Assembly (NCBI GenBank): GCA_903828455.1
Contig: CAIKMJ010000005.1
Span: forward strand, 1-64,000
From: an uncultured Acidobacteriia bacterium
GTDB lineage: Bacteria; Acidobacteriota; Terriglobia; Bryobacterales; Bryobacteraceae
Direction of reading: 5' to 3'
Length of the DNA stretch: 64,000 bases
Below are positions 1 through 64,000 of the stretch, piece after piece (the first letter of the stretch is position 1; each line of letters begins with the position of its first letter). The translations under genes and the position numbers were made by a program. Under the pieces are notes generated by a model. That model had not been told where the DNA came from and made no database searches. It saw nothing but the letters and a program-made list of their open reading frames with translations.

Positions 1-635
1 CCGAGCGCATTGTGCGCCGCCGCCGGAATCTGCTGTGTAGCGACTAAAACCGGCTGGGCGAAGAAAAATCCCTGGAAATAGTCGTAGCCGGCGCTTCGGG
101 CCCGTTCCCATTCCTCGCGGGTTTCCACTTTCTCGGCCACGGTGCGAATCCCGCGTGCCCGCGCCCGCTCGAGAATCTTCTCCTGCGTAGCCGGAGGGAT
201 GACCAACACGTCGATCTTCAGCAGGTCCGCCACCTCCAGCAGCGGATCGAGCATTGCGTCTCCGGTATAGTCGTCCAGCGCGATGGAAAAACCCTGCGCC
301 CGCAGCGCCGAGCACGCCGCAAGAACTTCCGCGTCCGGTTCCACGGTCTCGAGGACTTCGATCACCGTGCCCGGCGGCATCGGGAGTTGGCGCCCCATCT
401 CACTGACCAGCAGCGACCGGTCGAAGTTGACCGTGGCCCTTCGCCCGTGCAGCAGCTTCTCAAAGCCGGGCTCAAACAAGCCGTTGGCGATGACGCGGAC
501 CGTCGCGGCTTCGCCGTCCACCTCATCGCAGTGGTCCGACAGGCCCGAACGAAACAGCAGTTCGTAGCCCCAGACGTTCAGTTCACGGTCGAATATGGCC
601 TGGCGCGCAACAAAGGAGTCCATCTCCCAGTTCAT
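1..635 (-). CDS. EAL/HDOD-type cyclic-di-GMP signalling protein (partial, C-terminus outside window)
   Basis: Reading leftward from an ATG at 635 gives an uninterrupted frame to the window edge. The N-terminus (FVARQAIFDRELNVWGYEL) matches the start of the YuxH/CdgJ-like family, in which an EAL domain is followed by an HDOD domain; only the EAL part is inside the window. The EAL signature is degenerate (EVL), but later positions such as ALDDYTGD, LKIDVL and AEKVET are kept. Family knowledge suggests a c-di-GMP-related protein that is often a non-catalytic adaptor. A second in-frame ATG at 623 is possible. It starts 35 bp downstream of thiC on the same strand. Whether it cleaves c-di-GMP cannot be judged from a partial, degenerate domain. 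Confidence 0.85.
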   Translation of the reverse strand, partial: MNWEMDSFVARQAIFDRELNVWGYELLFRSGLSDHCDEVDGEAATVRVIANGLFEPGFEKLLHGRRATVNFDRSLLVSEMGRQLPMPPGTVIEVLETVEPDAEVLAACSALRAQGFSIALDDYTGDAMLDPLLEVADLLKIDVLVIPPATQEKILERARARGIRTVAEKVETREEWERARSAGYDYFQGFFFAQPVLVATQQIPAAAHNAL

Positions 636-670
636 CGGCGGTCCGCCGCCGGAACTTTAGAGACGATGTG

Positions 671-2050
<1,380 letters not shown>

Positions 2051-2059
2051 TTAGCGCCG

Positions 2060-2944
2060 CTACCGTATTCCCGCCTGGGCCAGCATCGTCAGAAACTGTC
2101 CGCGGGTGCGCATGTCGATGGATTCGGTCACCAGCTTTCCGTCGCGTCCGTATAGAAAAGTCTTCGGGATTCCCTCTACTCGATACAGATTGGTTACAGC
2201 GTTGTCGGGATCGATAAGCACCGGATAACTTACCGGTTTGGTCTTCAGGAACGAGCGGACCTTGACCGCCTGCTCATTGGAGATGGCCAGCACCACGAAG
2301 CCCTGGCTCTTGTACTTTCTGTAAAGCGCATCGAGGTCCGGCATTTCCTTCCTGCACGGCGGGCACCAGGTCGCCCAGAAATTGACCGCGACTACCTTGC
2401 CGATGAGGCCTCGCCGCGTCCACTTCCGGCCGTCGAGGTCGGTGAGGGTGAAGTCGGCATCGTCGCGCTCGGCATCGTCGGCGGCGAGTTTGGCCATGGC
2501 CAGGTCGAACTGGCGATTGTTGACCGACGCTTCCATATGTTCGTACTTCACCAGTTGGGCGAGGGCGACGTATGGGGCGGCGACCATGGCCACCGGCATC
2601 CCGGGGCGCGGTTCGGGCGGAAGCGGTTGCACTTCGCGCAGGCATTGTGTCAGCGTCGTGGTGACTTCCCGCAGGGTGTCGCGGCCGAAATCGCCTTCCG
2701 TGGCGAGGCTGGTGAGCCCGGCGGCGAGTTCGAGCTTGTTCGGCGTGACCGGGAGGGCGCGGACTTGCAGCGCGATTTCTCTGGTCGCCTTCGCGCGCGT
2801 CTTATCGGGCAGTTCGCGGAGGCCGCGAATCTTCGCGTAGAGAGGAGCTTCCTGGGCGTTCCAGACGATCTTCGGATCCTGCGCGGCCAGACTCGCCGCC
2901 GCCAGCAGAACGATTGCTGCCGAGCAAAACTTTCGCAACATCAT
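2060..2944 (-). CDS. Secreted TlpA-like thiol-disulfide protein
   Basis: A 294-residue exported protein with an N-terminal signal peptide (hydrophobic residues 8-21, likely cleavage near SLAAQ). Residues about 25-155 are helical and without a recognised domain; residues about 163-294 form a TlpA/ResA/AhpC-TSA type thioredoxin fold with the redox motif W193-CPPC (Cys194 and Cys197), preceded by VVAVNFWAT. Proteins of this type reduce periplasmic disulfides or serve cytochrome c maturation. It is the first gene of a short leftward run (this gene, thiC, the EAL protein), diverging from the histidine kinase at 3079. The link to thiamine synthesis may be only transcriptional. Confidence 0.88.
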   Translation of the reverse strand: MMLRKFCSAAIVLLAAASLAAQDPKIVWNAQEAPLYAKIRGLRELPDKTRAKATREIALQVRALPVTPNKLELAAGLTSLATEGDFGRDTLREVTTTLTQCLREVQPLPPEPRPGMPVAMVAAPYVALAQLVKYEHMEASVNNRQFDLAMAKLAADDAERDDADFTLTDLDGRKWTRRGLIGKVVAVNFWATWCPPCRKEMPDLDALYRKYKSQGFVVLAISNEQAVKVRSFLKTKPVSYPVLIDPDNAVTNLYRVEGIPKTFLYGRDGKLVTESIDMRTRGQFLTMLAQAGIR

Positions 2945-3078
2945 CTCCCCTCACGTTACACCGATTCGCGGCCTCCCGGCTCACTCCCCGCGGGATTCCG
3001 GAATACGCGTCGGGCCGCGCACCGGCCGTCCGATTCCATCGCTATACTCAAACCGTGTGCCGTGCCTGAGTTTCCGGC

Positions 3079-5001
3079 ATGTTGCGCACGGCGAAAACGA
3101 GCGTGTCGTCCTCCATCGCGAACAACCCGTCAGACCGCGCCGCTAACCGCGGCGGGCGAACGCGTGCGTACGCAATTCTCGTTGCGCTGGTGCTTGGATC
3201 GGCATTGCTGGGCATCGTCCTCAGCTGGACCGCGTTTGGCCGGCAGATCGACAACTACGCTTACGACTTTCTTTTTCGGCTCGAACAGCCTGCGCCGTGG
3301 CAGCCTTCGTCCATCATCCTTGCCATCGACGAAAAGACGCTGGCGCGCTACGGCGGCATTAACGGAATGCGCGGCGCGCTTGCCGAAGGGCTGGAGCGCA
3401 TTCGCGACGCGAAGCCGGCGGCGGTGGCGGTCGATATCATTCTGGCCGAACCGGGCGATCCCGCTGCCGACGCGCGGCTGGAAAAGGCCTTCGCCGGAAC
3501 AAAGAATCTGGTGCTCTCCTGCGATCTGCTGCCTGACGCGAGCGGGTGGGAAGATCCGATAGAGCGATTCCGGAAGTCGGCGATTGCCGTCGGTCAGGTG
3601 CATGCGGATCTGGATAAGTACGATGCCGTGAGCCGCGATATTCCGCTGGAAAAGGCTGCTGCCCGCCAGCGCCGCTGGGCCTTGTCGCTGGCTGCGTTTG
3701 CCGCGGCGCGCGGCGCCGATGTGGTGGAATCGCCGGACGATCTTACCGTCGGCGCGACGCGCATTCCTTCTTCGATTGCCGAGGGCCGCGTGCTGAGAAT
3801 CCGCTACGCGCCGATCGCGATGGGCGGCATTCCGGCGGTTTCGATTGCCGAACTGGCGGATCATCCGGAAATGGGCGCGAGGTTCGTCGGCAAGGTGGTC
3901 TTTGCCGGCCTCACCGCGCAGAATGCGGTGCGGGACAGATGGATGACTCCCTATTCGAACGGCGTCATCATGCCAGGAATTGAAATGAACGCCAATGTTT
4001 ACGAGACGCTGGCGCGGCAGGCGTTTCTGACGGATGCGCCGGCAGCCTGGGTCGCACTGGCTTGTCTCCTGCTGGCGAGTGCGACGGGCGCGGCTTACGC
4101 GATGACCTCCGGCTGGCTGGTCAACGCAGCTGCCGTCGCGATTCTGGCGGCCTCTCAGGCGGTGCCCGCTATCGCATTTGCCGAAGCCAGTGTCTGGCCC
4201 TGGTTGCCGGGGACGCTCGCCGCCGGGTTCGCGATCGCCGCTTCCGCGGCGTGGCGCCACCTGCTGGTGCGGCGGCAACTGGCAACGGCGCAGAGCGAAA
4301 AGACGCGGTATCAGAAAGCCATGCAGTTCGTGACCCATGAAATGCGCACGCCGCTGACGGCCATTCAGGGTTCGAGCGAGATGATTTCCCGCTACGCCTC
4401 GATGCCGGAAGCCAAACGAACCCAGATGGCGCAACTGATCAACGCCGAATCGAAGCGGCTGGCGAGGATGATCGAGACCTTCCTCAGCGTGGAGCGGCTT
4501 TCGGCCGGACAACTGGAACTGAAGCACGAACGTTTTGCGCTGAGCGACCTCGTGGAAACCTGCGCAACTCGCGCCCGCGCGCTGGCGGAGCGGAAGAACA
4601 TCGAAATCGCCGTGGCGCCGCTGCCCCCAGCCGACCTGATCGGGGACCGTGAACTGATGGAGTATGCTCTCTACAACCTCCTCACCAACGCGGTGAAATA
4701 TTCGCCCCCCGAGACACGAGTCAGTGTCTTCGGAGAAGATGAAAGAGGAGACCGCGTGCGCCTCTCCGTGGAAGACCAGGGGATTGGGATGGATAAGACC
4801 GAAGCCAGCCGCATTTTCGAACGTTTTTACCGCACGAAGAGCGCCGAGCAATCGGGGGAAGCCGGTACCGGCATCGGCCTCTCCATCGTCGAACAAATCG
4901 TTGTCACCCACGGCGGGCGGATTCAGGTGGAATCGGAGCCCGGCAAAGGCTCGACGTTTACCATGACGCTGAAAAGCGCGGCTCATGAGCGCACCGCATG
5001 A
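3079..5001 (+). CDS. CHASE2-domain sensor histidine kinase
   Basis: A 640-residue membrane kinase. One membrane segment (about 31-52) leads into an extracellular CHASE2 domain (about 55-310; note IILAIDEKTLARYGG and VDIILAEPGDP), followed by three closely spaced membrane helices (about 322-392). The cytoplasmic part has a HisKA dimerisation domain with phospho-acceptor His420 in THEMRTPL, then an HATPase_c domain with an N box (LYNLLTNAVKYS), G1 (DQGIGMD) and G2 (GTGIGLSI). The gene overlaps the next one by four bases (ATGA at 4998), so kinase and regulator are translationally coupled and very likely partners. CHASE2 ligands are unknown in general. No strong ribosome site precedes the chosen ATG. 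Confidence 0.95.
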   Translation: MLRTAKTSVSSSIANNPSDRAANRGGRTRAYAILVALVLGSALLGIVLSWTAFGRQIDNYAYDFLFRLEQPAPWQPSSIILAIDEKTLARYGGINGMRGALAEGLERIRDAKPAAVAVDIILAEPGDPAADARLEKAFAGTKNLVLSCDLLPDASGWEDPIERFRKSAIAVGQVHADLDKYDAVSRDIPLEKAAARQRRWALSLAAFAAARGADVVESPDDLTVGATRIPSSIAEGRVLRIRYAPIAMGGIPAVSIAELADHPEMGARFVGKVVFAGLTAQNAVRDRWMTPYSNGVIMPGIEMNANVYETLARQAFLTDAPAAWVALACLLLASATGAAYAMTSGWLVNAAAVAILAASQAVPAIAFAEASVWPWLPGTLAAGFAIAASAAWRHLLVRRQLATAQSEKTRYQKAMQFVTHEMRTPLTAIQGSSEMISRYASMPEAKRTQMAQLINAESKRLARMIETFLSVERLSAGQLELKHERFALSDLVETCATRARALAERKNIEIAVAPLPPADLIGDRELMEYALYNLLTNAVKYSPPETRVSVFGEDERGDRVRLSVEDQGIGMDKTEASRIFERFYRTKSAEQSGEAGTGIGLSIVEQIVVTHGGRIQVESEPGKGSTFTMTLKSAAHERTA

Positions 5002-6311
5002 CTGAATCGATTCTGCTGGTGGAAGACGACCCGAGCGTCCGGACCACCATTTCGACTTTCCTCGAGATGGAAGGCTTCGAAGTGGAGGCCGTATCCAGCA
5101 CACGCGACGCCATACGCCGGCTCTCGGAGACGCCTTACTCTCTCGTCATTTCCGACATTTATATCGACGACCGGACCGGCATCGACGTCCTGATGGCGGC
5201 GCGGCAGCAGTACGCGAACTGTTCGGTGATTCTCATGACGGGGCGCGGCACGATGGAGACCGTGATGGCCGCGACGCGCAACGGCGCGTTCGATTACCTG
5301 GCCAAGCCCTTCGAACTGGATACGCTGCTCGAAGCGGTGCGGCGGGCGATTGCCGCGCGTGAACCGGCGGACGACGAGACCGAGGCCGAAGAGCTTCCCG
5401 AAAGCGAAATGATCGGCAGTTCCGCCGGGATGGTGGAAATTTATAAGACCGTTTCGCGCGTGGCGCCGACCGATGCCACCGTCATTATTGAAGGCGAAAC
5501 CGGAACCGGCAAAGAGCTGATCGCGCGTATGATCCATCGCTTCAGCCAGAGGGCTTCGCAGCCCTTCGTGCCGGTGGACTGCTCGGCGATTCCGGCGGCG
5601 CTGCTCGAAAGCGAACTGTTCGGTGCCATGAAAGGCGCCTTCACCGGAGCGGACCGCGACCGGGTGGGCGTGTTCGAATCGGCCAACCGCGGGACGGTGT
5701 TTCTGGATGAAATTGGTGAAATTGACGCCGCGTTCCAGGTGCGGCTGCTGCGCTTCCTGCAGGAGCGGGCGATCCGGCCGGTGGGCGCGTCGCGGGAAAA
5801 GCAGGTGGATGTCCGGGTGGTGGCGGCCACGAACCGCGACCTCCAGAAGATGGTGGAAGAGGGCAAGTTCCGCGAGGACCTCTGGTTCCGCCTGAATGTG
5901 GTGCGGCTGACGCTGCCCCCGCTGCGCGAACGCCGCGTGGACGTGCCGCTGCTGACCCACTACTTCCTGAATAAGTACAACAACCGGTACAACCGCGATG
6001 TGAAGCTGACCGAATCCGGGCTTGCGACGCTGCGGGATTTCACGTGGCCGGGCAACGTGCGGCAACTGCAACACCTGATTGAGCGGCTGACGATTCTGGC
6101 GCCGAATGACCGCATCGATGCCGAGGCGGTGCATGACGCGGTTTCGGCCATGGAGCCAGGCGCGCCGGGCGGGGAAACGCTGGCCGATACGGAGACCGAA
6201 CAGATCCGCCGCGTGCTGGCGGCGACGGGCGGCAACAAGAGCCGGGCGGCGCAGATCCTCGGCATCGAACGGAAGACGCTGTACCGCAAACTGGAGCGCA
6301 TGAAGCTGTAA
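4998..6311 (+). CDS. NtrC-family sigma-54-dependent response regulator
   Basis: A 437-residue activator with all three expected domains. The receiver (1-115) has acidic pocket residues Glu9/Asp10/Asp11, phospho-acceptor Asp53 (ISDIYID) and Lys103 (LAKPFE). The AAA+ domain (about 137-360) has Walker A GETGTGKE at 166-173, the sigma-54-contacting GAFTGA loop at 213-218, Walker B TVFLDEIGE near 233 and an arginine-finger region around FREDLWFRLNV. The C-terminal Fis-type helix-turn-helix reads NKSRAAQILGIERKTLYRKL. When phosphorylated by its coupled CHASE2 kinase it should remodel RpoN polymerase at distant enhancers. Its targets are not evident from position alone. Confidence 0.97.
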   Translation: MTESILLVEDDPSVRTTISTFLEMEGFEVEAVSSTRDAIRRLSETPYSLVISDIYIDDRTGIDVLMAARQQYANCSVILMTGRGTMETVMAATRNGAFDYLAKPFELDTLLEAVRRAIAAREPADDETEAEELPESEMIGSSAGMVEIYKTVSRVAPTDATVIIEGETGTGKELIARMIHRFSQRASQPFVPVDCSAIPAALLESELFGAMKGAFTGADRDRVGVFESANRGTVFLDEIGEIDAAFQVRLLRFLQERAIRPVGASREKQVDVRVVAATNRDLQKMVEEGKFREDLWFRLNVVRLTLPPLRERRVDVPLLTHYFLNKYNNRYNRDVKLTESGLATLRDFTWPGNVRQLQHLIERLTILAPNDRIDAEAVHDAVSAMEPGAPGGETLADTETEQIRRVLAATGGNKSRAAQILGIERKTLYRKLERMKL

Positions 6312-6374
6312 ATTTCGCAGCGAATCCGGGCACCAGCGGCCGGTTTGCGGGTGACGTTGATAAAATCCCTTAAA

Positions 6375-7241
6375 ATGCAGCGCTTTCGCATCGGAGCCAT
6401 CACCGACGAGTTTTCCCAGGACCTTGTCGTGGCGGTCGGGGCCATGCGCGAACTCGGGATGAAGGGCGCGGAACTGCGAATGATCGGCGGCCGCAACATC
6501 ATGGATCTCACCGACAGTGAGATCGATAGCGCTGTGGCGATCCTGCGTGATAACGGGCTTCAGGTGGTCTCGATTGCTTCTCCGCTGCTGAAGTGTACGA
6601 TGCCGAAAGCGCCGGAACTCGACGCGCGCTTCGAGCATCTGCGGTTCGCCTCCGACCACAAATGGGATGACCAGCCGCAGCTGGCCGACCGCGCGTTTGA
6701 GATTGCGCTGCGAACGGGCGCGAAAATTGTGCGGGTGTTTTCCTGCTGGCGGGTGGTGCGGCCGGAGGAGGTTTTCGAGCGCGTGGTGGATTCCCTGCAG
6801 GATCTCTCCGACCGGGCCGAGAAGCACGGGTTGATTATCGGGCTCGAGAACGAGCCTTCGTGCAATATCGCGACGGCGCAGGAGACGGCCTCGATTCTGG
6901 CGGCGATTGACCATCCGAATCTGCAACTGGTGTGGGATCCGGCGAACGCCTATATCTCTGGTGAGAATCCATTCCCCGGCGGCTACAAACTGCTCGACAC
7001 CAGCCGCGTGGCGCACGTTCATGCCAAGGATTGCACGCTGGAGGATCACAAGCCTGTCTGGGAACCGTTGGGTGAGGGCGATCTGGACTGGCAGGGGCAG
7101 ATCGACGCACTGGCCGAGGACGGGTACGAGGGGTTTATCCATCTGGACACGCACTGGGAAGGCCCGGGCGGCGACCGGCTGGAGGGATCGCGCATCTGCA
7201 CTCGCAATCTGCGGAAGCTGATCGAGGCGACGGCGCTTTAG
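6375..7241 (+). CDS. Sugar phosphate isomerase/epimerase-like TIM barrel (AP endonuclease 2 family)
   Basis: A cytoplasmic protein of 288 residues from the ATG at 6375, where family homology begins (MQRFRIGAITDEFSQD). In-frame TTG 6345 and GTG 6351 are alternatives. The family signature of metal-binding acids and histidines on barrel strands is visible: GLENEPS (Glu), VWDPANAY (Asp), VAHVHAKD (His), GEGDLDW (Glu/Asp) and FIHLDTHWE. Members of this fold isomerise or epimerise sugars, including inositol and tagatose-type substrates, using a divalent metal. No neighbouring sugar operon indicates the substrate. It follows the sigma-54 activator by 63 bp and may be read through from it. Confidence 0.88.
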   Translation: MQRFRIGAITDEFSQDLVVAVGAMRELGMKGAELRMIGGRNIMDLTDSEIDSAVAILRDNGLQVVSIASPLLKCTMPKAPELDARFEHLRFASDHKWDDQPQLADRAFEIALRTGAKIVRVFSCWRVVRPEEVFERVVDSLQDLSDRAEKHGLIIGLENEPSCNIATAQETASILAAIDHPNLQLVWDPANAYISGENPFPGGYKLLDTSRVAHVHAKDCTLEDHKPVWEPLGEGDLDWQGQIDALAEDGYEGFIHLDTHWEGPGGDRLEGSRICTRNLRKLIEATAL

Positions 7242-7680
7242 GACGGGTAAGCAAGGTCGCGGGGCTCGGGATTGGAGCGGAAGCTGAAATTGCCGAGCGT
7301 TTGTTTTCAGATACTTCTCAGGTTCGTTTCGCAAAAATACATCCTGGCGAGGAGGCGGCAGGAGGCATCCGGCGTCCGGGTTCCTGCCGGAACGCGAGTC
7401 GCGCCCATGTGTGTTTTCAGCCACTCGACGGGATGAATCCCAATCTTTCGATTTCGGGCGGCCCCCGCGTGTGTGAGACGTTTTCGGGCGAATTGTGGCC
7501 GGGCAGGGCATTCGGCCTCATTATCGACCAGCAAAGGATGCGAACTCCCTCGAGGACGCCGGTTTTCCTTTTGGTATCAATCGTTTAGATTTCCTGAACT
7601 GTTGAACCGGGAGTGCTTCGCGATACGGTAGTCCGTGAAGAAGCATCGTGCAGTCGAACTTGGCCAGCGTGAATATGGCG
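7242..7680. other. Intergenic region without a recognised gene
   Basis: This 439-bp stretch between two convergent genes holds no frame that resembles a known protein. A weak hairpin with 7-bp arms at 7357-7363 and 7382-7388 lies in it, without a T tract. Several short frames exist on both strands but none has a ribosome site or family resemblance. It is likely the joint 3' region of the isomerase-like gene and the toxin gene, possibly with eroded coding sequence. Confidence 0.5.
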
Positions 7681-8055
7681 CTACCAGACGGTGGCGGCGT
7701 ACTCGGCGCGAATCTTCCGGTCCTTGCTGATCAGATTTGCCGAGGTAGCCTGCGCATGCGCGACAATCATGCGATCGAAGGGGTCGCGGGTCCAGCCGTG
7801 GCGGTAGGATGCGCGGATAACTTCGTCGAATGCCAGCGAGCAAAGGCGCAGCCCGATATCGCGTCGCAGCGAGGCGAGAATTTCCTCGGGGCCTGCAGTG
7901 ATCTGCCCCAGTTCTTCGAGCAACCGGATTTCGAGCAGCACTGCGGGTGAAATGAGCAGGCTGGAGGATTCGATCTCGCGAATGGCGGCTTCCGACAGCT
8001 TGTCGACAGCGCCTGCGTAGAGCCAGACGGCGGCGTGCGTATCGAGGTAAGTCAA
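7681..8055 (-). CDS. PIN-domain toxin (VapC-like ribonuclease)
   Basis: A 124-residue PIN-fold endoribonuclease, the toxin half of a type II pair. The acidic active site is readable: Asp in TYLDTHAAVWL at the N-terminus, Glu in SPAVLLEIRLLEELG, and Asp residues in TRDPFDRMIVAHA and SKDRKIRAEYAA. These are the metal ligands of the family. The preferred start is TTG 8055, which overlaps the antitoxin stop as TTGA and places the conserved strand at residue 2; GTG 8070 is the alternative. The four-base overlap implies translational coupling. RNA target unknown. Confidence 0.87.
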   Translation of the reverse strand: MTYLDTHAAVWLYAGAVDKLSEAAIREIESSSLLISPAVLLEIRLLEELGQITAGPEEILASLRRDIGLRLCSLAFDEVIRASYRHGWTRDPFDRMIVAHAQATSANLISKDRKIRAEYAATVW

Positions 8056-8294
8056 ATGTGAGGCGTCCACTCGCCGGACCAGTCGGTCTCCACCAGGTCT
8101 TCGGGGTCGCCAACGATGCAATCGCGCTTGCGCAGCCGGGCCAGTTTTGAGGATGGCTGGCCGGTCGCTGGCTGTTCGGCAATGATGCGCAGGATGCGAC
8201 CCTTGCGAACCACCTCGACTGGCTCGCCAGAGGCCAGAACGGCGTCGAGAATGTTATAGACGTCCTCGCGCAGGTGGGAAGCGGTGATTGGCAT
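8052..8294 (-). CDS. Phd/YefM-type antitoxin
   Basis: An 80-residue antitoxin placed directly before the PIN toxin. The N-terminal half (MPITASHLREDVYNILDAVL, then PVEVVRKGRILRII) has the beta-alpha pattern of Phd/YefM DNA-binding antitoxins; the acidic, tryptophan-bearing tail (LVETDWSGEWTPHI) is the usual toxin-wrapping segment. Such proteins neutralise the toxin and, with it, repress their own promoter. A perfect 11-bp inverted repeat 22 bp upstream of the start (8316-8344) is the natural candidate operator. Confidence 0.87.
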   Translation of the reverse strand: MPITASHLREDVYNILDAVLASGEPVEVVRKGRILRIIAEQPATGQPSSKLARLRKRDCIVGDPEDLVETDWSGEWTPHI

Positions 8295-8315
8295 AGCGGT
8301 GACTGCCAGTATTAT

Positions 8316-8344
8316 CGCACGTACGACTGCATATCGTACGTGCG
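8316..8344 (-). promoter_or_regulatory. Palindromic operator of the toxin-antitoxin pair
   Basis: A perfect inverted repeat, arms CGCACGTACGA (8316-8326) and TCGTACGTGCG (8334-8344), separated by 7 bp. It sits between the end of the DUF4136 gene (8348) and the antitoxin start (8294). Reading leftward, GATAAT follows directly and could act as a -10 box, so a protein bound to the palindrome would block the promoter. No T tract follows, so an operator is more likely than a terminator. Confidence 0.7.
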
Positions 8345-8347
8345 ACC

Positions 8348-8881
8348 CTATTGCCCTCGCCGCACGGGCAATTTCGGATATTTGTCGATGGTCTTGCGCG
8401 CCATGTCGTCGAGTTTTGCCTCCACTTTGGAGGCGTCGCTCTTCTCCTCACGCGCAATTCCGCGCCAGACGAGCATCCGGGTAGACGGATCGCGCAGGTC
8501 GATCACAAGCGTGCCTTCGGTGTAGGGGACGCGAACCACGCGGGTGCCCCAGCCGCGCCAGCCGGCCGGATAGGCTTCGGTCTCGACCTTGCCGACTGCG
8601 CCGAGTGTGAAGGTCACGTTGAGATCGGACTTGCCGGATTCCACGTAGGTAAGGCCTTTGGCTTCGAGGCCGGCGCGGATGTCGGCTTCCAGGCGATGGC
8701 GGATGATGTCGTTATTGAGCGACGGATTGCGGCTGTTGAGGCGTGCGTCGCGGATGGCGAAGGTGTGGAAGCGGTTGAAATCGACGCCGGAATCGGACTC
8801 GATCTCGATCTTCTGTGCGAAGCCGGAAGGTGACAGAAGAAACGCGAGCGCAAAGCTCAGGGCGGCAAATTTGATCATCAA
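8348..8881 (-). CDS. DUF4136 secreted/periplasmic protein
   Basis: A 177-residue exported protein with a signal peptide (MMIKFAALSFALAFLLSPSGFAQ split into basic, hydrophobic and AQ cleavage parts). The mature part matches the DUF4136 layout: DFNRFHTFAI near the start, LEADIRAGLEAKGL, a segment on DLNVTFTLG, GTLVIDLRDPSTRMLVWRGIA and a C-terminal helix. DUF4136 proteins are often lipoproteins in other phyla; here there is no lipobox cysteine. Function is unknown. It is upstream of, and on the same strand as, the toxin-antitoxin pair but is separated from it by the operator. Confidence 0.85.
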   Translation of the reverse strand: MMIKFAALSFALAFLLSPSGFAQKIEIESDSGVDFNRFHTFAIRDARLNSRNPSLNNDIIRHRLEADIRAGLEAKGLTYVESGKSDLNVTFTLGAVGKVETEAYPAGWRGWGTRVVRVPYTEGTLVIDLRDPSTRMLVWRGIAREEKSDASKVEAKLDDMARKTIDKYPKLPVRRGQ

Positions 8882-9044
8882 GCCGAATCTATCACGATTT
8901 GCGCCGGGGTTTTACTCCGGCCCTTCCGCAAGCGGGCCGCAAGCATTTCCGGGGTGCCGCTTCAGCGAGACCGGCCTGTCCGGTGGTGGCTCGCCCGGCG
9001 GGACTGATATAACATTTGGAGATGCAAGGCAGGGAAATCAACGA

Positions 9045-10529
9045 ATGACATCACGACAGATCAAATGGCGTATCGCGGGCGGCAGTGTGCTGTGCCTGTG
9101 TATGTGGGCGGCGCACTCTTCGGCGCAGCAGGGATTACAGAATGTTGACGCGCTGACGACTGTCGCGTCCATAACGCAGGTGCTGGGCAGCCCGACCGAT
9201 CATTCGATCGAGGTGAGCGTGCTGGCGCCAACCGAAACGGAAGCGTACATCGAATACGGCGTGAAGCCCGGTGCGTATACGGGCAAGACCGCCGCAGTGA
9301 AAGCCGGGGCGAAGACGCCGTTCGACATCACGGTCGACAAGCTGGCGGCGAATACACATTATTACTACCGGCTGCAGTATCGCCAGCCGGGAACGGCGAA
9401 CTATACGGCGGCGAAAGAGTACGGTTTTCAGACGCAGCGTCCCGCTGGCAGCACGTTTGTTTTCGACGTGGAAGCAGACTCGCATCCCGAGCGCGTGAAC
9501 AATATGTTCAACGCATCGCTCTACGAGCGGACCATGGCGAATGTGCGGAAGGATCAGCCCGATTTCTTCGTCATGCTGGGCGATGATTACAGCATCGACC
9601 GCCTGCAGGGAACAGTTACACCGGAACGTGTGGCGCAGGTCTACATCAATCAGCGCACGTTTCTGGGAGTGGATGGCGCGTCGACGCCGATTTTCCACGT
9701 GAACGGCGGACACGAACAGGGTGGCCGGTATCTGCTGGACGGCACGCCGAACAATCCCGCGATCTGGGCCGGCAACTCGCGCAACCGTTATCTCGCGCTG
9801 CCTGTTCCGAATGGTTTTTATACCGGCGACAACGAAAAAGTGGAGTACATCGGCAACCTCCGCGATTACTATGCGTGGACGTGGGGCGACGCTCTGTTCA
9901 TCACGATCGATCCGTACTGGCATTCGAAAGTGCCGGTGGATACGGTGATGCTGACGGGTCCGCGGACCGACGACAACGGAAAAGGCAAGCGCGACATGTG
10001 GGACGTCACGCATGGCGAAGAGCAGTACCGCTGGCTGCAGAAGACGCTCTCGGAGAGCAAGGCGAAGTACAAATTCATTTTTGCTCACCATGTGCTGGGC
10101 ACGGGCCGCGGCGCGGTCGAAATGGCCGACGGGTATGAATGGGGCGGCAAGAGCGGCAATGGCGTGTGGGAGTTCGACAAGAAGCGCCCGGGCTGGGAGT
10201 TGCCGATCCACCAGCTGATGGCGAAATACAACGTCAGCATCTTCTTCCAGGGGCACGATCACATCTTTGTGCGTCAGCAGAAGGATGGCGTTACGTACCA
10301 GGAGACGCCGAATCCGGCCAATCCGAACTACGAGGACGAGAACGGATTCCACGGCTCGTACAAGTCGGGCGATTATCTGCCGGCCTCGGGTCACCTGCGC
10401 GTAACGGTTTCGCCGGAAGCCGCGAAGGTCGATTACGTTCGTTCCTGGATGGCGAAGGATGAGACGGCGGACCGGAAGCAGGGTGCGGTTGCCTTCTCGT
10501 ATTCAGTGAAGCCCGGCAGCAATAAGTAG
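9045..10529 (+). CDS. Secreted metallophosphoesterase with FN3-like N-terminus, altered GNHE motif (paralogue A)
   Basis: A 494-residue exported protein starting MTSRQIKWR at ATG 9045 (AGGGA about 10 bp upstream). After the signal peptide (to about residue 28) comes a fibronectin-like purple-acid-phosphatase N-terminal domain (about 45-132) and a calcineurin-type phosphoesterase domain. Motifs: D145-S-H147, G179-D180, then NGGHE where the family has NGNHE, FAHHVLG near 347 and GHDH at 403-406. The missing Asn (Gly222) normally bridges the two metals, so activity may be lost or changed; both close paralogues (20987 and 22509) keep it. Substrate unknown. The duplicated signal peptide is almost the same as that of the copy at 22509. 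Confidence 0.9.
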   Translation: MTSRQIKWRIAGGSVLCLCMWAAHSSAQQGLQNVDALTTVASITQVLGSPTDHSIEVSVLAPTETEAYIEYGVKPGAYTGKTAAVKAGAKTPFDITVDKLAANTHYYYRLQYRQPGTANYTAAKEYGFQTQRPAGSTFVFDVEADSHPERVNNMFNASLYERTMANVRKDQPDFFVMLGDDYSIDRLQGTVTPERVAQVYINQRTFLGVDGASTPIFHVNGGHEQGGRYLLDGTPNNPAIWAGNSRNRYLALPVPNGFYTGDNEKVEYIGNLRDYYAWTWGDALFITIDPYWHSKVPVDTVMLTGPRTDDNGKGKRDMWDVTHGEEQYRWLQKTLSESKAKYKFIFAHHVLGTGRGAVEMADGYEWGGKSGNGVWEFDKKRPGWELPIHQLMAKYNVSIFFQGHDHIFVRQQKDGVTYQETPNPANPNYEDENGFHGSYKSGDYLPASGHLRVTVSPEAAKVDYVRSWMAKDETADRKQGAVAFSYSVKPGSNK

Positions 10530-10552
10530 TTCCGCGGCGCCTGGCTAAAACA

Positions 10553-10599
10553 ATCGCCCGGGGATGAACTCCATGAGCTGGAGGACATCCCCGGGCGAT
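10553..10599 (-). terminator. Rho-independent terminator of the leftward phosphoesterase gene
   Basis: A 14-bp perfect stem, ATCGCCCGGGGATG (10553-10566) with its complement (10586-10599), lies between two convergent genes. The 19-nt loop contains a further inverted repeat (CTCCA/TGGAG). On the minus strand the hairpin is followed by ATTGTTTTAG, the T-rich side, so it mainly stops the leftward gene ending at 10626; it could also slow rightward transcription. Confidence 0.8.
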
Positions 10600-10625
10600 G
10601 TGCGTTTCAGGCAGTCCGGCGCGGG

Positions 10626-12167
10626 TTATTCGTAAGCGGCAGGATTGAACTTACGAGCCTTAATCGTGTAGCTGTCGGCAATCATGCCGTCCTTGTGGGT
10701 GGCGTCTTCCTCGCGTGGCAGATACGTTTGCACGTAATCGACCTTCACGTCCGCAGGAGAAACGCGGACGCGGATGTAGCCGCTGCCGCCGAGCACGGTG
10801 CCGTGCGTGTAGTTGTAGTCCTTGGCAGACCTGCTGACGTCGGTCTTGCCGACCCGGCTCGGCATGGGCCCTTCCTGGTACACAATGCCGTCGAGATCCT
10901 GCTTGGCGTAAAGGTGATCGTGGCCGTGGAAGTAAATGGTGGCGTTGGTGCGGACCAGCAACTGGTGGATCGGCAACTCCCAGCCCGGACGCGCTTTGTC
11001 GAAGCCCCACGTGCCGTCGAGGTTGTGGCCGCCCATTTCGAGGTACTTCACCGTCTCGATGCCGCCCCGCATCAGGCCCTTCATATCGAGGCCGCCGATG
11101 AGGTTGTGGGAGAAGATGAACTTGTAGGTGGCGTGGCTGCCTTCCAGCGTCTTGCGCAGCCATTCATACTGTTCGTGGCCGAGAGTCGTGAACCAGTCGC
11201 CTTCCATCTCGGGCGGGACCGGACGATTCCAGTAGGGATCGAGCACCACGAAGAGCGCATCGCCCCACTGCCAGGCATAATTGGCCTGTCGGACGCCGAC
11301 CATGGCTTCTTCCTTGCTGCTGCCCGAATAGAACTTGTTGGGCACCGGGTTGGGGAAATAGCGCTTGCGCGCGATGGTATCGAGGACGGCTACGCTCTGG
11401 TTGGTTCCGTCGAGGTTGCGTCCCCACTCGCCTTCGTGATTGCCGAGGGCCAGAAACAGCGGAACGGAGTGATTGATGAGGTCGTAGTAGGACCGCAGCA
11501 GTTCGACGCGTTCGACGACATGCTTTTCGGTGGCCGGCTTTTCGCGATCCACGAAAAAGTTATCGCCGAGGTCGATCATGAAGTCCGGCTTGTCGGCCAG
11601 CATTTTCTTTAATGTCAGCTTATAGGCTTCTTCGTTGTTGCCTTCCACCATGTGGGGGTCGAACTGGAGCACGTAGGTGAATGTGCTGCCGGGAGTGCGG
11701 GCCGTGTGGAACGAGTGTTCCGCGCGCGTGTTGAAGGTCTTGTCATCCAGATCGCGATACCGCATGCGGTAGAAGTATTCGGTGTTGGGCTTCAGGTTGT
11801 CGATCTGAACGTTGAACGGTTCGTTGGGCGAAAATACTTTCGGCGTGGTCTTGCCGGTGTACGCGCCTGACCTGGTGCCGTACTCGTAATAGACTTCCAA
11901 TGCTTTGACCGCTTTTGCGTCGATCGTCACCGACGTATCGGTGGGACGTCCGACCAGTTCCTGTGCCACGAAGAGCGGATCATTCGAGCCGCGGGCATGT
12001 TCTCCGAATCCGGAGGTCGATGGTTGGGGGACGACGACGGCTCCAGGGTTGGCCGATTCGGTGAACGGATAGCTGCGGGGATCGCGAAACTTCTTATTCT
12101 GCGCAACGGCAAAACCGGCGGCGAGGGTCAAGCCCGTTAAGATTGTGTATTTTAAGCCTTTATTCAC
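10626..12167 (-). CDS. Secreted metallophosphoesterase with FN3-like N-terminus (paralogue D, divergent)
   Basis: A 513-residue exported phosphoesterase. The preferred start is GTG 12167, because a clear GGAGG lies 12 bp upstream inside the longer frame that begins at ATG 12191. A signal peptide (YTILTGLTLAAGFAVAQ) is followed by an FN3/purple-acid-phosphatase N-terminal domain and a calcineurin-type domain with FDPHM, IDLGDNF, ALGNHEGEWG, FSHNLIGG and FHGHDHLYAKQ, so the metal ligands are intact. It is clearly related to but more distant than the three copies at 9045, 20987 and 22509. It faces the copy at 9045 and ends at a shared terminator. Confidence 0.92.
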   Translation of the reverse strand: MNKGLKYTILTGLTLAAGFAVAQNKKFRDPRSYPFTESANPGAVVVPQPSTSGFGEHARGSNDPLFVAQELVGRPTDTSVTIDAKAVKALEVYYEYGTRSGAYTGKTTPKVFSPNEPFNVQIDNLKPNTEYFYRMRYRDLDDKTFNTRAEHSFHTARTPGSTFTYVLQFDPHMVEGNNEEAYKLTLKKMLADKPDFMIDLGDNFFVDREKPATEKHVVERVELLRSYYDLINHSVPLFLALGNHEGEWGRNLDGTNQSVAVLDTIARKRYFPNPVPNKFYSGSSKEEAMVGVRQANYAWQWGDALFVVLDPYWNRPVPPEMEGDWFTTLGHEQYEWLRKTLEGSHATYKFIFSHNLIGGLDMKGLMRGGIETVKYLEMGGHNLDGTWGFDKARPGWELPIHQLLVRTNATIYFHGHDHLYAKQDLDGIVYQEGPMPSRVGKTDVSRSAKDYNYTHGTVLGGSGYIRVRVSPADVKVDYVQTYLPREEDATHKDGMIADSYTIKARKFNPAAYE

Positions 12168-12526
12168 TGCTGTGTAGCACCTCCGCTCCATGGTGCAACC
12201 GGGCTGCAGCGAAGTCAATAGCGCGGCACGGGGCAAACAGAAGTTTGCCGCAAGTATCCTGGCAAATCCCGGGGGCGTGAGCGAATCTCGTCGGGTTTGT
12301 TCAGAAACGCCGGAGTCTTCAAGAAATCTTAACTCAGGAAAATATCATTTTGCGGTTGGGCGGGAATCGTCTGTGTCGGTAAGTGATTGATATGTAAAAG
12401 ACGATGTCGGGCTGGCTTAGAAGGCTTCAGCGGTTTTTCAGGGTTCACTGATAACATCGTTCACGAAAATCGCACATTCCTCTTCAGGGACGAGTGACGC
12501 TTCAGTTGAAAGGTTAACGCTATACG
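12168..12526. promoter_or_regulatory. Divergent upstream region between phosphoesterase D and the Oar-like receptor
   Basis: About 360 bp with no gene. It must hold promoters for both flanking genes. The receptor-side half is AT-richer than its surroundings (around 12330-12480), as expected of promoters, but I cannot pick one -35/-10 pair with confidence. The receptor start is preceded by GAAAGG as a modest ribosome site. Confidence 0.5.
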
Positions 12527-15500
12527 ATGAAAAGAAGATTTCCCTCAGTTCGAGTGCCTGCCGGGCTACTCGTTCTGCTTGTCGCACTGGCTGCTCTCCT
12601 CATCGGGCAGACCAGTACGTCGATTATTTCCGGCACAGTAACGGACACCTCGGGGGCGGTTGTGGCCGGGGCGAAGGTCCAGGTTAAAAACGTCGGCACC
12701 GGTATCGTGATTGAACTGACCAGCGATTCGCAGGGTCGGTTCCGTGCGCCGGACGTGCTGATTGGCGACTACGAAGTGCAGGCCTCGCAATCCGGCTTTG
12801 AGACCGTGATTCGCAAGGGCATCTCGACGACCGTCGGTGGCGAAGCCATTGTCGACGTTGCGCTGCCGGTTGGCCAGTCGCAGCAGGTTGTCACGGTGGA
12901 CGCGCAGGTGTCGCAGGTGGACACGACGACGTCGGCGCTCGGCAACACGGTGACGAAGACCCAGATTGACGAACTGCCGATGGGATCGCGCAATCAGACG
13001 GATCTGCTGGCGCTTTCGCCCGGCGTTTCCTACGGCCGGCCGGTCGGCGGAGCGAACTACGGAAAACAGGATAACTATTCGATTTCCGGTTCCCGCGCCA
13101 ACGGCATTCAGTTCCTGATCGACAATACCAATCTGCAGACCTACAACGGTCACTCGACCGGTTCTTCGGCGACGGGTTCGACGCTCGGGATTGAAGCGAT
13201 CGGCGATTACCAGACACTGACCAACACGTACAGTGCGCAGTTTGGCGGCAACGGGGGCGTGGTGAACGCGGCCAGCAAGAACGGCACGAACGACTTCCAC
13301 GGTTCCACCTACCTCTTTATTACGAACACGGGTTTCCTCGCGGCACGGAGCACGTTCGATACGTTTATTCGCCCCGGTGACACCATTGCCAAGGCCCCTC
13401 CGCTGCATCGCGGCCTTTTTGGCGGCAGCCTCGGCGGGCCGATCAAAAAGAATAAGGCCTTCGTTTTCGCCAACTATGAAGGTATCCGGACGGGACAGGA
13501 ATCGGAATCGATTATTAAGGGCGTCCCCGATGTTAACGCTCATGCGGGCTATCTGCCTTGCGTGGTGGCGAAGACGTTTGCCTGCAACAACTCGACGGGA
13601 CTGGCCTATGTCGGCGTTCCTCAGTCGATTGCGCCGCTGTTGGCGCTGTTCCCGGTTGGCCAGACCACTCCGACTACCGGCATTGGCAACTTCGTCAACG
13701 TGAGCCCGGTGTCCAGCCACGACAACTATTTCCTGGGCCGCTTTGACTATACGTTTTCGCCCAGGGACACACTGTTTGTCCGTTACGTGCGCAATACGGC
13801 AATCGCTTTGACCACGACGCCCAACGGCGGTTCGGTGGCGGGGATTACCAACGAAGCGGACACGACGGCCAACCACTTCCTGACGGTGGAAGAAGATCAC
13901 GTCGTATCGCCTTCCATCATCAATCTGGCGCGCATCAGCTTCCTGCGGCCTTATGAAAATGCGGCAACCACCTCGGCTCCGAACGCGGCGCTGCAGGCGA
14001 TCAATACTCCGGGGACTTCGCAGGGTACCCTGTTCCTCGGCAACAACCTGAGCCTTGGGCCGACGGCGCTGGTTCCCTACGGCATGGCGGAACAGACTTA
14101 TCAGGCAATGGACGATGTGGTTTGGACGCACGGAGCGCACAACATTCGTTTCGGCGGAATGTTCGCCGTCGTTGCCGACTACACTCATCAGGGCAACACG
14201 GGTGCACAGTGGACGTTCCAGACGATCCTCGGCTTCCTCACGGCCACGCCGACCCAGCTGACCGGCGCCGTGCCCGGATTCGTCAACACGAATCGCGATG
14301 CGGTGTCGAAGCAGTTCATGCCCTATATCAACGACGAGTGGAAGTTTTCGCGTAAGCTGACCCTCAATCTGGGTGTCCGTTACGAATGGCTGAGCAACCC
14401 CTCGCTCCGCCACGATCAGGCGTACAACATCACCGACGCTCTGGCCTCCACGCCGTTTGTGAAGGTTCCGACGGTGCTGCCGAACAATCCGACCACGAAG
14501 AACTTCGCGCCCCGCGTCGGCTTCGCTTACGACCCGTTCCCGGATCACAAGACGTCGATTCGCGGCGGCTTCGGTATGTTCTACAACGAACTGACGGCGC
14601 ACATCTGGCTCGACCCGTACTGGGCGAATCCTCCGCTGGTCAATAATTCGGTGCCGAATCCGAAGTGGCCGGTTCCGTTCTCCGGCGGCGGCACGGCTGC
14701 AGTTCCGGTGACGGCGCAGTGGGGTCTTTCGTACCTGAACAAGATCCACACGCCCTACATGATGCAGTACAACATGAGCATCCAGCGCGAGGTGATGCGC
14801 AACACGGTGTTCAACGTTGCCTATGTCGGCTCGAAGGGCATTCACCTGCTGGGGTCGCTCGATTACAACTTCCCCACGCTCATCAACGGCGCCTATGGTA
14901 CGGCCGCGCCGGGCGGACTGGTCAACTCCAATCCCCGTCCGAATCCGAACTTCGGCTACATGTTCCTGCGGAGCACGTGGTCGCGCTCGAACTACAACTC
15001 GCTGCAGACGAGCCTGAACCGCCGTTTCTCGAACCACTTCCAGGTGCAGGCTGCCTTCACGTGGTCGAGGTCGATGGATCTCGGCTCGGGCGATTCCGCG
15101 GTGGACAGCGGCGGAGCCAGCGGCGGCAACGAATACGCCATGAACCCGTTCAACACCAACCAGGAGTATGCGCGTTCGAACTTCGACCACGCGACGGTGC
15201 TGAAGGTCAACGCTATCTATGAGCTCCCGTTTACGAAAAATGAACTCGTTAAGGGGTGGCGCATCAGCACTATCATTACGTCGCAGAGCGGCCAGCCGTT
15301 CACCATCTTCGATGGATTCGATAACGATGGCTCGGGGCTGACCGGAAAGGACGTCAATGCGCGTCCGAACCTGAACCCCGGCTGCAGCGGCAATCCGATC
15401 ATCGGGAACGTCAACCAGTGGTACAACCCGTCGTGCTTCTCTCTGAGCCCGATCGGTACCTGGGGCAATCTGGGACGCAATACCGCCATTGGGCCGGCCC

Positions 15501-15733
15501 TCAATCTGGTCAACTTCGCGCTCCTGAAACGCACCGAAATTCGCAGGATTTCGGAGAAGTTCGTGATGGAATTCCGCGCGGAGGCGACCAATTCGCTCAA
15601 CCACCCCAACTACGCGTTGCCGGCGCAGGCGCTCTACAACAGCGCCACGACGCCGAACGCTACCGCCGGACAGATCACGGCGACCACTTCAGGGGCGCGG
15701 GCTGTTCAGCTTGCCCTGAAGGCTACATTCTGA
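12527..15733 (+). CDS. Oar-like TonB-dependent outer-membrane receptor with carboxypeptidase-regulatory domain
   Basis: A 1068-residue outer-membrane protein. A signal peptide (about 1-28, ending at LLIGQTS) leads into a carboxypeptidase-regulatory-like beta domain (about 32-112: ISGTVTDTSGAVVAGAKVQV), then a plug domain (about 125-240, with ELPMGSRNQTDLLALSPG and NGIQFLIDNTNLQTYNG) and a large beta barrel ending in Phe (ALKATF), the usual barrel-assembly signal. Barrel strands carry repeated aromatic patterns such as RFDYTFSPRDTLFVRY and NLGVRYEW. Acidobacteria carry many such Oar/SusC-like receptors for polymers or complexed nutrients; the ligand here is unknown. It is monocistronic, with its own terminator, and lies within a block of secreted hydrolases. 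Confidence 0.95.
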   Translation: MKRRFPSVRVPAGLLVLLVALAALLIGQTSTSIISGTVTDTSGAVVAGAKVQVKNVGTGIVIELTSDSQGRFRAPDVLIGDYEVQASQSGFETVIRKGISTTVGGEAIVDVALPVGQSQQVVTVDAQVSQVDTTTSALGNTVTKTQIDELPMGSRNQTDLLALSPGVSYGRPVGGANYGKQDNYSISGSRANGIQFLIDNTNLQTYNGHSTGSSATGSTLGIEAIGDYQTLTNTYSAQFGGNGGVVNAASKNGTNDFHGSTYLFITNTGFLAARSTFDTFIRPGDTIAKAPPLHRGLFGGSLGGPIKKNKAFVFANYEGIRTGQESESIIKGVPDVNAHAGYLPCVVAKTFACNNSTGLAYVGVPQSIAPLLALFPVGQTTPTTGIGNFVNVSPVSSHDNYFLGRFDYTFSPRDTLFVRYVRNTAIALTTTPNGGSVAGITNEADTTANHFLTVEEDHVVSPSIINLARISFLRPYENAATTSAPNAALQAINTPGTSQGTLFLGNNLSLGPTALVPYGMAEQTYQAMDDVVWTHGAHNIRFGGMFAVVADYTHQGNTGAQWTFQTILGFLTATPTQLTGAVPGFVNTNRDAVSKQFMPYINDEWKFSRKLTLNLGVRYEWLSNPSLRHDQAYNITDALASTPFVKVPTVLPNNPTTKNFAPRVGFAYDPFPDHKTSIRGGFGMFYNELTAHIWLDPYWANPPLVNNSVPNPKWPVPFSGGGTAAVPVTAQWGLSYLNKIHTPYMMQYNMSIQREVMRNTVFNVAYVGSKGIHLLGSLDYNFPTLINGAYGTAAPGGLVNSNPRPNPNFGYMFLRSTWSRSNYNSLQTSLNRRFSNHFQVQAAFTWSRSMDLGSGDSAVDSGGASGGNEYAMNPFNTNQEYARSNFDHATVLKVNAIYELPFTKNELVKGWRISTIITSQSGQPFTIFDGFDNDGSGLTGKDVNARPNLNPGCSGNPIIGNVNQWYNPSCFSLSPIGTWGNLGRNTAIGPALNLVNFALLKRTEIRRISEKFVMEFRAEATNSLNHPNYALPAQALYNSATTPNATAGQITATTSGARAVQLALKATF

Positions 15734-15811
15734 CAAACCTGTCAGTTTGAGCGGAGCGCGCCGGAATCGTGCCCTGAATGCAGGGGCTGATGGTCCGGCA
15801 GTTCGGTAAGA

Positions 15812-15857
15812 TTCAGGGGCCGCGAGGTTACAATCCTCCCGGCCCCTGAACGTTTTT
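15812..15857 (+). terminator. Rho-independent terminator after the Oar-like receptor
   Basis: TTCAGGGGCC (15812-15821) pairs with GGCCCCTGAA (15841-15850), with further pairing of GAGG and CCTC nearer the loop, followed on the plus strand by CGTTTTTA. It lies 80 bp behind the receptor stop codon and marks the end of that transcript. Confidence 0.85.
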
Positions 15858-16008
15858 AGGAGCGATGGCAATACGGCGCAAGGCCGGTCCAGGAGCAACA
15901 CCGGACGATGGAGTCGCCATTCCACGTGAAACCAGTTGCGGGCAGCAGGGTCTTCAGGTAGTCTTGAATGGCAAATTCTGAAAGTATCGTCGATTCAAGG
16001 AGGGCGCC

Positions 16009-16911
16009 ATGACGCGCGGTAACCGGCCCGGACTCTTTCCCCTGGTGGCGGGGCTGATTCTGAGCATCCCATCATTGGCTCAAGGTCCCGGGGGCTACAA
16101 TCCGCCGGGCCAGGGCGTCGATTTATCCGGCAACTGGGGGCCCGTGTTTCACGAAGACGCGCACGAACGCGGCCCGGGTCCGGAACTGGTCAACTATCTC
16201 GGGTTGCCGATCAATGACGCCGCCCGCAACTACGCGCTCGCCTGGGATCCTTCCCGTTTTACGGTGCCCGAACATCAGTGCGAAGTCCACATCGTCGGCT
16301 ACATCTATCGCGGCCCGGTCAATCTTCGCATCTGGGAGAATCGCGATCCGGTGACGCAAAAGCTGATCTCCATCGGCAATTACATGGACAACTACGAGCA
16401 AACGCGCACGATCTGGATGGACGATCGCCCACACCCGCCGGAGTCCGCGCCTCATACCTGGATGGGCTTTTCCACCGGCAAGTGGGAAGGCAATACGCTG
16501 ACGGTCTACACGACTCACATGAAGCAGGGGTGGATCCGGCGGAATGGTCTGCGGCACAGCGATCAGGCCACGCTGGTGGAGCACTTCATCCGGCATGGGG
16601 ATCATTTGGTTCATATGAGCGTACTGACCGATCCGCTCACGTTGACCGAGCCTTTGGTAAAGACCGACGACTTTAATCTGCGGGTGCAGAACGGACAGAC
16701 TTGGCTGTATCCGTGCGAGGCGGTGGTGGAGATCGTGCGGCCGCGCGGGATTGTCCCCAGCTATCAGCCGGGTGAGAATCCTTTCACTCACGAATTTTCC
16801 GATCTCTATAAGATTCCGGCCGAGGCAGCGCTGGGCGGGGCTGAGACGATGTATCCGGAGTATCAGTCGAAGCTGAAGGCGGCTGCTGCGTCCAGCGGGA
16901 GCGGCAAATGA
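16009..16911 (+). CDS. Secreted conserved protein of unknown function (first gene of the MBL operon)
   Basis: A 300-residue exported protein with a signal peptide (hydrophobic residues 9-24, cleavage near SLAQG) and a strong AAGGAGGG ribosome site. The mature part resembles acidobacterial proteins of unknown function that share a core of PINDAARNYALAWDPS, EHQCEVH, GKWEGNTLTVYTTHMKQGWIRRNG and a C-terminal YPCEAV. The protein two genes downstream (17866) has a shorter, diverged form of the same pattern (GYLRKNG, EQCKAYG). The stop overlaps the next start by four bases (ATGA), so it is coupled with an MBL hydrolase. No enzymatic motif is recognised. Confidence 0.75.
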   Translation: MTRGNRPGLFPLVAGLILSIPSLAQGPGGYNPPGQGVDLSGNWGPVFHEDAHERGPGPELVNYLGLPINDAARNYALAWDPSRFTVPEHQCEVHIVGYIYRGPVNLRIWENRDPVTQKLISIGNYMDNYEQTRTIWMDDRPHPPESAPHTWMGFSTGKWEGNTLTVYTTHMKQGWIRRNGLRHSDQATLVEHFIRHGDHLVHMSVLTDPLTLTEPLVKTDDFNLRVQNGQTWLYPCEAVVEIVRPRGIVPSYQPGENPFTHEFSDLYKIPAEAALGGAETMYPEYQSKLKAAAASSGSGK

Positions 16912-17858
16912 GAAGAACACTGACAGCGGCGCTGGCGACGTTATGGCTGGTTGCCGGTGCGTACGCGCAGCAGGCGGGCATTCAGACCCTGAAGGTGCAG
17001 GGCAACGTGTATCTGCTGACCGGCGCCGGCGGGAATGTAGTGGTGCAGGTTGGCGAACAGGGCGTGCTTGTGGTGGATACCGGACTCGAGCACACTGCAG
17101 ATCAGGTTCTGACTGCCATCCGGAAGCTTTCCGACAAGCCGGTGCAATTCATTCTCAACACTCACTTTCATTCCGATCACACGGGCGGAAACGACACCAT
17201 CCGGAAGGCCGGCGCGACTTACACGGGCGCTAACGTGACGGGCAACATTAAGGATGCCGCCACTGGCGCGCAGGTCTTCGCGCAGGACAACGTCATGCAG
17301 CGAATGAGCGCTCCGACCGGGCAGCAGGCCGCGGCGCCTTTCGGTGACTGGCCTACGGAAACGTATCTGGCCGGACGCAAGCAGATGTTCTTCAACGGAG
17401 AGCCGGTGGAGATGATCCATCAGCCGGCGGCGCACACGGACGGGGACAGCCTGGTGATGTTCCGGCGTTCGGACGTGATTGTGGCCGGCGATCTGTTTCT
17501 GACGACGACGTATCCGTTTATCGACGTCGATCACGGGGGCAGCATTCAGGGTGAACTGGAGGCCCTGAATAACATTCTCGATCTGGCGGTGGCGGCCCAT
17601 CAGGACGAAGGCGGAACGTATATTATTCCGGGACACGGCCGTGTGTGCGATAAGCCGGAAGTGCTGGAGTATCGCGACATGGTGACCATCATTCGCGACC
17701 GGGTGCAGGCGTCCATCCGCAAAGGGATGACACTGGAGCAGGTGAAGGCGGCCGGGCTGACGCGGGATTACGATCCCCGGTACAGCGCGAAAACCGGGCC
17801 GGGCAACAAAGATGCGTTTGTCGAGGCCGTGTACAAGAGCCTCACGAAGAAAAAGTAG
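16908..17858 (+). CDS. Secreted MBL-fold metallo-hydrolase
   Basis: A 316-residue exported hydrolase of the metallo-beta-lactamase fold. Signal peptide to about residue 21 (VAGAYAQQ). Metal ligands: H86-F-H88-S-D90-H91 (NTHFHSDHTGGND), a later His in HQPAAHTDGD, Asp in VIVAGDLF and His in IIPGHGRVC. The pattern fits the group that includes SoxH-like and quinoprotein-relay hydrolases; the substrate is not predictable. It is flanked, in one operon, by two related secreted proteins of unknown function (16009 with a four-base overlap, 17866 after 7 bp), suggesting that the three act together outside the cytoplasm. Confidence 0.93.
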   Translation: MRRTLTAALATLWLVAGAYAQQAGIQTLKVQGNVYLLTGAGGNVVVQVGEQGVLVVDTGLEHTADQVLTAIRKLSDKPVQFILNTHFHSDHTGGNDTIRKAGATYTGANVTGNIKDAATGAQVFAQDNVMQRMSAPTGQQAAAPFGDWPTETYLAGRKQMFFNGEPVEMIHQPAAHTDGDSLVMFRRSDVIVAGDLFLTTTYPFIDVDHGGSIQGELEALNNILDLAVAAHQDEGGTYIIPGHGRVCDKPEVLEYRDMVTIIRDRVQASIRKGMTLEQVKAAGLTRDYDPRYSAKTGPGNKDAFVEAVYKSLTKKK

Positions 17859-17865
17859 GCAGGCC

Positions 17866-18603
17866 ATGCGAACCTCTTTTCTCCAATCGATGATTCTGAC
17901 GGCTGCCTTCGCGCCGCTGGTCCTGTTTGCGCAGCAGTCCGCGCCGGCCGCTACGGCCAAAGCCGCCGCGCCCACCGACCTGACCGGGTACTGGGTTTCC
18001 GTGGTAACCGAGGACTGGCTGTACCGCATGGTGACACCGAAGAAAGGCGACTATTCTGGTGTGCCGCTGAACGCCGCGGCACGCAAGGTTGCCGATGCCT
18101 GGGATCCGGCCAAAGACGAGGCGGCGGGTGAGCAATGCAAGGCGTACGGTGCGCCGGCGATTACGCGCATTCCCGGCCGCCTGCACATCACGTGGCAGGA
18201 CGACAATACGCTGAAGATCGAAAAGGACAGCGGTACGCAGACCCGATTGCTCCACTTTGCCGGGAGCCCGGCGGGTGCGGGCGGCGACTGGCAGGGAGTT
18301 TCGACAGCGGCATGGGATGTTGCGGCCGGCGCACGCGGCCCGGCGCCGGGCAACGGCATGAAAGTGATGACATCGAAGCTGAAGCCGGGCTATCTGAGGA
18401 AGAACGGGATACCGTACAGCGCCAATGCCGTGGTGACGGAATTTTATGATCGCGTGAACGAAGCCAATGGCGATTCGTGGCTGGTGGTAGAGACGATCGT
18501 GGATGATCCGGCCAATCTGACGCAGCCGTTCACGACCAGTACGCATTTCCGGAAGCAGGCTGACGGAGCGGGGTGGAATCCGACCCCCTGCACGGCACGG
18601 TAG
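17866..18603 (+). CDS. Secreted conserved protein of unknown function, related to the protein at 16009
   Basis: A 245-residue exported protein with a signal peptide (MRTSFLQSMILTAAFAPLVL, cleavage near FAQQ). It starts 7 bp after the MBL gene, with GGCAGGCC upstream. The mature part contains LTGYWVSVVTEDWLYRM, PLNAAARKVADAWDPA, EQCKAYG, RLHITWQDDNTLKIE and PGYLRKNGIPYS, the same order of elements as in the protein at 16009, so the two are probably distant paralogues. No catalytic motif is recognised. It is the third gene of the operon, followed by a 127-bp gap before the amidohydrolase. Confidence 0.75.
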   Translation: MRTSFLQSMILTAAFAPLVLFAQQSAPAATAKAAAPTDLTGYWVSVVTEDWLYRMVTPKKGDYSGVPLNAAARKVADAWDPAKDEAAGEQCKAYGAPAITRIPGRLHITWQDDNTLKIEKDSGTQTRLLHFAGSPAGAGGDWQGVSTAAWDVAAGARGPAPGNGMKVMTSKLKPGYLRKNGIPYSANAVVTEFYDRVNEANGDSWLVVETIVDDPANLTQPFTTSTHFRKQADGAGWNPTPCTAR

Positions 18604-18730
18604 CGGCGGGCGACGGCTTCGGCGCGTGTAGCATGCTCCGGCAGAATCAAGCGCCGGCAGTGTACGTTCCAGGGAAAAACTTATATACTTTCAGACCGAA
18701 GGTCCTCAACGAGGGCTGCCGAGGGAAATC

Positions 18731-19795
18731 ATGATCGACGATCTTTACCGGGGAAAAGGCATCTCGCGCCGCGATGTTTTGAGGAGCATTGCGGCGACTG
18801 GCGCGGCGGCTGTGGCTGCCGGCGAATTGCTGGGGCAGTTCGTGAATAAGTCGACCGCGAAGGGCGGCCGCATCGACGTGCACCATCACCATATGCCGCC
18901 GGGTCTGACCGGGCCCGCTGCTCCGGTTGCGGCCGGTGCGCAGGCGCGTCCCACATGGACGGTGGAACGGACGCTGGAGCAGATGGATAAGTTCGACATC
19001 GCGGTCTCGATCCTCTCGCTCACGCAGAGCGGCAATATCTTCTACGACAACACCGAGAAGGGCCGGGCGGCAATCCGAAAAGGGAACGATTACGGCGCCA
19101 AAGTGATGGCGGATCATCCGAAGCGCTTTGGCCTGTTTGCGGGCGTACCGTTGCCGGACATTGAAGGCGTGATGAAGGAGATTGAGTACGGTCTCGACAC
19201 GCTGAAGGCCGATGGCATCGGAATCTACACCAACGACAATCAGGGCAAGTGGCCCGGCGACCCGTATTTCGAGCCGATGTGGAAAGAGCTGAACCGGCGC
19301 GGCACGATCGTCTACATGCATCCGCTGGCGCCGCCTTGCTGCAGCAAGCTGAATGACAGCGTGCCGACGTCGATGAACGAATTCGACTTCGACATCACGC
19401 GCGGCTGTACCAGTATTCTGGCCAACGGTATCCTGCACAAGTATCCGAACGTGAAGATCATCATTCCGCATTCCGGCGGCACCATGCCGATGATTGCGGG
19501 CCGGATTAAGGACCGATACCCCACCGATCCGGTACACGCGGAGTACATTCCCAACGGTGTGATCGCCGAACTGCAGAAGTTCTATGTGGATGTCGCCCAC
19601 GCAACCTATCCGTATCCGATGGCTGCGATGCTGAAGTTCTCGCATCCCGACCGGATTCTGTTCGGAACCGATTATCCGGCCGAGCCGATTGAATCGACGG
19701 TGAGCCAGCTTCCCGGTCTGGGTCTTTCGGCAAAGCTGACGCGGGCGATAGAAAGAGAAAACGCGGAAAAACTCTTTCCGCGTTTCAAGGTTTAG
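18731..19795 (+). CDS. Tat-exported amidohydrolase (ACMSD-like TIM barrel)
   Basis: A 354-residue metal-dependent hydrolase or decarboxylase of the amidohydrolase-2 family, the group of 2-amino-3-carboxymuconate-6-semialdehyde decarboxylase. A twin-arginine signal is at the N-terminus (GISRRDVLRSIAATGAAAVA), so it is likely folded in the cytoplasm and exported. Metal ligands: HHHH in IDVHHHHMPPG, His in IYMHPLAP, His in IIIPHSGGTMP and Asp in ILFGTDYPAEP. Many acidobacterial members are of unknown substrate. A GAGGGA ribosome site precedes the ATG. It is downstream of the MBL operon and may be part of it or have its own promoter in the 127-bp gap. Confidence 0.9.
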   Translation: MIDDLYRGKGISRRDVLRSIAATGAAAVAAGELLGQFVNKSTAKGGRIDVHHHHMPPGLTGPAAPVAAGAQARPTWTVERTLEQMDKFDIAVSILSLTQSGNIFYDNTEKGRAAIRKGNDYGAKVMADHPKRFGLFAGVPLPDIEGVMKEIEYGLDTLKADGIGIYTNDNQGKWPGDPYFEPMWKELNRRGTIVYMHPLAPPCCSKLNDSVPTSMNEFDFDITRGCTSILANGILHKYPNVKIIIPHSGGTMPMIAGRIKDRYPTDPVHAEYIPNGVIAELQKFYVDVAHATYPYPMAAMLKFSHPDRILFGTDYPAEPIESTVSQLPGLGLSAKLTRAIERENAEKLFPRFKV

Positions 19796-19854
19796 GCTGA
19801 ATCAGGTTCAGCGCAACTGAGGCTTCGTGGAACTGCCGGCCGGGCCGGAGGCGG

Positions 19855-20811
19855 TTACGCCCCCGGTTTCGCGGTCAGTTCCTGATAGATCACGGTGGTG
19901 AAGCTGGGGAAGCGGGCACTCGCCGTGGGAGAGTCGCCCATCGCCGTGCGGACTTCGTCGAGCGTCTTGCCCTGCGCCACCAGTTCCTTGATCTTTGCGC
20001 GCCTGGCTTCGGCGTCGGCCACGCGCTGCTGGATTTGCGCAGTGGTCAGGATGTCGCCGTGACCTTCCACGTACGTAACGGCCTTGATGCCGGCGATGCC
20101 TTTGACGGTGGTGACCCAGCCTTCGGATGAGCCGTTCTTTTCCTTGTGGATGAGCGGGTCGGCCTTGACGCCGCCGGAGACCAGGTCGCCGGTGAAGACG
20201 ATCTTATCGCCGGGAAGGCCGATGACGAGGTCGCCGCTGGTGTGGGCGTTCGTCCAGTGATAAAAGTCCAGCTTCACGCCTTCGATCTTGAGCGAAGATT
20301 TGTTCTTTGAGATCACTTCGGTGGGGAGATGCCCGGCCGGCGGAGCGCCGCGGCCACCGGCGGAAGCAGCGGCTTCCTGTTCTTTCTTGTTGTTTTCGTG
20401 GGCGATGATGCGCAGCCCGGTGGGGAAGGCGGCGAGACCGTTCACGTGATCCCCGTCGCTGTGCGTGAGAATGACCGTGGTGACCGGCTTCGGTGTGATT
20501 TTGGCGATGTTGTCGAGCAGTTCCTTGCCGCCGGCCTGCGTTGTCTTGGCGTCGATGACGATCACGCCTTTTTCGCCGACGATGACGCCGCTGTTGCCTC
20601 CGTTGCCTTCAATCCAATAGACGTTCGGCTTCAGCTGGTGGACGACAAACGGGGCTTCCGGCTGCGCCGGGCCGCGTCCCTGAGCTTGTCCCTGTCCCTG
20701 ACCCTGGCCCTGACCCCGGCCCTGTTCCTGTCCCTGCGCGAAGGAAAAACTGGATAGCGCGGCGAGAGACGCGACTGCGAATACTGTTCCTAAAACTCTT
20801 CGATGGTGCAT
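19855..20811 (-). CDS. Secreted MBL-fold metallo-hydrolase with Gly-Gln repeat linker
   Basis: A 318-residue exported MBL hydrolase. ATG 20811 is chosen because GAAGGA lies 11 bp upstream and a signal peptide (VLGTVFAVASLAALSSFSFA) follows. Between the signal and the fold is a Gly/Gln/Arg-rich segment (residues 26-52) encoded by six-base repeats. The metal motif is THSDGDHVNGL, that is HxDxDH, a known variant of HxHxDH, with further ligands in HWTNAHTSGD, VFTGDLVSGG and VEGHGDI. It is convergent with the amidohydrolase and divergent from the phosphoesterase at 20987. Substrate unknown. Confidence 0.9.
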   Translation of the reverse strand: MHHRRVLGTVFAVASLAALSSFSFAQGQEQGRGQGQGQGQGQAQGRGPAQPEAPFVVHQLKPNVYWIEGNGGNSGVIVGEKGVIVIDAKTTQAGGKELLDNIAKITPKPVTTVILTHSDGDHVNGLAAFPTGLRIIAHENNKKEQEAAASAGGRGAPPAGHLPTEVISKNKSSLKIEGVKLDFYHWTNAHTSGDLVIGLPGDKIVFTGDLVSGGVKADPLIHKEKNGSSEGWVTTVKGIAGIKAVTYVEGHGDILTTAQIQQRVADAEARRAKIKELVAQGKTLDEVRTAMGDSPTASARFPSFTTVIYQELTAKPGA

Positions 20812-20986
20812 ATGCGACGTGGTCCTTCTTTCCTTCAAAAATCTATCACGTCCGTATGTGGACGGTCGGGGCCTGCAATTTCGACCTCTGTAAATGTTCT
20901 TCAGTAACGGGTTGGCATGTATTTTATTCCGCATATAATTGGAGGCGATACTCGGGCCGGGAAATCTACGGGTAACGCATCCGGAC

Positions 20987-22468
20987 ATGAAAAAGAAGAC
21001 ATCGATTCATCTGAAGTGGCGCCTCGCCGGAGCGGCCGTGTTGTGTGTATGCCTGTGGGCGGCGGTATTGGCGGCGCAGCAGAGCCAGCAGAATATCGAT
21101 GCGGCCACCACGGTGACCGCCGTCAGCCAGGTGCTCGGAAGGCCGACGGATCACTCCATCGCCCTGAATGTGCTGGCGCCGAATGACGTTGAAGCCTACG
21201 TGGAATATGGCACGAAACCAGCCGCGTACACGGGCAAGACGGCCGTGGTGAAATCCGGCGCCCGGACTCCCTTCGAGGTGTCCGTCGACAAGCTGAAGCC
21301 CAATACGCGCTATTACTATCGGCTCCGCTACCGCGAGGCGGGAAAAACGGAGTATGCGGCAGCGAATGAATTTGACTTCCAGACGCAGCGGCCGGCGGGG
21401 AGCACGTTCGTTTTCGACGTGCAGGCGGATTCGCATCCCGAGCGTGTAGTTCGCATGTTCGACGCCGAACTGTACGCCCGCACGATGGCCAGCGTTCGAA
21501 AGGATCACCCTGACTTCTACGTCAGCCTGGGTGACGATTTCAGCATCGACGAGATGAAGGGGACGATTACGCCGGAGCGGGTGGCGCAGGTTTATATCGA
21601 GCAGCGGCCTTACATGGGAATGGCCGGCACCGGGGCGCCGATCTTTCTGGTGAACGGGAATCACGAGCAGGCTGCCAGCTATTTGCTGAACGGAACGCCG
21701 AATAGTCCCGCAGTGTGGGCGGGCATGTCGCGGAACCGGTATTATCCGAATCCCGCGCCGGACGCATTTTACTCCGGTGACAAGGAACCGGTGGAGTTTG
21801 TCGGGTTGCTTCGCGATTACTATGCCTTCACGTGGGGCGATGCGCTCTTTGTGACGCTCGACCCGTACTGGCATTCGAAGGGACCGGTTGGTCAGGTGCT
21901 GGCGCAGGGCAAGGGCAGCGGCGATAAGAAGGGACGCGACCTGTGGGACATCAGTCACGGCGAAGCTCAGTATCGCTGGCTGAAGCAGACGCTGGAGCAG
22001 AGCAAGGCGAAGTACAAGTTCGTATTCGCCCACCACGTGCTCGGCACATTGCGCGGCGGGACCGATATCGCCGATCTTTACGAGTGGGGCGGGCGCAATG
22101 AGAAGGGTGAATGGGAGTTCGACAAACGGCGGCCGGGCTGGGAAATGCCCATCCACCAGCTGATGGTGAAGTACGGTGTGTCGATCTTCTTCCAGGGGCA
22201 CGATCATTTGTTCGTGCGACAGCAGAAGGACGGAGTCGTGTACCAGGAGACGCCGACACCGGCCGATCCGAATTACGACAATCCGAATGACGACGCGTAT
22301 AAGGCGGGAGACCATCTTCCGGCGGCGGGGCATCTTCGCGTGACGGTATCGCCCGGAGCGACGAAGGTCGATTACATACGCTCGTGGCTGCCGAAGGATG
22401 AGAAGGCCGGACACAAGCAGGATGAAGTGGCGTTCAGCTATACGGTGAAGCCAGCCGGGCAGAAATAA
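20987..22468 (+). CDS. Secreted metallophosphoesterase with FN3-like N-terminus (paralogue B)
   Basis: A 493-residue exported phosphoesterase, start ATG 20987 (MKKKTSIHLKWR). Signal peptide to about residue 31, FN3/purple-acid-phosphatase domain about 48-135, calcineurin-type domain after that. Metal motifs are all intact: QADSHPER, LGDDFSID, VNGNHEQA, FAHHVLGT and FQGHDHLFV. It is followed after 40 bp by a close paralogue on the same strand (22509), so the two form a tandem duplication, probably one transcript ending at the strong terminator near 24000. Family members cleave phosphomonoesters or diesters; which one is unknown. Confidence 0.93.
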   Translation: MKKKTSIHLKWRLAGAAVLCVCLWAAVLAAQQSQQNIDAATTVTAVSQVLGRPTDHSIALNVLAPNDVEAYVEYGTKPAAYTGKTAVVKSGARTPFEVSVDKLKPNTRYYYRLRYREAGKTEYAAANEFDFQTQRPAGSTFVFDVQADSHPERVVRMFDAELYARTMASVRKDHPDFYVSLGDDFSIDEMKGTITPERVAQVYIEQRPYMGMAGTGAPIFLVNGNHEQAASYLLNGTPNSPAVWAGMSRNRYYPNPAPDAFYSGDKEPVEFVGLLRDYYAFTWGDALFVTLDPYWHSKGPVGQVLAQGKGSGDKKGRDLWDISHGEAQYRWLKQTLEQSKAKYKFVFAHHVLGTLRGGTDIADLYEWGGRNEKGEWEFDKRRPGWEMPIHQLMVKYGVSIFFQGHDHLFVRQQKDGVVYQETPTPADPNYDNPNDDAYKAGDHLPAAGHLRVTVSPGATKVDYIRSWLPKDEKAGHKQDEVAFSYTVKPAGQK

Positions 22469-22508
22469 GTTCCGATTGTACTTACAAAGACAGGCAGGAC
22501 AAACAACG

Positions 22509-23963
22509 ATGACATCCAGACAAATTACATGGCGAATTGCGGGAGCCGGCGTGCTCGGCCTTTGCATGTGGGCCGCGCTTTCCCCGGCGCAGCAGAGTCT
22601 GCAGAGCGTGGATGCGCTGACGACGGTGAAGGCGATGACCCAGGTGATGGGGCGTCCCACAGATCATTCGGTGGCACTGAGCGTGCTCGGCCCGGATGCG
22701 CTGGAAGCTTATGCCGAATATGGCGTGAAGCCCGGCGTCTACACCGGCAAGACGGCGGTGGCGAAGTCCGGGCCCCGCACTCCGTTTGAACTGACGATGG
22801 ACAAGCTGACCGCCAACACGCACTACTATTACCGGCTGCAGTATCGCCAACCCGGCGCGGCTGCTTTTACGCCGGCGGCGGAATACGGCTTCCAGACCCA
22901 GCGTCCTGCCGGCAGCACGTACGTATTTGCGGTGCAGGCCGATTCGCACCCGGAGCGCCTGCAAAAGATGTTCGACCCGGAGCTCTACGCACGCACCATG
23001 GCGGAAGTCAGTAAAGAAAAGGCCGACTTCTTCATCACGCTGGGCGACGATTTCAGCATCGACACCGGCAATATGGCATCGGCTCCGGAAAAGGTTGCTC
23101 AGGTCTACATCAATCAGCGGAATTTCCTCGGGATGGGCGGAGTCTCGATGCCGGTATTTCTGGTCAACGGCAATCACGAGCAGGCCGCCATGTATCTGCT
23201 GAATGGCACCCCGAACAATCCGGCGGTATGGGCCGGCAATTCGCGCAACCGCTACTATCCGAATCCGGCGCCGGACAGTTTCTACACGGGCGACGCCGAA
23301 CCGGTAGAGCACATCGGACTGCTTCGCGACTACTACGCGTTCACATGGGGCGACGCGCTGTTTATTTCGATCGATCCATACTGGCATTCCAAGGTTCCCG
23401 TCGACAATGTGCTGGCCAACAACGGCGCAAAGCGAGCCGATCTGTGGGACATCACGCACGGTGAAGCGCAGTATCGCTGGCTGCAAAAAACGCTGTCGGA
23501 GAGCAAGGCGAAGTACAAATTCATGTTCGCCCATCACGTGCTGGGCACGGGCCGCGGCGCGGTGGAGATCGCCGATGGCTACGAATGGGGCGGCAAAGGG
23601 AAAACCGGCGAGTGGGAGTTCGATAAGCGGCGCCCGGGCTGGGAAATGCCGATCCACCAGATGATGGTGAAGTACGGCGTGAGCATCTTCTTCCAGGGAC
23701 ACGATCACCTGTTCGTGCACCAGCAGAAAGACGGCGTGGTCTACCAGGAGACGCCGACGCCCGCCGATCCGAACTACGACAATCCCAATGCAGCCGCGTA
23801 CAAGACGGGCGAACACTACAATGCGGCGGGGCACATTCGCGTGACGATTTCGCCGCAAAACGCGAAGGTTGATTACATCCGCTCGTGGCTGCCCAAAGAT
23901 GAAGTAGACGGGCACAAGCAGGGTGAAGTCGCGTTTTCGTACAACGTGAAGCCCGGCAAGTAA
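22509..23963 (+). CDS. Secreted metallophosphoesterase with FN3-like N-terminus (paralogue C)
   Basis: A 484-residue exported phosphoesterase, start ATG 22509 (MTSRQITWR), with GCAGGA upstream. It has the same layout as its neighbour at 20987 and complete metal motifs (QADSHPER, LGDDFSID, VNGNHEQA, FAHHVLGT, FQGHDHLFV). The first 40 residues are much closer to the copy at 9045 than to the adjacent copy at 20987, so the order of duplication is not simply tandem. It is the last gene before a strong terminator. Confidence 0.93.
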   Translation: MTSRQITWRIAGAGVLGLCMWAALSPAQQSLQSVDALTTVKAMTQVMGRPTDHSVALSVLGPDALEAYAEYGVKPGVYTGKTAVAKSGPRTPFELTMDKLTANTHYYYRLQYRQPGAAAFTPAAEYGFQTQRPAGSTYVFAVQADSHPERLQKMFDPELYARTMAEVSKEKADFFITLGDDFSIDTGNMASAPEKVAQVYINQRNFLGMGGVSMPVFLVNGNHEQAAMYLLNGTPNNPAVWAGNSRNRYYPNPAPDSFYTGDAEPVEHIGLLRDYYAFTWGDALFISIDPYWHSKVPVDNVLANNGAKRADLWDITHGEAQYRWLQKTLSESKAKYKFMFAHHVLGTGRGAVEIADGYEWGGKGKTGEWEFDKRRPGWEMPIHQMMVKYGVSIFFQGHDHLFVHQQKDGVVYQETPTPADPNYDNPNAAAYKTGEHYNAAGHIRVTISPQNAKVDYIRSWLPKDEVDGHKQGEVAFSYNVKPGK

Positions 23964-23983
23964 AGCCAGTTCAGCGCAAATAG

Positions 23984-24016
23984 AAAAAGGCCGCCCGTGA
24001 AGGGGCGGCCTTTTTT
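23984..24016 (+). terminator. Strong bidirectional rho-independent terminator
   Basis: AAAAAGGCCGCCC (23984-23996) pairs with GGGCGGCCTTTTT across a short loop, with a T run on the plus side and, by symmetry, on the minus side too. It separates the phosphoesterase pair from the convergent guaA gene and probably serves both. Confidence 0.92.
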
Positions 24017-24066
24017 ATTCCACGCTCGCCTTTTATTCCCACTCGCCTTTAATTCCCACTCCCGGC

Positions 24067-25866
24067 CTATTCCCATTCGATGGTGCCTGGCGGCTTGTGC
24101 GTCAGATCGTAGTAGACACCGGCAAGATCGGCAATACCCATGAGGCGCTCGGCCATGTCCTGCAGCAGCTTGTCAGGCATCACGACAGAATCCGCCGTCA
24201 TGCCGTCTACGGACTGGATGGGGCGCAGCACGATGGAGTCGCGCTCGGTGCCGCAGCCGAGCGGAATCAGTACAACGGGGAACTGCCAGACCTGCGATTC
24301 GAAACCGGAAACCGCGCACATCTCGCGTACGATGGCATCGGCGCGACGCAGCAGTTCGAGACGACCGTGCGTGATGACGCTGTCGAAAACGCGTTGCTGC
24401 TCGAGCGGTTCGCGCGAGGCCACGCGCGCGATTACGCGGTTGACGTGCGCGGTGCGGTTGACCAGTTCGGTCGCTTCATCCTGCAGGCGCGCGGCGGCGG
24501 AAGGGAAGCGGTCGATCGCGAGCACCGGTGCGTAGCTGCGCGAATCGCCCTGCACGCCGACCGAACGCACGGGCACGAGCCAGCCTTCGGGGATGCGTGT
24601 CACTGCGGCATCGGTATCCGAGCAGAGGCAGCGGATGGCGAGACCGGGGCCGGGAAACGGGTGCCGGTCGAGCAGCGCATCGGGCAGGCCGAGCTGGCGG
24701 CCGATGGCGCGCACTTCATCCTTATAGAACTCGGCGAGCGGTTCGACGATGCGGCCGGCTTCAATGAGCGCGCGAATTGCGGGGACGCGGTTGTGGTGCG
24801 TCTTGATGGTGGCTGACTTGGTGGTGCCGCCGGATTCAATCGTGTCCGGATAGATGGTGCCCTGGCCGAGAATCCAGTTGTCGTCCAGCAGGCCGCGCGT
24901 TTCGATGATGCGTTCCTGCACTTTGACGAACTCTTCGCCGATGATGTGACGCTTCAGTTCGGGCTCGCGGGCGAGTTCCAGCGGACGCAGGAAGTCTTCC
25001 TCGCAGTGGGCGATCTCCACGACGCCGTGGCCCAGCTTTTCGAATGTCTGCTCAACGAATTCGGTTTCTCCGGCGCGCATCAGGCCGGTATCGACATAGA
25101 CTCCGGCGACGCGGCCCGGACCGAGCGCGCGCAGGCAGAGCGTGAAGGCAACGGTGGAATCGACGCCGCCGGATACAAAGAAGAAGACGTTGCGATTGCC
25201 GACCGTGCGGCGAATCTGTTCCTCGACAAGCGCGACGCGCTGGCCTGCGTTCCAGTCTTTCGTGCAGCCACAGATGGAGAAGACGAAGTTTTCGAGGATA
25301 CGTGTGCCGGGTGCCGAATGCACGACTTCGGGGTGGAACTGCACGCCGTAGACGTTGCGGGCCGGGTCTTCGATGACGGCGGTGTCGCAGGTGGACGTGG
25401 TTGCGGTGACGCCGAAGCCGGGGGGCAGGGACATGACGACGTCGCGGTGCGACATCCAGACCTGCTCGCGGTCGGCAACGCCGGTCAGAAGTTTCGACTC
25501 ACCGGCCGATGCGGCCAGATCGAGGATGGCAAGGCCGAATTCGCCTTTGTCGCCCTTGCGGACTTCGCCGCCCAGCAGGTGTGAGATCAGGTGGTGGCCG
25601 TAACAGATGCCGAGCACCGGTTTGCCGCTGGTGAGGACGGCTTGCTCCATGGTCGGACTGGAATCGTCATAGACGCTGTGCGGGCCGCCGGAGATGATGA
25701 TGCCGCGCGCACCCGCGAGTTTTTCGGGCGCGGTCTCGCTGGGGAAGACTTCGGAAGAGACGCCGAGTTCCCGGATCTTGCGGGCAATTAGGTGACAGTA
25801 CTGGCCGCCCGTGTCCAGCACAGCGATCTGAGCGTTTGTAGAAAGCAATTTTATTCTTTGTACCAT
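24067..25866 (-). CDS. guaA: GMP synthase (glutamine-hydrolysing), long form
   Basis: GuaA aminates XMP to GMP using ammonia from glutamine. The 599-residue protein has the class I amidotransferase domain with Cys88 (LGICYGHH), His178 and Glu180 (VQFHPEV), the ATP pyrophosphatase P-loop SGGVDS at 232-237, and the C-terminal dimerisation domain ending KPPGTIEWE. It is about 75 residues longer than the E. coli enzyme, the extra lying in the dimerisation part (RSYAPVLAIDRFPSAAARL and on), a layout closer to the long GMP synthases of eukaryotes and some bacteria. It is transcribed leftward, behind the protease gene and a terminator, so it probably has its own promoter in the 85-bp gap. Confidence 0.96.
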   Translation of the reverse strand: MVQRIKLLSTNAQIAVLDTGGQYCHLIARKIRELGVSSEVFPSETAPEKLAGARGIIISGGPHSVYDDSSPTMEQAVLTSGKPVLGICYGHHLISHLLGGEVRKGDKGEFGLAILDLAASAGESKLLTGVADREQVWMSHRDVVMSLPPGFGVTATTSTCDTAVIEDPARNVYGVQFHPEVVHSAPGTRILENFVFSICGCTKDWNAGQRVALVEEQIRRTVGNRNVFFFVSGGVDSTVAFTLCLRALGPGRVAGVYVDTGLMRAGETEFVEQTFEKLGHGVVEIAHCEEDFLRPLELAREPELKRHIIGEEFVKVQERIIETRGLLDDNWILGQGTIYPDTIESGGTTKSATIKTHHNRVPAIRALIEAGRIVEPLAEFYKDEVRAIGRQLGLPDALLDRHPFPGPGLAIRCLCSDTDAAVTRIPEGWLVPVRSVGVQGDSRSYAPVLAIDRFPSAAARLQDEATELVNRTAHVNRVIARVASREPLEQQRVFDSVITHGRLELLRRADAIVREMCAVSGFESQVWQFPVVLIPLGCGTERDSIVLRPIQSVDGMTADSVVMPDKLLQDMAERLMGIADLAGVYYDLTHKPPGTIEWE

Positions 25867-25890
25867 CCGTCCCCGTGCCGGGGGAGGAGG

Positions 25891-25921
25891 GGAAACGAAA
25901 ACGGCGGCCCGAAGGCCGCCG
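25891..25921 (-). terminator. Rho-independent terminator of the CtpA-like protease gene
   Basis: An 8-bp GC stem, CGGCGGCC (25902-25909) and GGCCGCCG (25914-25921), with a four-base loop. On the minus strand it is followed by TTTTCGTTT. It lies 30 bp behind the protease stop codon. Confidence 0.85.
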
Positions 25922-25951
25922 CTCGCGCGATAACAGTTTCGCTTTGCGGAT

Positions 25952-27541
25952 TTACTTCTTCATCCGCTCCACAATAATTTTTCTGGCGTTATTCAGCAGA
26001 GCCTGTGCCTTCGGCATGGCTTCAATGGCCGCTTCCACTTCCGGATCGTTGCGGATGTCGTACTTACGGCTCTCATCCACGCTGAAGGCGGTCTTGTATA
26101 TTTCCGACTGAACGCGGCGGCGGACCCAGTCGTAATCCTTCGTGAAGTCGGCCTCGGTAAATTCCACTTTTTCCGAGAGCAGGAAGTCGTGGAAGGAATT
26201 CATTGTGGCCGTATCCACATTCCAGCCGGCCGGCAGGGGTTCGCGATGCGAGGCGAAGAAGTGCTTCGTGTAGTTCGAAAGTGAATAGGAGGTGATCATG
26301 AGCACCTCGAAGGCGTCCAGCTTCGGCGCCGTGTACTTTTCATCCGGCGAGATGCCGCCGCCGCCGTAAACCACGCGACCGCTGTCGGTGCTCTTCACGT
26401 CGGACATATTCCGCGCCGCGGTGTTGTTGCGGTAGTAGTAATCGAAGAACGAAGTGTTGCTGTAGTCGCGCTGGATCAGGCGGCCGCTCGGCGTGTAGTA
26501 CTTCGCCGTGGTCAGCGCGAGTCCGGTGTTTTCCACCAGCGGATAAACCGTTTGCACCAGACCCTTGCCGAAGGTGTTGTCTCCCAGAATCCAGGCGCGG
26601 TCATGATCCTGCAGGGAGCCGGACACGATCTCCGCAGCCGAAGCCGAGTTACGGTTCACCAGCACCACGATGGGGTAGTTGCGGCCCTTATTGCCATTGC
26701 GCGCCGTGTAAACGCGTTCGGCGGAGGAACGGCCCTTGTGGGAAACGATCACGTCGCCCTTGGGCAGGAAGTGATCGCCTACCGAAACGGCTTCGTTAAG
26801 AAGTCCGCCGGGATTGCCGCGCAGATCGAGCACCAGGCCTTTGAGCGAATCCTCATCCATGGCCTTGAGGGCTTCTTCCATTTCGTGGCTGGTAGTTTCG
26901 TTGAACTGTTCGAGGAAGACGTAGCCGATATTATTGCGAACGACGAAGGAGTCCGGCACGCTCTTGCGGTTGATTTCGTCGCGGATGATATTGAACGTCA
27001 GCGGGTCGTCGTTGCCTTCGCGCGCGATGCGGATGGTGACAGGAGTACCTTTCGGTCCTTTCAGCAGGTCGGCGACGTGGGTGGAATCGAGATTATCGGT
27101 GGACGTGCCGTTGACGGTGACGATCACGTCATTGGGACGAAGCCCAGCTTTATACGCTGGCGATCCGACAAACGGGGCGACAACGATGGTCTTGCCGTTA
27201 CGGCCGACCACCTGCATGCCTACTCCGTAATAATGCCCGCGCTGTTCTTCGCGGAGATTTTCCAGGTCCTTGGGGTCGAAGAAGTTGGAGTGCGGGTCGA
27301 GCGTGCGCAGCATGCCCGGGATGGCGCCCTTATAGATGGCTTTATCGGCGCTGACGGGGTCGGCGAAGTTCTGTTCCACGGTGGAATAAACCTTCGTGAA
27401 GGACTTCATGCTCTTGTTGATGTCGTCGTCGGCCGTGGCTGCGGACGCGACCGAAACACTGGGACCGTACAGCCCGCCAATTACGGCGGAACCGAGCACC
27501 AGCACCGGAATCAGCAACAAAGAGCGGCGATTATAAGCCAT
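25952..27541 (-). CDS. Carboxy-terminal processing protease (S41 family, CtpA/Prc-like)
   Basis: A 529-residue periplasmic serine protease. A signal or anchor helix (residues 7-24) is followed by an N-terminal helical part, a PDZ domain (about 105-190, YYGVGMQVVGRNGKTIVVAPFVGSPA split around the carboxylate-binding loop) and the S41 catalytic core with LVLDLRGNPGGLL, the serine motif NRNSASAAE (296-304) and Lys326 in FGKGLVQ, the Ser-Lys dyad of the family. It trims or degrades envelope proteins from the C-terminus. An IS-like element sits 48 bp upstream and on the same strand; its target site overlaps what could be the native -35 box. Confidence 0.95.
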   Translation of the reverse strand: MAYNRRSLLLIPVLVLGSAVIGGLYGPSVSVASAATADDDINKSMKSFTKVYSTVEQNFADPVSADKAIYKGAIPGMLRTLDPHSNFFDPKDLENLREEQRGHYYGVGMQVVGRNGKTIVVAPFVGSPAYKAGLRPNDVIVTVNGTSTDNLDSTHVADLLKGPKGTPVTIRIAREGNDDPLTFNIIRDEINRKSVPDSFVVRNNIGYVFLEQFNETTSHEMEEALKAMDEDSLKGLVLDLRGNPGGLLNEAVSVGDHFLPKGDVIVSHKGRSSAERVYTARNGNKGRNYPIVVLVNRNSASAAEIVSGSLQDHDRAWILGDNTFGKGLVQTVYPLVENTGLALTTAKYYTPSGRLIQRDYSNTSFFDYYYRNNTAARNMSDVKSTDSGRVVYGGGGISPDEKYTAPKLDAFEVLMITSYSLSNYTKHFFASHREPLPAGWNVDTATMNSFHDFLLSEKVEFTEADFTKDYDWVRRRVQSEIYKTAFSVDESRKYDIRNDPEVEAAIEAMPKAQALLNNARKIIVERMKK

Positions 27542-27588
27542 TGACGAAAACCCGTCCTTATACAGAAGTATAACAGCGATATGACAGG

Positions 27589-27596
27589 CCCCAGTG
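27589..27596. repeat. Target site duplication, left copy
   Basis: CCCCAGTG directly abuts the left end of the mobile element. The same eight bases follow the right end at 29767-29774. Eight-base duplications are typical of IS1-family insertion. Confidence 0.93.
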
Positions 27597-27621
27597 GGTA
27601 GTGTCCTAAATCTGCGTTGAT
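27597..27621 (+). repeat. Left terminal inverted repeat of the mobile element
   Basis: Twenty-five bases beginning GGTAGTGTCCTAAA, matching the complement of 29742-29766 with one mismatch (position 15). The last codons and the stop of the transposase gene lie inside it. Confidence 0.93.
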
Positions 27622-28571
27622 AGTAATTCTTCGATGCTCCACACGTGATCGGTGATTTCGTGAGCCATCGCAGGCGTCACGCGCAAAGACTTGTGAACAC
27701 GGCAGAAGTTGTAGTATGTGTACCAAAGCATCACGGCGGCCCAATGATTCTCCCACTTTTTTGAGAATCCATTCGTCAGCCGAGTAAAGCGGCGGCACCC
27801 CATACGAAGGCTTAGATTGCTGCGTTCGATAATGCTGGTGCAGATTCGTTCAGGATCGGGATTTCCGCAAACTGGGACCACCTCCACGGAGTCAACTTCG
27901 GCGGGTGAATACTTGCGCTCACCTTCCGGCGCGGCCCTATAGACTTTAATAAGCATCGCGTAATCGACGTTAGCGAATGTATCAGGGATGGCCGTTTTGT
28001 AGGGAGCAAACCCGTCGCTGGTGATCTGGAACGGTCCCGGCGCGATGGCGTCCCGCAACCCTTCGATGAATGCGTTGGTAGTCTGTTGATCGCGTTTTCC
28101 CATTGCTACGTTTAATACGAGCTTGCTGTTCCGCTCAATGGCCACGAAGGTGTATGCGTCACCGAGGTTCTGATCATCTTCCAGGCGCACGCGCTTTTCC
28201 TTCTTTCCGATGTAGGACCAAACTTCATCAACTTCTACGTCCTGTACCGGAACATTGCGAACGTATCGGCCCATAAATTTTTCTGCCTTTTCGCCAGCAG
28301 TCACCAGAAGGCGCAGGATAGTGTCACGGTGGATATTAGTGATCCGCTCCACCGAACGAACACTGGCACCTTCCAGCAGCATCCTGAGCGCAAGGACGGC
28401 CTTTTCCATCGGCACTGTCATCGTGCCGAGCGGCTTTTCGTGCGCTTCCGTGTAGGTCTTGCCGCATTGTCCACAACGAAACCGGCGAAGGCCATTGCGG
28501 TGCTTGCCGAATCCAGCGCAGCGAATCTCGCACGCGGGACAAATCATTGTTGCTTTGATGGCGGCTTTCAT
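27606..28571 (-). CDS. IS1-family-like transposase (single frame, DDE)
   Basis: A 321-residue transposase starting at ATG 28571. The N-terminus is a zinc ribbon (CPACEIRC then FRCGQCGKTYTE), followed by a helix-turn-helix (ASVRSVERITNIHRDTILRLL) and an RNase-H-like catalytic domain with the acid triad visible in VDEVWSYIGKK, TSDGFAPYKTA and IIERSNLSLRMGC, ending in the typical YNFCRVHKSLR block. Unlike IS1 itself it needs no frameshift. The gene ends inside the left inverted repeat (TQI-stop). A good promoter with a -10 box 6 bp before the start codon predicts a nearly leaderless mRNA. There is no terminator before the protease gene 64 bp downstream. Confidence 0.92.
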   Translation of the reverse strand: MKAAIKATMICPACEIRCAGFGKHRNGLRRFRCGQCGKTYTEAHEKPLGTMTVPMEKAVLALRMLLEGASVRSVERITNIHRDTILRLLVTAGEKAEKFMGRYVRNVPVQDVEVDEVWSYIGKKEKRVRLEDDQNLGDAYTFVAIERNSKLVLNVAMGKRDQQTTNAFIEGLRDAIAPGPFQITSDGFAPYKTAIPDTFANVDYAMLIKVYRAAPEGERKYSPAEVDSVEVVPVCGNPDPERICTSIIERSNLSLRMGCRRFTRLTNGFSKKWENHWAAVMLWYTYYNFCRVHKSLRVTPAMAHEITDHVWSIEELLSTQI

Positions 28572-28577
28572 GTATTC

Positions 28578-28606
28578 ATAATACAGCAAGCGGTTGCTGT
28601 TATCAA
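28578..28606 (-). promoter_or_regulatory. Transposase promoter with palindromic operator in the spacer
   Basis: On the minus strand, TTGATA (28606-28601) and TATTAT (28583-28578) are separated by exactly 17 bp. The spacer and first -10 base form an inverted repeat, ACAGCAACCGCTTGCTGT (arms of 7 bp around 4 bp). The start codon follows 6 bp after the -10 box, so transcription should begin at or next to the ATG. The -10 box lies within a second short inverted repeat (TGTATT/AATACA). A repressor on the spacer palindrome would shut the promoter; the winged-helix protein of the element is the obvious candidate. Confidence 0.75.
28587..28601 (-). repeat. 15-bp repeated motif before the transposase gene
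   Basis: On the minus strand this reads AACAGCAACCGCTTG. The identical 15 bases occur at 29710-29724, in the same orientation and also just upstream of a gene start (the AT-hook-like protein). In this copy the motif is part of a perfect-armed palindrome; in the other copy the second arm is degraded. Confidence 0.8.
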
Positions 28607-28663
28607 GGGGTATTGAGGAATTTAGGTGAACTGTGTTAAACTGCGACTGGATAATGAATGAGG

Positions 28664-28696
28664 CCCGGAGCCTGAGTACACCTCGTAGGCTCCGGG
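28664..28696. repeat. Hairpin between the small frame and the transposase
   Basis: Perfect 10-bp arms, CCCGGAGCCT (28664-28673) and AGGCTCCGGG (28687-28696), with a 13-bp loop. Neither side has a T tract, so a classical terminator is not supported; it could block read-through or act in the RNA upstream of the transposase. Confidence 0.6.
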
Positions 28697-28711
28697 ATTC
28701 CAATTAAGGCC

Positions 28712-28804
28712 TTACGCCGTTAATGGGATTTCGATGGTAACAACGCAATCGCCGATCTGTACTCGGACGATAAGCATCCATCCCCTCGTTTTAGAAGTAG
28801 CCAT
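28712..28804 (-). CDS. Possible 30-residue protein in the mobile element
   Basis: A short frame starting ATGGCTACT at 28804 and ending TAA at 28712 encodes a 30-residue peptide with a basic start (MATSKTRGWML) and a beta-like hydrophobic remainder (IVRVQIGDCVVTIEIPL). AGGAG lies about 10 bp upstream of this ATG, but it is only 2 bp from another ATG at 28814 in a different frame, so the start is uncertain. It sits in the only gap of the element large enough for another gene. No family is recognised; it may be chance. Confidence 0.35.
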   Translation of the reverse strand: MATSKTRGWMLIVRVQIGDCVVTIEIPLTA

Positions 28805-28830
28805 ATATGCATGGCTCCTTTCTTTGGAAT

Positions 28831-28870
28831 AGCCTTCAGCGCGTCAACGCTGAAGGCTTTCTGCTTTTTA
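28831..28870 (+). terminator. Hairpin with T tract facing against the element's genes
   Basis: An 11-bp perfect stem, AGCCTTCAGCG (28831-28841) and CGCTGAAGGCT (28848-28858), is followed on the plus strand by TTCTGCTTTTT. All genes of the element run on the minus strand, so this would stop antisense transcription rather than the gene transcripts. The minus-strand side is not T-rich. Confidence 0.65.
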
Positions 28871-28881
28871 TGGCAGAAACC

Positions 28882-29289
28882 TCACCCCGGCAATGTCTGC
28901 TCAGTCTGCGCCGCTCGCATCCTGAAGCCATTGCGGGAAAAATCTGTTACGTCCCAATAACCATTCTCTAGCTGGATGAAGAAATTCTTGTCGTTAAGGC
29001 AGTAGCTAACGGTTCCCTCTGGAAGCCCCGCTCGCTTAACAATGTCGGAACGCGACATGGGACCGTGGCTGATTAGAAATGCAGCCAGAGCTTCTTTACG
29101 GGGGATTTGCGGGCCATGTATAGGCACAGCAGAAGGTGTTGGCGATGTCACGGACTTAGGAATACGGGATGAAGCATAACCTTGCTCAATGATTCCAAAT
29201 GCCTGCGCCAATTGATTGCGAACCTCTTGGAGGGACTTTATTTTCTTGTCGATAATCTCAACCGCTCGCTGGATGTCGGGGTCGCCCAT
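28882..29289 (-). CDS. Winged-helix protein of the mobile element
   Basis: A 135-residue protein. Residues 1-37 form an amphipathic, probably coiled-coil helix (AVEIIDKKIKSLQEVRNQLAQ); a proline/serine-rich linker follows (about 42-60); residues 62-118 read as a winged helix-turn-helix (KEALAAFLISHGPMSRSDIVKRAG then EGTVSYCLN, with a wing at FIQLENGYWDVTD). The design suits a dimeric DNA-binding regulator. AGGAG lies 12 bp upstream of the ATG, and the start codon is in one arm of an inverted repeat (29287-29328). Because it is inside an intact element it is probably a regulator of transposition, but this is inference. Confidence 0.75.
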   Translation of the reverse strand: MGDPDIQRAVEIIDKKIKSLQEVRNQLAQAFGIIEQGYASSRIPKSVTSPTPSAVPIHGPQIPRKEALAAFLISHGPMSRSDIVKRAGLPEGTVSYCLNDKNFFIQLENGYWDVTDFSRNGFRMRAAQTEQTLPG

Positions 29290-29328
29290 CTGTGTTATGA
29301 ACTCCTATTTGGGATATTAGCACAGATG
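29287..29328 (-). promoter_or_regulatory. Inverted repeat that can hide the start codon of the winged-helix gene
   Basis: CATCTGTG (29287-29294) and CACAGATG (29321-29328) are perfect complements; the second arm in mRNA sense contains the AUG, and the AGGAG ribosome site is in the loop. A possible -10 box, TAATAT (29319-29314 on the minus strand), lies between the arms, so a transcript begun there would lack the 5' arm, while read-through RNA from outside would fold and hide the start. This is the logic of IS10/IS50 protection from outside transcription. Confidence 0.55.
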
Positions 29329-29330
29329 TA

Positions 29331-29376
29331 GATGGGAGTCCATCTGAAGCAAGATGGACTCCCATCGTGTTTTCGC
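29331..29376 (+). terminator. Long hairpin with T-rich side facing against the element's genes
   Basis: A perfect 15-bp stem, GATGGGAGTCCATCT (29331-29345) and its complement (29352-29366), with a 6-base loop, is followed on the plus strand by GTGTTTTCGCCTTTTT. It lies between the AT-hook-like gene and the winged-helix gene. Like the hairpin at 28831 it would terminate plus-strand, that is antisense, transcription. Confidence 0.65.
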
Positions 29377-29392
29377 CTTTTTATGCCCGTAC

Positions 29393-29689
29393 CTAATTTA
29401 GACCGGGATGTTTGCGGGGCCGTCCGCCCTTACGGTTTTTCCTCATGGCCGCGATTTGGGCGAAATATTCCGGCCCGCGCTCTGCCGTCTTCGATCCACC
29501 CTTCGCGCCAAGTGCGACGGCGGGATTCACAGTTGCCAATTCAGCAGCGAGGGCCAGCGCGGCATTTAGTGATTCCCGAGCGGAAGCGATGGATGGATGA
29601 GGATTCTGGATCGTGGCTAAGACTAGATCAGCTTGATTGATGAGGCGACGGAGAGCTTTCAGGTCACGACGGTTCGATGGGCTTGCCAT
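29393..29689 (-). CDS. Small basic AT-hook-like protein of the mobile element
   Basis: A 98-residue protein from ATG 29689; the frame stays open upstream to a TTG at the edge of the right inverted repeat (29746). The N-terminal half is helical (RRDLKALRRLINQADLVLAT), and the C-terminus is GSKTAERGPEYFAQIAAMRK followed by RKGGRPRKHPGLN. The GGRPRKH core matches the AT-hook consensus (GRP flanked by basic residues), which binds the minor groove of AT-rich DNA. A repeated 15-bp motif is 20 bp upstream of the start. A role as accessory DNA-bending or regulatory factor for transposition is inferred only. Confidence 0.7.
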   Translation of the reverse strand: MASPSNRRDLKALRRLINQADLVLATIQNPHPSIASARESLNAALALAAELATVNPAVALGAKGGSKTAERGPEYFAQIAAMRKNRKGGRPRKHPGLN

Positions 29690-29709
29690 GTAACCATCGT
29701 AACCTGAAA

Positions 29710-29724
29710 CAAGCGGTTGCTGTT
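29710..29724 (-). repeat. 15-bp repeated motif before the AT-hook-like gene
   Basis: Identical to 28587-28601 and in the same orientation (AACAGCAACCGCTTG on the minus strand), 20 bp upstream of ATG 29689. No convincing -35/-10 pair is built around this copy, so the shared motif may be a binding site rather than a promoter part. Confidence 0.75.
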
Positions 29725-29741
29725 TAGGTAAAGAAAATTCG

Positions 29742-29766
29742 ATCAACGCAGGTTTAGGACACTACC
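29742..29766 (-). repeat. Right terminal inverted repeat of the mobile element
   Basis: Complement of the left end (27597-27621) over 25 bases with one mismatch. It ends in GGACACTACC next to the right target duplication. Confidence 0.93.
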
Positions 29767-29774
29767 CCCCAGTG
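29767..29774. repeat. Target site duplication, right copy
   Basis: CCCCAGTG, identical to 27589-27596, directly after the right inverted repeat. Confidence 0.93.
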
Positions 29775-29958
29775 CAACAGGCGAGCAACAACAGGCGAGC
29801 AGATGGGGAAGCGGCGAGCGACGGCGAAAACCGGAGAAGTCTCTCTTACGAACAGGGACGCGGGGAATGGACAGGCGGGTACGCGTACGCCAACCACGCG
29901 CGGCCGCGCGGGCGACCCGGACCTGCCTCGCTGTCCTGTATACTTTGAGGCTGGAACG

Positions 29959-30618
29959 ATGAGAAAATCCAGTATTCTGGCTGGCGCTTTCTGCGCCGCT
30001 TTGCTTTGTGTCAGTGTCGGTGCTCAGCAGGCCGCCCCCGGCGATTCTGGCAAAAAAGATGTAAAAGGTCTCAGTCCGCGCGCCAGCGCAGCCGATTACC
30101 AGTCACACGCGCAGGCCGGCACGGTGACGATCGCCGCCGACCTTGCCGGGCATGGCGTCCCGACTGCTGACGGGGTGTTCGAAAACGAAAACTACACGAT
30201 CGTGGAAGTTGGTTTGTTCGGGGCGGCCGGGTCGCACCTGAATGTCTCCTTCAAGGATTTCTCGCTCCGTGTTAACGGAAAGAAGGCGCTGATTCCCGCA
30301 GTTCCGTACGAGTCGGTATTCGGCGCGCTGAAGGATCCGGAATGGGTGCCGCCGGGCGGCGTGCAAAAGGAATCAGGGAACGGTGTCTCAACCGGCGGGG
30401 GCAATCAAAGCGATCCGCCCGCGCCTGTCCGTATGCCGATGAACCTGCGGTTGCTGATGGAGCAAAAGGTGGCGAAGGCCGCGCTGCCGGAAGGCGATCG
30501 TGCGCTGCCCGGAGCGGGTCTGCTGTTCTTTTCGCAGGGCGGCAAGACCAGCAATCTGCATTCGGTGGAACTCGTTTACTCGGGTGCGGCCGGAAAAGCG
30601 ACACTCCCGCTGCAATAG
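29959..30618 (+). CDS. Secreted protein of unknown function
   Basis: A 219-residue exported protein. ATG 29959 is chosen because a GAGG site lies about 9 bp upstream and a signal peptide follows (ILAGAFCAALLCVSVGAQ). The mature part has no recognised domain; it includes a beta-rich segment (NYTIVEVGLFGAAGSHLNVS, FSLRVNGKKALI), a glycine/proline-rich linker (about 122-150) and a basic helix (MNLRLLMEQKVAKAALP). It looks like one of many lineage-specific secreted proteins of Acidobacteria. The mobile element is inserted about 185 bp upstream and may have replaced distal promoter sequence. Confidence 0.7.
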   Translation: MRKSSILAGAFCAALLCVSVGAQQAAPGDSGKKDVKGLSPRASAADYQSHAQAGTVTIAADLAGHGVPTADGVFENENYTIVEVGLFGAAGSHLNVSFKDFSLRVNGKKALIPAVPYESVFGALKDPEWVPPGGVQKESGNGVSTGGGNQSDPPAPVRMPMNLRLLMEQKVAKAALPEGDRALPGAGLLFFSQGGKTSNLHSVELVYSGAAGKATLPLQ

Positions 30619-30627
30619 GAACGCCGA

Positions 30628-32163
30628 CTACAGCGGGATGTTGCCGTGTTTCTTCTTCGGCATCGTATCCACTTTGGTCTCCAGCATCTTTAGCGCGCGA
30701 ATCAGGCGCGTACGGGTTTCGCGCGGTTCGATCACGTCATCGATATAGCCCCGTTCGGCAGCGACGAAGGGACTCGCGAACCGCTCGTTGAACTCGTCTA
30801 CCTTCGCCCTCCGGGCTTCCGGATCGCCCGACGCCAGTTCACGGCGGTAGACGATATTCACCGCGCCCTCCGCGCCCATCACGGCAATCTCGGCGGTCGG
30901 CCATGCCAGGTTGATGTCGGTCCGGATGTGCTTCGATCCCATGACGCAATACGCGCCGCCGTATGCCTTGCGCGTGATCACGGTGATCTTCGGCACGGTA
31001 GCCTCGGCGTAAGCGTACAGCAGTTTGGCGCCGTGGCGGATGATCCCGCCGAACTCCTGCGCGGTGCCTGGCAGAAAGCCGGGAACGTCCTCAAAAGTGA
31101 CGATCGGGATATTGAACGCATCGCAAAAGCGAACGAAGCGCGCGCCCTTTACCGATGAATCTATGTCGAGGCACCCCGCCAGAAACGCCGGTTGATTGGC
31201 GACGATTCCCACCGGTCGCCCGTCGAGCCGTGCAAAGCCAACGACGATGTTTTGCGCGAAGTGCTGGTGAACCTCAAGGAACCACGCGTCGTCCACAACG
31301 CGCCGGATGACGTCTTTGATGTCGTACGGCTGATTCGATTCCGCCGGGACGATGGAGTCCAGTTCAGCGTCGGCGCGGTCGATGGGATCGGTGCAAAGCG
31401 CGCGCGGCGCATCTTCGCGATTATTTTGCGGCAGGAAACTCAGCAATTCCCGGATCATCTGCACGCACTCGGCATCGTCCTTCGCGATGAAGTGGCCCAC
31501 GCCGCTGACCGAGTTGTGCGTCATCGAGCCGCCCAGCGCCTCTTTCGTCACATCTTCGTGGGTGACGGTCCTGATGACATCCGGGCCGGTGACGAACATG
31601 TAGCTGGTATCGGCCACCATGAAGACGAAGTCGGTGATCGCCGGCGAGTACACCGCGCCACCGGCGCACGGCCCCATAATCGCGGAAATCTGCGGCACCA
31701 CGCCGCTGGCGACCGTGTTGCGCAGGAAGATGTCGGCGTATCCGGCCAGGGACACGACGCCTTCCTGAATGCGCGCGCCGCCGGAATCGTTGAGTCCGAT
31801 GATGGGCGCGCCGGTCTTCATCGCAAGGTCCATCACCTTGCAGATCTTTTGCGCGTTGGTTTCGGAAAGCGAGCCGCCGAAGACGGTGAAATCCTGTGCG
31901 AATACGTAAGCGAGACGTCCGCTGATGTAGCCGAAGCCGGTTACCAGGCCGTCGCCCGGGACCACCTGCTGATCCATGCCGAAGTCGCGCGCGCGGTGCT
32001 GGACAAGTTTGTCGAGTTCTTCGAAGGTGCCTTCGTCGAGCAGCAGTTCCACGCGTTCGCGGGCGGAAAGCTTGCCCTCCCGATGCTGACGCTCGCGGCG
32101 CTCGGCCCCGCCACCAGATTCAGCCGCGGTATGACGGCGTCGCAGTTCGTCCAGACGGTTCAT
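30628..32163 (-). CDS. Acyl-CoA carboxylase beta (carboxyltransferase) subunit
   Basis: A 511-residue biotin-dependent carboxyltransferase of the propionyl-CoA/methylmalonyl-CoA type. Characteristic blocks are [65 protein letters not shown], the second-half [13 protein letters not shown] and [20 protein letters not shown], and [13 protein letters not shown]. It transfers CO2 from biotin to an acyl-CoA (propionyl-CoA is most common for this group). The partner biotin carboxylase is not in the window. It is followed at its 5' side, on the same strand 29 bp upstream, by mqnC, so the two may share a transcript. Confidence 0.94.
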
Positions 32164-32192
32164 CAGAGATCAGCGTAGCGCGATCCGAGCCG

Positions 32193-33239
32193 CTAATTCA
32201 GGAAGTAAGTACGGTACAGCGTATCCCGCTGTTTCGGCGTAAACCCGGCGTCGCGAATCAGGCGGCGCAGCTCTTCCTCAGTGGCCTTGTGATGAGTGCC
32301 GGCGGCTGAGACTACGTTTTCTTCAATCATGATGCTGCCGACGTCGTTCCCGCCGAAGCGCAGGCCAAGCTGGCAGGTCTTCAGACCCGGCGTCACCCAC
32401 GAACTCTGGATGTTGACGATGTTGTCGAGATAGATACGCGAGACAGCGAGGGTTTTCAGATATTCGACCGCGGTCGCTTCTTCTTTCACGAAGCGTCCGA
32501 GTGAGGTGAGTTCGCGCTGGAAGGCCCACGGGATAAAGGCTGTGAAGCCGCCCGTGTCTTCCTGAATCTGCCGCACGATGTCGAAGTGGTTCATGCGCTG
32601 CTCGATGGTTTCGCCGCAGCCGAACATCATGGTCGCGGTGGTCCGCATACCCAGCGCATGCGCCGTGCGGTGCACGTCGATCCACTCCTGCGTGCCGCAT
32701 TTCAAACGGCTGATGCGATAGCGAACCGCGTCGTCCAGAATTTCCGCGCCGCCGCCGGGAATCGAATCGAGCCCTGCATCACGCAACCGCGCGATAGTGT
32801 CATGGAGAGAAAGGCCGCTCACCTGCGCGATGTTGGTGATTTCGGGGGCAGAGAAGCAGTGACACCAGATGTTGAAACGCTTTTTGATATTGCGGAGCAG
32901 GTCTTCGTACCATTCGATCTTCAGGTCCGGATGCAGGCCGCCCTGGAACAGGATGCCGGTGCCGCCGAGGTCGATGGTCTCCTGGATCTTGTCGAAGATA
33001 GTCTCCTGCGGCAGCACGTAGCCTTCCTTGTGGCCCATCGGGCGATAGAAGGCGCAGAAGCTGCAGTACTCGGTGCAGAAGTTGGTGTAGTTAATGTTGC
33101 GGTCGATGATGTAGCTGACGATTCCGTCGGGATGGTGGCGGCGGCGGACGGCGTCGGCCTCCATGCCGATGCCGATCAGATCGTCGGAAGCGAACATTTC
33201 GATGGCTTCGGCTCGGGAGATCATAGGCGGAAATTTCAT
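32193..33239 (-). CDS. mqnC: Dehypoxanthine futalosine cyclase MqnC
   Basis: A 348-residue radical SAM enzyme of the futalosine route to menaquinone, which cyclises dehypoxanthine futalosine. The cluster motif CxxxCxxC is C55-C59-C62 (FCTEYCSFCAFYR). Typical blocks are INYTNFC, GGTGILFQGGLHP, NIWCHCFSAPEI, LDSIPGGGAEIL, TTATMMFGCGET, FIPWAFQ and GGNDVGSIMIEENV. These distinguish it from MqnE and CofH relatives fairly well. It implies that the organism makes menaquinone through chorismate-futalosine rather than the Men pathway. No other mqn gene is in the window. Confidence 0.93.
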   Translation of the reverse strand: MKFPPMISRAEAIEMFASDDLIGIGMEADAVRRRHHPDGIVSYIIDRNINYTNFCTEYCSFCAFYRPMGHKEGYVLPQETIFDKIQETIDLGGTGILFQGGLHPDLKIEWYEDLLRNIKKRFNIWCHCFSAPEITNIAQVSGLSLHDTIARLRDAGLDSIPGGGAEILDDAVRYRISRLKCGTQEWIDVHRTAHALGMRTTATMMFGCGETIEQRMNHFDIVRQIQEDTGGFTAFIPWAFQRELTSLGRFVKEEATAVEYLKTLAVSRIYLDNIVNIQSSWVTPGLKTCQLGLRFGGNDVGSIMIEENVVSAAGTHHKATEEELRRLIRDAGFTPKQRDTLYRTYFLN

Positions 33240-33691
33240 TTTAGCGGGTGGCAGGGCTCGCCGGAGCGCGCGGCGCCGATTCCGGGGTGCGATCCGGGGC
33301 GCAAATTGGAGCGCGGGCGGGAGATCCGGCGCGGCGCACCTCCAACATTAAAATCTCCCAGGCATTTCCAGTCGAATCGAAGGCTCTGAATCCGGCCGTC
33401 TGACTCATAATAAAGAGATTGCGCGCGGACTCTTTCCGCCGGATTTAATCTGAAATTCATATCTTCGCCGATAGCTGTGTTGTATACTGAAAGTGAAGTT
33501 AGTCGATGAAAAACAGCAATTAGTCTGTAATAGTAATCGGCCTTATTCAAAGTTGCGATGCAACCATTCCGTTGCGATCGCAATCCCAAACAACAGGGGC
33601 CACGCGGCCCGGGTATATTCATCTGGCGGCGCAACAAGCCAGTTACCTCGTTGTGTATTCATTCAATTAATCAAACAGGAGAACTGGACTC
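33240..33691. promoter_or_regulatory. Long divergent intergenic region
   Basis: About 450 bp between mqnC and a small secreted-protein gene. No frame looks coding. The right half is AT-richer and contains TATACT at 33484-33489, which may be a -10 box for the rightward gene, giving a leader of about 200 bases. An AGGAG ribosome site stands 10 bp before the ATG at 33692. Confidence 0.5.
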
Positions 33692-34030
33692 ATGAAGTGT
33701 TTAAACGTGTTTCTCGGCATCACTACTCTGGCATTGGGCATCGCAGGCGCGGCCGCTCCGGCCTATGATCTGCGGCTTACGGGGCCCACGTGGGTCGGTG
33801 CGACTCAGCTGCAGCCGGGGCAGTACAAAGTGGAAATCGAAGGCGAAAAGGCCATCTTCAAAAAGGGCAAGAGCGTTGTCGAGGTTCCGGTCACAATCGG
33901 CGCCGCCGAAAAGAAGTTCACTTACACCTCGTTCACCATTTCGGAGGACAAGATGAAAGAAATCGATTTCGCCGGCACCAAATCCAAAGTCATGTTTGCC
34001 GCCGATGCTCCGGCTGTCAAAGGGAACTAA
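33692..34030 (+). CDS. Small secreted protein of unknown function
   Basis: A 112-residue exported protein with a signal peptide (FLGITTLALGIAGAAA) and a strong AGGAG ribosome site. The mature part is a short beta-rich domain (YDLRLTGPTWVGATQLQPGQ, YKVEIEGEKAIFKKGKS, VEVPVTI) that resembles small acidobacterial exported proteins of unknown role. It stands alone between a long leader region and a terminator-like hairpin, so it may be well expressed. Confidence 0.75.
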   Translation: MKCLNVFLGITTLALGIAGAAAPAYDLRLTGPTWVGATQLQPGQYKVEIEGEKAIFKKGKSVVEVPVTIGAAEKKFTYTSFTISEDKMKEIDFAGTKSKVMFAADAPAVKGN

Positions 34031-34075
34031 GTCGGCAAGTGTCCGCAGTTAGATAACGCGGCTGGAAAACGGCCA

Positions 34076-34129
34076 GCGAACCGAAGCCGGAGAGGTTTTC
34101 TTCGATTTACTGCTTTGGCTTCGGTTCGC
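34076..34129 (+). terminator. Terminator-like hairpin after the small secreted protein
   Basis: A perfect 13-bp stem, GCGAACCGAAGCC (34076-34088) and its complement (34117-34129), with a 28-base loop, followed by GGCAATTTTGCC. The long loop and weak T tract make it a less certain intrinsic terminator. Confidence 0.6.
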
Positions 34130-34191
34130 GGCAATTTTGCCAGTTGGCCAGGTCTGCGCCGACTCGGCCTTCGTTTGACTACAATGACGGA

Positions 34192-35532
34192 GTGCCTGTA
34201 ACAGCACCCTTTGTAGCTCCAACATTCGATCCGAAAGGCCGTATTGCCGCGGGTAAGGTTTTGCGTGATGACGTACCGCGCGCCGCGCTCGCTGCCGTCC
34301 CGCCCGCGTCCCGCGCCTTTAATCCGATCGCGCTCCTGGCGGCCGCATCCGCGAAGGACCGCGTCGCGTCGCTCCTTCCCATCAAGTACGGCCGCATGTC
34401 GGCCTCGCCCTTTGCTTTCTTCCGCGGCGCCGCGCCGCTGATGGCGGCAGACCTTGCGCTGCTGCCAAATACGAAGATCACCGCCCAGCTCTGCGGCGAT
34501 GCGCACGTGCAAAACCTCGGATCTTTCGCCGCTCCCGACGGCAAACTTGTCTTCGACTTCAACGACTTCGACGAAACCATTTCGGGCCCGTTTGAGTGGG
34601 ACGTGAAGCGGCTCGCTGCTTCTCTCATCCTCGCCGGCCGGGAATCCGGCCACAGGGACACGCTCTGCCGCGAGGCCGCGGAGACTTTCGTTCTTTCGTA
34701 CTGCCGAGCCATTGACGCGTTTTCGCGGGAGCCGGTTCTCGACGCCGCACGGCATCAGGTTCACCGGGAACAGCGGGTGGCGCCCATCCATGCCGCCTTG
34801 CTTCAGTCGCAGCGCGCCCGGCCGGCCGATCTGCTCGCCAAATTTACGGAAGTGGCGGCCGCGGGCAAGCGGCGGTTCCGTAACGAGCCGCCGCTTGTTC
34901 GCCGCATTACAGGCAAGGAAGCGCGCGCTGTTCTGGACGCGCTGCCCCTGTATCGCAAATCGCTCGCGCCGGAGCGCCGGCACCTTTTTGACTTCTTCCG
35001 TCCGGTTGACGTGGGTTTCAAAGTCGTAGGTACCGGCAGCGTCGGACTTCGCGATTATGTGGTGCTGCTGGACGGCAACGGCCCCCGCGACCCGCTCTTT
35101 CTGCAGATCAAGCAGGAGGTCTGCTCCGCTTACTCACCCTTTCTGCCCAATGCGCGAACGCCCGCGCACGCCGGCCGACGCGCCGCCGAAGGGCAGCGCG
35201 CGATACAGCCGCTTTCCGATCTTCTGCTCGGATGGACTACGATCGGACCGCACCAGTACCTGGTCCGGCAACTCAATGACCACAAGGGCAGCATCGACAT
35301 CAATCTGCTGCGCGGCGGCGGCCTGAAAAATCTCGCGCTGGTGGCTGGCGAACTGCTTGCGCGCGGCCACGCCCGTTCGGGTGATGCCTGCATGATCCGG
35401 GGCTATTGCGGATCGGGAGAAAAAATGACGCGGGCAGTGACTGATTTCGCCGTTGCTTACGCGGACCAGACAGACGCGGATTTCGCCAGCTTCATAGCGG
35501 CGATCAAGGCCGGAAAAATCAAAGCCGTTTGA
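34192..35532 (+). CDS. DUF2252 protein (kinase-like fold)
   Basis: A 446-residue cytoplasmic protein of the DUF2252 family, which is distantly related to aminoglycoside phosphotransferase/protein-kinase-like folds. Diagnostic blocks are SPFAFFRGAAPLMAADL, CGDAHVQNLGSF (the HxxN-type catalytic loop analogue), FDFNDFDE, WDVKRLAASLILAGR and GPHQYLVRQLNDHKGS. GTG 34192 is preferred; the frame is also open from TTG 34144, which would overlap the hairpin region upstream. Substrate unknown. Confidence 0.88.
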   Translation: MPVTAPFVAPTFDPKGRIAAGKVLRDDVPRAALAAVPPASRAFNPIALLAAASAKDRVASLLPIKYGRMSASPFAFFRGAAPLMAADLALLPNTKITAQLCGDAHVQNLGSFAAPDGKLVFDFNDFDETISGPFEWDVKRLAASLILAGRESGHRDTLCREAAETFVLSYCRAIDAFSREPVLDAARHQVHREQRVAPIHAALLQSQRARPADLLAKFTEVAAAGKRRFRNEPPLVRRITGKEARAVLDALPLYRKSLAPERRHLFDFFRPVDVGFKVVGTGSVGLRDYVVLLDGNGPRDPLFLQIKQEVCSAYSPFLPNARTPAHAGRRAAEGQRAIQPLSDLLLGWTTIGPHQYLVRQLNDHKGSIDINLLRGGGLKNLALVAGELLARGHARSGDACMIRGYCGSGEKMTRAVTDFAVAYADQTDADFASFIAAIKAGKIKAV

Positions 35533-35619
35533 TTTTAATGCCGCACTTGCCGCGTTTGGCGAAGGGTAATAGGATGGTTGCGTCCACGCCAACTCCGCAA
35601 CTTTCGACTGGAGAATATG

Positions 35620-37626
35620 ATGTCTGCCTTTTCCTGCAAACGCGTCGCCGCCTCCGTGCTTTTCATCTTCACCGCTCTTTTCGGCGGGACAGTCGCTTTC
35701 GCGCAGACCGGGGCGAAGAACGGTGAATGGACCACTTATGGCGGCGATCTCGCCAACTCGCGCTACTCGCCGCTGAGCCAGATCGACGCCGGCAATTTCA
35801 ATAAGCTGCAGCTCGCCTGGCGATTCAACACAGCAAGTCTGGGGCCGGTGCCGGAGACCAATCTCGAAGCGACGCCTTTGATGGTGGGCGGTGTGATCTA
35901 CACCGTGGCCGGGTCGCGCCGCGATGTTGTCGCGCTGGATGCGATCACGGGGGAACTGCTCTGGATGCACACGGAAAGGGAAGGCCCGCGAGGCGAAAAA
36001 GCGCCGCGCACTCTTTCCGGCCGCGGCCTCGCGTACTGGAGTAACGGCAAACAGGGAGCGGCGAAGGAGGAGCGCATCCTCTACGTCACGCCCGGCTACC
36101 GGCTGATTGCGCTCGACGCAAAGACCGGCATTGCGGTGTCGACGTTCGGGACGAAAGGCACGGTGGATCTGAAGCTGGAAGACGATCAGGTCATCGACCT
36201 GGTGACCGGCGAAGTGGGACTGCACGCCGCGCCGACCGTGGCCGGCGACACCGTCATCATCGGCGCCGCGCATCTGGCGGGCGGCTCGCCGAAAAGCAAA
36301 ACCAACGTCAAAGGCTACGTCCGCGGATATGACGTGAAGACGGGCAAGCGGCTCTGGATCTTTCACACCATCCCCAAGCCCGGTGAATTCGGCTACAAAA
36401 CCTGGGAGAACGATTCGGCGGATTACACCGGAAATACGGGCGTGTGGGCACAGATTTCGGTGGACGAGCAGCTTGGCCTCGTCTATCTTCCGGTGGAACT
36501 GCCGACGGGAGATTATTATGGCGGCAACCGTCCGGGCGACGGGCTGTTCGGCGAAAGCATCGTGGCCGTTGATCTGAAAACCGGCGCGCGCAAGTGGCAC
36601 TACCAGCTGGTTCATCATGGCATCTGGGACTGGGACATCCCCTGCGCGCCGATGTTGGTGGACTTTACGCTCGATGGCAAGACAGTGAAAGCCGTAGCGC
36701 AGCCGACCAAGCAAAATTATCTTTACGTGTTCGACCGCGCGACCGGCCAGCCGATCTGGCCGATTGAGGAGCGCCCGGTGCCGCAGGGCGACGTGCCCGG
36801 CGAGAAGTATTCGAAGACTCAGCCTTTTCCGACGAAGCCGCCGGCCTACGGGCGCACAGGCACGAGCGTTGATGAGCTGACCGACTTCACACCGCAGCTG
36901 CGCGCCGACGCTATCAAGGTCGCCTCGCATTACAAGATGGGACCGCTCTTCACGCCGCCTGTGCTGAGCAGGGCGGAGGGCCCGCTGGCGACGCTCACCG
37001 CCGGATGCTGCCAGGGCGGCAGTAACTGGCCGGGCGGTTCGTACGATCCGCAGACCCACATGCTGTACGTGTTCACTCAGAATGTAGTCAATCCGCTCGG
37101 GATTGTGCCGGCCGATCCGGCGAAGTCGGACTTTCGCTACTTCTCCGGCGTGGTGCCGTCGGACTTCACTCCAACCACAGAGGCCGGCGGTCGAAACATC
37201 ACCGTCGACGGATTGCCGCTTCTTAAACCCCCGTATGGCTCGATTGCGGCGATCAACATGGATAAAGGCGAGATCGCGTGGATCGTTCCGCACGGCGAGA
37301 CGCCGGACAACGTGCGCAACAATCCGATGCTGAAGGGCGTGAATGTTCCGCGGACGGGCCGGTCGGGAATTGTGGGTGTTTTGACGACGTCGACGCTTTT
37401 GATCGCCGGTGAACGCGGAACCTTCACCGATGAGAAGGGGCGCGCAGGTGCACTGCTGCGTGCTTACGACAAGGCTACGGGCAAGGATGCCGGCGCAGTC
37501 TACATGCCGATGGGGCAGACTGGCGCACCAATGACTTACATGGCGGGCGGCAAGCAGTACATTGTGATCGCGGTCGGCGGGCCGAATTATCCCGGTGAAT
37601 TTCTGGCGTACCGGTTGCCGGATTAA
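35620..37626 (+). CDS. Secreted PQQ-dependent dehydrogenase (quinoprotein beta-propeller)
   Basis: A 668-residue periplasmic oxidoreductase. ATG 35620 (not 35617) fits a GGAG site 6 bp upstream. A signal peptide ends near AFAQTG. The rest is an eight-bladed quinoprotein propeller: EWTTYGGDLANSRYSPLSQI at the start, W-motifs such as LWMHTEREGP, LDAKTGIAVSTFG, LIALDAKTG, HHGIWDWDIPCAP and GSNWPGGSYDP, and a closing blade near YIVIAVGGPNYPG. It resembles the soluble part of glucose/alcohol dehydrogenases and would pass electrons from an alcohol or sugar to the respiratory chain. Its substrate is unknown; no cytochrome domain is fused. Confidence 0.92.
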   Translation: MSAFSCKRVAASVLFIFTALFGGTVAFAQTGAKNGEWTTYGGDLANSRYSPLSQIDAGNFNKLQLAWRFNTASLGPVPETNLEATPLMVGGVIYTVAGSRRDVVALDAITGELLWMHTEREGPRGEKAPRTLSGRGLAYWSNGKQGAAKEERILYVTPGYRLIALDAKTGIAVSTFGTKGTVDLKLEDDQVIDLVTGEVGLHAAPTVAGDTVIIGAAHLAGGSPKSKTNVKGYVRGYDVKTGKRLWIFHTIPKPGEFGYKTWENDSADYTGNTGVWAQISVDEQLGLVYLPVELPTGDYYGGNRPGDGLFGESIVAVDLKTGARKWHYQLVHHGIWDWDIPCAPMLVDFTLDGKTVKAVAQPTKQNYLYVFDRATGQPIWPIEERPVPQGDVPGEKYSKTQPFPTKPPAYGRTGTSVDELTDFTPQLRADAIKVASHYKMGPLFTPPVLSRAEGPLATLTAGCCQGGSNWPGGSYDPQTHMLYVFTQNVVNPLGIVPADPAKSDFRYFSGVVPSDFTPTTEAGGRNITVDGLPLLKPPYGSIAAINMDKGEIAWIVPHGETPDNVRNNPMLKGVNVPRTGRSGIVGVLTTSTLLIAGERGTFTDEKGRAGALLRAYDKATGKDAGAVYMPMGQTGAPMTYMAGGKQYIVIAVGGPNYPGEFLAYRLPD

Positions 37627-37676
37627 ATCCGTCAGGGGCGAAAAGCTCCGCCACCGTGCTCCGGTAGACTGAGAAA

Positions 37677-38213
37677 ATGCGGGATCAATTCCAAACCAAT
37701 CAGACGAAGGCAAAAGCTCTGGTGGAGGCGCTTTCAGTCGGACAACTGAACTGGAAGAAGGGCGAATCCTGGAGTGTCGCGGAATGTCTGGCCCATCTGG
37801 TGGCCACCAACGTGCCGCTCGGAGCAGCGATAATTGACGCAGTCCAGAGGCATTCCGCGGGGCGGCCAGCGGCCGGAGGAGGGTTTCCCACGCCGCACTT
37901 CGTGGCAAACATGCTCGTGCGTGCGCTGGAACCGCCCCCCAGGGTCAAAGCCAAAGCGCCGGCGATTATTGCGCCGAAGCAGTCGTCATACGGAAAAGAC
38001 ATTCTGGAGGCGTACCTGGCCTCCCACAAGGAACTGCTGGAATTGATGGGAAGCGCGGGGAAGAGCCAACTGGAGGGCGCCACTTTCCGGCATCCCCTCC
38101 TTCCGCTGCGCCTGCCGGCCGACGTTGGACTTCTGCTGGTGGCTACTCACGATCGTCGGCACCTCTGGCAGGCCGAACAGGTAACGAAAAACGCGGATTT
38201 TCCCCGTAGCTGA
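37677..38213 (+). CDS. DinB-family protein
   Basis: A 178-residue cytoplasmic four-helix-bundle protein of the DinB_2/YfiT-like family. The three-histidine metal site characteristic of the family can be traced in AECLAHLVATN, and in the C-terminal VATHDRRHLWQAEQV. Members bind Ni or Zn and include thiol transferases and proteins of unknown role. It lies 50 bp behind the PQQ dehydrogenase on the same strand and may be read through from it. Confidence 0.83.
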   Translation: MRDQFQTNQTKAKALVEALSVGQLNWKKGESWSVAECLAHLVATNVPLGAAIIDAVQRHSAGRPAAGGGFPTPHFVANMLVRALEPPPRVKAKAPAIIAPKQSSYGKDILEAYLASHKELLELMGSAGKSQLEGATFRHPLLPLRLPADVGLLLVATHDRRHLWQAEQVTKNADFPRS

Positions 38214-38389
38214 CACAGCGAGCCGGCCAGCGCTCCGCAGTGTTCGCTGGCGCTCCGGGGACCCGCCTTTGCACGACAGCGTCGAGCCGGATGCGCCGCG
38301 TGGCTGAATGCACAGCGCGAGTAAGATCGAAAAGAACGTGACCGGTCGGTGGGGCGTTAGCGCGGCCGATCCGGGAAAGACGGTAGGGT

Positions 38390-39148
38390 TTGAAGATTTC
38401 CGAACGCTGTTACGCGGTGACTGGACTGGGATATTCACCGCCCTGGTGCGTCAATGCGGGCTTCGTGGTTGGCGATGAAACCACGCTCGTGCTCGACACG
38501 GGCGGCAATTGGCTGGCCGGAGCAACCGTGCACGGGTACGCCTCGGCAGTGCGGCCCGCGAACCGGTTGCTGGTGTTGAATCTGGAAAAGCACTTCGACC
38601 ATATCGGCGGCAACGGGTATTTCGCCGAGCGCGGCGCCGAGATTCTGGGGCACGCGGCGTGCCAGCGCAGCGCCGCCGAGTTCCGCGAAGAGAAGGCCGA
38701 ATTCAATGCGACGATTCCGAATGCGACTCGGCGCGCGCGCGGTGAGGCGGAGGCCTTCTTCGTGAATACGCGGCTGACGAATCCGGGTGAGAGGCGGATT
38801 ACGGAGGACACGCGGCTGGATCTCGGCGGGTGCGAGGTGGAGATTCTGCTGACGCCGGGCCACACGCCGACGAATCTGAGCGCTTGGGTGGCGGACGAGC
38901 GCGTCCTGTACGCGGGCGATTGTCTAATCAGCGGGTATCTGGCGAATCTGGACGCCGGCGGGCCGGAGGAGTGGCGGACGTGGTTGCGGTCGCTGGACCG
39001 CATTGCGGCGCTGGAGCCTCGCGTCGTGGTGGCGGGGCATGGCGCGGTGATGACGGGCAGCGACGTGCCGCGGATGATCCGTAATGTGCGGGCGACGCTG
39101 GAGGGTGCGGTGAAGGCGGGTGTAAGTCCGACCGGGGAAAGAGGCTAG
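38390..39148 (+). CDS. MBL-fold metallo-hydrolase, cytoplasmic
   Basis: A 252-residue protein without a signal peptide, starting at TTG 38390 (no ATG is available before the conserved strand; GGGAAAGAC lies upstream). Metal motif region LEKHFDHIGGNGYF gives E66-K-H68-F-D70-H71, so the first His of HxHxDH is Glu, as seen in some members. The remaining ligands are present: TPGHTPTNLS, LYAGDCLIS and VVAGHGAV. Possible glyoxalase-II-like or lactonase-like activity; substrate unknown. Confidence 0.86.
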   Translation: MKISERCYAVTGLGYSPPWCVNAGFVVGDETTLVLDTGGNWLAGATVHGYASAVRPANRLLVLNLEKHFDHIGGNGYFAERGAEILGHAACQRSAAEFREEKAEFNATIPNATRRARGEAEAFFVNTRLTNPGERRITEDTRLDLGGCEVEILLTPGHTPTNLSAWVADERVLYAGDCLISGYLANLDAGGPEEWRTWLRSLDRIAALEPRVVVAGHGAVMTGSDVPRMIRNVRATLEGAVKAGVSPTGERG

Positions 39149-39192
39149 AGGTTCGTTAAAGCCAGACCAACTGCGGCACGGCTTGTCCCCGC

Positions 39193-41304
39193 TCAGAACG
39201 CCAGCAGTTGATCGATTGCCTTTACCAGATCGTCCGTTTGCGGCAGAATCTTCTGCTCCAGCTGCGGATGATACGCGACCCAGGTGTCCATGGCTGCAAC
39301 ACGCTTCACCGGGGCGTCGAGGTTGCTGAACAGTTCGTCGGCAATACGCGCGGCGATCTCAGCACCGTAGCCAAAGCTGAGCGTGTCTTCGTGGGCGATG
39401 ATGACGCGGCCGGTCTTTGTGACGCTGGCGCAAATCGCTTCCCAGTCGTACGGAGCGAGAGAGCGCAGGTCGAGCACCTCCACCGTCTTGCCGGGATGGC
39501 TGGCTTCGATCTCCTGCGCGGCCAGTTCAGCCTTGTGAACGAGCGCGCCGTAGGCGATGACGGTGAGCGAGTCACCGGCGCGGGCAATTCGCGCCTTGCC
39601 GAACGGGATCGTGAAATCCTCGCCCGGATGCGGCGCGCGGTTGTACATCTCGCGATAGAGCTTCTTGTGTTCGAGGAACAGCACCGGGTCGTCGGAACGG
39701 ATGGCGGTGCGCAGCAATCCGCAGGCGTCTTCGGCATTCGAGGGGAACACGACCCGCAGTCCCGGCATGTGGGTGAATTCCACTTCGCCGCACTGCGAAT
39801 GATAGGTCGAGCCGCCGTTCAGATAGCCGCCGATGGGCACGCGAATGATGAGTGGCGCCGAGTAGGCGTTGTTCGAGCGCCAGCGGAGGGAGGCGAGTTC
39901 GTCGCGAATCTGCATCATCGCCGGCCAGATGTAGTCGAAAAACTGGATTTCGACAATGGGTTTCAGGCCCGCGATGGCCATGCCGATGGCGCGGCCCACG
40001 ATGGAGGCCTCGGCGATGGGTGCGTTGAAGCAGCGCTTGGAACCGAATTCGGCCTGCAAGCCGTGGGTGACCGAAAAAACGCCGCCCTTGCCCTTCACTT
40101 CAGTGAGGTTCCCTTCGCGGCTGCAGTCGGCCACATCTTCGCCGAAGACGAGGATGCGCGAGTCGCGGCGCATTTCCTCTTTGAGCGTGGCGTTGATGGC
40201 GTCGAGCATCGTCCGCGGCTCGCCTTCAGGCTGCGCGGTGGCGGCGAAGACGGACGAGGACGGGTCTATGGTGTCGGAATACAGATGATCGAGTACTGAC
40301 TCCGGCGGCGCGGGCGGCTGTTCGAGCGCGCGGTGCGCGTCCTGCAGAATCTCGTGATCGATCTGCTTCATCAGGTGTTGCAGCGCAGTTGCTTCGATCA
40401 CACCCTCCTCGACCAGGAATTTCGGGAAGGTGACGTGCGGATCGCGAGCGGCCTCTTCCTCGCGTTCGTGCTTCGACTTGTAATCCTTTTCCGAATCGCT
40501 GTAGGAATGCGAATAGGGGCGCGTGCAGTGGGCGTGGACCAGTGACGGTCCATGGCCTTCGCGGCACCAGGCTGAAGCGGCCGACATGGCGCGCCAGGAG
40601 GAGATGAAATCCGTGCCATCCACCTCAATGGTCAGCATGTGCGGGAAGCCGGCCATGAGCTTCGAAATGGAGCCGCCGGGCGTCTGGCTTTCGATTGGTA
40701 CGGAAATCGCGAAACCATTGTCCTCAATCAGGAAGATCACGGGCAGGCGATAGAGACAGGCCTGATTGACCGATTCCCAGAATTCCCCTTCGCTGGTGGC
40801 CCCGTCGCCGGAGCAGACCAGAACCACGCGGTCTTCGCCTGGATGCTGAATCCGCAGCGCTTCGGCGCATCCCACGGATTGCACGAACTGGGTGCCGGTG
40901 GCCGAGGAGCCGATCACCAGGTTCAGCGCCGGATTCGACCAGTGGTTGGGCATCTGCCTTCCGCCGCTGGCCGGGTCTGTAGCCGCGCCGACGGCCTGAA
41001 GGAACATGTCGTACGGCTTGACGCCGAGCGCGAGGGCAAGTGCGCGGTCGCGGTAATAAGGGTAGAACCAGTCGTAGCCGGGTTTGAGCACCATGCCGGC
41101 GGCGGTTTGGATGGCCTCGTGGCCGGCACCGGAAATCTGAAAAAAGATCTTTTGCTGGCGCTTGAGGAGGATCTCTCGGTCGTCGATGCGGCGGGAGGTG
41201 TGGATGTGGCGGAGGGCTTGGAGGAGCGTCTCAGGTTCGAGGCCCGCGGCGCGCGCCACTTTGAGCCGTTCGGTGCCCGCTGGCGTGGCAAACGACGTCG
41301 TCAT
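39193..41304 (-). CDS. Fused E1 alpha-beta of branched-chain 2-oxoacid dehydrogenase type
   Basis: A 703-residue thiamine-diphosphate enzyme in which the alpha and beta E1 subunits are one chain. ATG 41304 has a clear GGAGGT 9 bp upstream. The alpha half (about 1-340) carries GAGHEAIQTAAG, DWFYPYYRDRALALA, MPNHWS and the TDP motif GDGATSEGEFWESVNQA through EDNGFAIS. The beta half (about 360-703) starts at TMLDAINATLKEEM, with VFGEDVAD, GVFSVTHGLQ, APIAEASIVG, FDYIWPAM and FGYGAEIAARIADE. It decarboxylates a 2-oxoacid, probably branched chain, and passes the acyl group to an E2 not found here. Confidence 0.94.
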   Translation of the reverse strand: MTTSFATPAGTERLKVARAAGLEPETLLQALRHIHTSRRIDDREILLKRQQKIFFQISGAGHEAIQTAAGMVLKPGYDWFYPYYRDRALALALGVKPYDMFLQAVGAATDPASGGRQMPNHWSNPALNLVIGSSATGTQFVQSVGCAEALRIQHPGEDRVVLVCSGDGATSEGEFWESVNQACLYRLPVIFLIEDNGFAISVPIESQTPGGSISKLMAGFPHMLTIEVDGTDFISSWRAMSAASAWCREGHGPSLVHAHCTRPYSHSYSDSEKDYKSKHEREEEAARDPHVTFPKFLVEEGVIEATALQHLMKQIDHEILQDAHRALEQPPAPPESVLDHLYSDTIDPSSSVFAATAQPEGEPRTMLDAINATLKEEMRRDSRILVFGEDVADCSREGNLTEVKGKGGVFSVTHGLQAEFGSKRCFNAPIAEASIVGRAIGMAIAGLKPIVEIQFFDYIWPAMMQIRDELASLRWRSNNAYSAPLIIRVPIGGYLNGGSTYHSQCGEVEFTHMPGLRVVFPSNAEDACGLLRTAIRSDDPVLFLEHKKLYREMYNRAPHPGEDFTIPFGKARIARAGDSLTVIAYGALVHKAELAAQEIEASHPGKTVEVLDLRSLAPYDWEAICASVTKTGRVIIAHEDTLSFGYGAEIAARIADELFSNLDAPVKRVAAMDTWVAYHPQLEQKILPQTDDLVKAIDQLLAF

Positions 41305-41384
41305 GAGGGATAGACCTCCATCAGGATAGCAGGGTTCCGGATAATGCAACAGACGGTTCAGGCAAGGGAGATTCTCAGGCCAGA

Positions 41385-41801
41385 CTACTGAATGAAATAG
41401 CCCACGCACTTCAGTATCCCGGCTTCGGCGACCAGCGTCACAGTTTCCACGGCCTCGGCCTTGTGTTCGAACGCGGACCGGAACTGCAGGATGGCATAGT
41501 CGCCATCGGGTGCGCCGGGAAGGCTGCGGGCGAACTTCACGCCGATGATCGAGCGGGGCGATTTCAATGCCCCCAGCGGGCTCCGGACCTGGCCCACCAT
41601 GCCGATCCATTGGCGCTGAGTGACGCGCGCGCGAAACTGCGAGCCTGACTGCTTCCAGCTGTCGGCGTACTGTTTATTGTCGACCAGGGCGAGCCACGTT
41701 TCGGCGCTCGTCAGAGCCTCCGGCTCGGTGGGCGCGGCGGCAAAAGCCCGACACACCAATGCGAACAGGCAGAGTGCGGCAGCAATCCGCCGGGTATTCA
41801 T
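41385..41801 (-). CDS. DUF4019-like secreted protein
   Basis: A 138-residue exported protein with a signal peptide (RRIAAALCLFALVCRAFAAA). The mature part matches DUF4019 in length and order: a helix on SAETWLALVDNKQYADSWKQ, QRQWIGMVGQVRSPLGAL, RSIIGVKFARSLPGAPDGDY and a beta-rich end VETVTLVAEAGILKCVGYFIQ. Function unknown. It diverges from the next operon across 114 bp. Confidence 0.8.
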   Translation of the reverse strand: MNTRRIAAALCLFALVCRAFAAAPTEPEALTSAETWLALVDNKQYADSWKQSGSQFRARVTQRQWIGMVGQVRSPLGALKSPRSIIGVKFARSLPGAPDGDYAILQFRSAFEHKAEAVETVTLVAEAGILKCVGYFIQ

Positions 41802-41915
41802 GTGGGAATTATAGCTGTGAATCTGACGGGCTCGCTCATGCGATACCCTTTGCGATACCCCCGGCCGCCTGAAGTGCCGGAGGGTTTTTCCGTCGGCTGT
41901 GACATAATCCGGATT

Positions 41916-42488
41916 ATGCTGCACTCGCAACGCAGGCTTGCATTTTTGTGTGCTTTGTTAACGATGATCCCGGTGCGAGGCGCATTCGCGACGCTCGTTC
42001 CCGGTCTTACATTTGAACAACTGACGGATCAATCGGAAACCGTCGTTTCGGGTACGGTCGGCCGTTCCTGGTCGGACTGGGATTCAGCCCATAAGTACAT
42101 CTGGACCCATACCGAAATCGCCATAACCGGCACGCACAAAGGCGCGGCGGCGAAGACTGTGGTGGTCAGCGAGCCGGGCGGCGCGGTCGGCGACACCGGA
42201 ATGAGGCTGGACGGCGCGGTCTCCTACGTTCCGGGCGAACAGGTGGTGATTTTTCTGCAGCGGATGCCCAACGGCTATCTCAGGACCACCGGATGGGGCC
42301 AGGGCAAATACGTCGTGGATTCCTCCGGCCGGGTTCACAACGCGGGCGGCAGGATCGAACTGGTGCAACCCGACGCGCCCGGCGCCGCGGACGCTTCAAC
42401 ACCGCTGCGTACGCTGGAGGGTATCCCGGCAGACCAGCTTCGCGCCCGCGTCGAAGTCCGCGCGCGCGGCCGGCAGGGGGTGCGGTAA
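41916..42488 (+). CDS. Secreted protein of unknown function, first gene of the metalloprotease operon
   Basis: A 190-residue exported protein starting at ATG 41916, the start that places a signal peptide (LAFLCALLTMIPVRGAFA) at the N-terminus. The mature part has a short domain with TFEQLTDQSETVVSGTVG, WTHTEIAITGTHKG, GEQVVIFLQRM and GWGQGKYVVD. Comparable proteins are encoded near secreted proteases in Acidobacteria, but no enzyme motif is present. CATAAT about 10 bp upstream could be a -10 box. The stop codon overlaps the next start (TAATG). Confidence 0.7.
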   Translation: MLHSQRRLAFLCALLTMIPVRGAFATLVPGLTFEQLTDQSETVVSGTVGRSWSDWDSAHKYIWTHTEIAITGTHKGAAAKTVVVSEPGGAVGDTGMRLDGAVSYVPGEQVVIFLQRMPNGYLRTTGWGQGKYVVDSSGRVHNAGGRIELVQPDAPGAADASTPLRTLEGIPADQLRARVEVRARGRQGVR

Positions 42489-44602
42489 TGTTGAGCGCGC
42501 CCATCCGCAAAGTGGCACTGCTCGCCACGATTTCTGCCTGCTTTTGCTTCGGCTACATCCGGCAATACACGAGCGACAGTTCGCCGATCCCGCTCTTCCG
42601 GTCGGATAATGCCGCGATTCCGTTCGCGCTGAACCAGAGCGTGGTGGCCGGACTGCAGAGTTCGCTCTCCGGCAAGAACGTCACGGTGATCAGCGCGCAT
42701 AGCGATCCCGTTGCCGCCGTGCGGGCCTCGATGGCCACGTGGAACTCGGTACCGACCGCTAACGTTCACTTTCAGCCGCTGCAGTCGACTTCGGCGGGAA
42801 TCGTTTATCAGGGCTGCGGCGATACGAACGTGATCAATGTGGCGGCCGATTCCGCCGATCTGAGCGCCGTCGGCGGCGCGCTGGCCGTGACCGCCAGTTA
42901 TTTTTACAACAGCGGCGGACTCGGCAGTTGCGGCGCCGTGGTGGCGAAGGGCGCGATTCAGAATTCCAACATCATAGTCAATCCCGCGTATCCGTTTTCC
43001 ACGGACGGCTCCACTTCGTACGATCTGCAATCGGTGATCACACATGAACTGGGGCATGCGCTTGGTTCCAGCCACTCCTCCCTGATCGGGACCAACATGT
43101 TCTGGGCCAACAGCAATCAGCGGCTGCTGTCATCGGATGAAGTCGCATTTCTGAGCACCGCCTATCCGCCGGCGAGTAGCGGACTCGCAGTCGGGACGGT
43201 CGGCGGAACAGTTACCGCGGGCGGCCAGCCGGTCGCATTTGCCTTGATTTCGATGATCGACCCCGCGACCGGAATTTCCTGCGGCACACTGACGGCCGCC
43301 GACGGTACGTACTCGGTGCAGGCGCCTCCCGGAAGCTATCAGCTGATTGTTGAGCCGTTGACCGGTGTGATCAAGCCGGGCAATCTTTATCTGACGGCCG
43401 CGCAGGCCACGGCGTCCGCGGCCATTGCGTTTCAGCCCACTCTCGCCTCCGGTCTCGCCGTGGTGACCGCGGGGGGAAAGACAACCGCCAATGTATCGGT
43501 AACCACCGGCACGACCACCTTTGCCATCCCCATCGTGACAACCACCGCGGTGAACGCCCAGGTTTCTTCCGCTTTCATCGGAGGGCCCGCGGTCGTTCCT
43601 TCCGGCCAGTCGGTCGATCTGGTGCTGGACGGCGCCGGGTTCGATTCCAGCCTGAGTGACAGCAACGTGCAGGTTTTCGGCCCCGGCATCAGCGTGAAGC
43701 CCGGTTCGGTGCGCGTGGATCCGACCAATAGTTACGGCGGCGTGCCAATTCTGCGGATTACTCTCAACGTGGCGGCGAGCCCGGCGCAGTACCTGGCTTC
43801 TGTTTTTATCAGCAAAGGAGCCAACAGTTATTCGCTGACCGGAGGGCTCATCGTGACGCCGCCCACGCCGGCATTCACGTCGAAGAGTGTCGTGAATGCG
43901 GCCAGCTACACCGGTGCCAACGGGAATGGCGCGGTCTCGCCCGGCGGCATTTACAGCCTTTACGCGACGAACGGCACGTCCACGCTGGGGCCCGCTACGC
44001 CCGTTGGGAACGGCGGATATGACGCCTACAATCTGCTGCCCACCAGCCTCGGCGGCGTCAGTGTCACGTTTGACGGCATTCCGGCTCCGCTCTTTTTTGT
44101 CTACAGCGGGCAGATCAACTTCCAGGCGCCGTTTGAGCTGGCAGGCAAGACCAGCACCCAGGTGGTAGTGAACTATCTGGGCAGCGCGAGTCCGGCGGTC
44201 ACCGTGCCGGTGCTCCCGGCACAGCCGGCGTTCTTCACGATCACGCCGACCGGGACCGACTCCATCGCGGTCAATCAGGATGGCAAGCTGAACTCGGCGC
44301 AGAACCCCGAGGCGCGCGGCAACTACGTTACGATTTACGGCACCGGAGTCGGAGCGGTTGGCTGCGCGATAGCGACGGGCGCGGGCGCGGCTGCTGGTTG
44401 TTCCGCCAAAGACACGGTGACGATCGCCGGCTTGCCGGCCAGCGGCCAGTACTTCTTCCCCGGTCTGACGCCAACTGCCGTGGGTCTGGCGCAGTGGACT
44501 GTGCAGATTCCGGCCAACGCTCCAACCGGAGCGCAGACCGTGATTGCCACGGACACGGCCACCGGACTGAGTACGCCGAAAGGCACTCTCTACATCAAGT
44601 GA
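42488..44602 (+). CDS. Secreted matrixin-like metalloprotease with TIGR03437-type C-terminal domain
   Basis: A 704-residue exported protein with a signal peptide at about 10-22. The catalytic zinc motif HExxHxxGxxH is H186-H190-H196 (HELGHALGSSH), with a Met-turn candidate in GTNMFW, typical of matrixin/M10-like proteases. A carboxypeptidase-regulatory-like beta domain follows (about 235-300), then beta-rich linkers, and a C-terminal region (about 465-704) with VVNAASYT, ISPGGIYSLYATN-like text, PLFFVYSGQINFQAPFE and YVTIYGTGVGAV, matching the domain abundant in Solibacter. That domain supports the lineage assignment. It overlaps both neighbours (1 and 4 bp), forming a tight three-gene operon. 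Confidence 0.9.
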   Translation: MLSAPIRKVALLATISACFCFGYIRQYTSDSSPIPLFRSDNAAIPFALNQSVVAGLQSSLSGKNVTVISAHSDPVAAVRASMATWNSVPTANVHFQPLQSTSAGIVYQGCGDTNVINVAADSADLSAVGGALAVTASYFYNSGGLGSCGAVVAKGAIQNSNIIVNPAYPFSTDGSTSYDLQSVITHELGHALGSSHSSLIGTNMFWANSNQRLLSSDEVAFLSTAYPPASSGLAVGTVGGTVTAGGQPVAFALISMIDPATGISCGTLTAADGTYSVQAPPGSYQLIVEPLTGVIKPGNLYLTAAQATASAAIAFQPTLASGLAVVTAGGKTTANVSVTTGTTTFAIPIVTTTAVNAQVSSAFIGGPAVVPSGQSVDLVLDGAGFDSSLSDSNVQVFGPGISVKPGSVRVDPTNSYGGVPILRITLNVAASPAQYLASVFISKGANSYSLTGGLIVTPPTPAFTSKSVVNAASYTGANGNGAVSPGGIYSLYATNGTSTLGPATPVGNGGYDAYNLLPTSLGGVSVTFDGIPAPLFFVYSGQINFQAPFELAGKTSTQVVVNYLGSASPAVTVPVLPAQPAFFTITPTGTDSIAVNQDGKLNSAQNPEARGNYVTIYGTGVGAVGCAIATGAGAAAGCSAKDTVTIAGLPASGQYFFPGLTPTAVGLAQWTVQIPANAPTGAQTVIATDTATGLSTPKGTLYIK

Positions 44603-45576
44603 CGAATTCGCGGGAAATCCTGCTGCGGTCGCGGGGGCTGTTGAGTGCGGCAACCTTCGTGGCTGGCCTCGCGCTTGCGTTGTTGCCGGCGATTGCCCAG
44701 GCGGAGGAGAACGTCGACGTTCAGATTTACTCCGAATTCCAGCGCTTCGACCCGTTCGGCAAAGTCCTGCCGCAGGACCGCGAGCTTTCGCCGCGGGAAA
44801 TCATCTCGCCCGCGATTGCGCGCAACGGCCATCTGTCGGTCCACGTGGTGGTGACCGCGCCGGAGGGTGCCAACTTCTTCGTTTACGCCGGCGCCAACCC
44901 GCCGGGAATTCTGGAACTGAAGCTCTACCGCGAGCACTTCAGCCGCTGCGGAAACGGTTACTGCCCCGACTGGCTGACCGAACAGCAATCGGCCGGCTTC
45001 GGCTCAATTCCGGAACGCTATCGCGATCCGGTGCATCCGGAATTCGACCGGCAGACCACGCGATCCTACCTTCTGGATATCCGGGCGCCGGCGGATACAC
45101 CGCCTCGGCGCGTCCGCGTGGAGGCTCTCATCAAGGCAGGAACCTGGCTGGTTGTTCCCATGGAAGTCCGGATCGTGGCTCCGACCGTGCCGGACCGCAT
45201 TGATCAGAATACCCGGGCTCGTGACACAAATTCCGGTCCGGCCGTCACTCTGTTTCGGTCTGCCATTGAACAGAAGGAAGACATCGCGGGGCTCGATGAG
45301 CCGGCGGCAGCAACGGCCGCCCTGCAGTTGTTGCGTTACGAAGCGGGCCTGCGGCCGGAGTTGCCGGCGGCGATCCTGCGCGTCCGCGATATTATCCAGC
45401 GCAATGCCGCCGAGGACATGCTTCTTGCCCGCGCCGTTGGGTGGCGACTGCCGCGAGGGTTCGCGGAACTCCATTTGCTTGCCTGGTGGCCTTTCCTGCA
45501 TCCGCCCGCCATCGCGCTCACCGGTTCAGAGTGGTTTTTGCGAGTGCGCGACTTTCTTTATCGCTTCGAATCGTAA
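44599..45576 (+). CDS. Secreted protein of unknown function, third gene of the metalloprotease operon
   Basis: A 325-residue exported protein starting at GTG 44599, which overlaps the preceding stop as GTGA; no ATG fits before the signal peptide (AATFVAGLALALLPAIAQA). The mature part has a beta-rich domain (VQIYSEFQRFDPFGKVLP, NGHLSVHVVVTAPEGANFFVYAG, RRVRVEALI) and a C-terminal helical part rich in Ala/Leu (AAATAALQLLRYEAGLRPEL). No family recognised. Translational coupling suggests that it works with the protease. Confidence 0.72.
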   Translation: MTNSREILLRSRGLLSAATFVAGLALALLPAIAQAEENVDVQIYSEFQRFDPFGKVLPQDRELSPREIISPAIARNGHLSVHVVVTAPEGANFFVYAGANPPGILELKLYREHFSRCGNGYCPDWLTEQQSAGFGSIPERYRDPVHPEFDRQTTRSYLLDIRAPADTPPRRVRVEALIKAGTWLVVPMEVRIVAPTVPDRIDQNTRARDTNSGPAVTLFRSAIEQKEDIAGLDEPAAATAALQLLRYEAGLRPELPAAILRVRDIIQRNAAEDMLLARAVGWRLPRGFAELHLLAWWPFLHPPAIALTGSEWFLRVRDFLYRFES

Positions 45577-45834
45577 GTTTTATCGCTTCCGGGAGGAATT
45601 TTCGCGGAATAGACCAATGTTAACTGTACAGTTAGCATTTGTTGTGGTAACAATGAGGTGTAGCAATCGGCGGACCCGGTCGGAGCCGGGCAGACAGTCA
45701 AGTCAAGGCTACCCGCAAATTCCACTGTCTGACTCCGCCTCTGTATTCCCAGGAACCAAATACACAAAGGCCCAGACTCCCCGTCTCTGTACCTGGCCAG
45801 TGAATAGAAGCAATTTCAGGAGTTTTTTATCCGC
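45577..45834 (+). promoter_or_regulatory. Leader region with palindrome and hairpin before the zinc-ribbon gene
   Basis: This 258-bp gap carries a perfect 14-bp palindrome, TAACTGTACAGTTA (45621-45634), which looks like an operator, and further down a hairpin with arms CAGACAGT (45691-45698) and ACTGTCTG (45724-45731), extended by CGGAG and CTCCG outside. I cannot match the hairpin to a known riboswitch. Both lie upstream of the gene at 45835. Confidence 0.5.
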
Positions 45835-46332
45835 ATGGACTCCGACCGCAAGTACCGCTCCAACGGCTACTTAGATAACGGCAGCTCATCCAGAAGCAAC
45901 GGCTCGAACGGATTTGGGGACCGCCCCAAGTCAGCCGCACTGCGTCCTCCGCTCGACATCACCGGGCCGCGCCTGCCGCGCCTCGTGCAGGCCGTGACGG
46001 CATCACGCTGCTATAGCTGTTCCACGACGCTTCCGCCGGGCACCAACTTTTTTGGACCCTGTCCGAAGTGCGCGGCGGCGCTGCACTGCTGCAAACAGTG
46101 CTCCCACTTCGAACCTTCCACGCGCTTCCAGTGCATGAAGCCGGTGCCTGTACGTATCGCGGTGAAAGATCAGGCCAACGAGTGCGCCCTTTTCTCGCCC
46201 CGCGTGACCGTGGCGCGCGAGTCCACTTCGCAGGGTACGAACAACCGCCAGCCCGCTCCCGGCCTCAATACGCCGCCACCCCGCAACGCGAGTGACGCCC
46301 GGGACGCCTTCGACCGCCTCTTCAAGAAATAG
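45835..46332 (+). CDS. Zinc-ribbon-like protein of unknown function
   Basis: A 165-residue cytoplasmic protein. The N-terminal 45 residues are Ser/Asn/Gly-rich and disordered. Residues about 58-120 hold several cysteine pairs (CYSC, CPKC, CCKQCSHF, QCMKP and ECALF), indicating one or two zinc sites. The C-terminus is a proline/asparagine-rich tail ending in a short helix (SDARDAFDRLFKK). Such proteins occur in Acidobacteria without assigned role. GGAGTTTTTT upstream is a plausible ribosome site. Confidence 0.72.
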   Translation: MDSDRKYRSNGYLDNGSSSRSNGSNGFGDRPKSAALRPPLDITGPRLPRLVQAVTASRCYSCSTTLPPGTNFFGPCPKCAAALHCCKQCSHFEPSTRFQCMKPVPVRIAVKDQANECALFSPRVTVARESTSQGTNNRQPAPGLNTPPPRNASDARDAFDRLFKK

Positions 46333-46493
46333 ACGTGCACCGGCCAGCGCAATTGGCACGCGCAGGCGGCACGTTGACTCTGCTTGTCCGGAGATTATAG
46401 AATTTCCTACGGAGTTGAACCCTCTGCCGAGGCGTCGCAACTGCCGGTTTCCCTGTCCTGCTGTTGAATATCTCACCAAACGAAAAGGTCACT

Positions 46494-47279
46494 ATGATTG
46501 ACACGATCTCGTCGCGGATGTCCATCGCCCTTCGGCTCGCGGGCCTCTCTCTGTTCGCGGCCGCGCTTTTTGCGCAGCAGCCTGCTGCCGGGCGCGCCGG
46601 CGCCGCACCTGCAGTGGCAGCGAAGAACCTGAAGGTCCTGGCGCCGACTACAGATATTGCTTTCACAATGCGAGGCTTTAATGCGGCGCTCGGCGTGCAG
46701 TGCACGTTCTGCCACGTGCAGGGTGATTTCGCCAGCGACGCCAATCCGAAAAAGGATGTCGCCCGCAAGATGATCTCCATGATCGGCAAGATCGACGCCG
46801 CGTTCCCCAGCAGTTCCGGCGCTTACCCGGCCGGCTATCACGAAGTCGATTGCGTCACCTGCCATCGCGGCGCGGCGAAACCGGTCACCGAAACGGCCAA
46901 GGTTTACCACAATCTGAATGAGTTCAATGGACACTTCGCGCCGAATTCGAAGGAACCGGGCACCAACCTCAAGGTGCTGCCTGCCGACACCCTGGTGCAT
47001 GGTGAAGAGTCGATCATGCACGTGTTCCGCGATGCGCTGAAGGTCGACTGCAGCTACTGCCACGGCTTCAGCAAACCGTTTGCCGCCGATGATAATCCAC
47101 GCAAAGAGATCGCGCGGAAGATGATCACCATGGTGCGCGACATCAATACCAACTTCCCCGGGACCGGCACTTATCCGCTCGGGAAACAGGCAGTGACTTG
47201 CTACACCTGCCATCGCGGCGATCCGCATCCGGAAAGCGTCAGCAACAAAGACTACGAATTGCCCGCGGAGAAAAAGTAG
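46494..47279 (+). CDS. Secreted tetrahaem c-type cytochrome (reaction-centre-cytochrome-like)
   Basis: A 261-residue exported cytochrome. ATG 46494 is preferred (AAAGGT upstream); TTG 46464 is an alternative. A signal peptide ends near LFAQQP. Four haem-binding motifs are present: CTFCH (C70-H74), CVTCH (C120-H124), CSYCH (C186-H190) and CYTCH (C236-H240). The two halves repeat the same plan, including DANPKKDVARKMISMIG in the first and DDNPRKEIARKMITMVR in the second, so the protein arose by internal duplication. It resembles the photosynthetic reaction-centre cytochrome subunit family, which is widespread in non-phototrophic Acidobacteria, and likely carries electrons in the periplasm. Confidence 0.88.
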   Translation: MIDTISSRMSIALRLAGLSLFAAALFAQQPAAGRAGAAPAVAAKNLKVLAPTTDIAFTMRGFNAALGVQCTFCHVQGDFASDANPKKDVARKMISMIGKIDAAFPSSSGAYPAGYHEVDCVTCHRGAAKPVTETAKVYHNLNEFNGHFAPNSKEPGTNLKVLPADTLVHGEESIMHVFRDALKVDCSYCHGFSKPFAADDNPRKEIARKMITMVRDINTNFPGTGTYPLGKQAVTCYTCHRGDPHPESVSNKDYELPAEKK

Positions 47280-47332
47280 AGGTCCAGCAGTTGATCGCGA
47301 GTCCTGAAACTCGCCTCACTGAGCCTGCAAAG

Positions 47333-47361
47333 AAACGCCCGTGCGGAAACGCCGGGCGTTT
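47333..47361 (+). terminator. Terminator between cytochrome and ankyrin-protein genes
   Basis: AAACGCCCG (47333-47341) pairs with CGGGCGTTT (47353-47361), with T-rich sequence following on the plus strand (TTTTCATTT). It sits between two convergent genes. Confidence 0.8.
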
Positions 47362-47378
47362 TCATTTGGACGAGTCTC

Positions 47379-49163
47379 TCAGCGCAGGGCTGCAGCAAGG
47401 CGGGCGTGGTGCAGGGAGATCGCCTGCTGCAGAGGAGTGCGTCCATCGTCGCTTTTGATCGTACGGCTGGCACCGGCTTTGAGCAGCGCGGTTACGAGGC
47501 TCGTGTCGCCGAAGTCGATGGTGGCGGCGTACATCAGCGGCGTGAAGCCGTTTTCGTCAGTGGCATTAACAGGCACGTGCGCTTCCGCGAGCACGGGGAT
47601 GACGTCGGCGTGCCCCGTGATCGTGGCCCAGTGCACCAGGTTCACCCCCGTGGCTTCCTTCAATTGTGTATTGGCTCCGGCGGCGATCAGTGCGCGAACG
47701 ATCTCGGGGTACCCGAACATTATGGCCGTTGCGATTGGCGTGTTGCCAGACGACGAGGCGGACGGATCCGCGCCGTGAGCGAGCAGGACATGCACCGTGG
47801 CCAAGTCGCCGGTACTGCACGCAAGGACGAGCGGTGAGCGCTTCACCCGTGTACCTTTGGGCGGATCGGCGGGGATGCCCGCGTTCAACACCGCTTCGAC
47901 CGAGGCGGAATTGTCGCGGTAGGCGGCGGCGATGGTCAGCACGCCCAGGTCCGGGCGGGCACCGCGTGCCAGCAGCAGTTTCACCTTTTCGGGGTCGTGA
48001 GCGACGGCCGCTAGTAGCTTATCGGCGCCCGCGTCGAGGCCATTCGCCAGTGCCGATTCCAGTTGGCCCGATGTTCCGAAGAGCGCAGTTCGCAGCCACG
48101 CCGGTGCCTCCGCCGGAGCGGAGTCCGGCAGTCGGGCCGGCGGATTCAAAGTGACAGGCACCCGCGCCAGCAGCGCCATCACTGCCCAGCACGTGCCGGC
48201 GTAAGAAAGGTACTCGTCCTTCTCATAAGGGAAGCCGGTGGTGAAATAGCGAGGGCTGACGTCGGCGGGCGAAAGCATCCGCGTTCGAACGTGCCAGGTG
48301 CCGTCGGCAGCCTGTGTGGAGAGAAGGAACTTCTCGCCGCGGCGCCACGCGGGGTCGGCGGCGGTGGTGCCGGATTCGAACAGCGCGTAGAGCGCCTCGC
48401 CGGAAGAGTATGCGTCGCCGCGATAGCCGGAAAGCTGCGGCCATCCGCCGGAGGCCAGTTGCATAGCGAGCAGGTCACGTCGCGCGGGTGCGAGGTCGGC
48501 CGCGGATGCGCCGCACCATGCGAGTCCCATCAACCGGAACGCCGCGTCTTCCGTCGAAACCGGTTTCGTGGCAAGCAGCCAGGCGCGGGCGCGCGCGAAA
48601 ACGGCGTCACGTTCGGCGGTGAGTTCCGGCGGCATGTAGAGCGCGATGGCGCGCACGGCGGTTGCGGTGGCAGTGAAAAGGCTGGAGGAGTGCGGAGGGC
48701 GGAAGTCCGACGTAACCCAGTGGCCGGCGCGCTGCCAGCGGGCAAGGCGGCGGGCGAGCACCTCGAGGGTGACTTCGCGCGGCACTCCGGCAGCGGCGGC
48801 GGACATCAGCAGGAGGCTGTCGTCCGGTGTCGGATCGTTCAGGTTGACGGCCTGAATCGCATCGTCGAGCGCGGTGGTGGTGTGAATCGGAGCGAACGTT
48901 TTGGCTTCCACTTCAGCGAGCGCCGCGCTGTCAATAGAGACGCCGCGCGTCTGCGCCATCCGCATGGTCAGGATGGCGAGCGCGTTGTGGTGGCAGGAAA
49001 AGCAGGTGCGCTTCCCGACAAAGGCGACCGCGGATTTGCTGAGGACGGGCAGGGCACGGGTGACGGCTGCACGGGCGTCGCCGCCTGAAAGTACGGCCGG
49101 TGCGGCGGAGAGTTGGATGCACGCCACGGCGAGAAAGAAACAAGTCCTCACGGGCGCGATCAT
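47379..49163 (-). CDS. Secreted haem-motif / toroid / ankyrin-repeat protein
   Basis: A 594-residue exported protein with an unusual domain order. Start ATG 49163 gives a signal peptide (CFFLAVACIQLSAAPA). A single c-type haem motif C54-FS-C57-H58 follows. Residues about 95-355 are helical repeats resembling the alpha-toroid of prenyltransferases and squalene cyclases (QLASGGWPQLSGY, STQAADGTWHVRT, EYLSYAGTCWAVMALL). Residues about 375-594 are ankyrin repeats (DLATVHVLLAHGADPSASSS, YPEIVRALIAAGANTQLKEA, NGFTPLMYAATID, DGRTPLQQAISLHHARLA). No cyclase acidic motif is evident. A periplasmic electron-carrying scaffold is possible but only inferred. Confidence 0.85.
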   Translation of the reverse strand: MIAPVRTCFFLAVACIQLSAAPAVLSGGDARAAVTRALPVLSKSAVAFVGKRTCFSCHHNALAILTMRMAQTRGVSIDSAALAEVEAKTFAPIHTTTALDDAIQAVNLNDPTPDDSLLLMSAAAAGVPREVTLEVLARRLARWQRAGHWVTSDFRPPHSSSLFTATATAVRAIALYMPPELTAERDAVFARARAWLLATKPVSTEDAAFRLMGLAWCGASAADLAPARRDLLAMQLASGGWPQLSGYRGDAYSSGEALYALFESGTTAADPAWRRGEKFLLSTQAADGTWHVRTRMLSPADVSPRYFTTGFPYEKDEYLSYAGTCWAVMALLARVPVTLNPPARLPDSAPAEAPAWLRTALFGTSGQLESALANGLDAGADKLLAAVAHDPEKVKLLLARGARPDLGVLTIAAAYRDNSASVEAVLNAGIPADPPKGTRVKRSPLVLACSTGDLATVHVLLAHGADPSASSSGNTPIATAIMFGYPEIVRALIAAGANTQLKEATGVNLVHWATITGHADVIPVLAEAHVPVNATDENGFTPLMYAATIDFGDTSLVTALLKAGASRTIKSDDGRTPLQQAISLHHARLAAALR

Positions 49164-49227
49164 AGCATCTTCCGCTACCGTCGCTCGGCGCACGGCCCCG
49201 TCTGTGTTGCGCTATGCTGCGATTGAA

Positions 49228-50205
49228 ATGCAAAAGCGGCAACTCGGCAACAGCGATCTTCACATCACGCCTCTCGGCATTGGCACGTGGGCGATCGGAG
49301 GAGGTGGCTGGGCATTCGCGTGGGGACCGCAGGATGACAGCGATTCCATCGGGGCGATTCATGCGGCTCTGGATCGCGGCATCAACTGGATCGATACAGC
49401 GGCCGTTTACGGGTTGGGCCACTCGGAGGAGATGGTTGCGAAGGCGCTGAACGGGAGTTCCAGCCGGCCATATGTTTTCACCAAATGCGGCCTCGTGTGG
49501 GATGCTGCCGGCACGGTGAGCCGCACGCTGAAGCGAGAATCGATCCGCCGCGAAGTTGAAGCGAGCTTGCGGCGTCTGCGGGTCGACACGATCGACCTGT
49601 ATCAGATCCATTGGCCGGATCCGGATGTGGAGGTGGAAGAGGGCTGGTCGGCGCTGGCCGACATGAAGAAGGAGGGCAAAGTGCGCTGGATCGGCGTTTC
49701 CAACTTCAATGCGAGTCAGATGGCGAGGGCGCAGGCGATTGCGCCGATCACTTCGCTGCAGCCGCCCTATTCGGTAGTGCAGCCGGAGATCGAGGCTGAT
49801 CTGCTTCCGTTCTGCGCGAAGAATAACGTGGGGGTGATTTGTTATTCGCCGATGAAGTCCGGAATGCTGACCGGGGCGATGACGCGTGAGCGCATTGCAG
49901 CGATGCCGGATGATGACTTCCGCAAGCGGACCCCAAGTTATAAAGAGCCGCTGCTGTCGCGCAATCTTGCGATGGCGGATTTACTAAAAGCCATTGGCGC
50001 ACGGCACGGGCTGACCGCGGGTGAAATGGCGATCGCCTGGACGCTGCGGCGACCCGAGGTGACCGCAGCGATTGTGGGGCTGCGAAATCCGAAGCAGATT
50101 GAGGGAGTGATCGGGGCGGCGGAGTTTCGGCTGTCGGATAACGAACTGGCGGAAATCGCGAAGTGTCTTGGCGATTGGGCGGAAAAGTTGGCGGCGCGGG
50201 CGTAG
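49228..50205 (+). CDS. Aldo/keto reductase
   Basis: A 325-residue NADPH-dependent oxidoreductase of the aldo/keto reductase fold. The catalytic tetrad is traceable: Asp and Tyr in NWIDTAAVYGLGHSEE, Lys in YVFTKCGLVW and His in LYQIHWPD. Cofactor-binding C-terminal blocks are GVICYSPMKSGMLTG and AIVGLRNPKQIEG. It belongs to the general group of YajO/Tas/GSP69-like enzymes; its substrate is not predictable. It diverges from the ankyrin-protein gene over 64 bp. Confidence 0.93.
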   Translation: MQKRQLGNSDLHITPLGIGTWAIGGGGWAFAWGPQDDSDSIGAIHAALDRGINWIDTAAVYGLGHSEEMVAKALNGSSSRPYVFTKCGLVWDAAGTVSRTLKRESIRREVEASLRRLRVDTIDLYQIHWPDPDVEVEEGWSALADMKKEGKVRWIGVSNFNASQMARAQAIAPITSLQPPYSVVQPEIEADLLPFCAKNNVGVICYSPMKSGMLTGAMTRERIAAMPDDDFRKRTPSYKEPLLSRNLAMADLLKAIGARHGLTAGEMAIAWTLRRPEVTAAIVGLRNPKQIEGVIGAAEFRLSDNELAEIAKCLGDWAEKLAARA

Positions 50206-50532
50206 CGCGATTTGCGGTCTCGCGCTGAAGTCGCCAGGAGGGTCGCGGGGCAAGATCCCGGACAGCGGCTGGAAATCGAGTTGGCGGCTGCCGAGGCGGC
50301 CAAGCGGCGGTGTGTGCGCCGGTCCTCCGTTGGAACTGGAGTTTTGTGTTCGACCAGCGCGTTGCTGCGGTCGTTCAGCGTGCCTGTTTTGCAGGGCCGG
50401 ACGGGAATTTCAGAAACTCAAGCATGTTCCGAATCCGGGCCGCAAGACCTGTGTCGTCGGAAAATATTCGCGCGATACTCGCGTCGCCCCGAACGGCTGC
50501 CATAGCGGGAGGTGCCCCCTGAACTGACTGTA
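50206..50532. other. Intergenic region without a recognised gene
   Basis: A 327-bp stretch between the reductase and the exopolysaccharide locus. Short frames exist on both strands, the longest about 70-120 residues, but none has a ribosome site or resemblance to a known family. No clear terminator hairpin with T tract was found. Confidence 0.5.
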
Positions 50533-51564
50533 TTACGCAACGCGAGCCTCGGTGCGCGGAGCGATGCCGTAGTGCTCCCGATAGTAGTTGAGGTAGTGGC
50601 CGCTGCGCACCGCATTCACCCAATCCCGATTTTCGGCGTACCAGCGCACCGTGCGCTGGATTCCGCGCTCGAAAGAAATTTCGGGAGCCCAGTGCAGTTC
50701 GCTCGACGTCTTCGTGAAGTCGACGGCATAGCGGCGGTCGTGACCGGGACGATCCGAAATATGGGTGAGCATTGTTTCCGGCATGTTGAGTGCTTCGAGT
50801 ACAGCCCCGAGCGCTTCCCGATTCGTACGAGGCTGACCGCCGCCGATGTGATACGTTTGCCCGGCGCGACCGCTCAGCAGAACCTCGATCAACGCACGGC
50901 AGTTGTCTTCGACGTGAATCCAGTCGCGAACCTGCAGACCGTCGCCATAAACCGGCACAGTCTGGCCGTCCAGAAGATTGCAGATGGCGAGAGGCAACAG
51001 TTTTTCGGGAAATTGAAACGGACCGTAATTGTTGCTGGTGCGCGTGATAGCGTAGTCGAGGCCGAATGTGGCACCGGCAGCCCTCACAAGGTGTTCCGCC
51101 GCGGCCTTGCTGGCCGCGTAGGGGCTGCGCGGGTCGAGCGGCGAATCTTCCCGCAGCCATTGATCCGGTCCCATGCTGCCACCGACTTCATCGGTCGAAA
51201 TGTGGAGGAAGCGGCCGACTTTTCGCGCTCTGGCCGCATCAAGCAGGGTTTGGGTGCCGAGCACATTGGTAAGGACAAACTCGCGGGCACCGTGAATGCT
51301 TCGGTCCACGTGAGATTCAGCAGCAAAGTGGACAATGGCGTCGCATTCCCGGGGGATGGCCTCGAAGAGTGCCTCGCTGTCGCAAATGTCGCCGCGATAA
51401 AAGCGGTAGTTGGGAGCCGATTCGACGGAAGCAAGATTCGACAGATTGCCCGCATAGGTGAGCTTGTCGAAATTAATGACCTCCGCCGAAGGGAAGCGAT
51501 GGATGATGTCGCGTATAAACTGCGAGCCGATAAAGCCGGCTCCGCCGGTCACAAAGATTCGCAT
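50533..51564 (-). CDS. rfbB: dTDP-glucose 4,6-dehydratase
   Basis: RfbB/RmlB converts dTDP-glucose to dTDP-4-keto-6-deoxyglucose. The 343-residue short-chain-dehydrogenase-type enzyme has the NAD site TGGAGFIG (6-13), AESHVDRSI, the Ser/Thr-Asp-Glu catalytic segment STDEVGG, and YAASKAAAEHLV with the YxxxK pair; RTSNNYGPFQFPEKLLP and YHIGGG are also typical. It is the last gene of a leftward trio, rfbA-rfbC-rfbB, that starts at 52883. Confidence 0.96.
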   Translation of the reverse strand: MRIFVTGGAGFIGSQFIRDIIHRFPSAEVINFDKLTYAGNLSNLASVESAPNYRFYRGDICDSEALFEAIPRECDAIVHFAAESHVDRSIHGAREFVLTNVLGTQTLLDAARARKVGRFLHISTDEVGGSMGPDQWLREDSPLDPRSPYAASKAAAEHLVRAAGATFGLDYAITRTSNNYGPFQFPEKLLPLAICNLLDGQTVPVYGDGLQVRDWIHVEDNCRALIEVLLSGRAGQTYHIGGGQPRTNREALGAVLEALNMPETMLTHISDRPGHDRRYAVDFTKTSSELHWAPEISFERGIQRTVRWYAENRDWVNAVRSGHYLNYYREHYGIAPRTEARVA

Positions 51565-51582
51565 GAAAGTCTGCTCCTGTGT

Positions 51583-52137
51583 TTACTTGTGCTGCGTCGC
51601 CCAGTCATATGCGAGACAGGGATCGTTGTATGGGATACGGCCCTCGTCGGCAGGATCGTAAAACCGGTCCGTGGCATACACGAGAACGCCGGAGGAAGGG
51701 CTGACGACTTTGTAACCGTGGGCCACACCTGGCGGAATCAGGATCTGCCAGGGGCGCTGCTCGCCGATGTACAGCGTGTTCTTCCTGGCGAAGGTGGGCG
51801 AGTCCGGCCGGAGATCCACCAGCGACACCTGAAACAGGCCGGTGACCGGTACCCAGAAGTCGGTCTGGTTCCGGTGGTAGTGGAAGGCTTTGACGACGCC
51901 GGGGTGGCTGACGGCGGCGGAAACCTGGGTCGTGTGCGGCGGGTAGTCGCGGACCAGTCCCTGGCCGAAGCGAAATACTTCCTGAAACCAGCCTCTGTCA
52001 TCGGGCCAGAGCGAGGAGGCCGAGAGGGAGACGCCCTCGATCAGCATGGGCGAGGACGGGGAACTAACCAGCGAACCCAGTCCCGGTTCGCAGACAGGGA
52101 TCTCAATGGTTGTGGGAGCGGCAGTCAGGATGGTCAT
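51583..52137 (-). CDS. rfbC: dTDP-4-dehydrorhamnose 3,5-epimerase-like protein
   Basis: A 184-residue cupin of the RmlC family, which epimerises dTDP-4-keto-6-deoxyglucose at C3 and C5 on the way to dTDP-rhamnose. Family blocks are DDRGWFQEVFRFG, FHYHRNQTDFWVPVTGLFQV, LIPPGVAHGYKV, LVYATDRFYDPADEGRIPYNDP. The catalytic His of HGY-type text and the Arg/His near HYHRNQ are present. It is a little divergent, so a related epimerase activity is possible. The start overlaps the rfbA stop by four bases (ATGA). Confidence 0.88.
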   Translation of the reverse strand: MTILTAAPTTIEIPVCEPGLGSLVSSPSSPMLIEGVSLSASSLWPDDRGWFQEVFRFGQGLVRDYPPHTTQVSAAVSHPGVVKAFHYHRNQTDFWVPVTGLFQVSLVDLRPDSPTFARKNTLYIGEQRPWQILIPPGVAHGYKVVSPSSGVLVYATDRFYDPADEGRIPYNDPCLAYDWATQHK

Positions 52138-52883
52138 GCTGCAACCGCCAGCCGGTTTTGGCTCACCGCGGCTTGCTGTGCCATGCGGGAAGCTTCCACG
52201 AGGGAGTCGAACGTGCCGGCATCGATCCAGTCGCCGTCCAGCATGGCGCAGCGGAGACGCCCTTCACGCAGATAAAGTTTGTTGAGGTCGGTAACTTCCA
52301 GTTCGCCGCGAGCCGAGGGTTTCAGGGTCGCGATCTTGCAAAATACTGTTTCATCGAACAAATAAAGACCGGTGACCGCGAGATTGCTTTTGGGCTGGCG
52401 GGGCTTTTCTTCGATGGAAACGATGCGGGTTCCGTCGACGGTCGCAACACCGAAGCGTTCGGGATCGGGTACCGGTTTCAAGAATACTTTGGCGCCGGGA
52501 CCACTATTGGCAAAGCGGCGGACTTCGTGAGAGATGTCCGCGCCGAAGACGAGATTGTCCCCGAGGACCACGAACACTTTGTCGCCTTCGGCGAACTGCT
52601 CGGCGAGCGCGAGCGCATGGGCGATGCCGCCCGCCTTTTCCTGCAGCGTGAAATAGAGACGCTTCAGGCCGAACTGGCTGCCATCCCCGAGGACGCGGAC
52701 CATTTCTCCGGCGGTCTTGCCGCTCGTGACGATGAGGATCTCTTCGATACCCGAATCGACCATCATCTGAATGGGATGAAAAATCATGGGCCGGTCATAA
52801 ACCGGAAGCAGACTTTTGTTCGTTACGGACGTGAGCGGCATCAGACGAGTGCCGTTGCCACCGGCGAGAATTACACCCTTCAT
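52134..52883 (-). CDS. rfbA: Glucose-1-phosphate thymidylyltransferase (short form)
   Basis: RfbA/RmlA makes dTDP-glucose from dTTP and glucose-1-phosphate. The 249-residue protein starts at ATG 52883 with GGAGG just upstream. The nucleotide-binding signature AGGNGTRLMPLT, then NKSLLPVYDRPMIFHPIQMM, VLGDNLVFGADIS, and the C-terminal WIDAGTFDSLVEAS are all typical. It is about 40 residues shorter at the C-terminus than the enteric enzyme, as in the short RmlA/StrD-like group. It is the first gene of the leftward trio, divergent from the rest of the locus. Confidence 0.92.
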   Translation of the reverse strand: MKGVILAGGNGTRLMPLTSVTNKSLLPVYDRPMIFHPIQMMVDSGIEEILIVTSGKTAGEMVRVLGDGSQFGLKRLYFTLQEKAGGIAHALALAEQFAEGDKVFVVLGDNLVFGADISHEVRRFANSGPGAKVFLKPVPDPERFGVATVDGTRIVSIEEKPRQPKSNLAVTGLYLFDETVFCKIATLKPSARGELEVTDLNKLYLREGRLRCAMLDGDWIDAGTFDSLVEASRMAQQAAVSQNRLAVAA

Positions 52884-53277
52884 TGGGCCTCCAAATGTAA
52901 AGTTCCGATCGATCACGAAAGTCATCGAAGCGGCCGCGGATGAAAAGGCACGCGCGAAGCCAAACGATTGCGAACCGGCAAAGAGGTGTCGCCGAAGCGC
53001 ACAAACGCTTTGCTTTGAATGCCAGTTCCGGATTTGGCGCAGACCGGCAAAGCGCGACGGGCGGGAACTACCGTGCCGCGGCCGTCTCGTTCCGTGACGA
53101 ACGGATTGCCGTCTGTTCTGTTTCGTGCGCGCCGCGCGGCGGCGCCTGTCTGCGGGCTGCACCGATGAACCTGCGTGTTTGCAAGCGGTTGCGCCATGTG
53201 CCCCGTTTTGGCGCGCGGCGTGCATTTTTGCCTGCGTCCCGTGCGGCGCATCGGCACGGACCGGAAAGAGAGCTTAC
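52884..53277. promoter_or_regulatory. Divergent control region of the exopolysaccharide locus
   Basis: About 390 bp between the leftward rfbA and the rightward STAS gene; the promoters of both arms must be here. I see a GC-rich inverted region around 53127-53150 and no gene. No -35/-10 pair stands out with confidence on either strand, and no sigma-54 GG-N10-GC site was identified. Confidence 0.45.
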
Positions 53278-53595
53278 ATGAAAGCAGACATTGTCCTCAT
53301 CATTCGAAATTCCAGCCTGCGGGGTCAGGAAATCAGATCACTCCGCCGTCAGCTGAAAGGACTGGTGGCTCCAGGCCGCCGGTTGGTACTTCACATGACG
53401 GGTGTGGAGCATGTCGATTCCAAAGGAGCGGGCGCCATTCTGGAGTGTGCGCGGAAGCTGGAATCTGCCGGCGGGTCGCTGCGACTCATCGGGCTGCAGA
53501 AAAAAGTCAGTGCTTTTTTCGAAATGCTGCAGTTGCATCGAGTGGTGGAAATCTGCGCTGCGCAGTCTGAACTGCCGGGCGCCGAGGCCGCGTAA
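53278..53595 (+). CDS. STAS-domain protein (anti-sigma antagonist-like)
   Basis: A 105-residue single STAS domain. The conserved phosphorylatable serine region reads VEHVDSKGAGAILECARKL, where bona fide anti-sigma antagonists have DS(S/T)G; here D-S-K-G keeps the Ser. The start ATG 53278 has GGAAAGAGAG upstream. STAS proteins act in partner-switching control of sigma factors, or as subunits of lipid transporters. Heading an exopolysaccharide operon, a role in regulating polymer production is plausible but inferred. Confidence 0.82.
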   Translation: MKADIVLIIRNSSLRGQEIRSLRRQLKGLVAPGRRLVLHMTGVEHVDSKGAGAILECARKLESAGGSLRLIGLQKKVSAFFEMLQLHRVVEICAAQSELPGAEAA

Positions 53596-53619
53596 CCATC
53601 CGGCGGAGGTTCTGTCATT

Positions 53620-54348
53620 TTGAACAAACGAAGCCAATTTGTGAAGCAGCTGTCCGGTTCGATGCGGAAGCCCCGGTGGGAATCGTACGGACTGAACCGC
53701 TGGAGAACGGCGGCGCGAAAGTGCGCCATGCGTTTCCTTCACCGGGCACCGCTTTTCATTAAGCGTGCGATCGACGTCACCGCCGCGGCGCTGGTACTGG
53801 TGCTCGCCTCACCTCTGTTTGGAGCGATTGCGCTGCTCATCTGGCTGGAGGACAAAGGCCCGGTGCTCTTCTGGCAAAGGCGCGTCGGTCTCCACGGCGC
53901 CGTATTCGCCTTCCCCAAATTCCGTTCGATGGTGCCTGATGCCGAGGCGAAGCGGGCAGCACTGGCGGCGCTGAATCAGCACGGGGACGGAATCACCTTC
54001 AAGATGAAAAACGACCCGCGCATTACACGTATTGGGCGCGTTCTGCGGCGCTACAGCCTTGATGAGCTTCCGCAGTTCTGGTGCGTGCTGCGAGGCGAGA
54101 TGTCACTGGTGGGCCCGCGGCCCGCTCTGCCGAGTGAGGTCGCCCGGTACACCATCGCCGAACGCCGCCGGCTCGATTCCGTGCCCGGGCTGACATGCAT
54201 CTGGCAGGTTAGCGGCAGATCGAAACTTCCGTTTCCTGTTCAGTGCAAGCTTGACGCCGACTACATTGAAAGCCGGAGTCTGGCGACGGATCTCCGGTTG
54301 CTTGCCCACACGCTGCCGGCTGTAATTACCGGTAAAGGAGCGTACTAA
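53620..54348 (+). CDS. Initiating sugar-1-phosphate transferase (polyprenyl-phosphate glycosylphosphotransferase)
   Basis: A 242-residue membrane enzyme that loads the first sugar phosphate onto undecaprenyl phosphate. TTG 53620 is the start, with GGAGGT 10 bp upstream. A membrane-reentrant hydrophobic helix (about 49-75) precedes the catalytic domain: PVLFWQRRVG, FAFPKFRSM, DPRITRIGRVLRRYSLDELP with the Asp148-Glu149 catalytic pair, LVGPRPALPSEV and PGLTCIWQVSGRS. It is the short, single-domain type (like the C-terminal half of WbaP/WcaJ). It starts the rightward glycan assembly genes. Confidence 0.93.
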   Translation: MNKRSQFVKQLSGSMRKPRWESYGLNRWRTAARKCAMRFLHRAPLFIKRAIDVTAAALVLVLASPLFGAIALLIWLEDKGPVLFWQRRVGLHGAVFAFPKFRSMVPDAEAKRAALAALNQHGDGITFKMKNDPRITRIGRVLRRYSLDELPQFWCVLRGEMSLVGPRPALPSEVARYTIAERRRLDSVPGLTCIWQVSGRSKLPFPVQCKLDADYIESRSLATDLRLLAHTLPAVITGKGAY

Positions 54349-54351
54349 GAC

Positions 54352-55668
54352 ATGAGCGCATGCACGGAACAAGCAGGCCGGATCCGGTTCAGGCTGCAGA
54401 TGCATCGTACGGCGGCAGGAGTGCGCGAGTCGGCCGGCGAATGGCTGGCCTCGGCAATTGCCGGTCTGCTGCTATTGGGCGCGCTCCCCGTGCTGCTGCC
54501 TGCGCTGCTGATTGCGCGTGTTCATCGCGAACGGCGGCTCGGCAAGACGGGTCGAGCGTTCACCGAATACAGACTGGTAAGAAAAAACGGGCAAACGGTC
54601 CCTGTGATCGGCGGCTGGCCGCGATTGTGGAACGTCGCGCGCGGTGAAGTGCTGCTGGTTGGGCCGGAGCCTCGTCACGCGGCAGACCTCAATCTGAGAT
54701 CGGAGCCGGACCGCCGGATAGCGTCGGTTCAACCCGGCCTGGTTTGCAACTGGTGGATCCGGCGTCGCACGAATGTCGCGTATAAGACGCAGACTGAAAC
54801 GGATCTCGAATATGTGGAGTCGCGCTCGCTGCGTACCGATCTCGGAATCGCGCTACGGGCAGTGATTTCGCTCGCGTACGGGAAGCAGGGCAGCCGCTTT
54901 GTTGCCGTGCCGCGGATACTGGGGCTGCCGCTCGATAACATTACGCTGGCCGAGGCCGTGGACGAAGTCCTGCGGCCCGCGCCGCGGGGGAAGCAGGTTT
55001 CATTTATCAATGTCGACTGCGTCAATAAGAGCTGCAGTGACAGAGAGTACAGGGAGATCCTGCGCAACAGCGAACTGCGACTGGCAGACGGCATCGGACT
55101 GCGCATCGCGGGCAGGATTCTCGGTTCGGAAATCCGCCAGAACGTTAACGGCACCGACCTGTTTCCGGTGCTGTGCGAACGAATGGCGGCGGAAGGGCTC
55201 AGTATGTTCCTCCTTGGCGGGATGCCCGGCGTTGCCGCGAGCGTGGCAGAGCGGATTGGCGCGCAATTCCCTCTGTTGAAGATCGCAGGGGTACGCGATG
55301 GCTATTTCCGTCGTGAGGACGAAGAGTCGATTGTGGAGTCCATCAACGCGTCCGTAGCCGACGTTCTGCTGGTTGCCATGGGCGCTCCGCTGCAGGAAAA
55401 GTGGATTGCGCGGAACCGGGAGAAGCTGCAGGTTCGCGCGGCGCTAGGGGTCGGGGGACTATTCGATTTTTACTCCGGCCGGATTTTGCGCGCGCCGCAG
55501 TGGCTGCGCGAACTGGGACTGGAATGGACATGGCGGCTGATTCAGGAGCCGGGACGAATGTGGCGCAGATATCTGGTCGGCAATGTGGTCTTTTTGCTGC
55601 GAGTCGGCTGGTCTCGATTGACACGAAGCAACCGTCAGGAGACGGGGGAAATGGTGAATTCATTATGA
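54352..55668 (+). CDS. WecG/TagA-type glycosyltransferase fused to a degenerate initiating-transferase domain
   Basis: A 438-residue protein of two parts. Residues about 25-175 match the preceding initiating transferase (hydrophobic helix, RLGKTGRAFTEYRLVRKNG, LWNVARGEVLLVGPEPRH, VESRSLRTDL), but the DELP catalytic text is replaced by GGWP (87-90), so this half should be inactive. Residues about 180-400 are a WecG/TagA/CpsF transferase with FINVDCVNKSC, RLADGIGLRIAGR, NGTDLFPVLCE, MFLLGGMPGVA, LLVAMGAPLQEKWI and GVGGLFDFYSG. The C-terminus is hydrophobic and basic, suggesting membrane contact. The inactive half may serve as a membrane anchor or as a partner of the real initiating enzyme. Confidence 0.88.
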   Translation: MSACTEQAGRIRFRLQMHRTAAGVRESAGEWLASAIAGLLLLGALPVLLPALLIARVHRERRLGKTGRAFTEYRLVRKNGQTVPVIGGWPRLWNVARGEVLLVGPEPRHAADLNLRSEPDRRIASVQPGLVCNWWIRRRTNVAYKTQTETDLEYVESRSLRTDLGIALRAVISLAYGKQGSRFVAVPRILGLPLDNITLAEAVDEVLRPAPRGKQVSFINVDCVNKSCSDREYREILRNSELRLADGIGLRIAGRILGSEIRQNVNGTDLFPVLCERMAAEGLSMFLLGGMPGVAASVAERIGAQFPLLKIAGVRDGYFRREDEESIVESINASVADVLLVAMGAPLQEKWIARNREKLQVRAALGVGGLFDFYSGRILRAPQWLRELGLEWTWRLIQEPGRMWRRYLVGNVVFLLRVGWSRLTRSNRQETGEMVNSL

Positions 55669-56567
55669 AGGCTGTTCTTTTACTCAACGGGCACGGCCTG
55701 CCGATGGCGCAGGTGCAGGACCGGCCGTTCATTCAGCATGTGATTGAGCAACTGGTGGAGCGTGGTGTTCGCGAGATCTCCCTGTTGTATGGGCAACCGC
55801 ATGAAGCGGCGGCGCGCTATCTGGGCGACGGCACCCGCTGGGGTATTCGAGTGGAAGCGATTCCGGTCCTGGGGCAGGGGGCCGCGGCAGATCTGGAACG
55901 GGCGTGCGCATCCTGTCCGTCCGGACTTGTGCTGCTCGGCAATGCCGGGCGACTGGCTCATCTGCCGACCGCTCCTGGGCAGGCAGGACCGTGGAGCACG
56001 CTGTACTTTGACGAAGAAGACGGAGTCGGCGGCTGGAGCGGCTGGGCGCTTCTCGAAGCACAAGTCCTGCCCGGGTTTGGTGCCGCGACGGCGTCGGGAT
56101 CCGGTTGGCGCGAGGCGGCCCGGGCCAGTGGCGTTTCGGCCCGCAAGGTGTTTCTCGAGTTTCCTACCCTGTCCTGCGCCAGTCCGAAGGAGATCCTTGC
56201 AGCGAATCGTCGCGCATTGACCGGCGAGTTCCCGGGATTATTTTGTAATGGCAGGGAGAGGGAAGCCGGAATCCGTGTCGCGCGGGGCGCCAGAATCCCT
56301 GCGTCCGCAACTCTGCGGTCACCCTGCTACATCGGCGAAGATGCCTGGATCGGCGACAAATGCACCATCGGTCCCTATGCGGTGATCGCCGCCGGAGCGG
56401 TAATCGAACAGCGGTCCAGAGTGGCGGGCAGCGTCATCGGGCCGAAGACTTTTCTCGGGCCGGAGCTGGAAATTACCGATTCGCTGGTGGAGCGGAATCA
56501 TGTTCATAACGTGAGACTGGACGTCGATTTCGTGGTCGAAGAGTCGCACATCGTGTCAGCGATCTGA
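55665..56567 (+). CDS. Degenerate sugar nucleotidyltransferase with left-handed beta-helix
   Basis: A 300-residue protein coupled to the previous gene by a four-base overlap (ATGA). The N-terminal half has the nucleotidyltransferase fold layout (MKAVLLLNGHGLPMAQVQDR, then PFIQHVIEQLVERGVREISLLYG), but the GGxGTRLxPxTxxxPKP signature is missing. The C-terminal part (about 205-290) contains hexapeptide-like repeats (PCYIGEDAWIGDKCTIGPYA, VIAAGAVIEQ, VIGPKTFLGPE). It probably no longer makes nucleotide sugars, or uses an altered mechanism. A regulatory or scaffold role in polymer assembly is inferred. Confidence 0.75.
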   Translation: MKAVLLLNGHGLPMAQVQDRPFIQHVIEQLVERGVREISLLYGQPHEAAARYLGDGTRWGIRVEAIPVLGQGAAADLERACASCPSGLVLLGNAGRLAHLPTAPGQAGPWSTLYFDEEDGVGGWSGWALLEAQVLPGFGAATASGSGWREAARASGVSARKVFLEFPTLSCASPKEILAANRRALTGEFPGLFCNGREREAGIRVARGARIPASATLRSPCYIGEDAWIGDKCTIGPYAVIAAGAVIEQRSRVAGSVIGPKTFLGPELEITDSLVERNHVHNVRLDVDFVVEESHIVSAI

Positions 56568-56583
56568 ACGGAACCGCTGAACT

Positions 56584-57963
56584 TTGGACGCCGTCGCCGC
56601 CATACCGGGAATACTCGCGATCCTCTGGCTCCTCCGCCGGAGGACGCCGCAGGAAACGTATCTCAGCATCTACATGCCATCCCTGCTCCTGCTTCCGGGG
56701 TGGTGCCGCTTCGTGCTGCCGGCGCTGCCGGATCCCACCTTCCATGAATCCGCCATTCTTCCGATCGCGGCGGCGCTTTTCCTGCGGGGCCGGATCAAGT
56801 GGCGGACGTCTCTGCTGGACCTGCTTGTGGTCGCATACGGGCTGTTTATCGGCTACAGCGAGTACACGAACGCGGGCTTCAAGGAAGCGCAGAACCTCAT
56901 GTTCGACATGGTGGCCGCGGCGCTGGTGCCATACTTTGCGGCGCAGGCGATGGCCGGGTCCGCGGAACTTCGTGTAGCGTTTGCAAAACGCTTTGTCTGG
57001 CTGGTGGCGATTCTCGCCTGCCTGCTGACGTACGAATTCCGGTTCGCCGCTAATCCGTACCGCGTTGTCTTTGACCACTTCTTTCCTGATCAGGGAAGCG
57101 GATGGGTGACGACATTTCGCTACGGTTTTGCGAGGATTGCCGGACCGTACGGCCATGCCATCCTCGCAGGAATCGTCTTTATGGCCGCATTTCGCCTGGC
57201 CCGATGGCTGCAACATGCAAAGCTATGGGAACCTCACCTGGCGTGGGCGGGGAAGCGCTTTTCAAAGGCGCAACTCGTTACGGGCGCGACACTGGCGGGA
57301 TTGGCCATGACGCTGGTGCGGGGGCCGCAAATCGGCGCATTGCTCGCCTGTCTGGTTTCCGCAATGGGGAGAGGCCAAAACCCGCCGCGCCGGGCGCGCT
57401 TCGTGCTGGCGGCGATCCTCCTGATTGGTATTCCGGCGGGGACCGTCGCGTGGTCGTATGCGTCGGTCGGACGAGCCGCGGCGAAAGACGCGTCACAGGA
57501 GTCGGCGGCATATCGCAAGGAACTCATCGACAAATATGTCGGCATCGCTCTCGATCACGCAGCGCTGGGCTGGGGCCGCAACGGGTGGCCGAAAGTGCCG
57601 GGGATGCCGTCGATCGACAACTACTATCTGTTGCTCAGCCTGATGCACGGCGTTCCGGCCGCACTACTGCTCATGTCGATACTCGTGACATTGCAGGCGA
57701 ACCTGTTGCGGAATGGGTTTCGCTTCGTGACTGAATTTCAGACAAACAGCTCGCTGAGTTTCACGCTGGCCGGCATTTTTGCCGGCTTCATGTTTGCCAT
57801 CCTCACGGTGTATATGGGCGACAACGTTGTTCCCATATTCTTCACGCTCGCCGGCTTCAGCGAAGGCTACCTCAAAGCCGGGGGAGACGCGGCGGTGAAT
57901 CCGGTTGCCGATTCCGCGGCTCCGGAGATCGCGCAGGCGCTGTTTGCCCGCGTCATCGCGTAA
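56584..57963 (+). CDS. Polytopic membrane protein, O-antigen ligase/polymerase-like
   Basis: A 459-residue membrane protein, start TTG 56584, with about ten hydrophobic helices and a longer extracytoplasmic loop (about 295-345: ESAAYRKELIDKYVGIALDH, GWGRNGWPKVPGMPSIDNYY). The loop pattern, with GWG and DNxYL, resembles Wzy/WaaL-type O-antigen polymerases and ligases. In this position a repeat-unit polymerase (Wzy) is the natural reading, but the family is too variable for certainty. No flippase (Wzx) is recognisable in the window. Confidence 0.78.
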   Translation: MDAVAAIPGILAILWLLRRRTPQETYLSIYMPSLLLLPGWCRFVLPALPDPTFHESAILPIAAALFLRGRIKWRTSLLDLLVVAYGLFIGYSEYTNAGFKEAQNLMFDMVAAALVPYFAAQAMAGSAELRVAFAKRFVWLVAILACLLTYEFRFAANPYRVVFDHFFPDQGSGWVTTFRYGFARIAGPYGHAILAGIVFMAAFRLARWLQHAKLWEPHLAWAGKRFSKAQLVTGATLAGLAMTLVRGPQIGALLACLVSAMGRGQNPPRRARFVLAAILLIGIPAGTVAWSYASVGRAAAKDASQESAAYRKELIDKYVGIALDHAALGWGRNGWPKVPGMPSIDNYYLLLSLMHGVPAALLLMSILVTLQANLLRNGFRFVTEFQTNSSLSFTLAGIFAGFMFAILTVYMGDNVVPIFFTLAGFSEGYLKAGGDAAVNPVADSAAPEIAQALFARVIA

Positions 57964-58111
57964 TCGCCCGCGTTCCGCAAGGCAGCCCAGTGTGCTCCGG
58001 GCGACCCGCACGTTTCGAAACAACTTCACGAAACAAGACAGGCCGCGCATACCGGCCCTCCCGATTTATCAATGACATGCGAATGGCGGCGGAATTGCCA
58101 TCCCTGTTTCG

Positions 58112-59359
58112 ATGGAACTTCGGAAAACCCGGCCGGCTTTGCGTCTGGCATATCTGGTGAGCCGCTACCCGGCGGTTTCCCACACGTTCGTCCTCCGGGA
58201 GGTGTTGCGGCTTCGCGCCGGAGGCTTCGAGATTCACACTGCTTCGATCAACCCGCCAGACCGCCCCGAAGAACAAATGAGCGACGACGAGCGGCGGGAA
58301 GCGCACACAACGTATTTTGTGAAGCAAACGTCTGCCGGTTCGATCCTGCGAGAGTTCCTCACGTGTCTGATCGCCTCGCCGCTCGCATGGCTTCGTGGAC
58401 TTGCGCATGCGGTCCTTCTGGGCGGCGCCGACCCGCGTTCTCTCGCGCTCCACCTCGCCTACTTTGTGGAAGCGGTGCTGGTTGGCCGCTGGATGCAGAA
58501 GCGCAACCTGACACATCTGCACGTTCACTTTGCGACACCGGCGGCGAGCGTGGGCATGTTAGTGGCCCGGACTTTCGGTGTAGGGTTCTCGATGACGGTT
58601 CACGGGCCGGATGAATTTTACGACGTGGCCGCGCACCGGCTGGCGCAGAAGATCGAGGCGGCCTCGTTTATCTGCTGCATCGGCCGCTATTGCCGTAGCC
58701 AGCTGATGAAGCTGAGCGCTCCCGGCATGTGGAGTAAGTTTGAAATCGCCCCGCTGGGAGTGGACCCGAGCGAGTTCACGCCGCGGGCCGAACCGCCGTC
58801 GGGGCAGTCGTTTCAGCTTCTTTGCGTGGGTCGCCTCGTTGCGGCCAAAGGTCAAAGAATTCTGCTCGAAGCCGTCAACCAGCTCATCGCCGCGGGCCGG
58901 CAGGTTCAACTCACGCTGGCCGGCGACGGCCCGGACCGCGCGCTGCTCGAACGATATGTAGAAGCGCATGGCATGGGAGAGCGGGTGCAGCTCCGCGGCG
59001 CGGTAACACAGGCGGAAGTGCGTGCGCTCTGTGCGGCGGCGCATGCGTTCGTCCTGCCGAGCTTTGCCGAAGGAATTCCGGTGGCGCTGATGGAAGCGAT
59101 GGCGATGGAGGTCGCCTGCATCAGCACGGCGATCACGGGAATTCCGGAGCTGATCGAATCGGGCAGCGATGGCCTTCTGGTTGCTCCGTCTGACGTCGAC
59201 GCACTGGCCCGCGCCATCGCGGTGCTGATGGATGACGAAATGCTCCGGCGCGCGCTCGCCAGGCAGGGCCGGCGAAAGGTTGCCGCCGCCTACAACCTGA
59301 CGCCGAACATCGACAATCTGGCCGGCATATTCGCGCGCCGCCTGACGAATGCTGCGTAA
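58112..59359 (+). CDS. GT4-family glycosyltransferase
   Basis: A 415-residue cytoplasmic glycosyltransferase of the GT-B fold. The N-terminal domain begins LRLAYLVSRYPAVSHTFVLR, like colanic-acid transferase WcaL and relatives; the C-terminal donor domain has FQLLCVGRLVAAKGQ, LTLAGDGPDRALLERYVE, RAVTQAEVRALCAAA-like text and the EX7E element PSFAEGIPVALMEAMAMEV. It adds a sugar from a nucleotide donor to the lipid-linked repeat unit. A 148-bp gap separates it from the polymerase gene, and it may have its own promoter. Confidence 0.93.
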   Translation: MELRKTRPALRLAYLVSRYPAVSHTFVLREVLRLRAGGFEIHTASINPPDRPEEQMSDDERREAHTTYFVKQTSAGSILREFLTCLIASPLAWLRGLAHAVLLGGADPRSLALHLAYFVEAVLVGRWMQKRNLTHLHVHFATPAASVGMLVARTFGVGFSMTVHGPDEFYDVAAHRLAQKIEAASFICCIGRYCRSQLMKLSAPGMWSKFEIAPLGVDPSEFTPRAEPPSGQSFQLLCVGRLVAAKGQRILLEAVNQLIAAGRQVQLTLAGDGPDRALLERYVEAHGMGERVQLRGAVTQAEVRALCAAAHAFVLPSFAEGIPVALMEAMAMEVACISTAITGIPELIESGSDGLLVAPSDVDALARAIAVLMDDEMLRRALARQGRRKVAAAYNLTPNIDNLAGIFARRLTNAA

Positions 59360-59392
59360 ACGGAGCGCCCGCAAAAGGAACCTGACTCAGAA

Positions 59393-60583
59393 ATGGCTCT
59401 GACATTGATACGAGATATAGCAGCCGGAACAGCGGCAATTGCGTCGCTCCCGGGCACAATCGAACTCGGCATGCTGACCGCTGCGAGTTTGCTGCCGGCA
59501 CGACGTCCGCACAGGCCGGGGCAGTCCGGACAGGTACGGCTGGCCGTTGTGATTCCCGCCCACAACGAGCGGGAAAGCATCGGCCGCTGCCTCGATTCGC
59601 TGCTCGCCGACAACAGCGGGGGAGATGCCGCGATTGTTGTGGTCGCCGACAATTGCACTGACGAGACTGCGCTGATCGCGCGGCGGCGAGGCGCGGAAGT
59701 GATCGAACGCTTCTCGGAGGATCAGCGGGGAAAAGGGCACGCCCTCGAGTTTGCATTCCGGCGTCTGGCGCCCCGCCGATTCGATGCCTATGTGATTGTG
59801 GATGCCGATTCGGTAGTCGCGCCCGGCTTTCTCGCCGCTTTTTCGGTTGTGCTCTCGCGGGGCGCAGATGCCGCACAATGCCCCTATCTCGCGTTGAACA
59901 GCGGCGAGGACGGCAGACTGCGACTCCTCGATCTGGCGCTTCGCGGCTTCAATCTGGTCCGCCCGCTGGGGCGTGCGCGACTCGGTTTATCCGCGGGTAT
60001 ACTCGGCAACGGCTTCGCGCTGCGGCGAACGTTGCTGGAACGGGTGCCTTACATGGCGCACTCGGTGGTGGAGGATCTCGAATATCATCTGGCGCTGGTC
60101 GATCATGGCTGCCGCGTCGAATTTGTCGAAGCTGCGCTTGTACGCGGGGCGATGCCGGCTGCCGGCAAGGGGCGCGAAACGCAGCGTGCGCGCTGGGAAG
60201 GCGGACGGCTCCGGATGATTCGCGAGCACGCCTCCGGGCTGGCACGGAAAGTTTTGCGGGGCCGGGCCGGGGCGCTGGAGCCGCTTCTCGACCTGCTGCT
60301 GCTCCCGCTCGGATTCCACGCTGTCCTGCTGCTGGCGGCTCTGCTCGGGGCAAGCGCCGCCGTCCGCGCTGCCGGCTTCATCGGGCTGGCAATCCTGGGT
60401 ATTCATGTGGCCGCTGCCGCCGGACGCGGCTCATCGGGGTGGCGCGATCTTCGGGCAATCGCTTCCGTGCCGGCGTACGTGCTCTGGAAGATCGCGAAAC
60501 TACCCGCCATTTTCATGGCGTCGACTCGCCGTGCGGGCTGGGTTCGGACCGAGCGCCTCGCCACCACACAGGAGATTCTGTAA
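59393..60583 (+). CDS. GT2-family glycosyltransferase, membrane-associated
   Basis: A 396-residue inverting glycosyltransferase. After a hydrophobic start, the GT-A core has VRLAVVIPAHNERESIGRCL, VVVADNCTDETALIARR, the DxD-type metal site VIVDADSVV and a QRARW-like element (ETQRARWEGGRLRMI). The C-terminal part (about 285-370) is hydrophobic, with two or three membrane helices, as in processive or membrane-bound GT2 enzymes. AAAAGGAA upstream is a modest ribosome site. Its stop overlaps the next start (TAATG). Confidence 0.91.
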   Translation: MALTLIRDIAAGTAAIASLPGTIELGMLTAASLLPARRPHRPGQSGQVRLAVVIPAHNERESIGRCLDSLLADNSGGDAAIVVVADNCTDETALIARRRGAEVIERFSEDQRGKGHALEFAFRRLAPRRFDAYVIVDADSVVAPGFLAAFSVVLSRGADAAQCPYLALNSGEDGRLRLLDLALRGFNLVRPLGRARLGLSAGILGNGFALRRTLLERVPYMAHSVVEDLEYHLALVDHGCRVEFVEAALVRGAMPAAGKGRETQRARWEGGRLRMIREHASGLARKVLRGRAGALEPLLDLLLLPLGFHAVLLLAALLGASAAVRAAGFIGLAILGIHVAAAAGRGSSGWRDLRAIASVPAYVLWKIAKLPAIFMASTRRAGWVRTERLATTQEIL

Positions 60584-61572
60584 TGCCGAAGTATGTCACC
60601 CCTGACGTATCCGTGATCCTGGTTTCGTATAACACGCGCGATATGTTGCGGGATTGCCTGAAGTTCGTATACGCGCAGACAGGCGTGCAGTTCGAAGTGC
60701 TTGTGGCGGATAACGCGTCGAGCGACGGTTCGCCGGATATGGTTAGCCGGGAATTTACGGAGACGCATGTGATCCGGAGCGCGACAAATCTGGGATTTGC
60801 CGCCGCAAATAACCGCGCTCTGCGGCTGGCCCGGGGCCGTTATGTCGTGCTTCTCAACACCGACGCATTTCTGCGGCCGGGTGATCTTGCGATCGCCGTC
60901 GGGAAGATGAACGATAATCCGAAAATCGGTTTGGCCGGTGCACGACTTGTGGGAGCTGACGGCAGCTGGCAACCGTCGGCGCGCTCGTTTCCATCCATCC
61001 TCAACGATTTGCTTTCACTCACCGGGATGTCGGCAAAGTACGCGCGCTCGCGCTTCTTCGGCCGGGCAGACCGTACGTGGGCAGATCCGCTTGAACCGCT
61101 GCCCGTGGACTGGGTGCCCGGCGCGTTCGCCATCATCCGGCGCGAAGTTCTCAATGAGGTTGGACACTTCGATGAACGATTCTTTCTGTATTACGAAGAA
61201 GTCGATCTTTGCCGCCGCATCAAGGCGGCCGGCTGGCAGATCTGGTACTGGCCTGAACTGGTGGTTGTGCATATCGGCGGCGAGTCGTCGCGTCAGGTCA
61301 GGCGACTATCGATGTCATCGAGCGGTGCGCAACTGACGCTGTGGCGCATGCGCAGTGCGCTCCTGTACTACCGGAAACACCATCCCCTGAAGGCGTGGCT
61401 CGCGATGCAGGCAGAGTCCGGGTGGCACCGGCTCCGGTTGCTGTGCAACCGTCTGCGAAAGAGTTCGGAAGCAATCTCAAAATGCGAGGAATCTTTGGCG
61501 ACCGTACTGCTGTACCGGCAGGCGTGGAACGAAACCCGCGGGGGCCGGACATCGCCCGCGCGGCCCTGGTAA
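60583..61572 (+). CDS. GT2-family glycosyltransferase (rhamnosyltransferase-like)
   Basis: A 329-residue GT-A enzyme starting at ATG 60583, with AGGAG 8 bp upstream and overlapping the previous stop. Motifs: VSVILVSYNTRDMLRDCL, VLVADNASSDGSPDMV, NLGFAAANNRALRLA, RYVVLLNTDAF and GHFDERFFLYYEEVDLCRRI, which are typical of rhamnosyltransferase-like members (WbbL and relatives). Since the locus can make a dTDP-6-deoxysugar, it may add rhamnose. The C-terminus is basic and helical, probably membrane-contacting. Confidence 0.93.
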   Translation: MPKYVTPDVSVILVSYNTRDMLRDCLKFVYAQTGVQFEVLVADNASSDGSPDMVSREFTETHVIRSATNLGFAAANNRALRLARGRYVVLLNTDAFLRPGDLAIAVGKMNDNPKIGLAGARLVGADGSWQPSARSFPSILNDLLSLTGMSAKYARSRFFGRADRTWADPLEPLPVDWVPGAFAIIRREVLNEVGHFDERFFLYYEEVDLCRRIKAAGWQIWYWPELVVVHIGGESSRQVRRLSMSSSGAQLTLWRMRSALLYYRKHHPLKAWLAMQAESGWHRLRLLCNRLRKSSEAISKCEESLATVLLYRQAWNETRGGRTSPARPW

Positions 61573-61583
61573 CGACAAGATCA

Positions 61584-62171
61584 ATGTTCAAAAATATCCG
61601 CGAAGATTTCGACACACACTACAGGCTCTGGAGCAGCCAGGGATTCTGGGTCATGATTGTTTACCGCTTCGGGCGGTGGCGGTACCGGATTCGTCCCGCA
61701 GTGCTGCGAAAGCCGTTTTCCATGATTTACCGGATGCTGAAGCTTGCATCGCAGATCCTGACCGGAATCGATCTCCCGTGCGAAGCAACGGTGGGGCGAC
61801 GCTTCCGCATCGATCACTTCGGCGGCATCGTCATCAGCGGAGATGCAGTATTCGGAGAGGACTGCGTTGTGCGAAATGGCGTCACGGTAGGGCTTCGGCG
61901 AACGGACGATCCGGGGTCGCCCGTGATCGGCAACCGGGTGGAGATTGGCGCGGGGGCCAAGGTGCTCGGCAGGATCAGAATTGGCGATGACGTGCTCATT
62001 GGGGCAAACGCGGTGGTGGTTCGCGATGTTCCTTCGAACTGCATTGCAGTTGGTATACCGGCCCGCATTCTGCCGCGAAAGCCGGCGCGGCCGGCAGCGG
62101 AAGCCAGTGTTTCGTTTCGTGCCGGAAGCCGCGCCGCAGTGTTTCGCTCCCAGCCGGAACTGGTCGCGTGA
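61584..62171 (+). CDS. Serine acetyltransferase-like hexapeptide acetyltransferase
   Basis: A 195-residue left-handed beta-helix acetyltransferase. After an N-terminal helical part (about 1-60) the repeats read GIDLPCEATVGRRFRIDH, GGIVISGDAVFGEDCVV, NGVTVG, GNRVEIGAGAKVLGRIRIGD and VLIGANAVVVRDVP, as in CysE/EpsC-like enzymes. In polysaccharide loci such proteins acetylate sugars; serine acetyltransfer is less likely here because the long CysE N-terminus is absent. It starts 11 bp behind the glycosyltransferase gene. Confidence 0.9.
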   Translation: MFKNIREDFDTHYRLWSSQGFWVMIVYRFGRWRYRIRPAVLRKPFSMIYRMLKLASQILTGIDLPCEATVGRRFRIDHFGGIVISGDAVFGEDCVVRNGVTVGLRRTDDPGSPVIGNRVEIGAGAKVLGRIRIGDDVLIGANAVVVRDVPSNCIAVGIPARILPRKPARPAAEASVSFRAGSRAAVFRSQPELVA

Positions 62172-62242
62172 TTCCATGTCAGCGGTATTGTTTTCATTCA
62201 TTTGCATCGTGGCATTGCGACTGCCTTACAAACGGCAACGAT

Positions 62243-63244
62243 ATGCGACGGATTCTCCTCACGACCTTGCACTGCGGCGCCGCCCTTCTTTGGCTCCTGC
62301 CAGCGCTGCGGGCCGGCGACGAGCTGAAATCGGCCGCGTTTGAGGCAGCCACCAAGCAGCAGAAGGTGACGCCCGCCGAGTTGCTGCGGGAATTTGAGCC
62401 TGAAGCCGAGTCGGACTATCATCTCGGCGAAGGCGACGAAATCGAACTTGGTGTCTGGGGCCGGCCGGAACTGAGCGGCCGACATACAGTCGGCCCTGAC
62501 GGTCGCATCACGCTGCCCTACGCGGGACCGGTCAGGCTCGCTGGGCTTACAAGAACCGAGGCGGCTGCGCTGGTTGCGGAAAGCCTGAAGTCGCTCTACG
62601 AAAATCTGACGACCACGCTGACCGTGGTTCGCTACGAATCGAACCGCATCTATGTTCTCGGCCGCGTCGCATCGCCTGGAGTGCTGAAGTTTGACTACCA
62701 GCCCACATTGCTCGAGGCGGTAACGCGGGCCGGAGGTCTGCCGGTGGGCGGAATCGGTGCGGAAAAGGCAGCGCTTACGAAGTGTCTGATCTTCCGCGGG
62801 CGCGACAAGCTTGCCTGGATCGATCTCAAGAGTCTGCTCAATGGCTCCAATCTCTCGCTGAATCTGCGTTTGCAGCGAAACGACGTTCTCTATATTCCCG
62901 ATTCAGATGACCAGACGGTTTATGTGCTCGGAGAAGTGCAGCGCCCGGGCGCGGTGCGGCTTACTCCCGATATGACGTTCCTCGACGCTCTGGCGCAGGC
63001 CGGCGGCCCGACACGTGACGCCACTACAGCGAGGATGCGCCTCGTGAGGCCCTCGGCCGGAATCGAACGTGACATGGCGCTGGCGGATTTTGTGAAGAGC
63101 GGCGCGAGTCCGAATGTTGCGTTGCGCGACGGCGACGTTATTTACGTTCCCCGCGCCGGTATCGCCAAAGCCGGCTACGTTCTGCAACAACTGAGCCCGG
63201 CAATCGGCTGGATGACTTTTGGTACCACGCTGGGGACCCGATAA
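62243..63244 (+). CDS. Wza-type polysaccharide export protein (SLBB domains)
   Basis: A 333-residue exported protein; ATG 62243 places a signal peptide at the start (LTTLHCGAALLWLLPALRAG). It has the Poly_export domain (ESDYHLGEGDEIELGVWGRP, VGPDGRITLPYAGPV, LTRTEAAALVAESL) and two or three SLBB repeats (RIYVLGRVASPGVLKFD, TVYVLGEVQRPGAVRLT, NDVLYIPDSD, GDVIYVPRAG). No clear lipobox Cys is at the mature N-terminus, although a Cys is inside the hydrophobic segment. It should form the outer-membrane channel for the polymer, paired with the Wzz-like protein that follows by 4 bp. Confidence 0.93.
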   Translation: MRRILLTTLHCGAALLWLLPALRAGDELKSAAFEAATKQQKVTPAELLREFEPEAESDYHLGEGDEIELGVWGRPELSGRHTVGPDGRITLPYAGPVRLAGLTRTEAAALVAESLKSLYENLTTTLTVVRYESNRIYVLGRVASPGVLKFDYQPTLLEAVTRAGGLPVGGIGAEKAALTKCLIFRGRDKLAWIDLKSLLNGSNLSLNLRLQRNDVLYIPDSDDQTVYVLGEVQRPGAVRLTPDMTFLDALAQAGGPTRDATTARMRLVRPSAGIERDMALADFVKSGASPNVALRDGDVIYVPRAGIAKAGYVLQQLSPAIGWMTFGTTLGTR

Positions 63245-63248
63245 CGCG

Positions 63249-64000
63249 ATGCTGCAACCAATTGCCAGTGTGAAGGCAGCCAACCCTGAACCGGCGCAGC
63301 AAGGGTCGGGCCGCACCATCGACCCGCTGCGCAGTTTGCGCAAACACCGGCGCATTGCCGCCGCTGTGTTCGCCGGTGTGCTGCTCGCGGGCACGCCCTA
63401 CGCGTGGGTGAAGGGAAAATCCGTCTGGCGCGCGGAGGGAGTTCTTTACGTATCGCCGCGCTTTCTCAACAATCTGGAAACGAGCGAAGAGCACCAGTTG
63501 CAATCGAACACGCAGTACCGCGAGTTCATGCAGCAGCAGATTCGCAGCATTAACCGCTTCGATATCGTCAGCGGCGTGCTGCACAAGCCGGGGATGATGG
63601 CGGCCTGGAAGAAGCGCGCTGAGACTGAGCGGCACGCCACCGAACGTTTGCAGTCCGCGCTTCAGATCGCCGCGGTTCCGGACACCTATCAGGTGACCGT
63701 CGGGCTGGAAGGCGCGGATCCCGCCCCGCTGGCCGCGCTCGTTAATTCGGTGCTGGCAGACTTTACCGAGTACGCCCGGAAGGAGCTGATCTGGGATGCC
63801 GAAGGCCGCCTCACAAAGCTGAATGCGGAAAAGGCGAGCCTCGAAGCCGAGATCGCCGGTTTAACCGAACGCAAGAGCGGCCTCGCCAGCCGACTCGGGA
63901 CCACGGTCTTCAACGAGGGCGTCATCAATAGTTACGACAGGCGACTGGGTTCCGCGCTGGACGCATTGGAAGATGCACGCCGTCAGCGGTTCGCAGCCGA
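63249..64000 (+). CDS. Wzz-type chain-length determinant / exopolysaccharide transport protein (partial)
   Basis: An open frame from ATG 63249 to the window edge encodes at least 250 residues. A cytoplasmic N-terminus rich in Arg/Lys (DPLRSLRKHRRI) leads to a membrane helix (AAAVFAGVLLAGTPYAWV) and a Wzz-like extracytoplasmic part with SVWRAEGVLYVSPRF, QYREFMQQQIRSI, DTYQVTVGLEGADP and a long coiled coil (DAEGRLTKLNAEKASLEAEI). This is the co-polymerase that sets polymer length, and in some bacteria it continues into a tyrosine kinase domain, which cannot be seen here. Confidence 0.88.
   Translation, partial: MLQPIASVKAANPEPAQQGSGRTIDPLRSLRKHRRIAAAVFAGVLLAGTPYAWVKGKSVWRAEGVLYVSPRFLNNLETSEEHQLQSNTQYREFMQQQIRSINRFDIVSGVLHKPGMMAAWKKRAETERHATERLQSALQIAAVPDTYQVTVGLEGADPAPLAALVNSVLADFTEYARKELIWDAEGRLTKLNAEKASLEAEIAGLTERKSGLASRLGTTVFNEGVINSYDRRLGSALDALEDARRQRFAA

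Follow-up and report, generated by a model that had tools for sequence, protein, structure and literature searches.

The 64,000-nt window, that is, the whole stretch of DNA analysed, comes from an Acidobacteriota-like bacterium and contains an insertion that we regard, with a probability of roughly 0.6, as an IS1-family element that carries passengers and whose transposase synthesis is set by a plug-in repressor module in place of InsA and the frameshift. The candidate repressor is p3, a small basic protein encoded by the first gene inside one element end. It probably represses both the transposase gene and its own gene, as InsA does in IS1. This reading builds on the ends, the duplication, the gene content, the promoter-like layout, the sites that match each other and the association of p3 with element ends, all of which were observed in the sequence and by comparison with related elements. 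In PMC12428005 classical IS1 is described as a 768-bp element with one weak promoter and a −1 frameshift, whose InsA protein represses its own promoter.

In the proposed mechanism p3 would act as a DNA-binding protein with two target sites of the same palindromic sequence, one upstream of the p3 gene and the other in the transposase promoter, where it separates the −35 from the −10 box. This strong promoter would drive the synthesis of a transposase mRNA that is expected to be leaderless. In a new host cell, where p3 is missing, transposase would be made and the element would insert; as p3 accumulated both genes would be turned off, giving a burst followed by shut-off.

Structure and genes of the element

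The features of the element are listed in Table 1. As the earlier note had read from the letters alone, this is an intact IS1-type insertion with inverted ends, flanked by two identical copies of CCCCAGTG. The inverted ends form 33-nt arms (27596-27628 and 29735-29767) that are 88% complementary. Since the outermost base of each arm is part of the 8-bp duplication, the element itself was taken to comprise the 2170 bp between positions 27597 and 29766. The IS1 family is defined by target duplications of 8-9 bp and by ends of the form GGnnnTG; the ends found here (GGTAGTG) and the duplication agree with this definition. From the perfect duplication, which carries no date, a recent insertion is plausible.

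Table 1. Features of the element and its borders (window coordinates)
Feature	Position	Strand	Remarks
Element	27597-29766		2170 bp; inverted ends and perfect 8-bp duplication
Target-site duplication CCCCAGTG, copy 1	27589..27596	none	identical to copy 2
Target-site duplication CCCCAGTG, copy 2	29767..29774	none	identical to copy 1
Terminal inverted repeat, transposase end	27597..27628	+	starts GGTAGTGTCCTAAATCTGCGTTGATAG
Terminal inverted repeat, p3 end	29735..29766	-	
IS1-type one-ORF transposase, 321 aa from ATG	27606..28571	-	ORF and profile matches
Transposase promoter-like site TTGATA-N17-TATTAT	28578..28606	-	stops 6 nt short of ATG
Putative operator-like palindrome CAGCAAccgcTTGCTG in promoter spacer	28584..28599	-	
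Possible 30-codon ORF between p2 and transposase, AGGAG upstream	28712..28804	-	read by eye
11-bp hairpin downstream of p2	28831..28858	none	
p2, N-terminal long helix (coiled coil) and winged helix, 135 aa	28882..29289	-	ORF, AlphaFold
Perfect 15-bp inverted repeat between p3 and p2	29331..29366	none	candidate terminator or p2 operator
p3, small basic protein, 98 aa from ATG	29393..29689	-	ORF; 20 invariant columns in 6 sequences
Operator core copy 2 AACAGCAACCGCTTG, upstream of p3	29710..29724	-	15-nt exact direct repeat

The genome (4.4 Mb, 80 contigs) contains a single copy of the element by DNA as well as by protein comparison. The search for an empty site, suggested by the earlier note, yielded none at base level in the same-genus stretches compared. 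In six such stretches the S41-like neighbour gene was found without the transposase, the intergenic DNA was diverged, and the genes on the other flank of the element were not found; two of the stretches were short. ARAGORN detected no tRNA in the window element, an Rfam scan of it gave a single sub-threshold match (E 0.59), and no toxin-antitoxin pair was recognised in it.

The element contains three long ORFs, coding for the transposase, p2 and p3. All are on the minus strand, and the description of p2 and p3 in the note as DNA-binding-looking passengers on the transposase strand held. A winged helix is predicted for p2, and p3 is basic. The transposase gene is one continuous 321-codon frame without overlapping insA/insB' frames, therefore no frameshift is needed. 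Such overlapping frames with a −1 frameshift are not universal in the IS1 family, and its ISMhu11 group has members of several kb. The transposase matched PF03400 (DDE_Tnp_IS1) with 28.3 bits (cutoff 24.1) and NF033558 (transpos_IS1) with 93.3 bits, slightly below the cutoff of 100. Its N-terminal part is Cys-rich and zinc-ribbon-like. D115 is present in 96% of 57 aligned transposase rows, and D186 and E249 in 98% and 100%, respectively, of 59 rows each (window included); from knowledge of the family we take these residues to be the DDE active site. When solved structures were searched by sequence, the transposase had one match only (E 0.56).

Polypeptide p3, which would be 117 aa long if read from an upstream TTG, has a KGG motif and an AT-hook-like GGRPRK tail. 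It reached the cutoff of no Pfam or NCBIfam family (two unrelated sub-threshold matches, E about 0.02), and a sequence search of solved structures returned only designed alpha-repeat and transporter matches with E 0.015 or worse. No DNA-binding fold was recognisable in its structure model, which is of low confidence (mean pLDDT 64). The p3 and KGG proteins may not be one family; the likeness between them extends over about 22 columns only (hhalign probability 51%). For p2 the AlphaFold model is likewise of low confidence (mean pLDDT 62), and all profile matches, mainly to helix-turn-helix models, were sub-threshold. Foldseek gave no match at E<=0.001, and many of the low-ranking ones were winged-helix proteins. 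In all probability p2 is another accessory protein that binds DNA.

Related elements and matched promoter sites

The search for other copies, also proposed in the note, was productive: 35 elements of this lineage, 1.6-6.3 kb long, have both ends and a duplication. The rule combining GGTAGT-type ends with an exact 8-bp duplication was passed by 37 of 76 transposase loci; with 20 permuted hexamers as control, 19 passed no locus and one passed a single locus. The 38 complete matches were reduced to 35 by dropping L008, L011 and L014 (same elements as L060, L062 and L064, respectively). L065 and L072, assigned to group B by the end-sequence rule, were moved by hand to group A on the strength of the tree, in which their transposases cluster with those of A; this changed the A/B split from 16/19 to 18/17. 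The duplication of L016 is 10 bp, L071 (6267 bp) is possibly more than one element, and the transposases of L016, L019, L088, L102 and L108 are broken or partial. None of the 35 has the length of a bare transposase element; all relatives carry extra genes. This cargo is highly diverse and includes toxin-antitoxin-like (Gp49-, MqsA-, PemK- or Xre/M78-type), metalloprotease-like and nucleotide-metabolism genes. Unexpectedly, genes for tRNA or allo-tRNA-like molecules were also present in several relatives. A small basic protein, either p3 or of the distant KGG type, is encoded by 27 of the 35 elements, and p2 by eight.

The p3 profile gave 22 rows (21 genes) in 18 of the 121 family genomes. In these genomes an element-type end, allowing up to 3 mismatches in 13, lay 59-103 nt upstream of all 16 matches reaching model position 1-4; among random 140-nt stretches 126 of 4020 (3%) contained such an end. 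Two p3-bearing derivatives lacking a whole transposase (L135 and L137) have nonetheless kept the two ends, together with exact duplications of 8 bp. In the phylum sample of 396 genomes p3 was matched in two only, the window's own and G289, and plasmids gave no match at E 0.01. Since the matches are tied to element ends and so few genomes of the phylum have one, the possibility that p3 is a common host protein was rejected. Common occurrence of the passengers outside such elements, which the earlier note had named as damaging to its reading, was accordingly not seen for p3 in these samples.

At 36 of 65 transposase loci the ATG or GTG is preceded, at a distance of 5-8 nt, by the end of a TTGACA/TATAAT-type site, versus 1.3% of 1300 shuffles. 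(L006, L007, L010 and L017 were left out of this count and of the transposase tree as further duplicates.) In the window alone promoter-like sites were in no excess over chance (2 found, 2.0 expected). The promoter was present in 23 of the 27 elements with a small protein but only in one of the eight without (Fisher P 3e-4, from a hand-made table). The exceptions were L060, which has the promoter and no small protein, and L091, L092, L019 and L102, which have a small protein (in L019 a fragment only) and no promoter.

The 24 elements with a promoter-like site were searched for a second copy of the spacer sequence. It was found upstream of p3 in the window element, L015, L026 and L062, and upstream of a divergent KGG gene in L066 and L071, and in all cases no more than 1 of 100 shuffles did as well. 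The second sites of L009 and L063 were weak (of 100 shuffles, 71 and 30, respectively, reached them). No significant second copy was present in ten of the 15 type-B elements tested. In the remaining five (no more than 2 of 100 shuffles) the copy lay at or over the KGG start codon (L087, L088, L099) or at the far end (L090, L095), and because of this location these copies were set aside as support for operators. Spacers were then compared with the regions upstream of the regulator genes. For this the transposase promoter was masked, since in divergent genes it falls within the 80-nt region. Mean identity was 0.82 to the region upstream of the element's own regulator and 0.66 to those of other elements of the same type. 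In 9 of 11 elements no foreign region matched better than the own one, the two failures being L009 and L063. Permutation of the pairings gave P 1e-5 overall and 9e-5 within type. Here, as in the Fisher test, the P values are optimistic because related elements are not independent.

Alternative explanations and known systems

The palindrome could also be bound by the transposase itself, through its N-terminal part, with p3 as a bystander or as a transposition co-factor bending or coating the DNA next to the end. The transposase is present in all autonomous elements, p3, a basic protein whose tail is AT-hook-like, adjoins an end, and in classical IS1 the repressor InsA has the DNA-binding domain of the transposase (PMC12428005). 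We nevertheless consider this unlikely, for the site tracks p3 among related transposases. In a clade of 12 transposase rows the promoter was matched only in L062 (p3), L068 (KGG) and L060 (no small protein), L058 and L061 having little upstream sequence. L062 has both site and p3, whereas its clade neighbours L012, L016 and L059 have neither promoter match nor p3. Moreover, both copies of the window site lie outside the terminal repeats. An even smaller chance is given to p2 as the regulator, with another role for p3. A winged helix is predicted in p2, according to the ORF lists no same-strand gene separates it from the transposase gene downstream in any of the eight elements bearing it, and in the window the perfect 15-bp inverted repeat sits 41 nt upstream of p2. 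However, matched palindromes occur without p2 in L026 and L071 (weaker in L009 and L063), on account of which p2 as a general regulator was rejected as the main reading. L064, L065, L070 and L072 carry p2 without p3 and have no such promoter, and the p2 group was hand-picked and is divergent (11-29% identity to the window protein).

An ordinary transporter IS, in which p3 and p2 would be chance cargo with no part in transposition control, is also an improbable reading, slightly less so than regulation by p2. The diversity of cargo across the lineage and the eight elements lacking p3/KGG would fit. The constant position and distance of p3 from the end and its rarity in the phylum sample argue against chance cargo, for which sites matched to the transposase promoter would be unexpected as well. 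ISs with passenger genes are called transporter ISs (Siguier, Gagnevin and Chandler 2009, cited in PMC3129680), and PMC3129680 mentions IS accessory genes, often regulatory, as known. The window element, a single IS enclosing p3 and p2, agrees with this description. In that source, however, the passengers are described as unrelated to transposition, whereas p3 comes with sites that match the transposase promoter, which argues against p3 being such a passenger. It is therefore doubtful that the type was undescribed, as the note had supposed, passenger-bearing ISs and regulatory accessory genes being in print. Its idea of a self-controlled transposon survives for p3, for which it is the best-supported reading by comparison (matched sites, end-linked position), and not for p2, found in only 8 of 35 elements.

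Repression by p3 remains the preferred reading. The element resembles IS1 in its DDE transposase with the IS1 signature (PF03400 above cutoff), in ends beginning GG...TG with an 8-bp duplication, and in a small protein, here a putative repressor, encoded by the first gene beside one end. It differs in having a one-ORF transposase without a separate InsA frame, in a p3 that reaches no family model's cutoff, in its length (2.2 kb versus 768 bp), and in a separate near-consensus transposase promoter in place of the weak promoter and −1 frameshift, the IS1 side of the last two being taken from PMC12428005. Tn3 is a transposon family different from that of this element. Tn3-family transposons with toxin-antitoxin pairs (PMC7157771) are similar in that passenger genes are part of the transposon, and relatives of the window element carry toxin-antitoxin-like genes.

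Significance for the IS1 family

Passenger-bearing ISs are already known; what is new here is probably a variant with a likely built-in repressor. A wider proposal, to which we give less than an even chance, is that a lineage in Acidobacteriota and alphaproteobacterial plasmids, devoid of InsA and frameshift, uses exchangeable control modules ahead of the transposase. In some elements the module would be a small basic repressor (p3/KGG), combined with leaderless promoters and with palindromic operators specific to the element; in others it would be a tRNA/allo-tRNA-like gene. The specificity of immunity would then be private to each element, and the odd allo-tRNAs seen in Acidobacteria would in part belong to these mobile elements.

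Genes of toxin-antitoxin-like and metalloprotease-like types and tRNA genes are frequent in the lineage, and a likely function is offered for a protein group that, in the members tested, falls below every Pfam and NCBIfam cutoff. How small transposons avoid killing their host is a basic question, for which IS1, with InsA and frameshift, is the textbook case. IS1 relatives in which a separate repressor, with operators specific to each element, has apparently taken the place of this control would permit a direct test of whether repressor specificity decides which elements coexist in a genome.

The IS1-type element and its complete relatives

The earlier note had described an intact IS1-like insertion in the window, and this was confirmed: the 2170 bp element has inverted ends (terminal repeats of approximately 32 nt each), is flanked by an identical 8-bp duplication and carries three long genes, all on the minus strand, in the order end, p3 (a small basic protein), p2, transposase, end. 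The transposase scored over the cutoff of the Pfam IS1 transposase model and slightly under that of the NCBIfam IS1 model. The element was single-copy, by DNA and by protein alike, in the 4.4-Mb, 80-contig genome. It sits about 50 bp ahead of the start codon of an apparent S41/CtpA-type peptidase gene and may therefore alter the promoter of that gene.

Scanning genome contigs turned up 20 relatives from Terriglobia, Bryobacterales, Acidobacteria and similar, and transposase matches were found in 46 of the 121 genomes of the window's taxonomic family. Around the better matches 54 stretches were fetched. Elements were considered complete if GGTAGT-type ends were present on both sides together with a perfect duplication of 8 bp or more; loci (L numbers) without two such ends were excluded. 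Of the 77 loci tested, a transposase was detected in 76, and 38 passed. Three of these were duplicates; the 35 elements that remained measure 1613 to 6267 bp, all of them longer than a transposase unit alone. When the duplication had to be 8 bp, 37/76 loci passed; with permuted hexamers there was no pass in 19 of 20 controls and a single pass in one.

The ends are of type A (GGTAGTGTCCTAAA..TGCGTTGA and variants), to which the window element belongs, or type B (GGTAGTGGGTCAGTTTGAA), and the two types occupy well-supported opposite sides of the transposase tree. Ends of type B flanked by 8-bp duplications were also found on alphaproteobacterial plasmids of Acidiphilium, Mesorhizobium and Hoeflea; a fourth plasmid, from Methylocapsa, had a single end only. 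The small 'KGG' protein (a distant type resembling p3) of the Mesorhizobium plasmid is annotated as histone H1. Plasmid element L149 carries a KGG protein so labelled and a helix-turn-helix protein, M78-like by appearance.

Pfam models were run against 30 of 97 ORFs of at least 90 aa from complete elements, six of the 30 being p2-like. The cargo includes thymidylate kinase, with AAA_16 slightly below cutoff (L060), a dCTP deaminase-like protein (L062), Xre plus M78 protease (L026, L071), Gp49 (L016), Xre-type HTH and DUF3467 (L013), MqsA-like (L064), PemK (L094), DUF3800 (L082, L096), P63C (L093, L096), a proteasome-like protein (L087) and Schlafen AlbA_2 (L108); PADLOC added a match to RmrA in L026. 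With only transposase, p3 and p2, the window element is a minimal form that carries no cargo of these kinds.

Coordinates of features in the window and in related loci
Feature	Locus	Position	Remarks
IS1-type element	window	27597-29766
Target duplication CCCCAGTG	window	27589-27596, 29767-29774	both copies seen in sequence
Transposase	window	ATG at 28571	minus strand, single 321-codon frame
Operator-like palindrome	window	28584-28599, 29710-29724	second copy upstream of p3
Small ORF	window	28712-28804	between p2 and transposase
S41/CtpA-like gene	window	25952-27541	minus strand
DNA between S41/CtpA-like gene and element	window	27542-27596
p3 element	L135	4911-7429	both ends, exact 8-bp duplications; transposase a short remnant
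p3 element	L137	3493-5359	both ends, exact 8-bp duplications; no transposase hit
Type-B plasmid element	L148	2231-4864	two ends, 8-bp duplications
Type-B plasmid element	L149	1760-5129	two ends, 8-bp duplications
Type-B plasmid element	L150	1522-5745	two ends, 8-bp duplications
P63C protein, KGG-type motif	L093	3835-4830	motif N-terminal
P63C protein, KGG-type motif	L096	3753-4901	motif N-terminal
tRNA(-like)	L012	2790-2875	complete element
tRNA(-like)	L013	2780-2874	complete element
tRNA(-like)	L062	2998-3089	complete element
tRNA(-like), two genes	L063	6153-6326	complete element
tRNA(-like)	L015, L102		complete elements, structure scan
tRNA(-like), weak	L072	6057-6127	complete element
tRNA(-like)	L059	1795-1882	two ends not found
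tRNA(-like)	L068	6285-6361	two ends not found
tRNA(-like)	L075	7088-7176	two ends not found
tRNA(-like)	L058	1-74	two ends not found; contig end cuts gene

The accessory proteins p3 and p2

The p3 proteins of five relatives are 41-53% identical to that of the window and share 20 invariant columns, among them the KGG motif and a GGRP.K tail resembling the AT-hook core. No model reached cutoff in Pfam (window, L009, L015 and L063 proteins) or NCBIfam (window, L015, L063). A p3 profile found 21 genes (22 rows, one gene being split) in 18 of the 121 family genomes. All 16 genes matched from model position 1-4 had an element-type end (at most 3 mismatches of 13) 59-103 nt upstream; such a motif occurred in 126 of 4020 random 140-nt stretches from the same kind of loci. 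Among five N-terminally incomplete remnants one had an end with 1 mismatch, two had 4-mismatch matches only and two had none. In the phylum sample (E<=0.001) only 2 of 396 genomes matched: that of the window and G289, a member of the same family. L135 and L137, two p3 elements with defective or no transposase, are non-autonomous carriers or decayed copies.

A p3/KGG-type protein was detected in 10/18 type-A elements (L065 and L072 counted as type A after reassignment) and in 17/17 type-B elements, with profiles built partly from proteins of these same elements; L019, L066 and L102 gave partial p3 hits. Since p3 and KGG proteins are alike over only ~22 columns, they may be analogues. The N-terminal KGG-type motif of two P63C-domain proteins inside elements suggests a possible origin of the small proteins. 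By eye, a remnant at the start of the L019 element resembles such a protein.

The p2 protein is predicted to consist of a long helix and a winged helix. p2-like proteins, a hand-picked, divergent group (11-29% identity to window p2), are encoded in 8/35 elements, on the transposase strand and ~120-540 nt ahead of that gene. In the window, 41 nt upstream of p2, a perfect 15-bp inverted repeat could serve as p2 operator or as terminator. ORFs of ~30 codons, unlike each other in sequence, were seen by eye at the same position in the window and L066, each preceded by GAAAGGAGC.

The predicted transposase promoter and operator-like sites

The window transposase ATG is preceded by TTGATA, 17 nt, TATTAT and a further 6 nt. 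In the window element alone a consensus promoter scan was not significant (2 found, 2.0 expected); across loci, a promoter-like site ended 5-8 nt before ATG/GTG in 36/65, compared with 1.3% of 1300 shuffles. With the predicted promoter so placed, the transcript would begin approximately at the start codon. The promoter-like site was present in 23/27 elements with a small protein and in 1/8 without (P 3e-4, kinship not corrected for). In L060, L062, L067, L071 and L074 the start codon following the promoter begins a leader with a GCCCCG..CGGGGC hairpin (by eye), which in L062 is not in the transposase frame; translational control or frameshifting is possible.

In the window, L015, L026, L062 and L066 the promoter spacer forms a good palindrome, with 7 or 8 of 8 arm positions matching; in the remaining elements it is less palindromic. 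A copy of the site also lies upstream of p3. In L066, L067, L068, L071 and L074 the KGG gene is divergent from the transposase and has a similar site upstream; in L067, L071 and L074 this site can be taken, by eye, for the spacer of a promoter that ends 6 nt ahead of the KGG ATG. When the transposase promoter was masked, a permutation test on 11 elements with both parts identified by eye, all outside type B, showed that spacers matched their own regulator region better (mean 0.82) than those of other elements of the same type (0.66); in type B second copies were unconvincing. The own region ranked first or joint first in 9/11 elements (P 9e-5 within type), L009 and L063 being the exceptions.

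Proposed control of transposition

In classical IS1 the first frame gives InsA, a strong repressor, and a rare frameshift gives the transposase (PMC12428005). The window transposase can be made without a frameshift and lacks a separate InsA frame, which fits a separate repressor. We suggest, with a probability of about 0.6, that p3 replaces InsA, repressing its own gene and that of the transposase. Arguing the other way are the second sites, which are weak in L009 and L063 and poor in type B. Passenger-bearing insertion sequences ('transporter ISs') and accessory, often regulatory, IS genes are mentioned in two papers (PMC3129680, PMC7986276). No publication on this lineage or on a p3-like repressor was recognised in abstracts and text passages, mostly of non-subscription papers. 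That insertion sequences are already known to have regulatory accessory genes, and that type B is without the second-site pattern, lowers our rating of p3 as repressor and raises that of p3 and p2 being chance cargo of an ordinary passenger-bearing IS, which we still regard as improbable.

The same two points weigh on a broader reading, in which control modules ahead of the transposase are exchangeable across the lineage. tRNA or tRNA-like genes were found within these elements by ARAGORN, Rfam RF00005 and a structure scan, the last in 4/68 upstream regions and 0/340 shuffles. They end ~75-150 nt before the transposase in L012, L013, L015, L058, L059, L063 and, weakly, L072, and lie elsewhere in L062, L068, L075 and L102. 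The anticodon is UUA, which would read UAA, in L059, L063 and L075, and anticodon loops of 6 or 8 nt occur in L058, L063 and L068. Since L012, L013 and L059 have neither promoter hit nor p3/KGG, the tRNA might act as control module in their place. That control modules ahead of the transposase are exchangeable in this lineage is a reading that we consider somewhat less likely than not.
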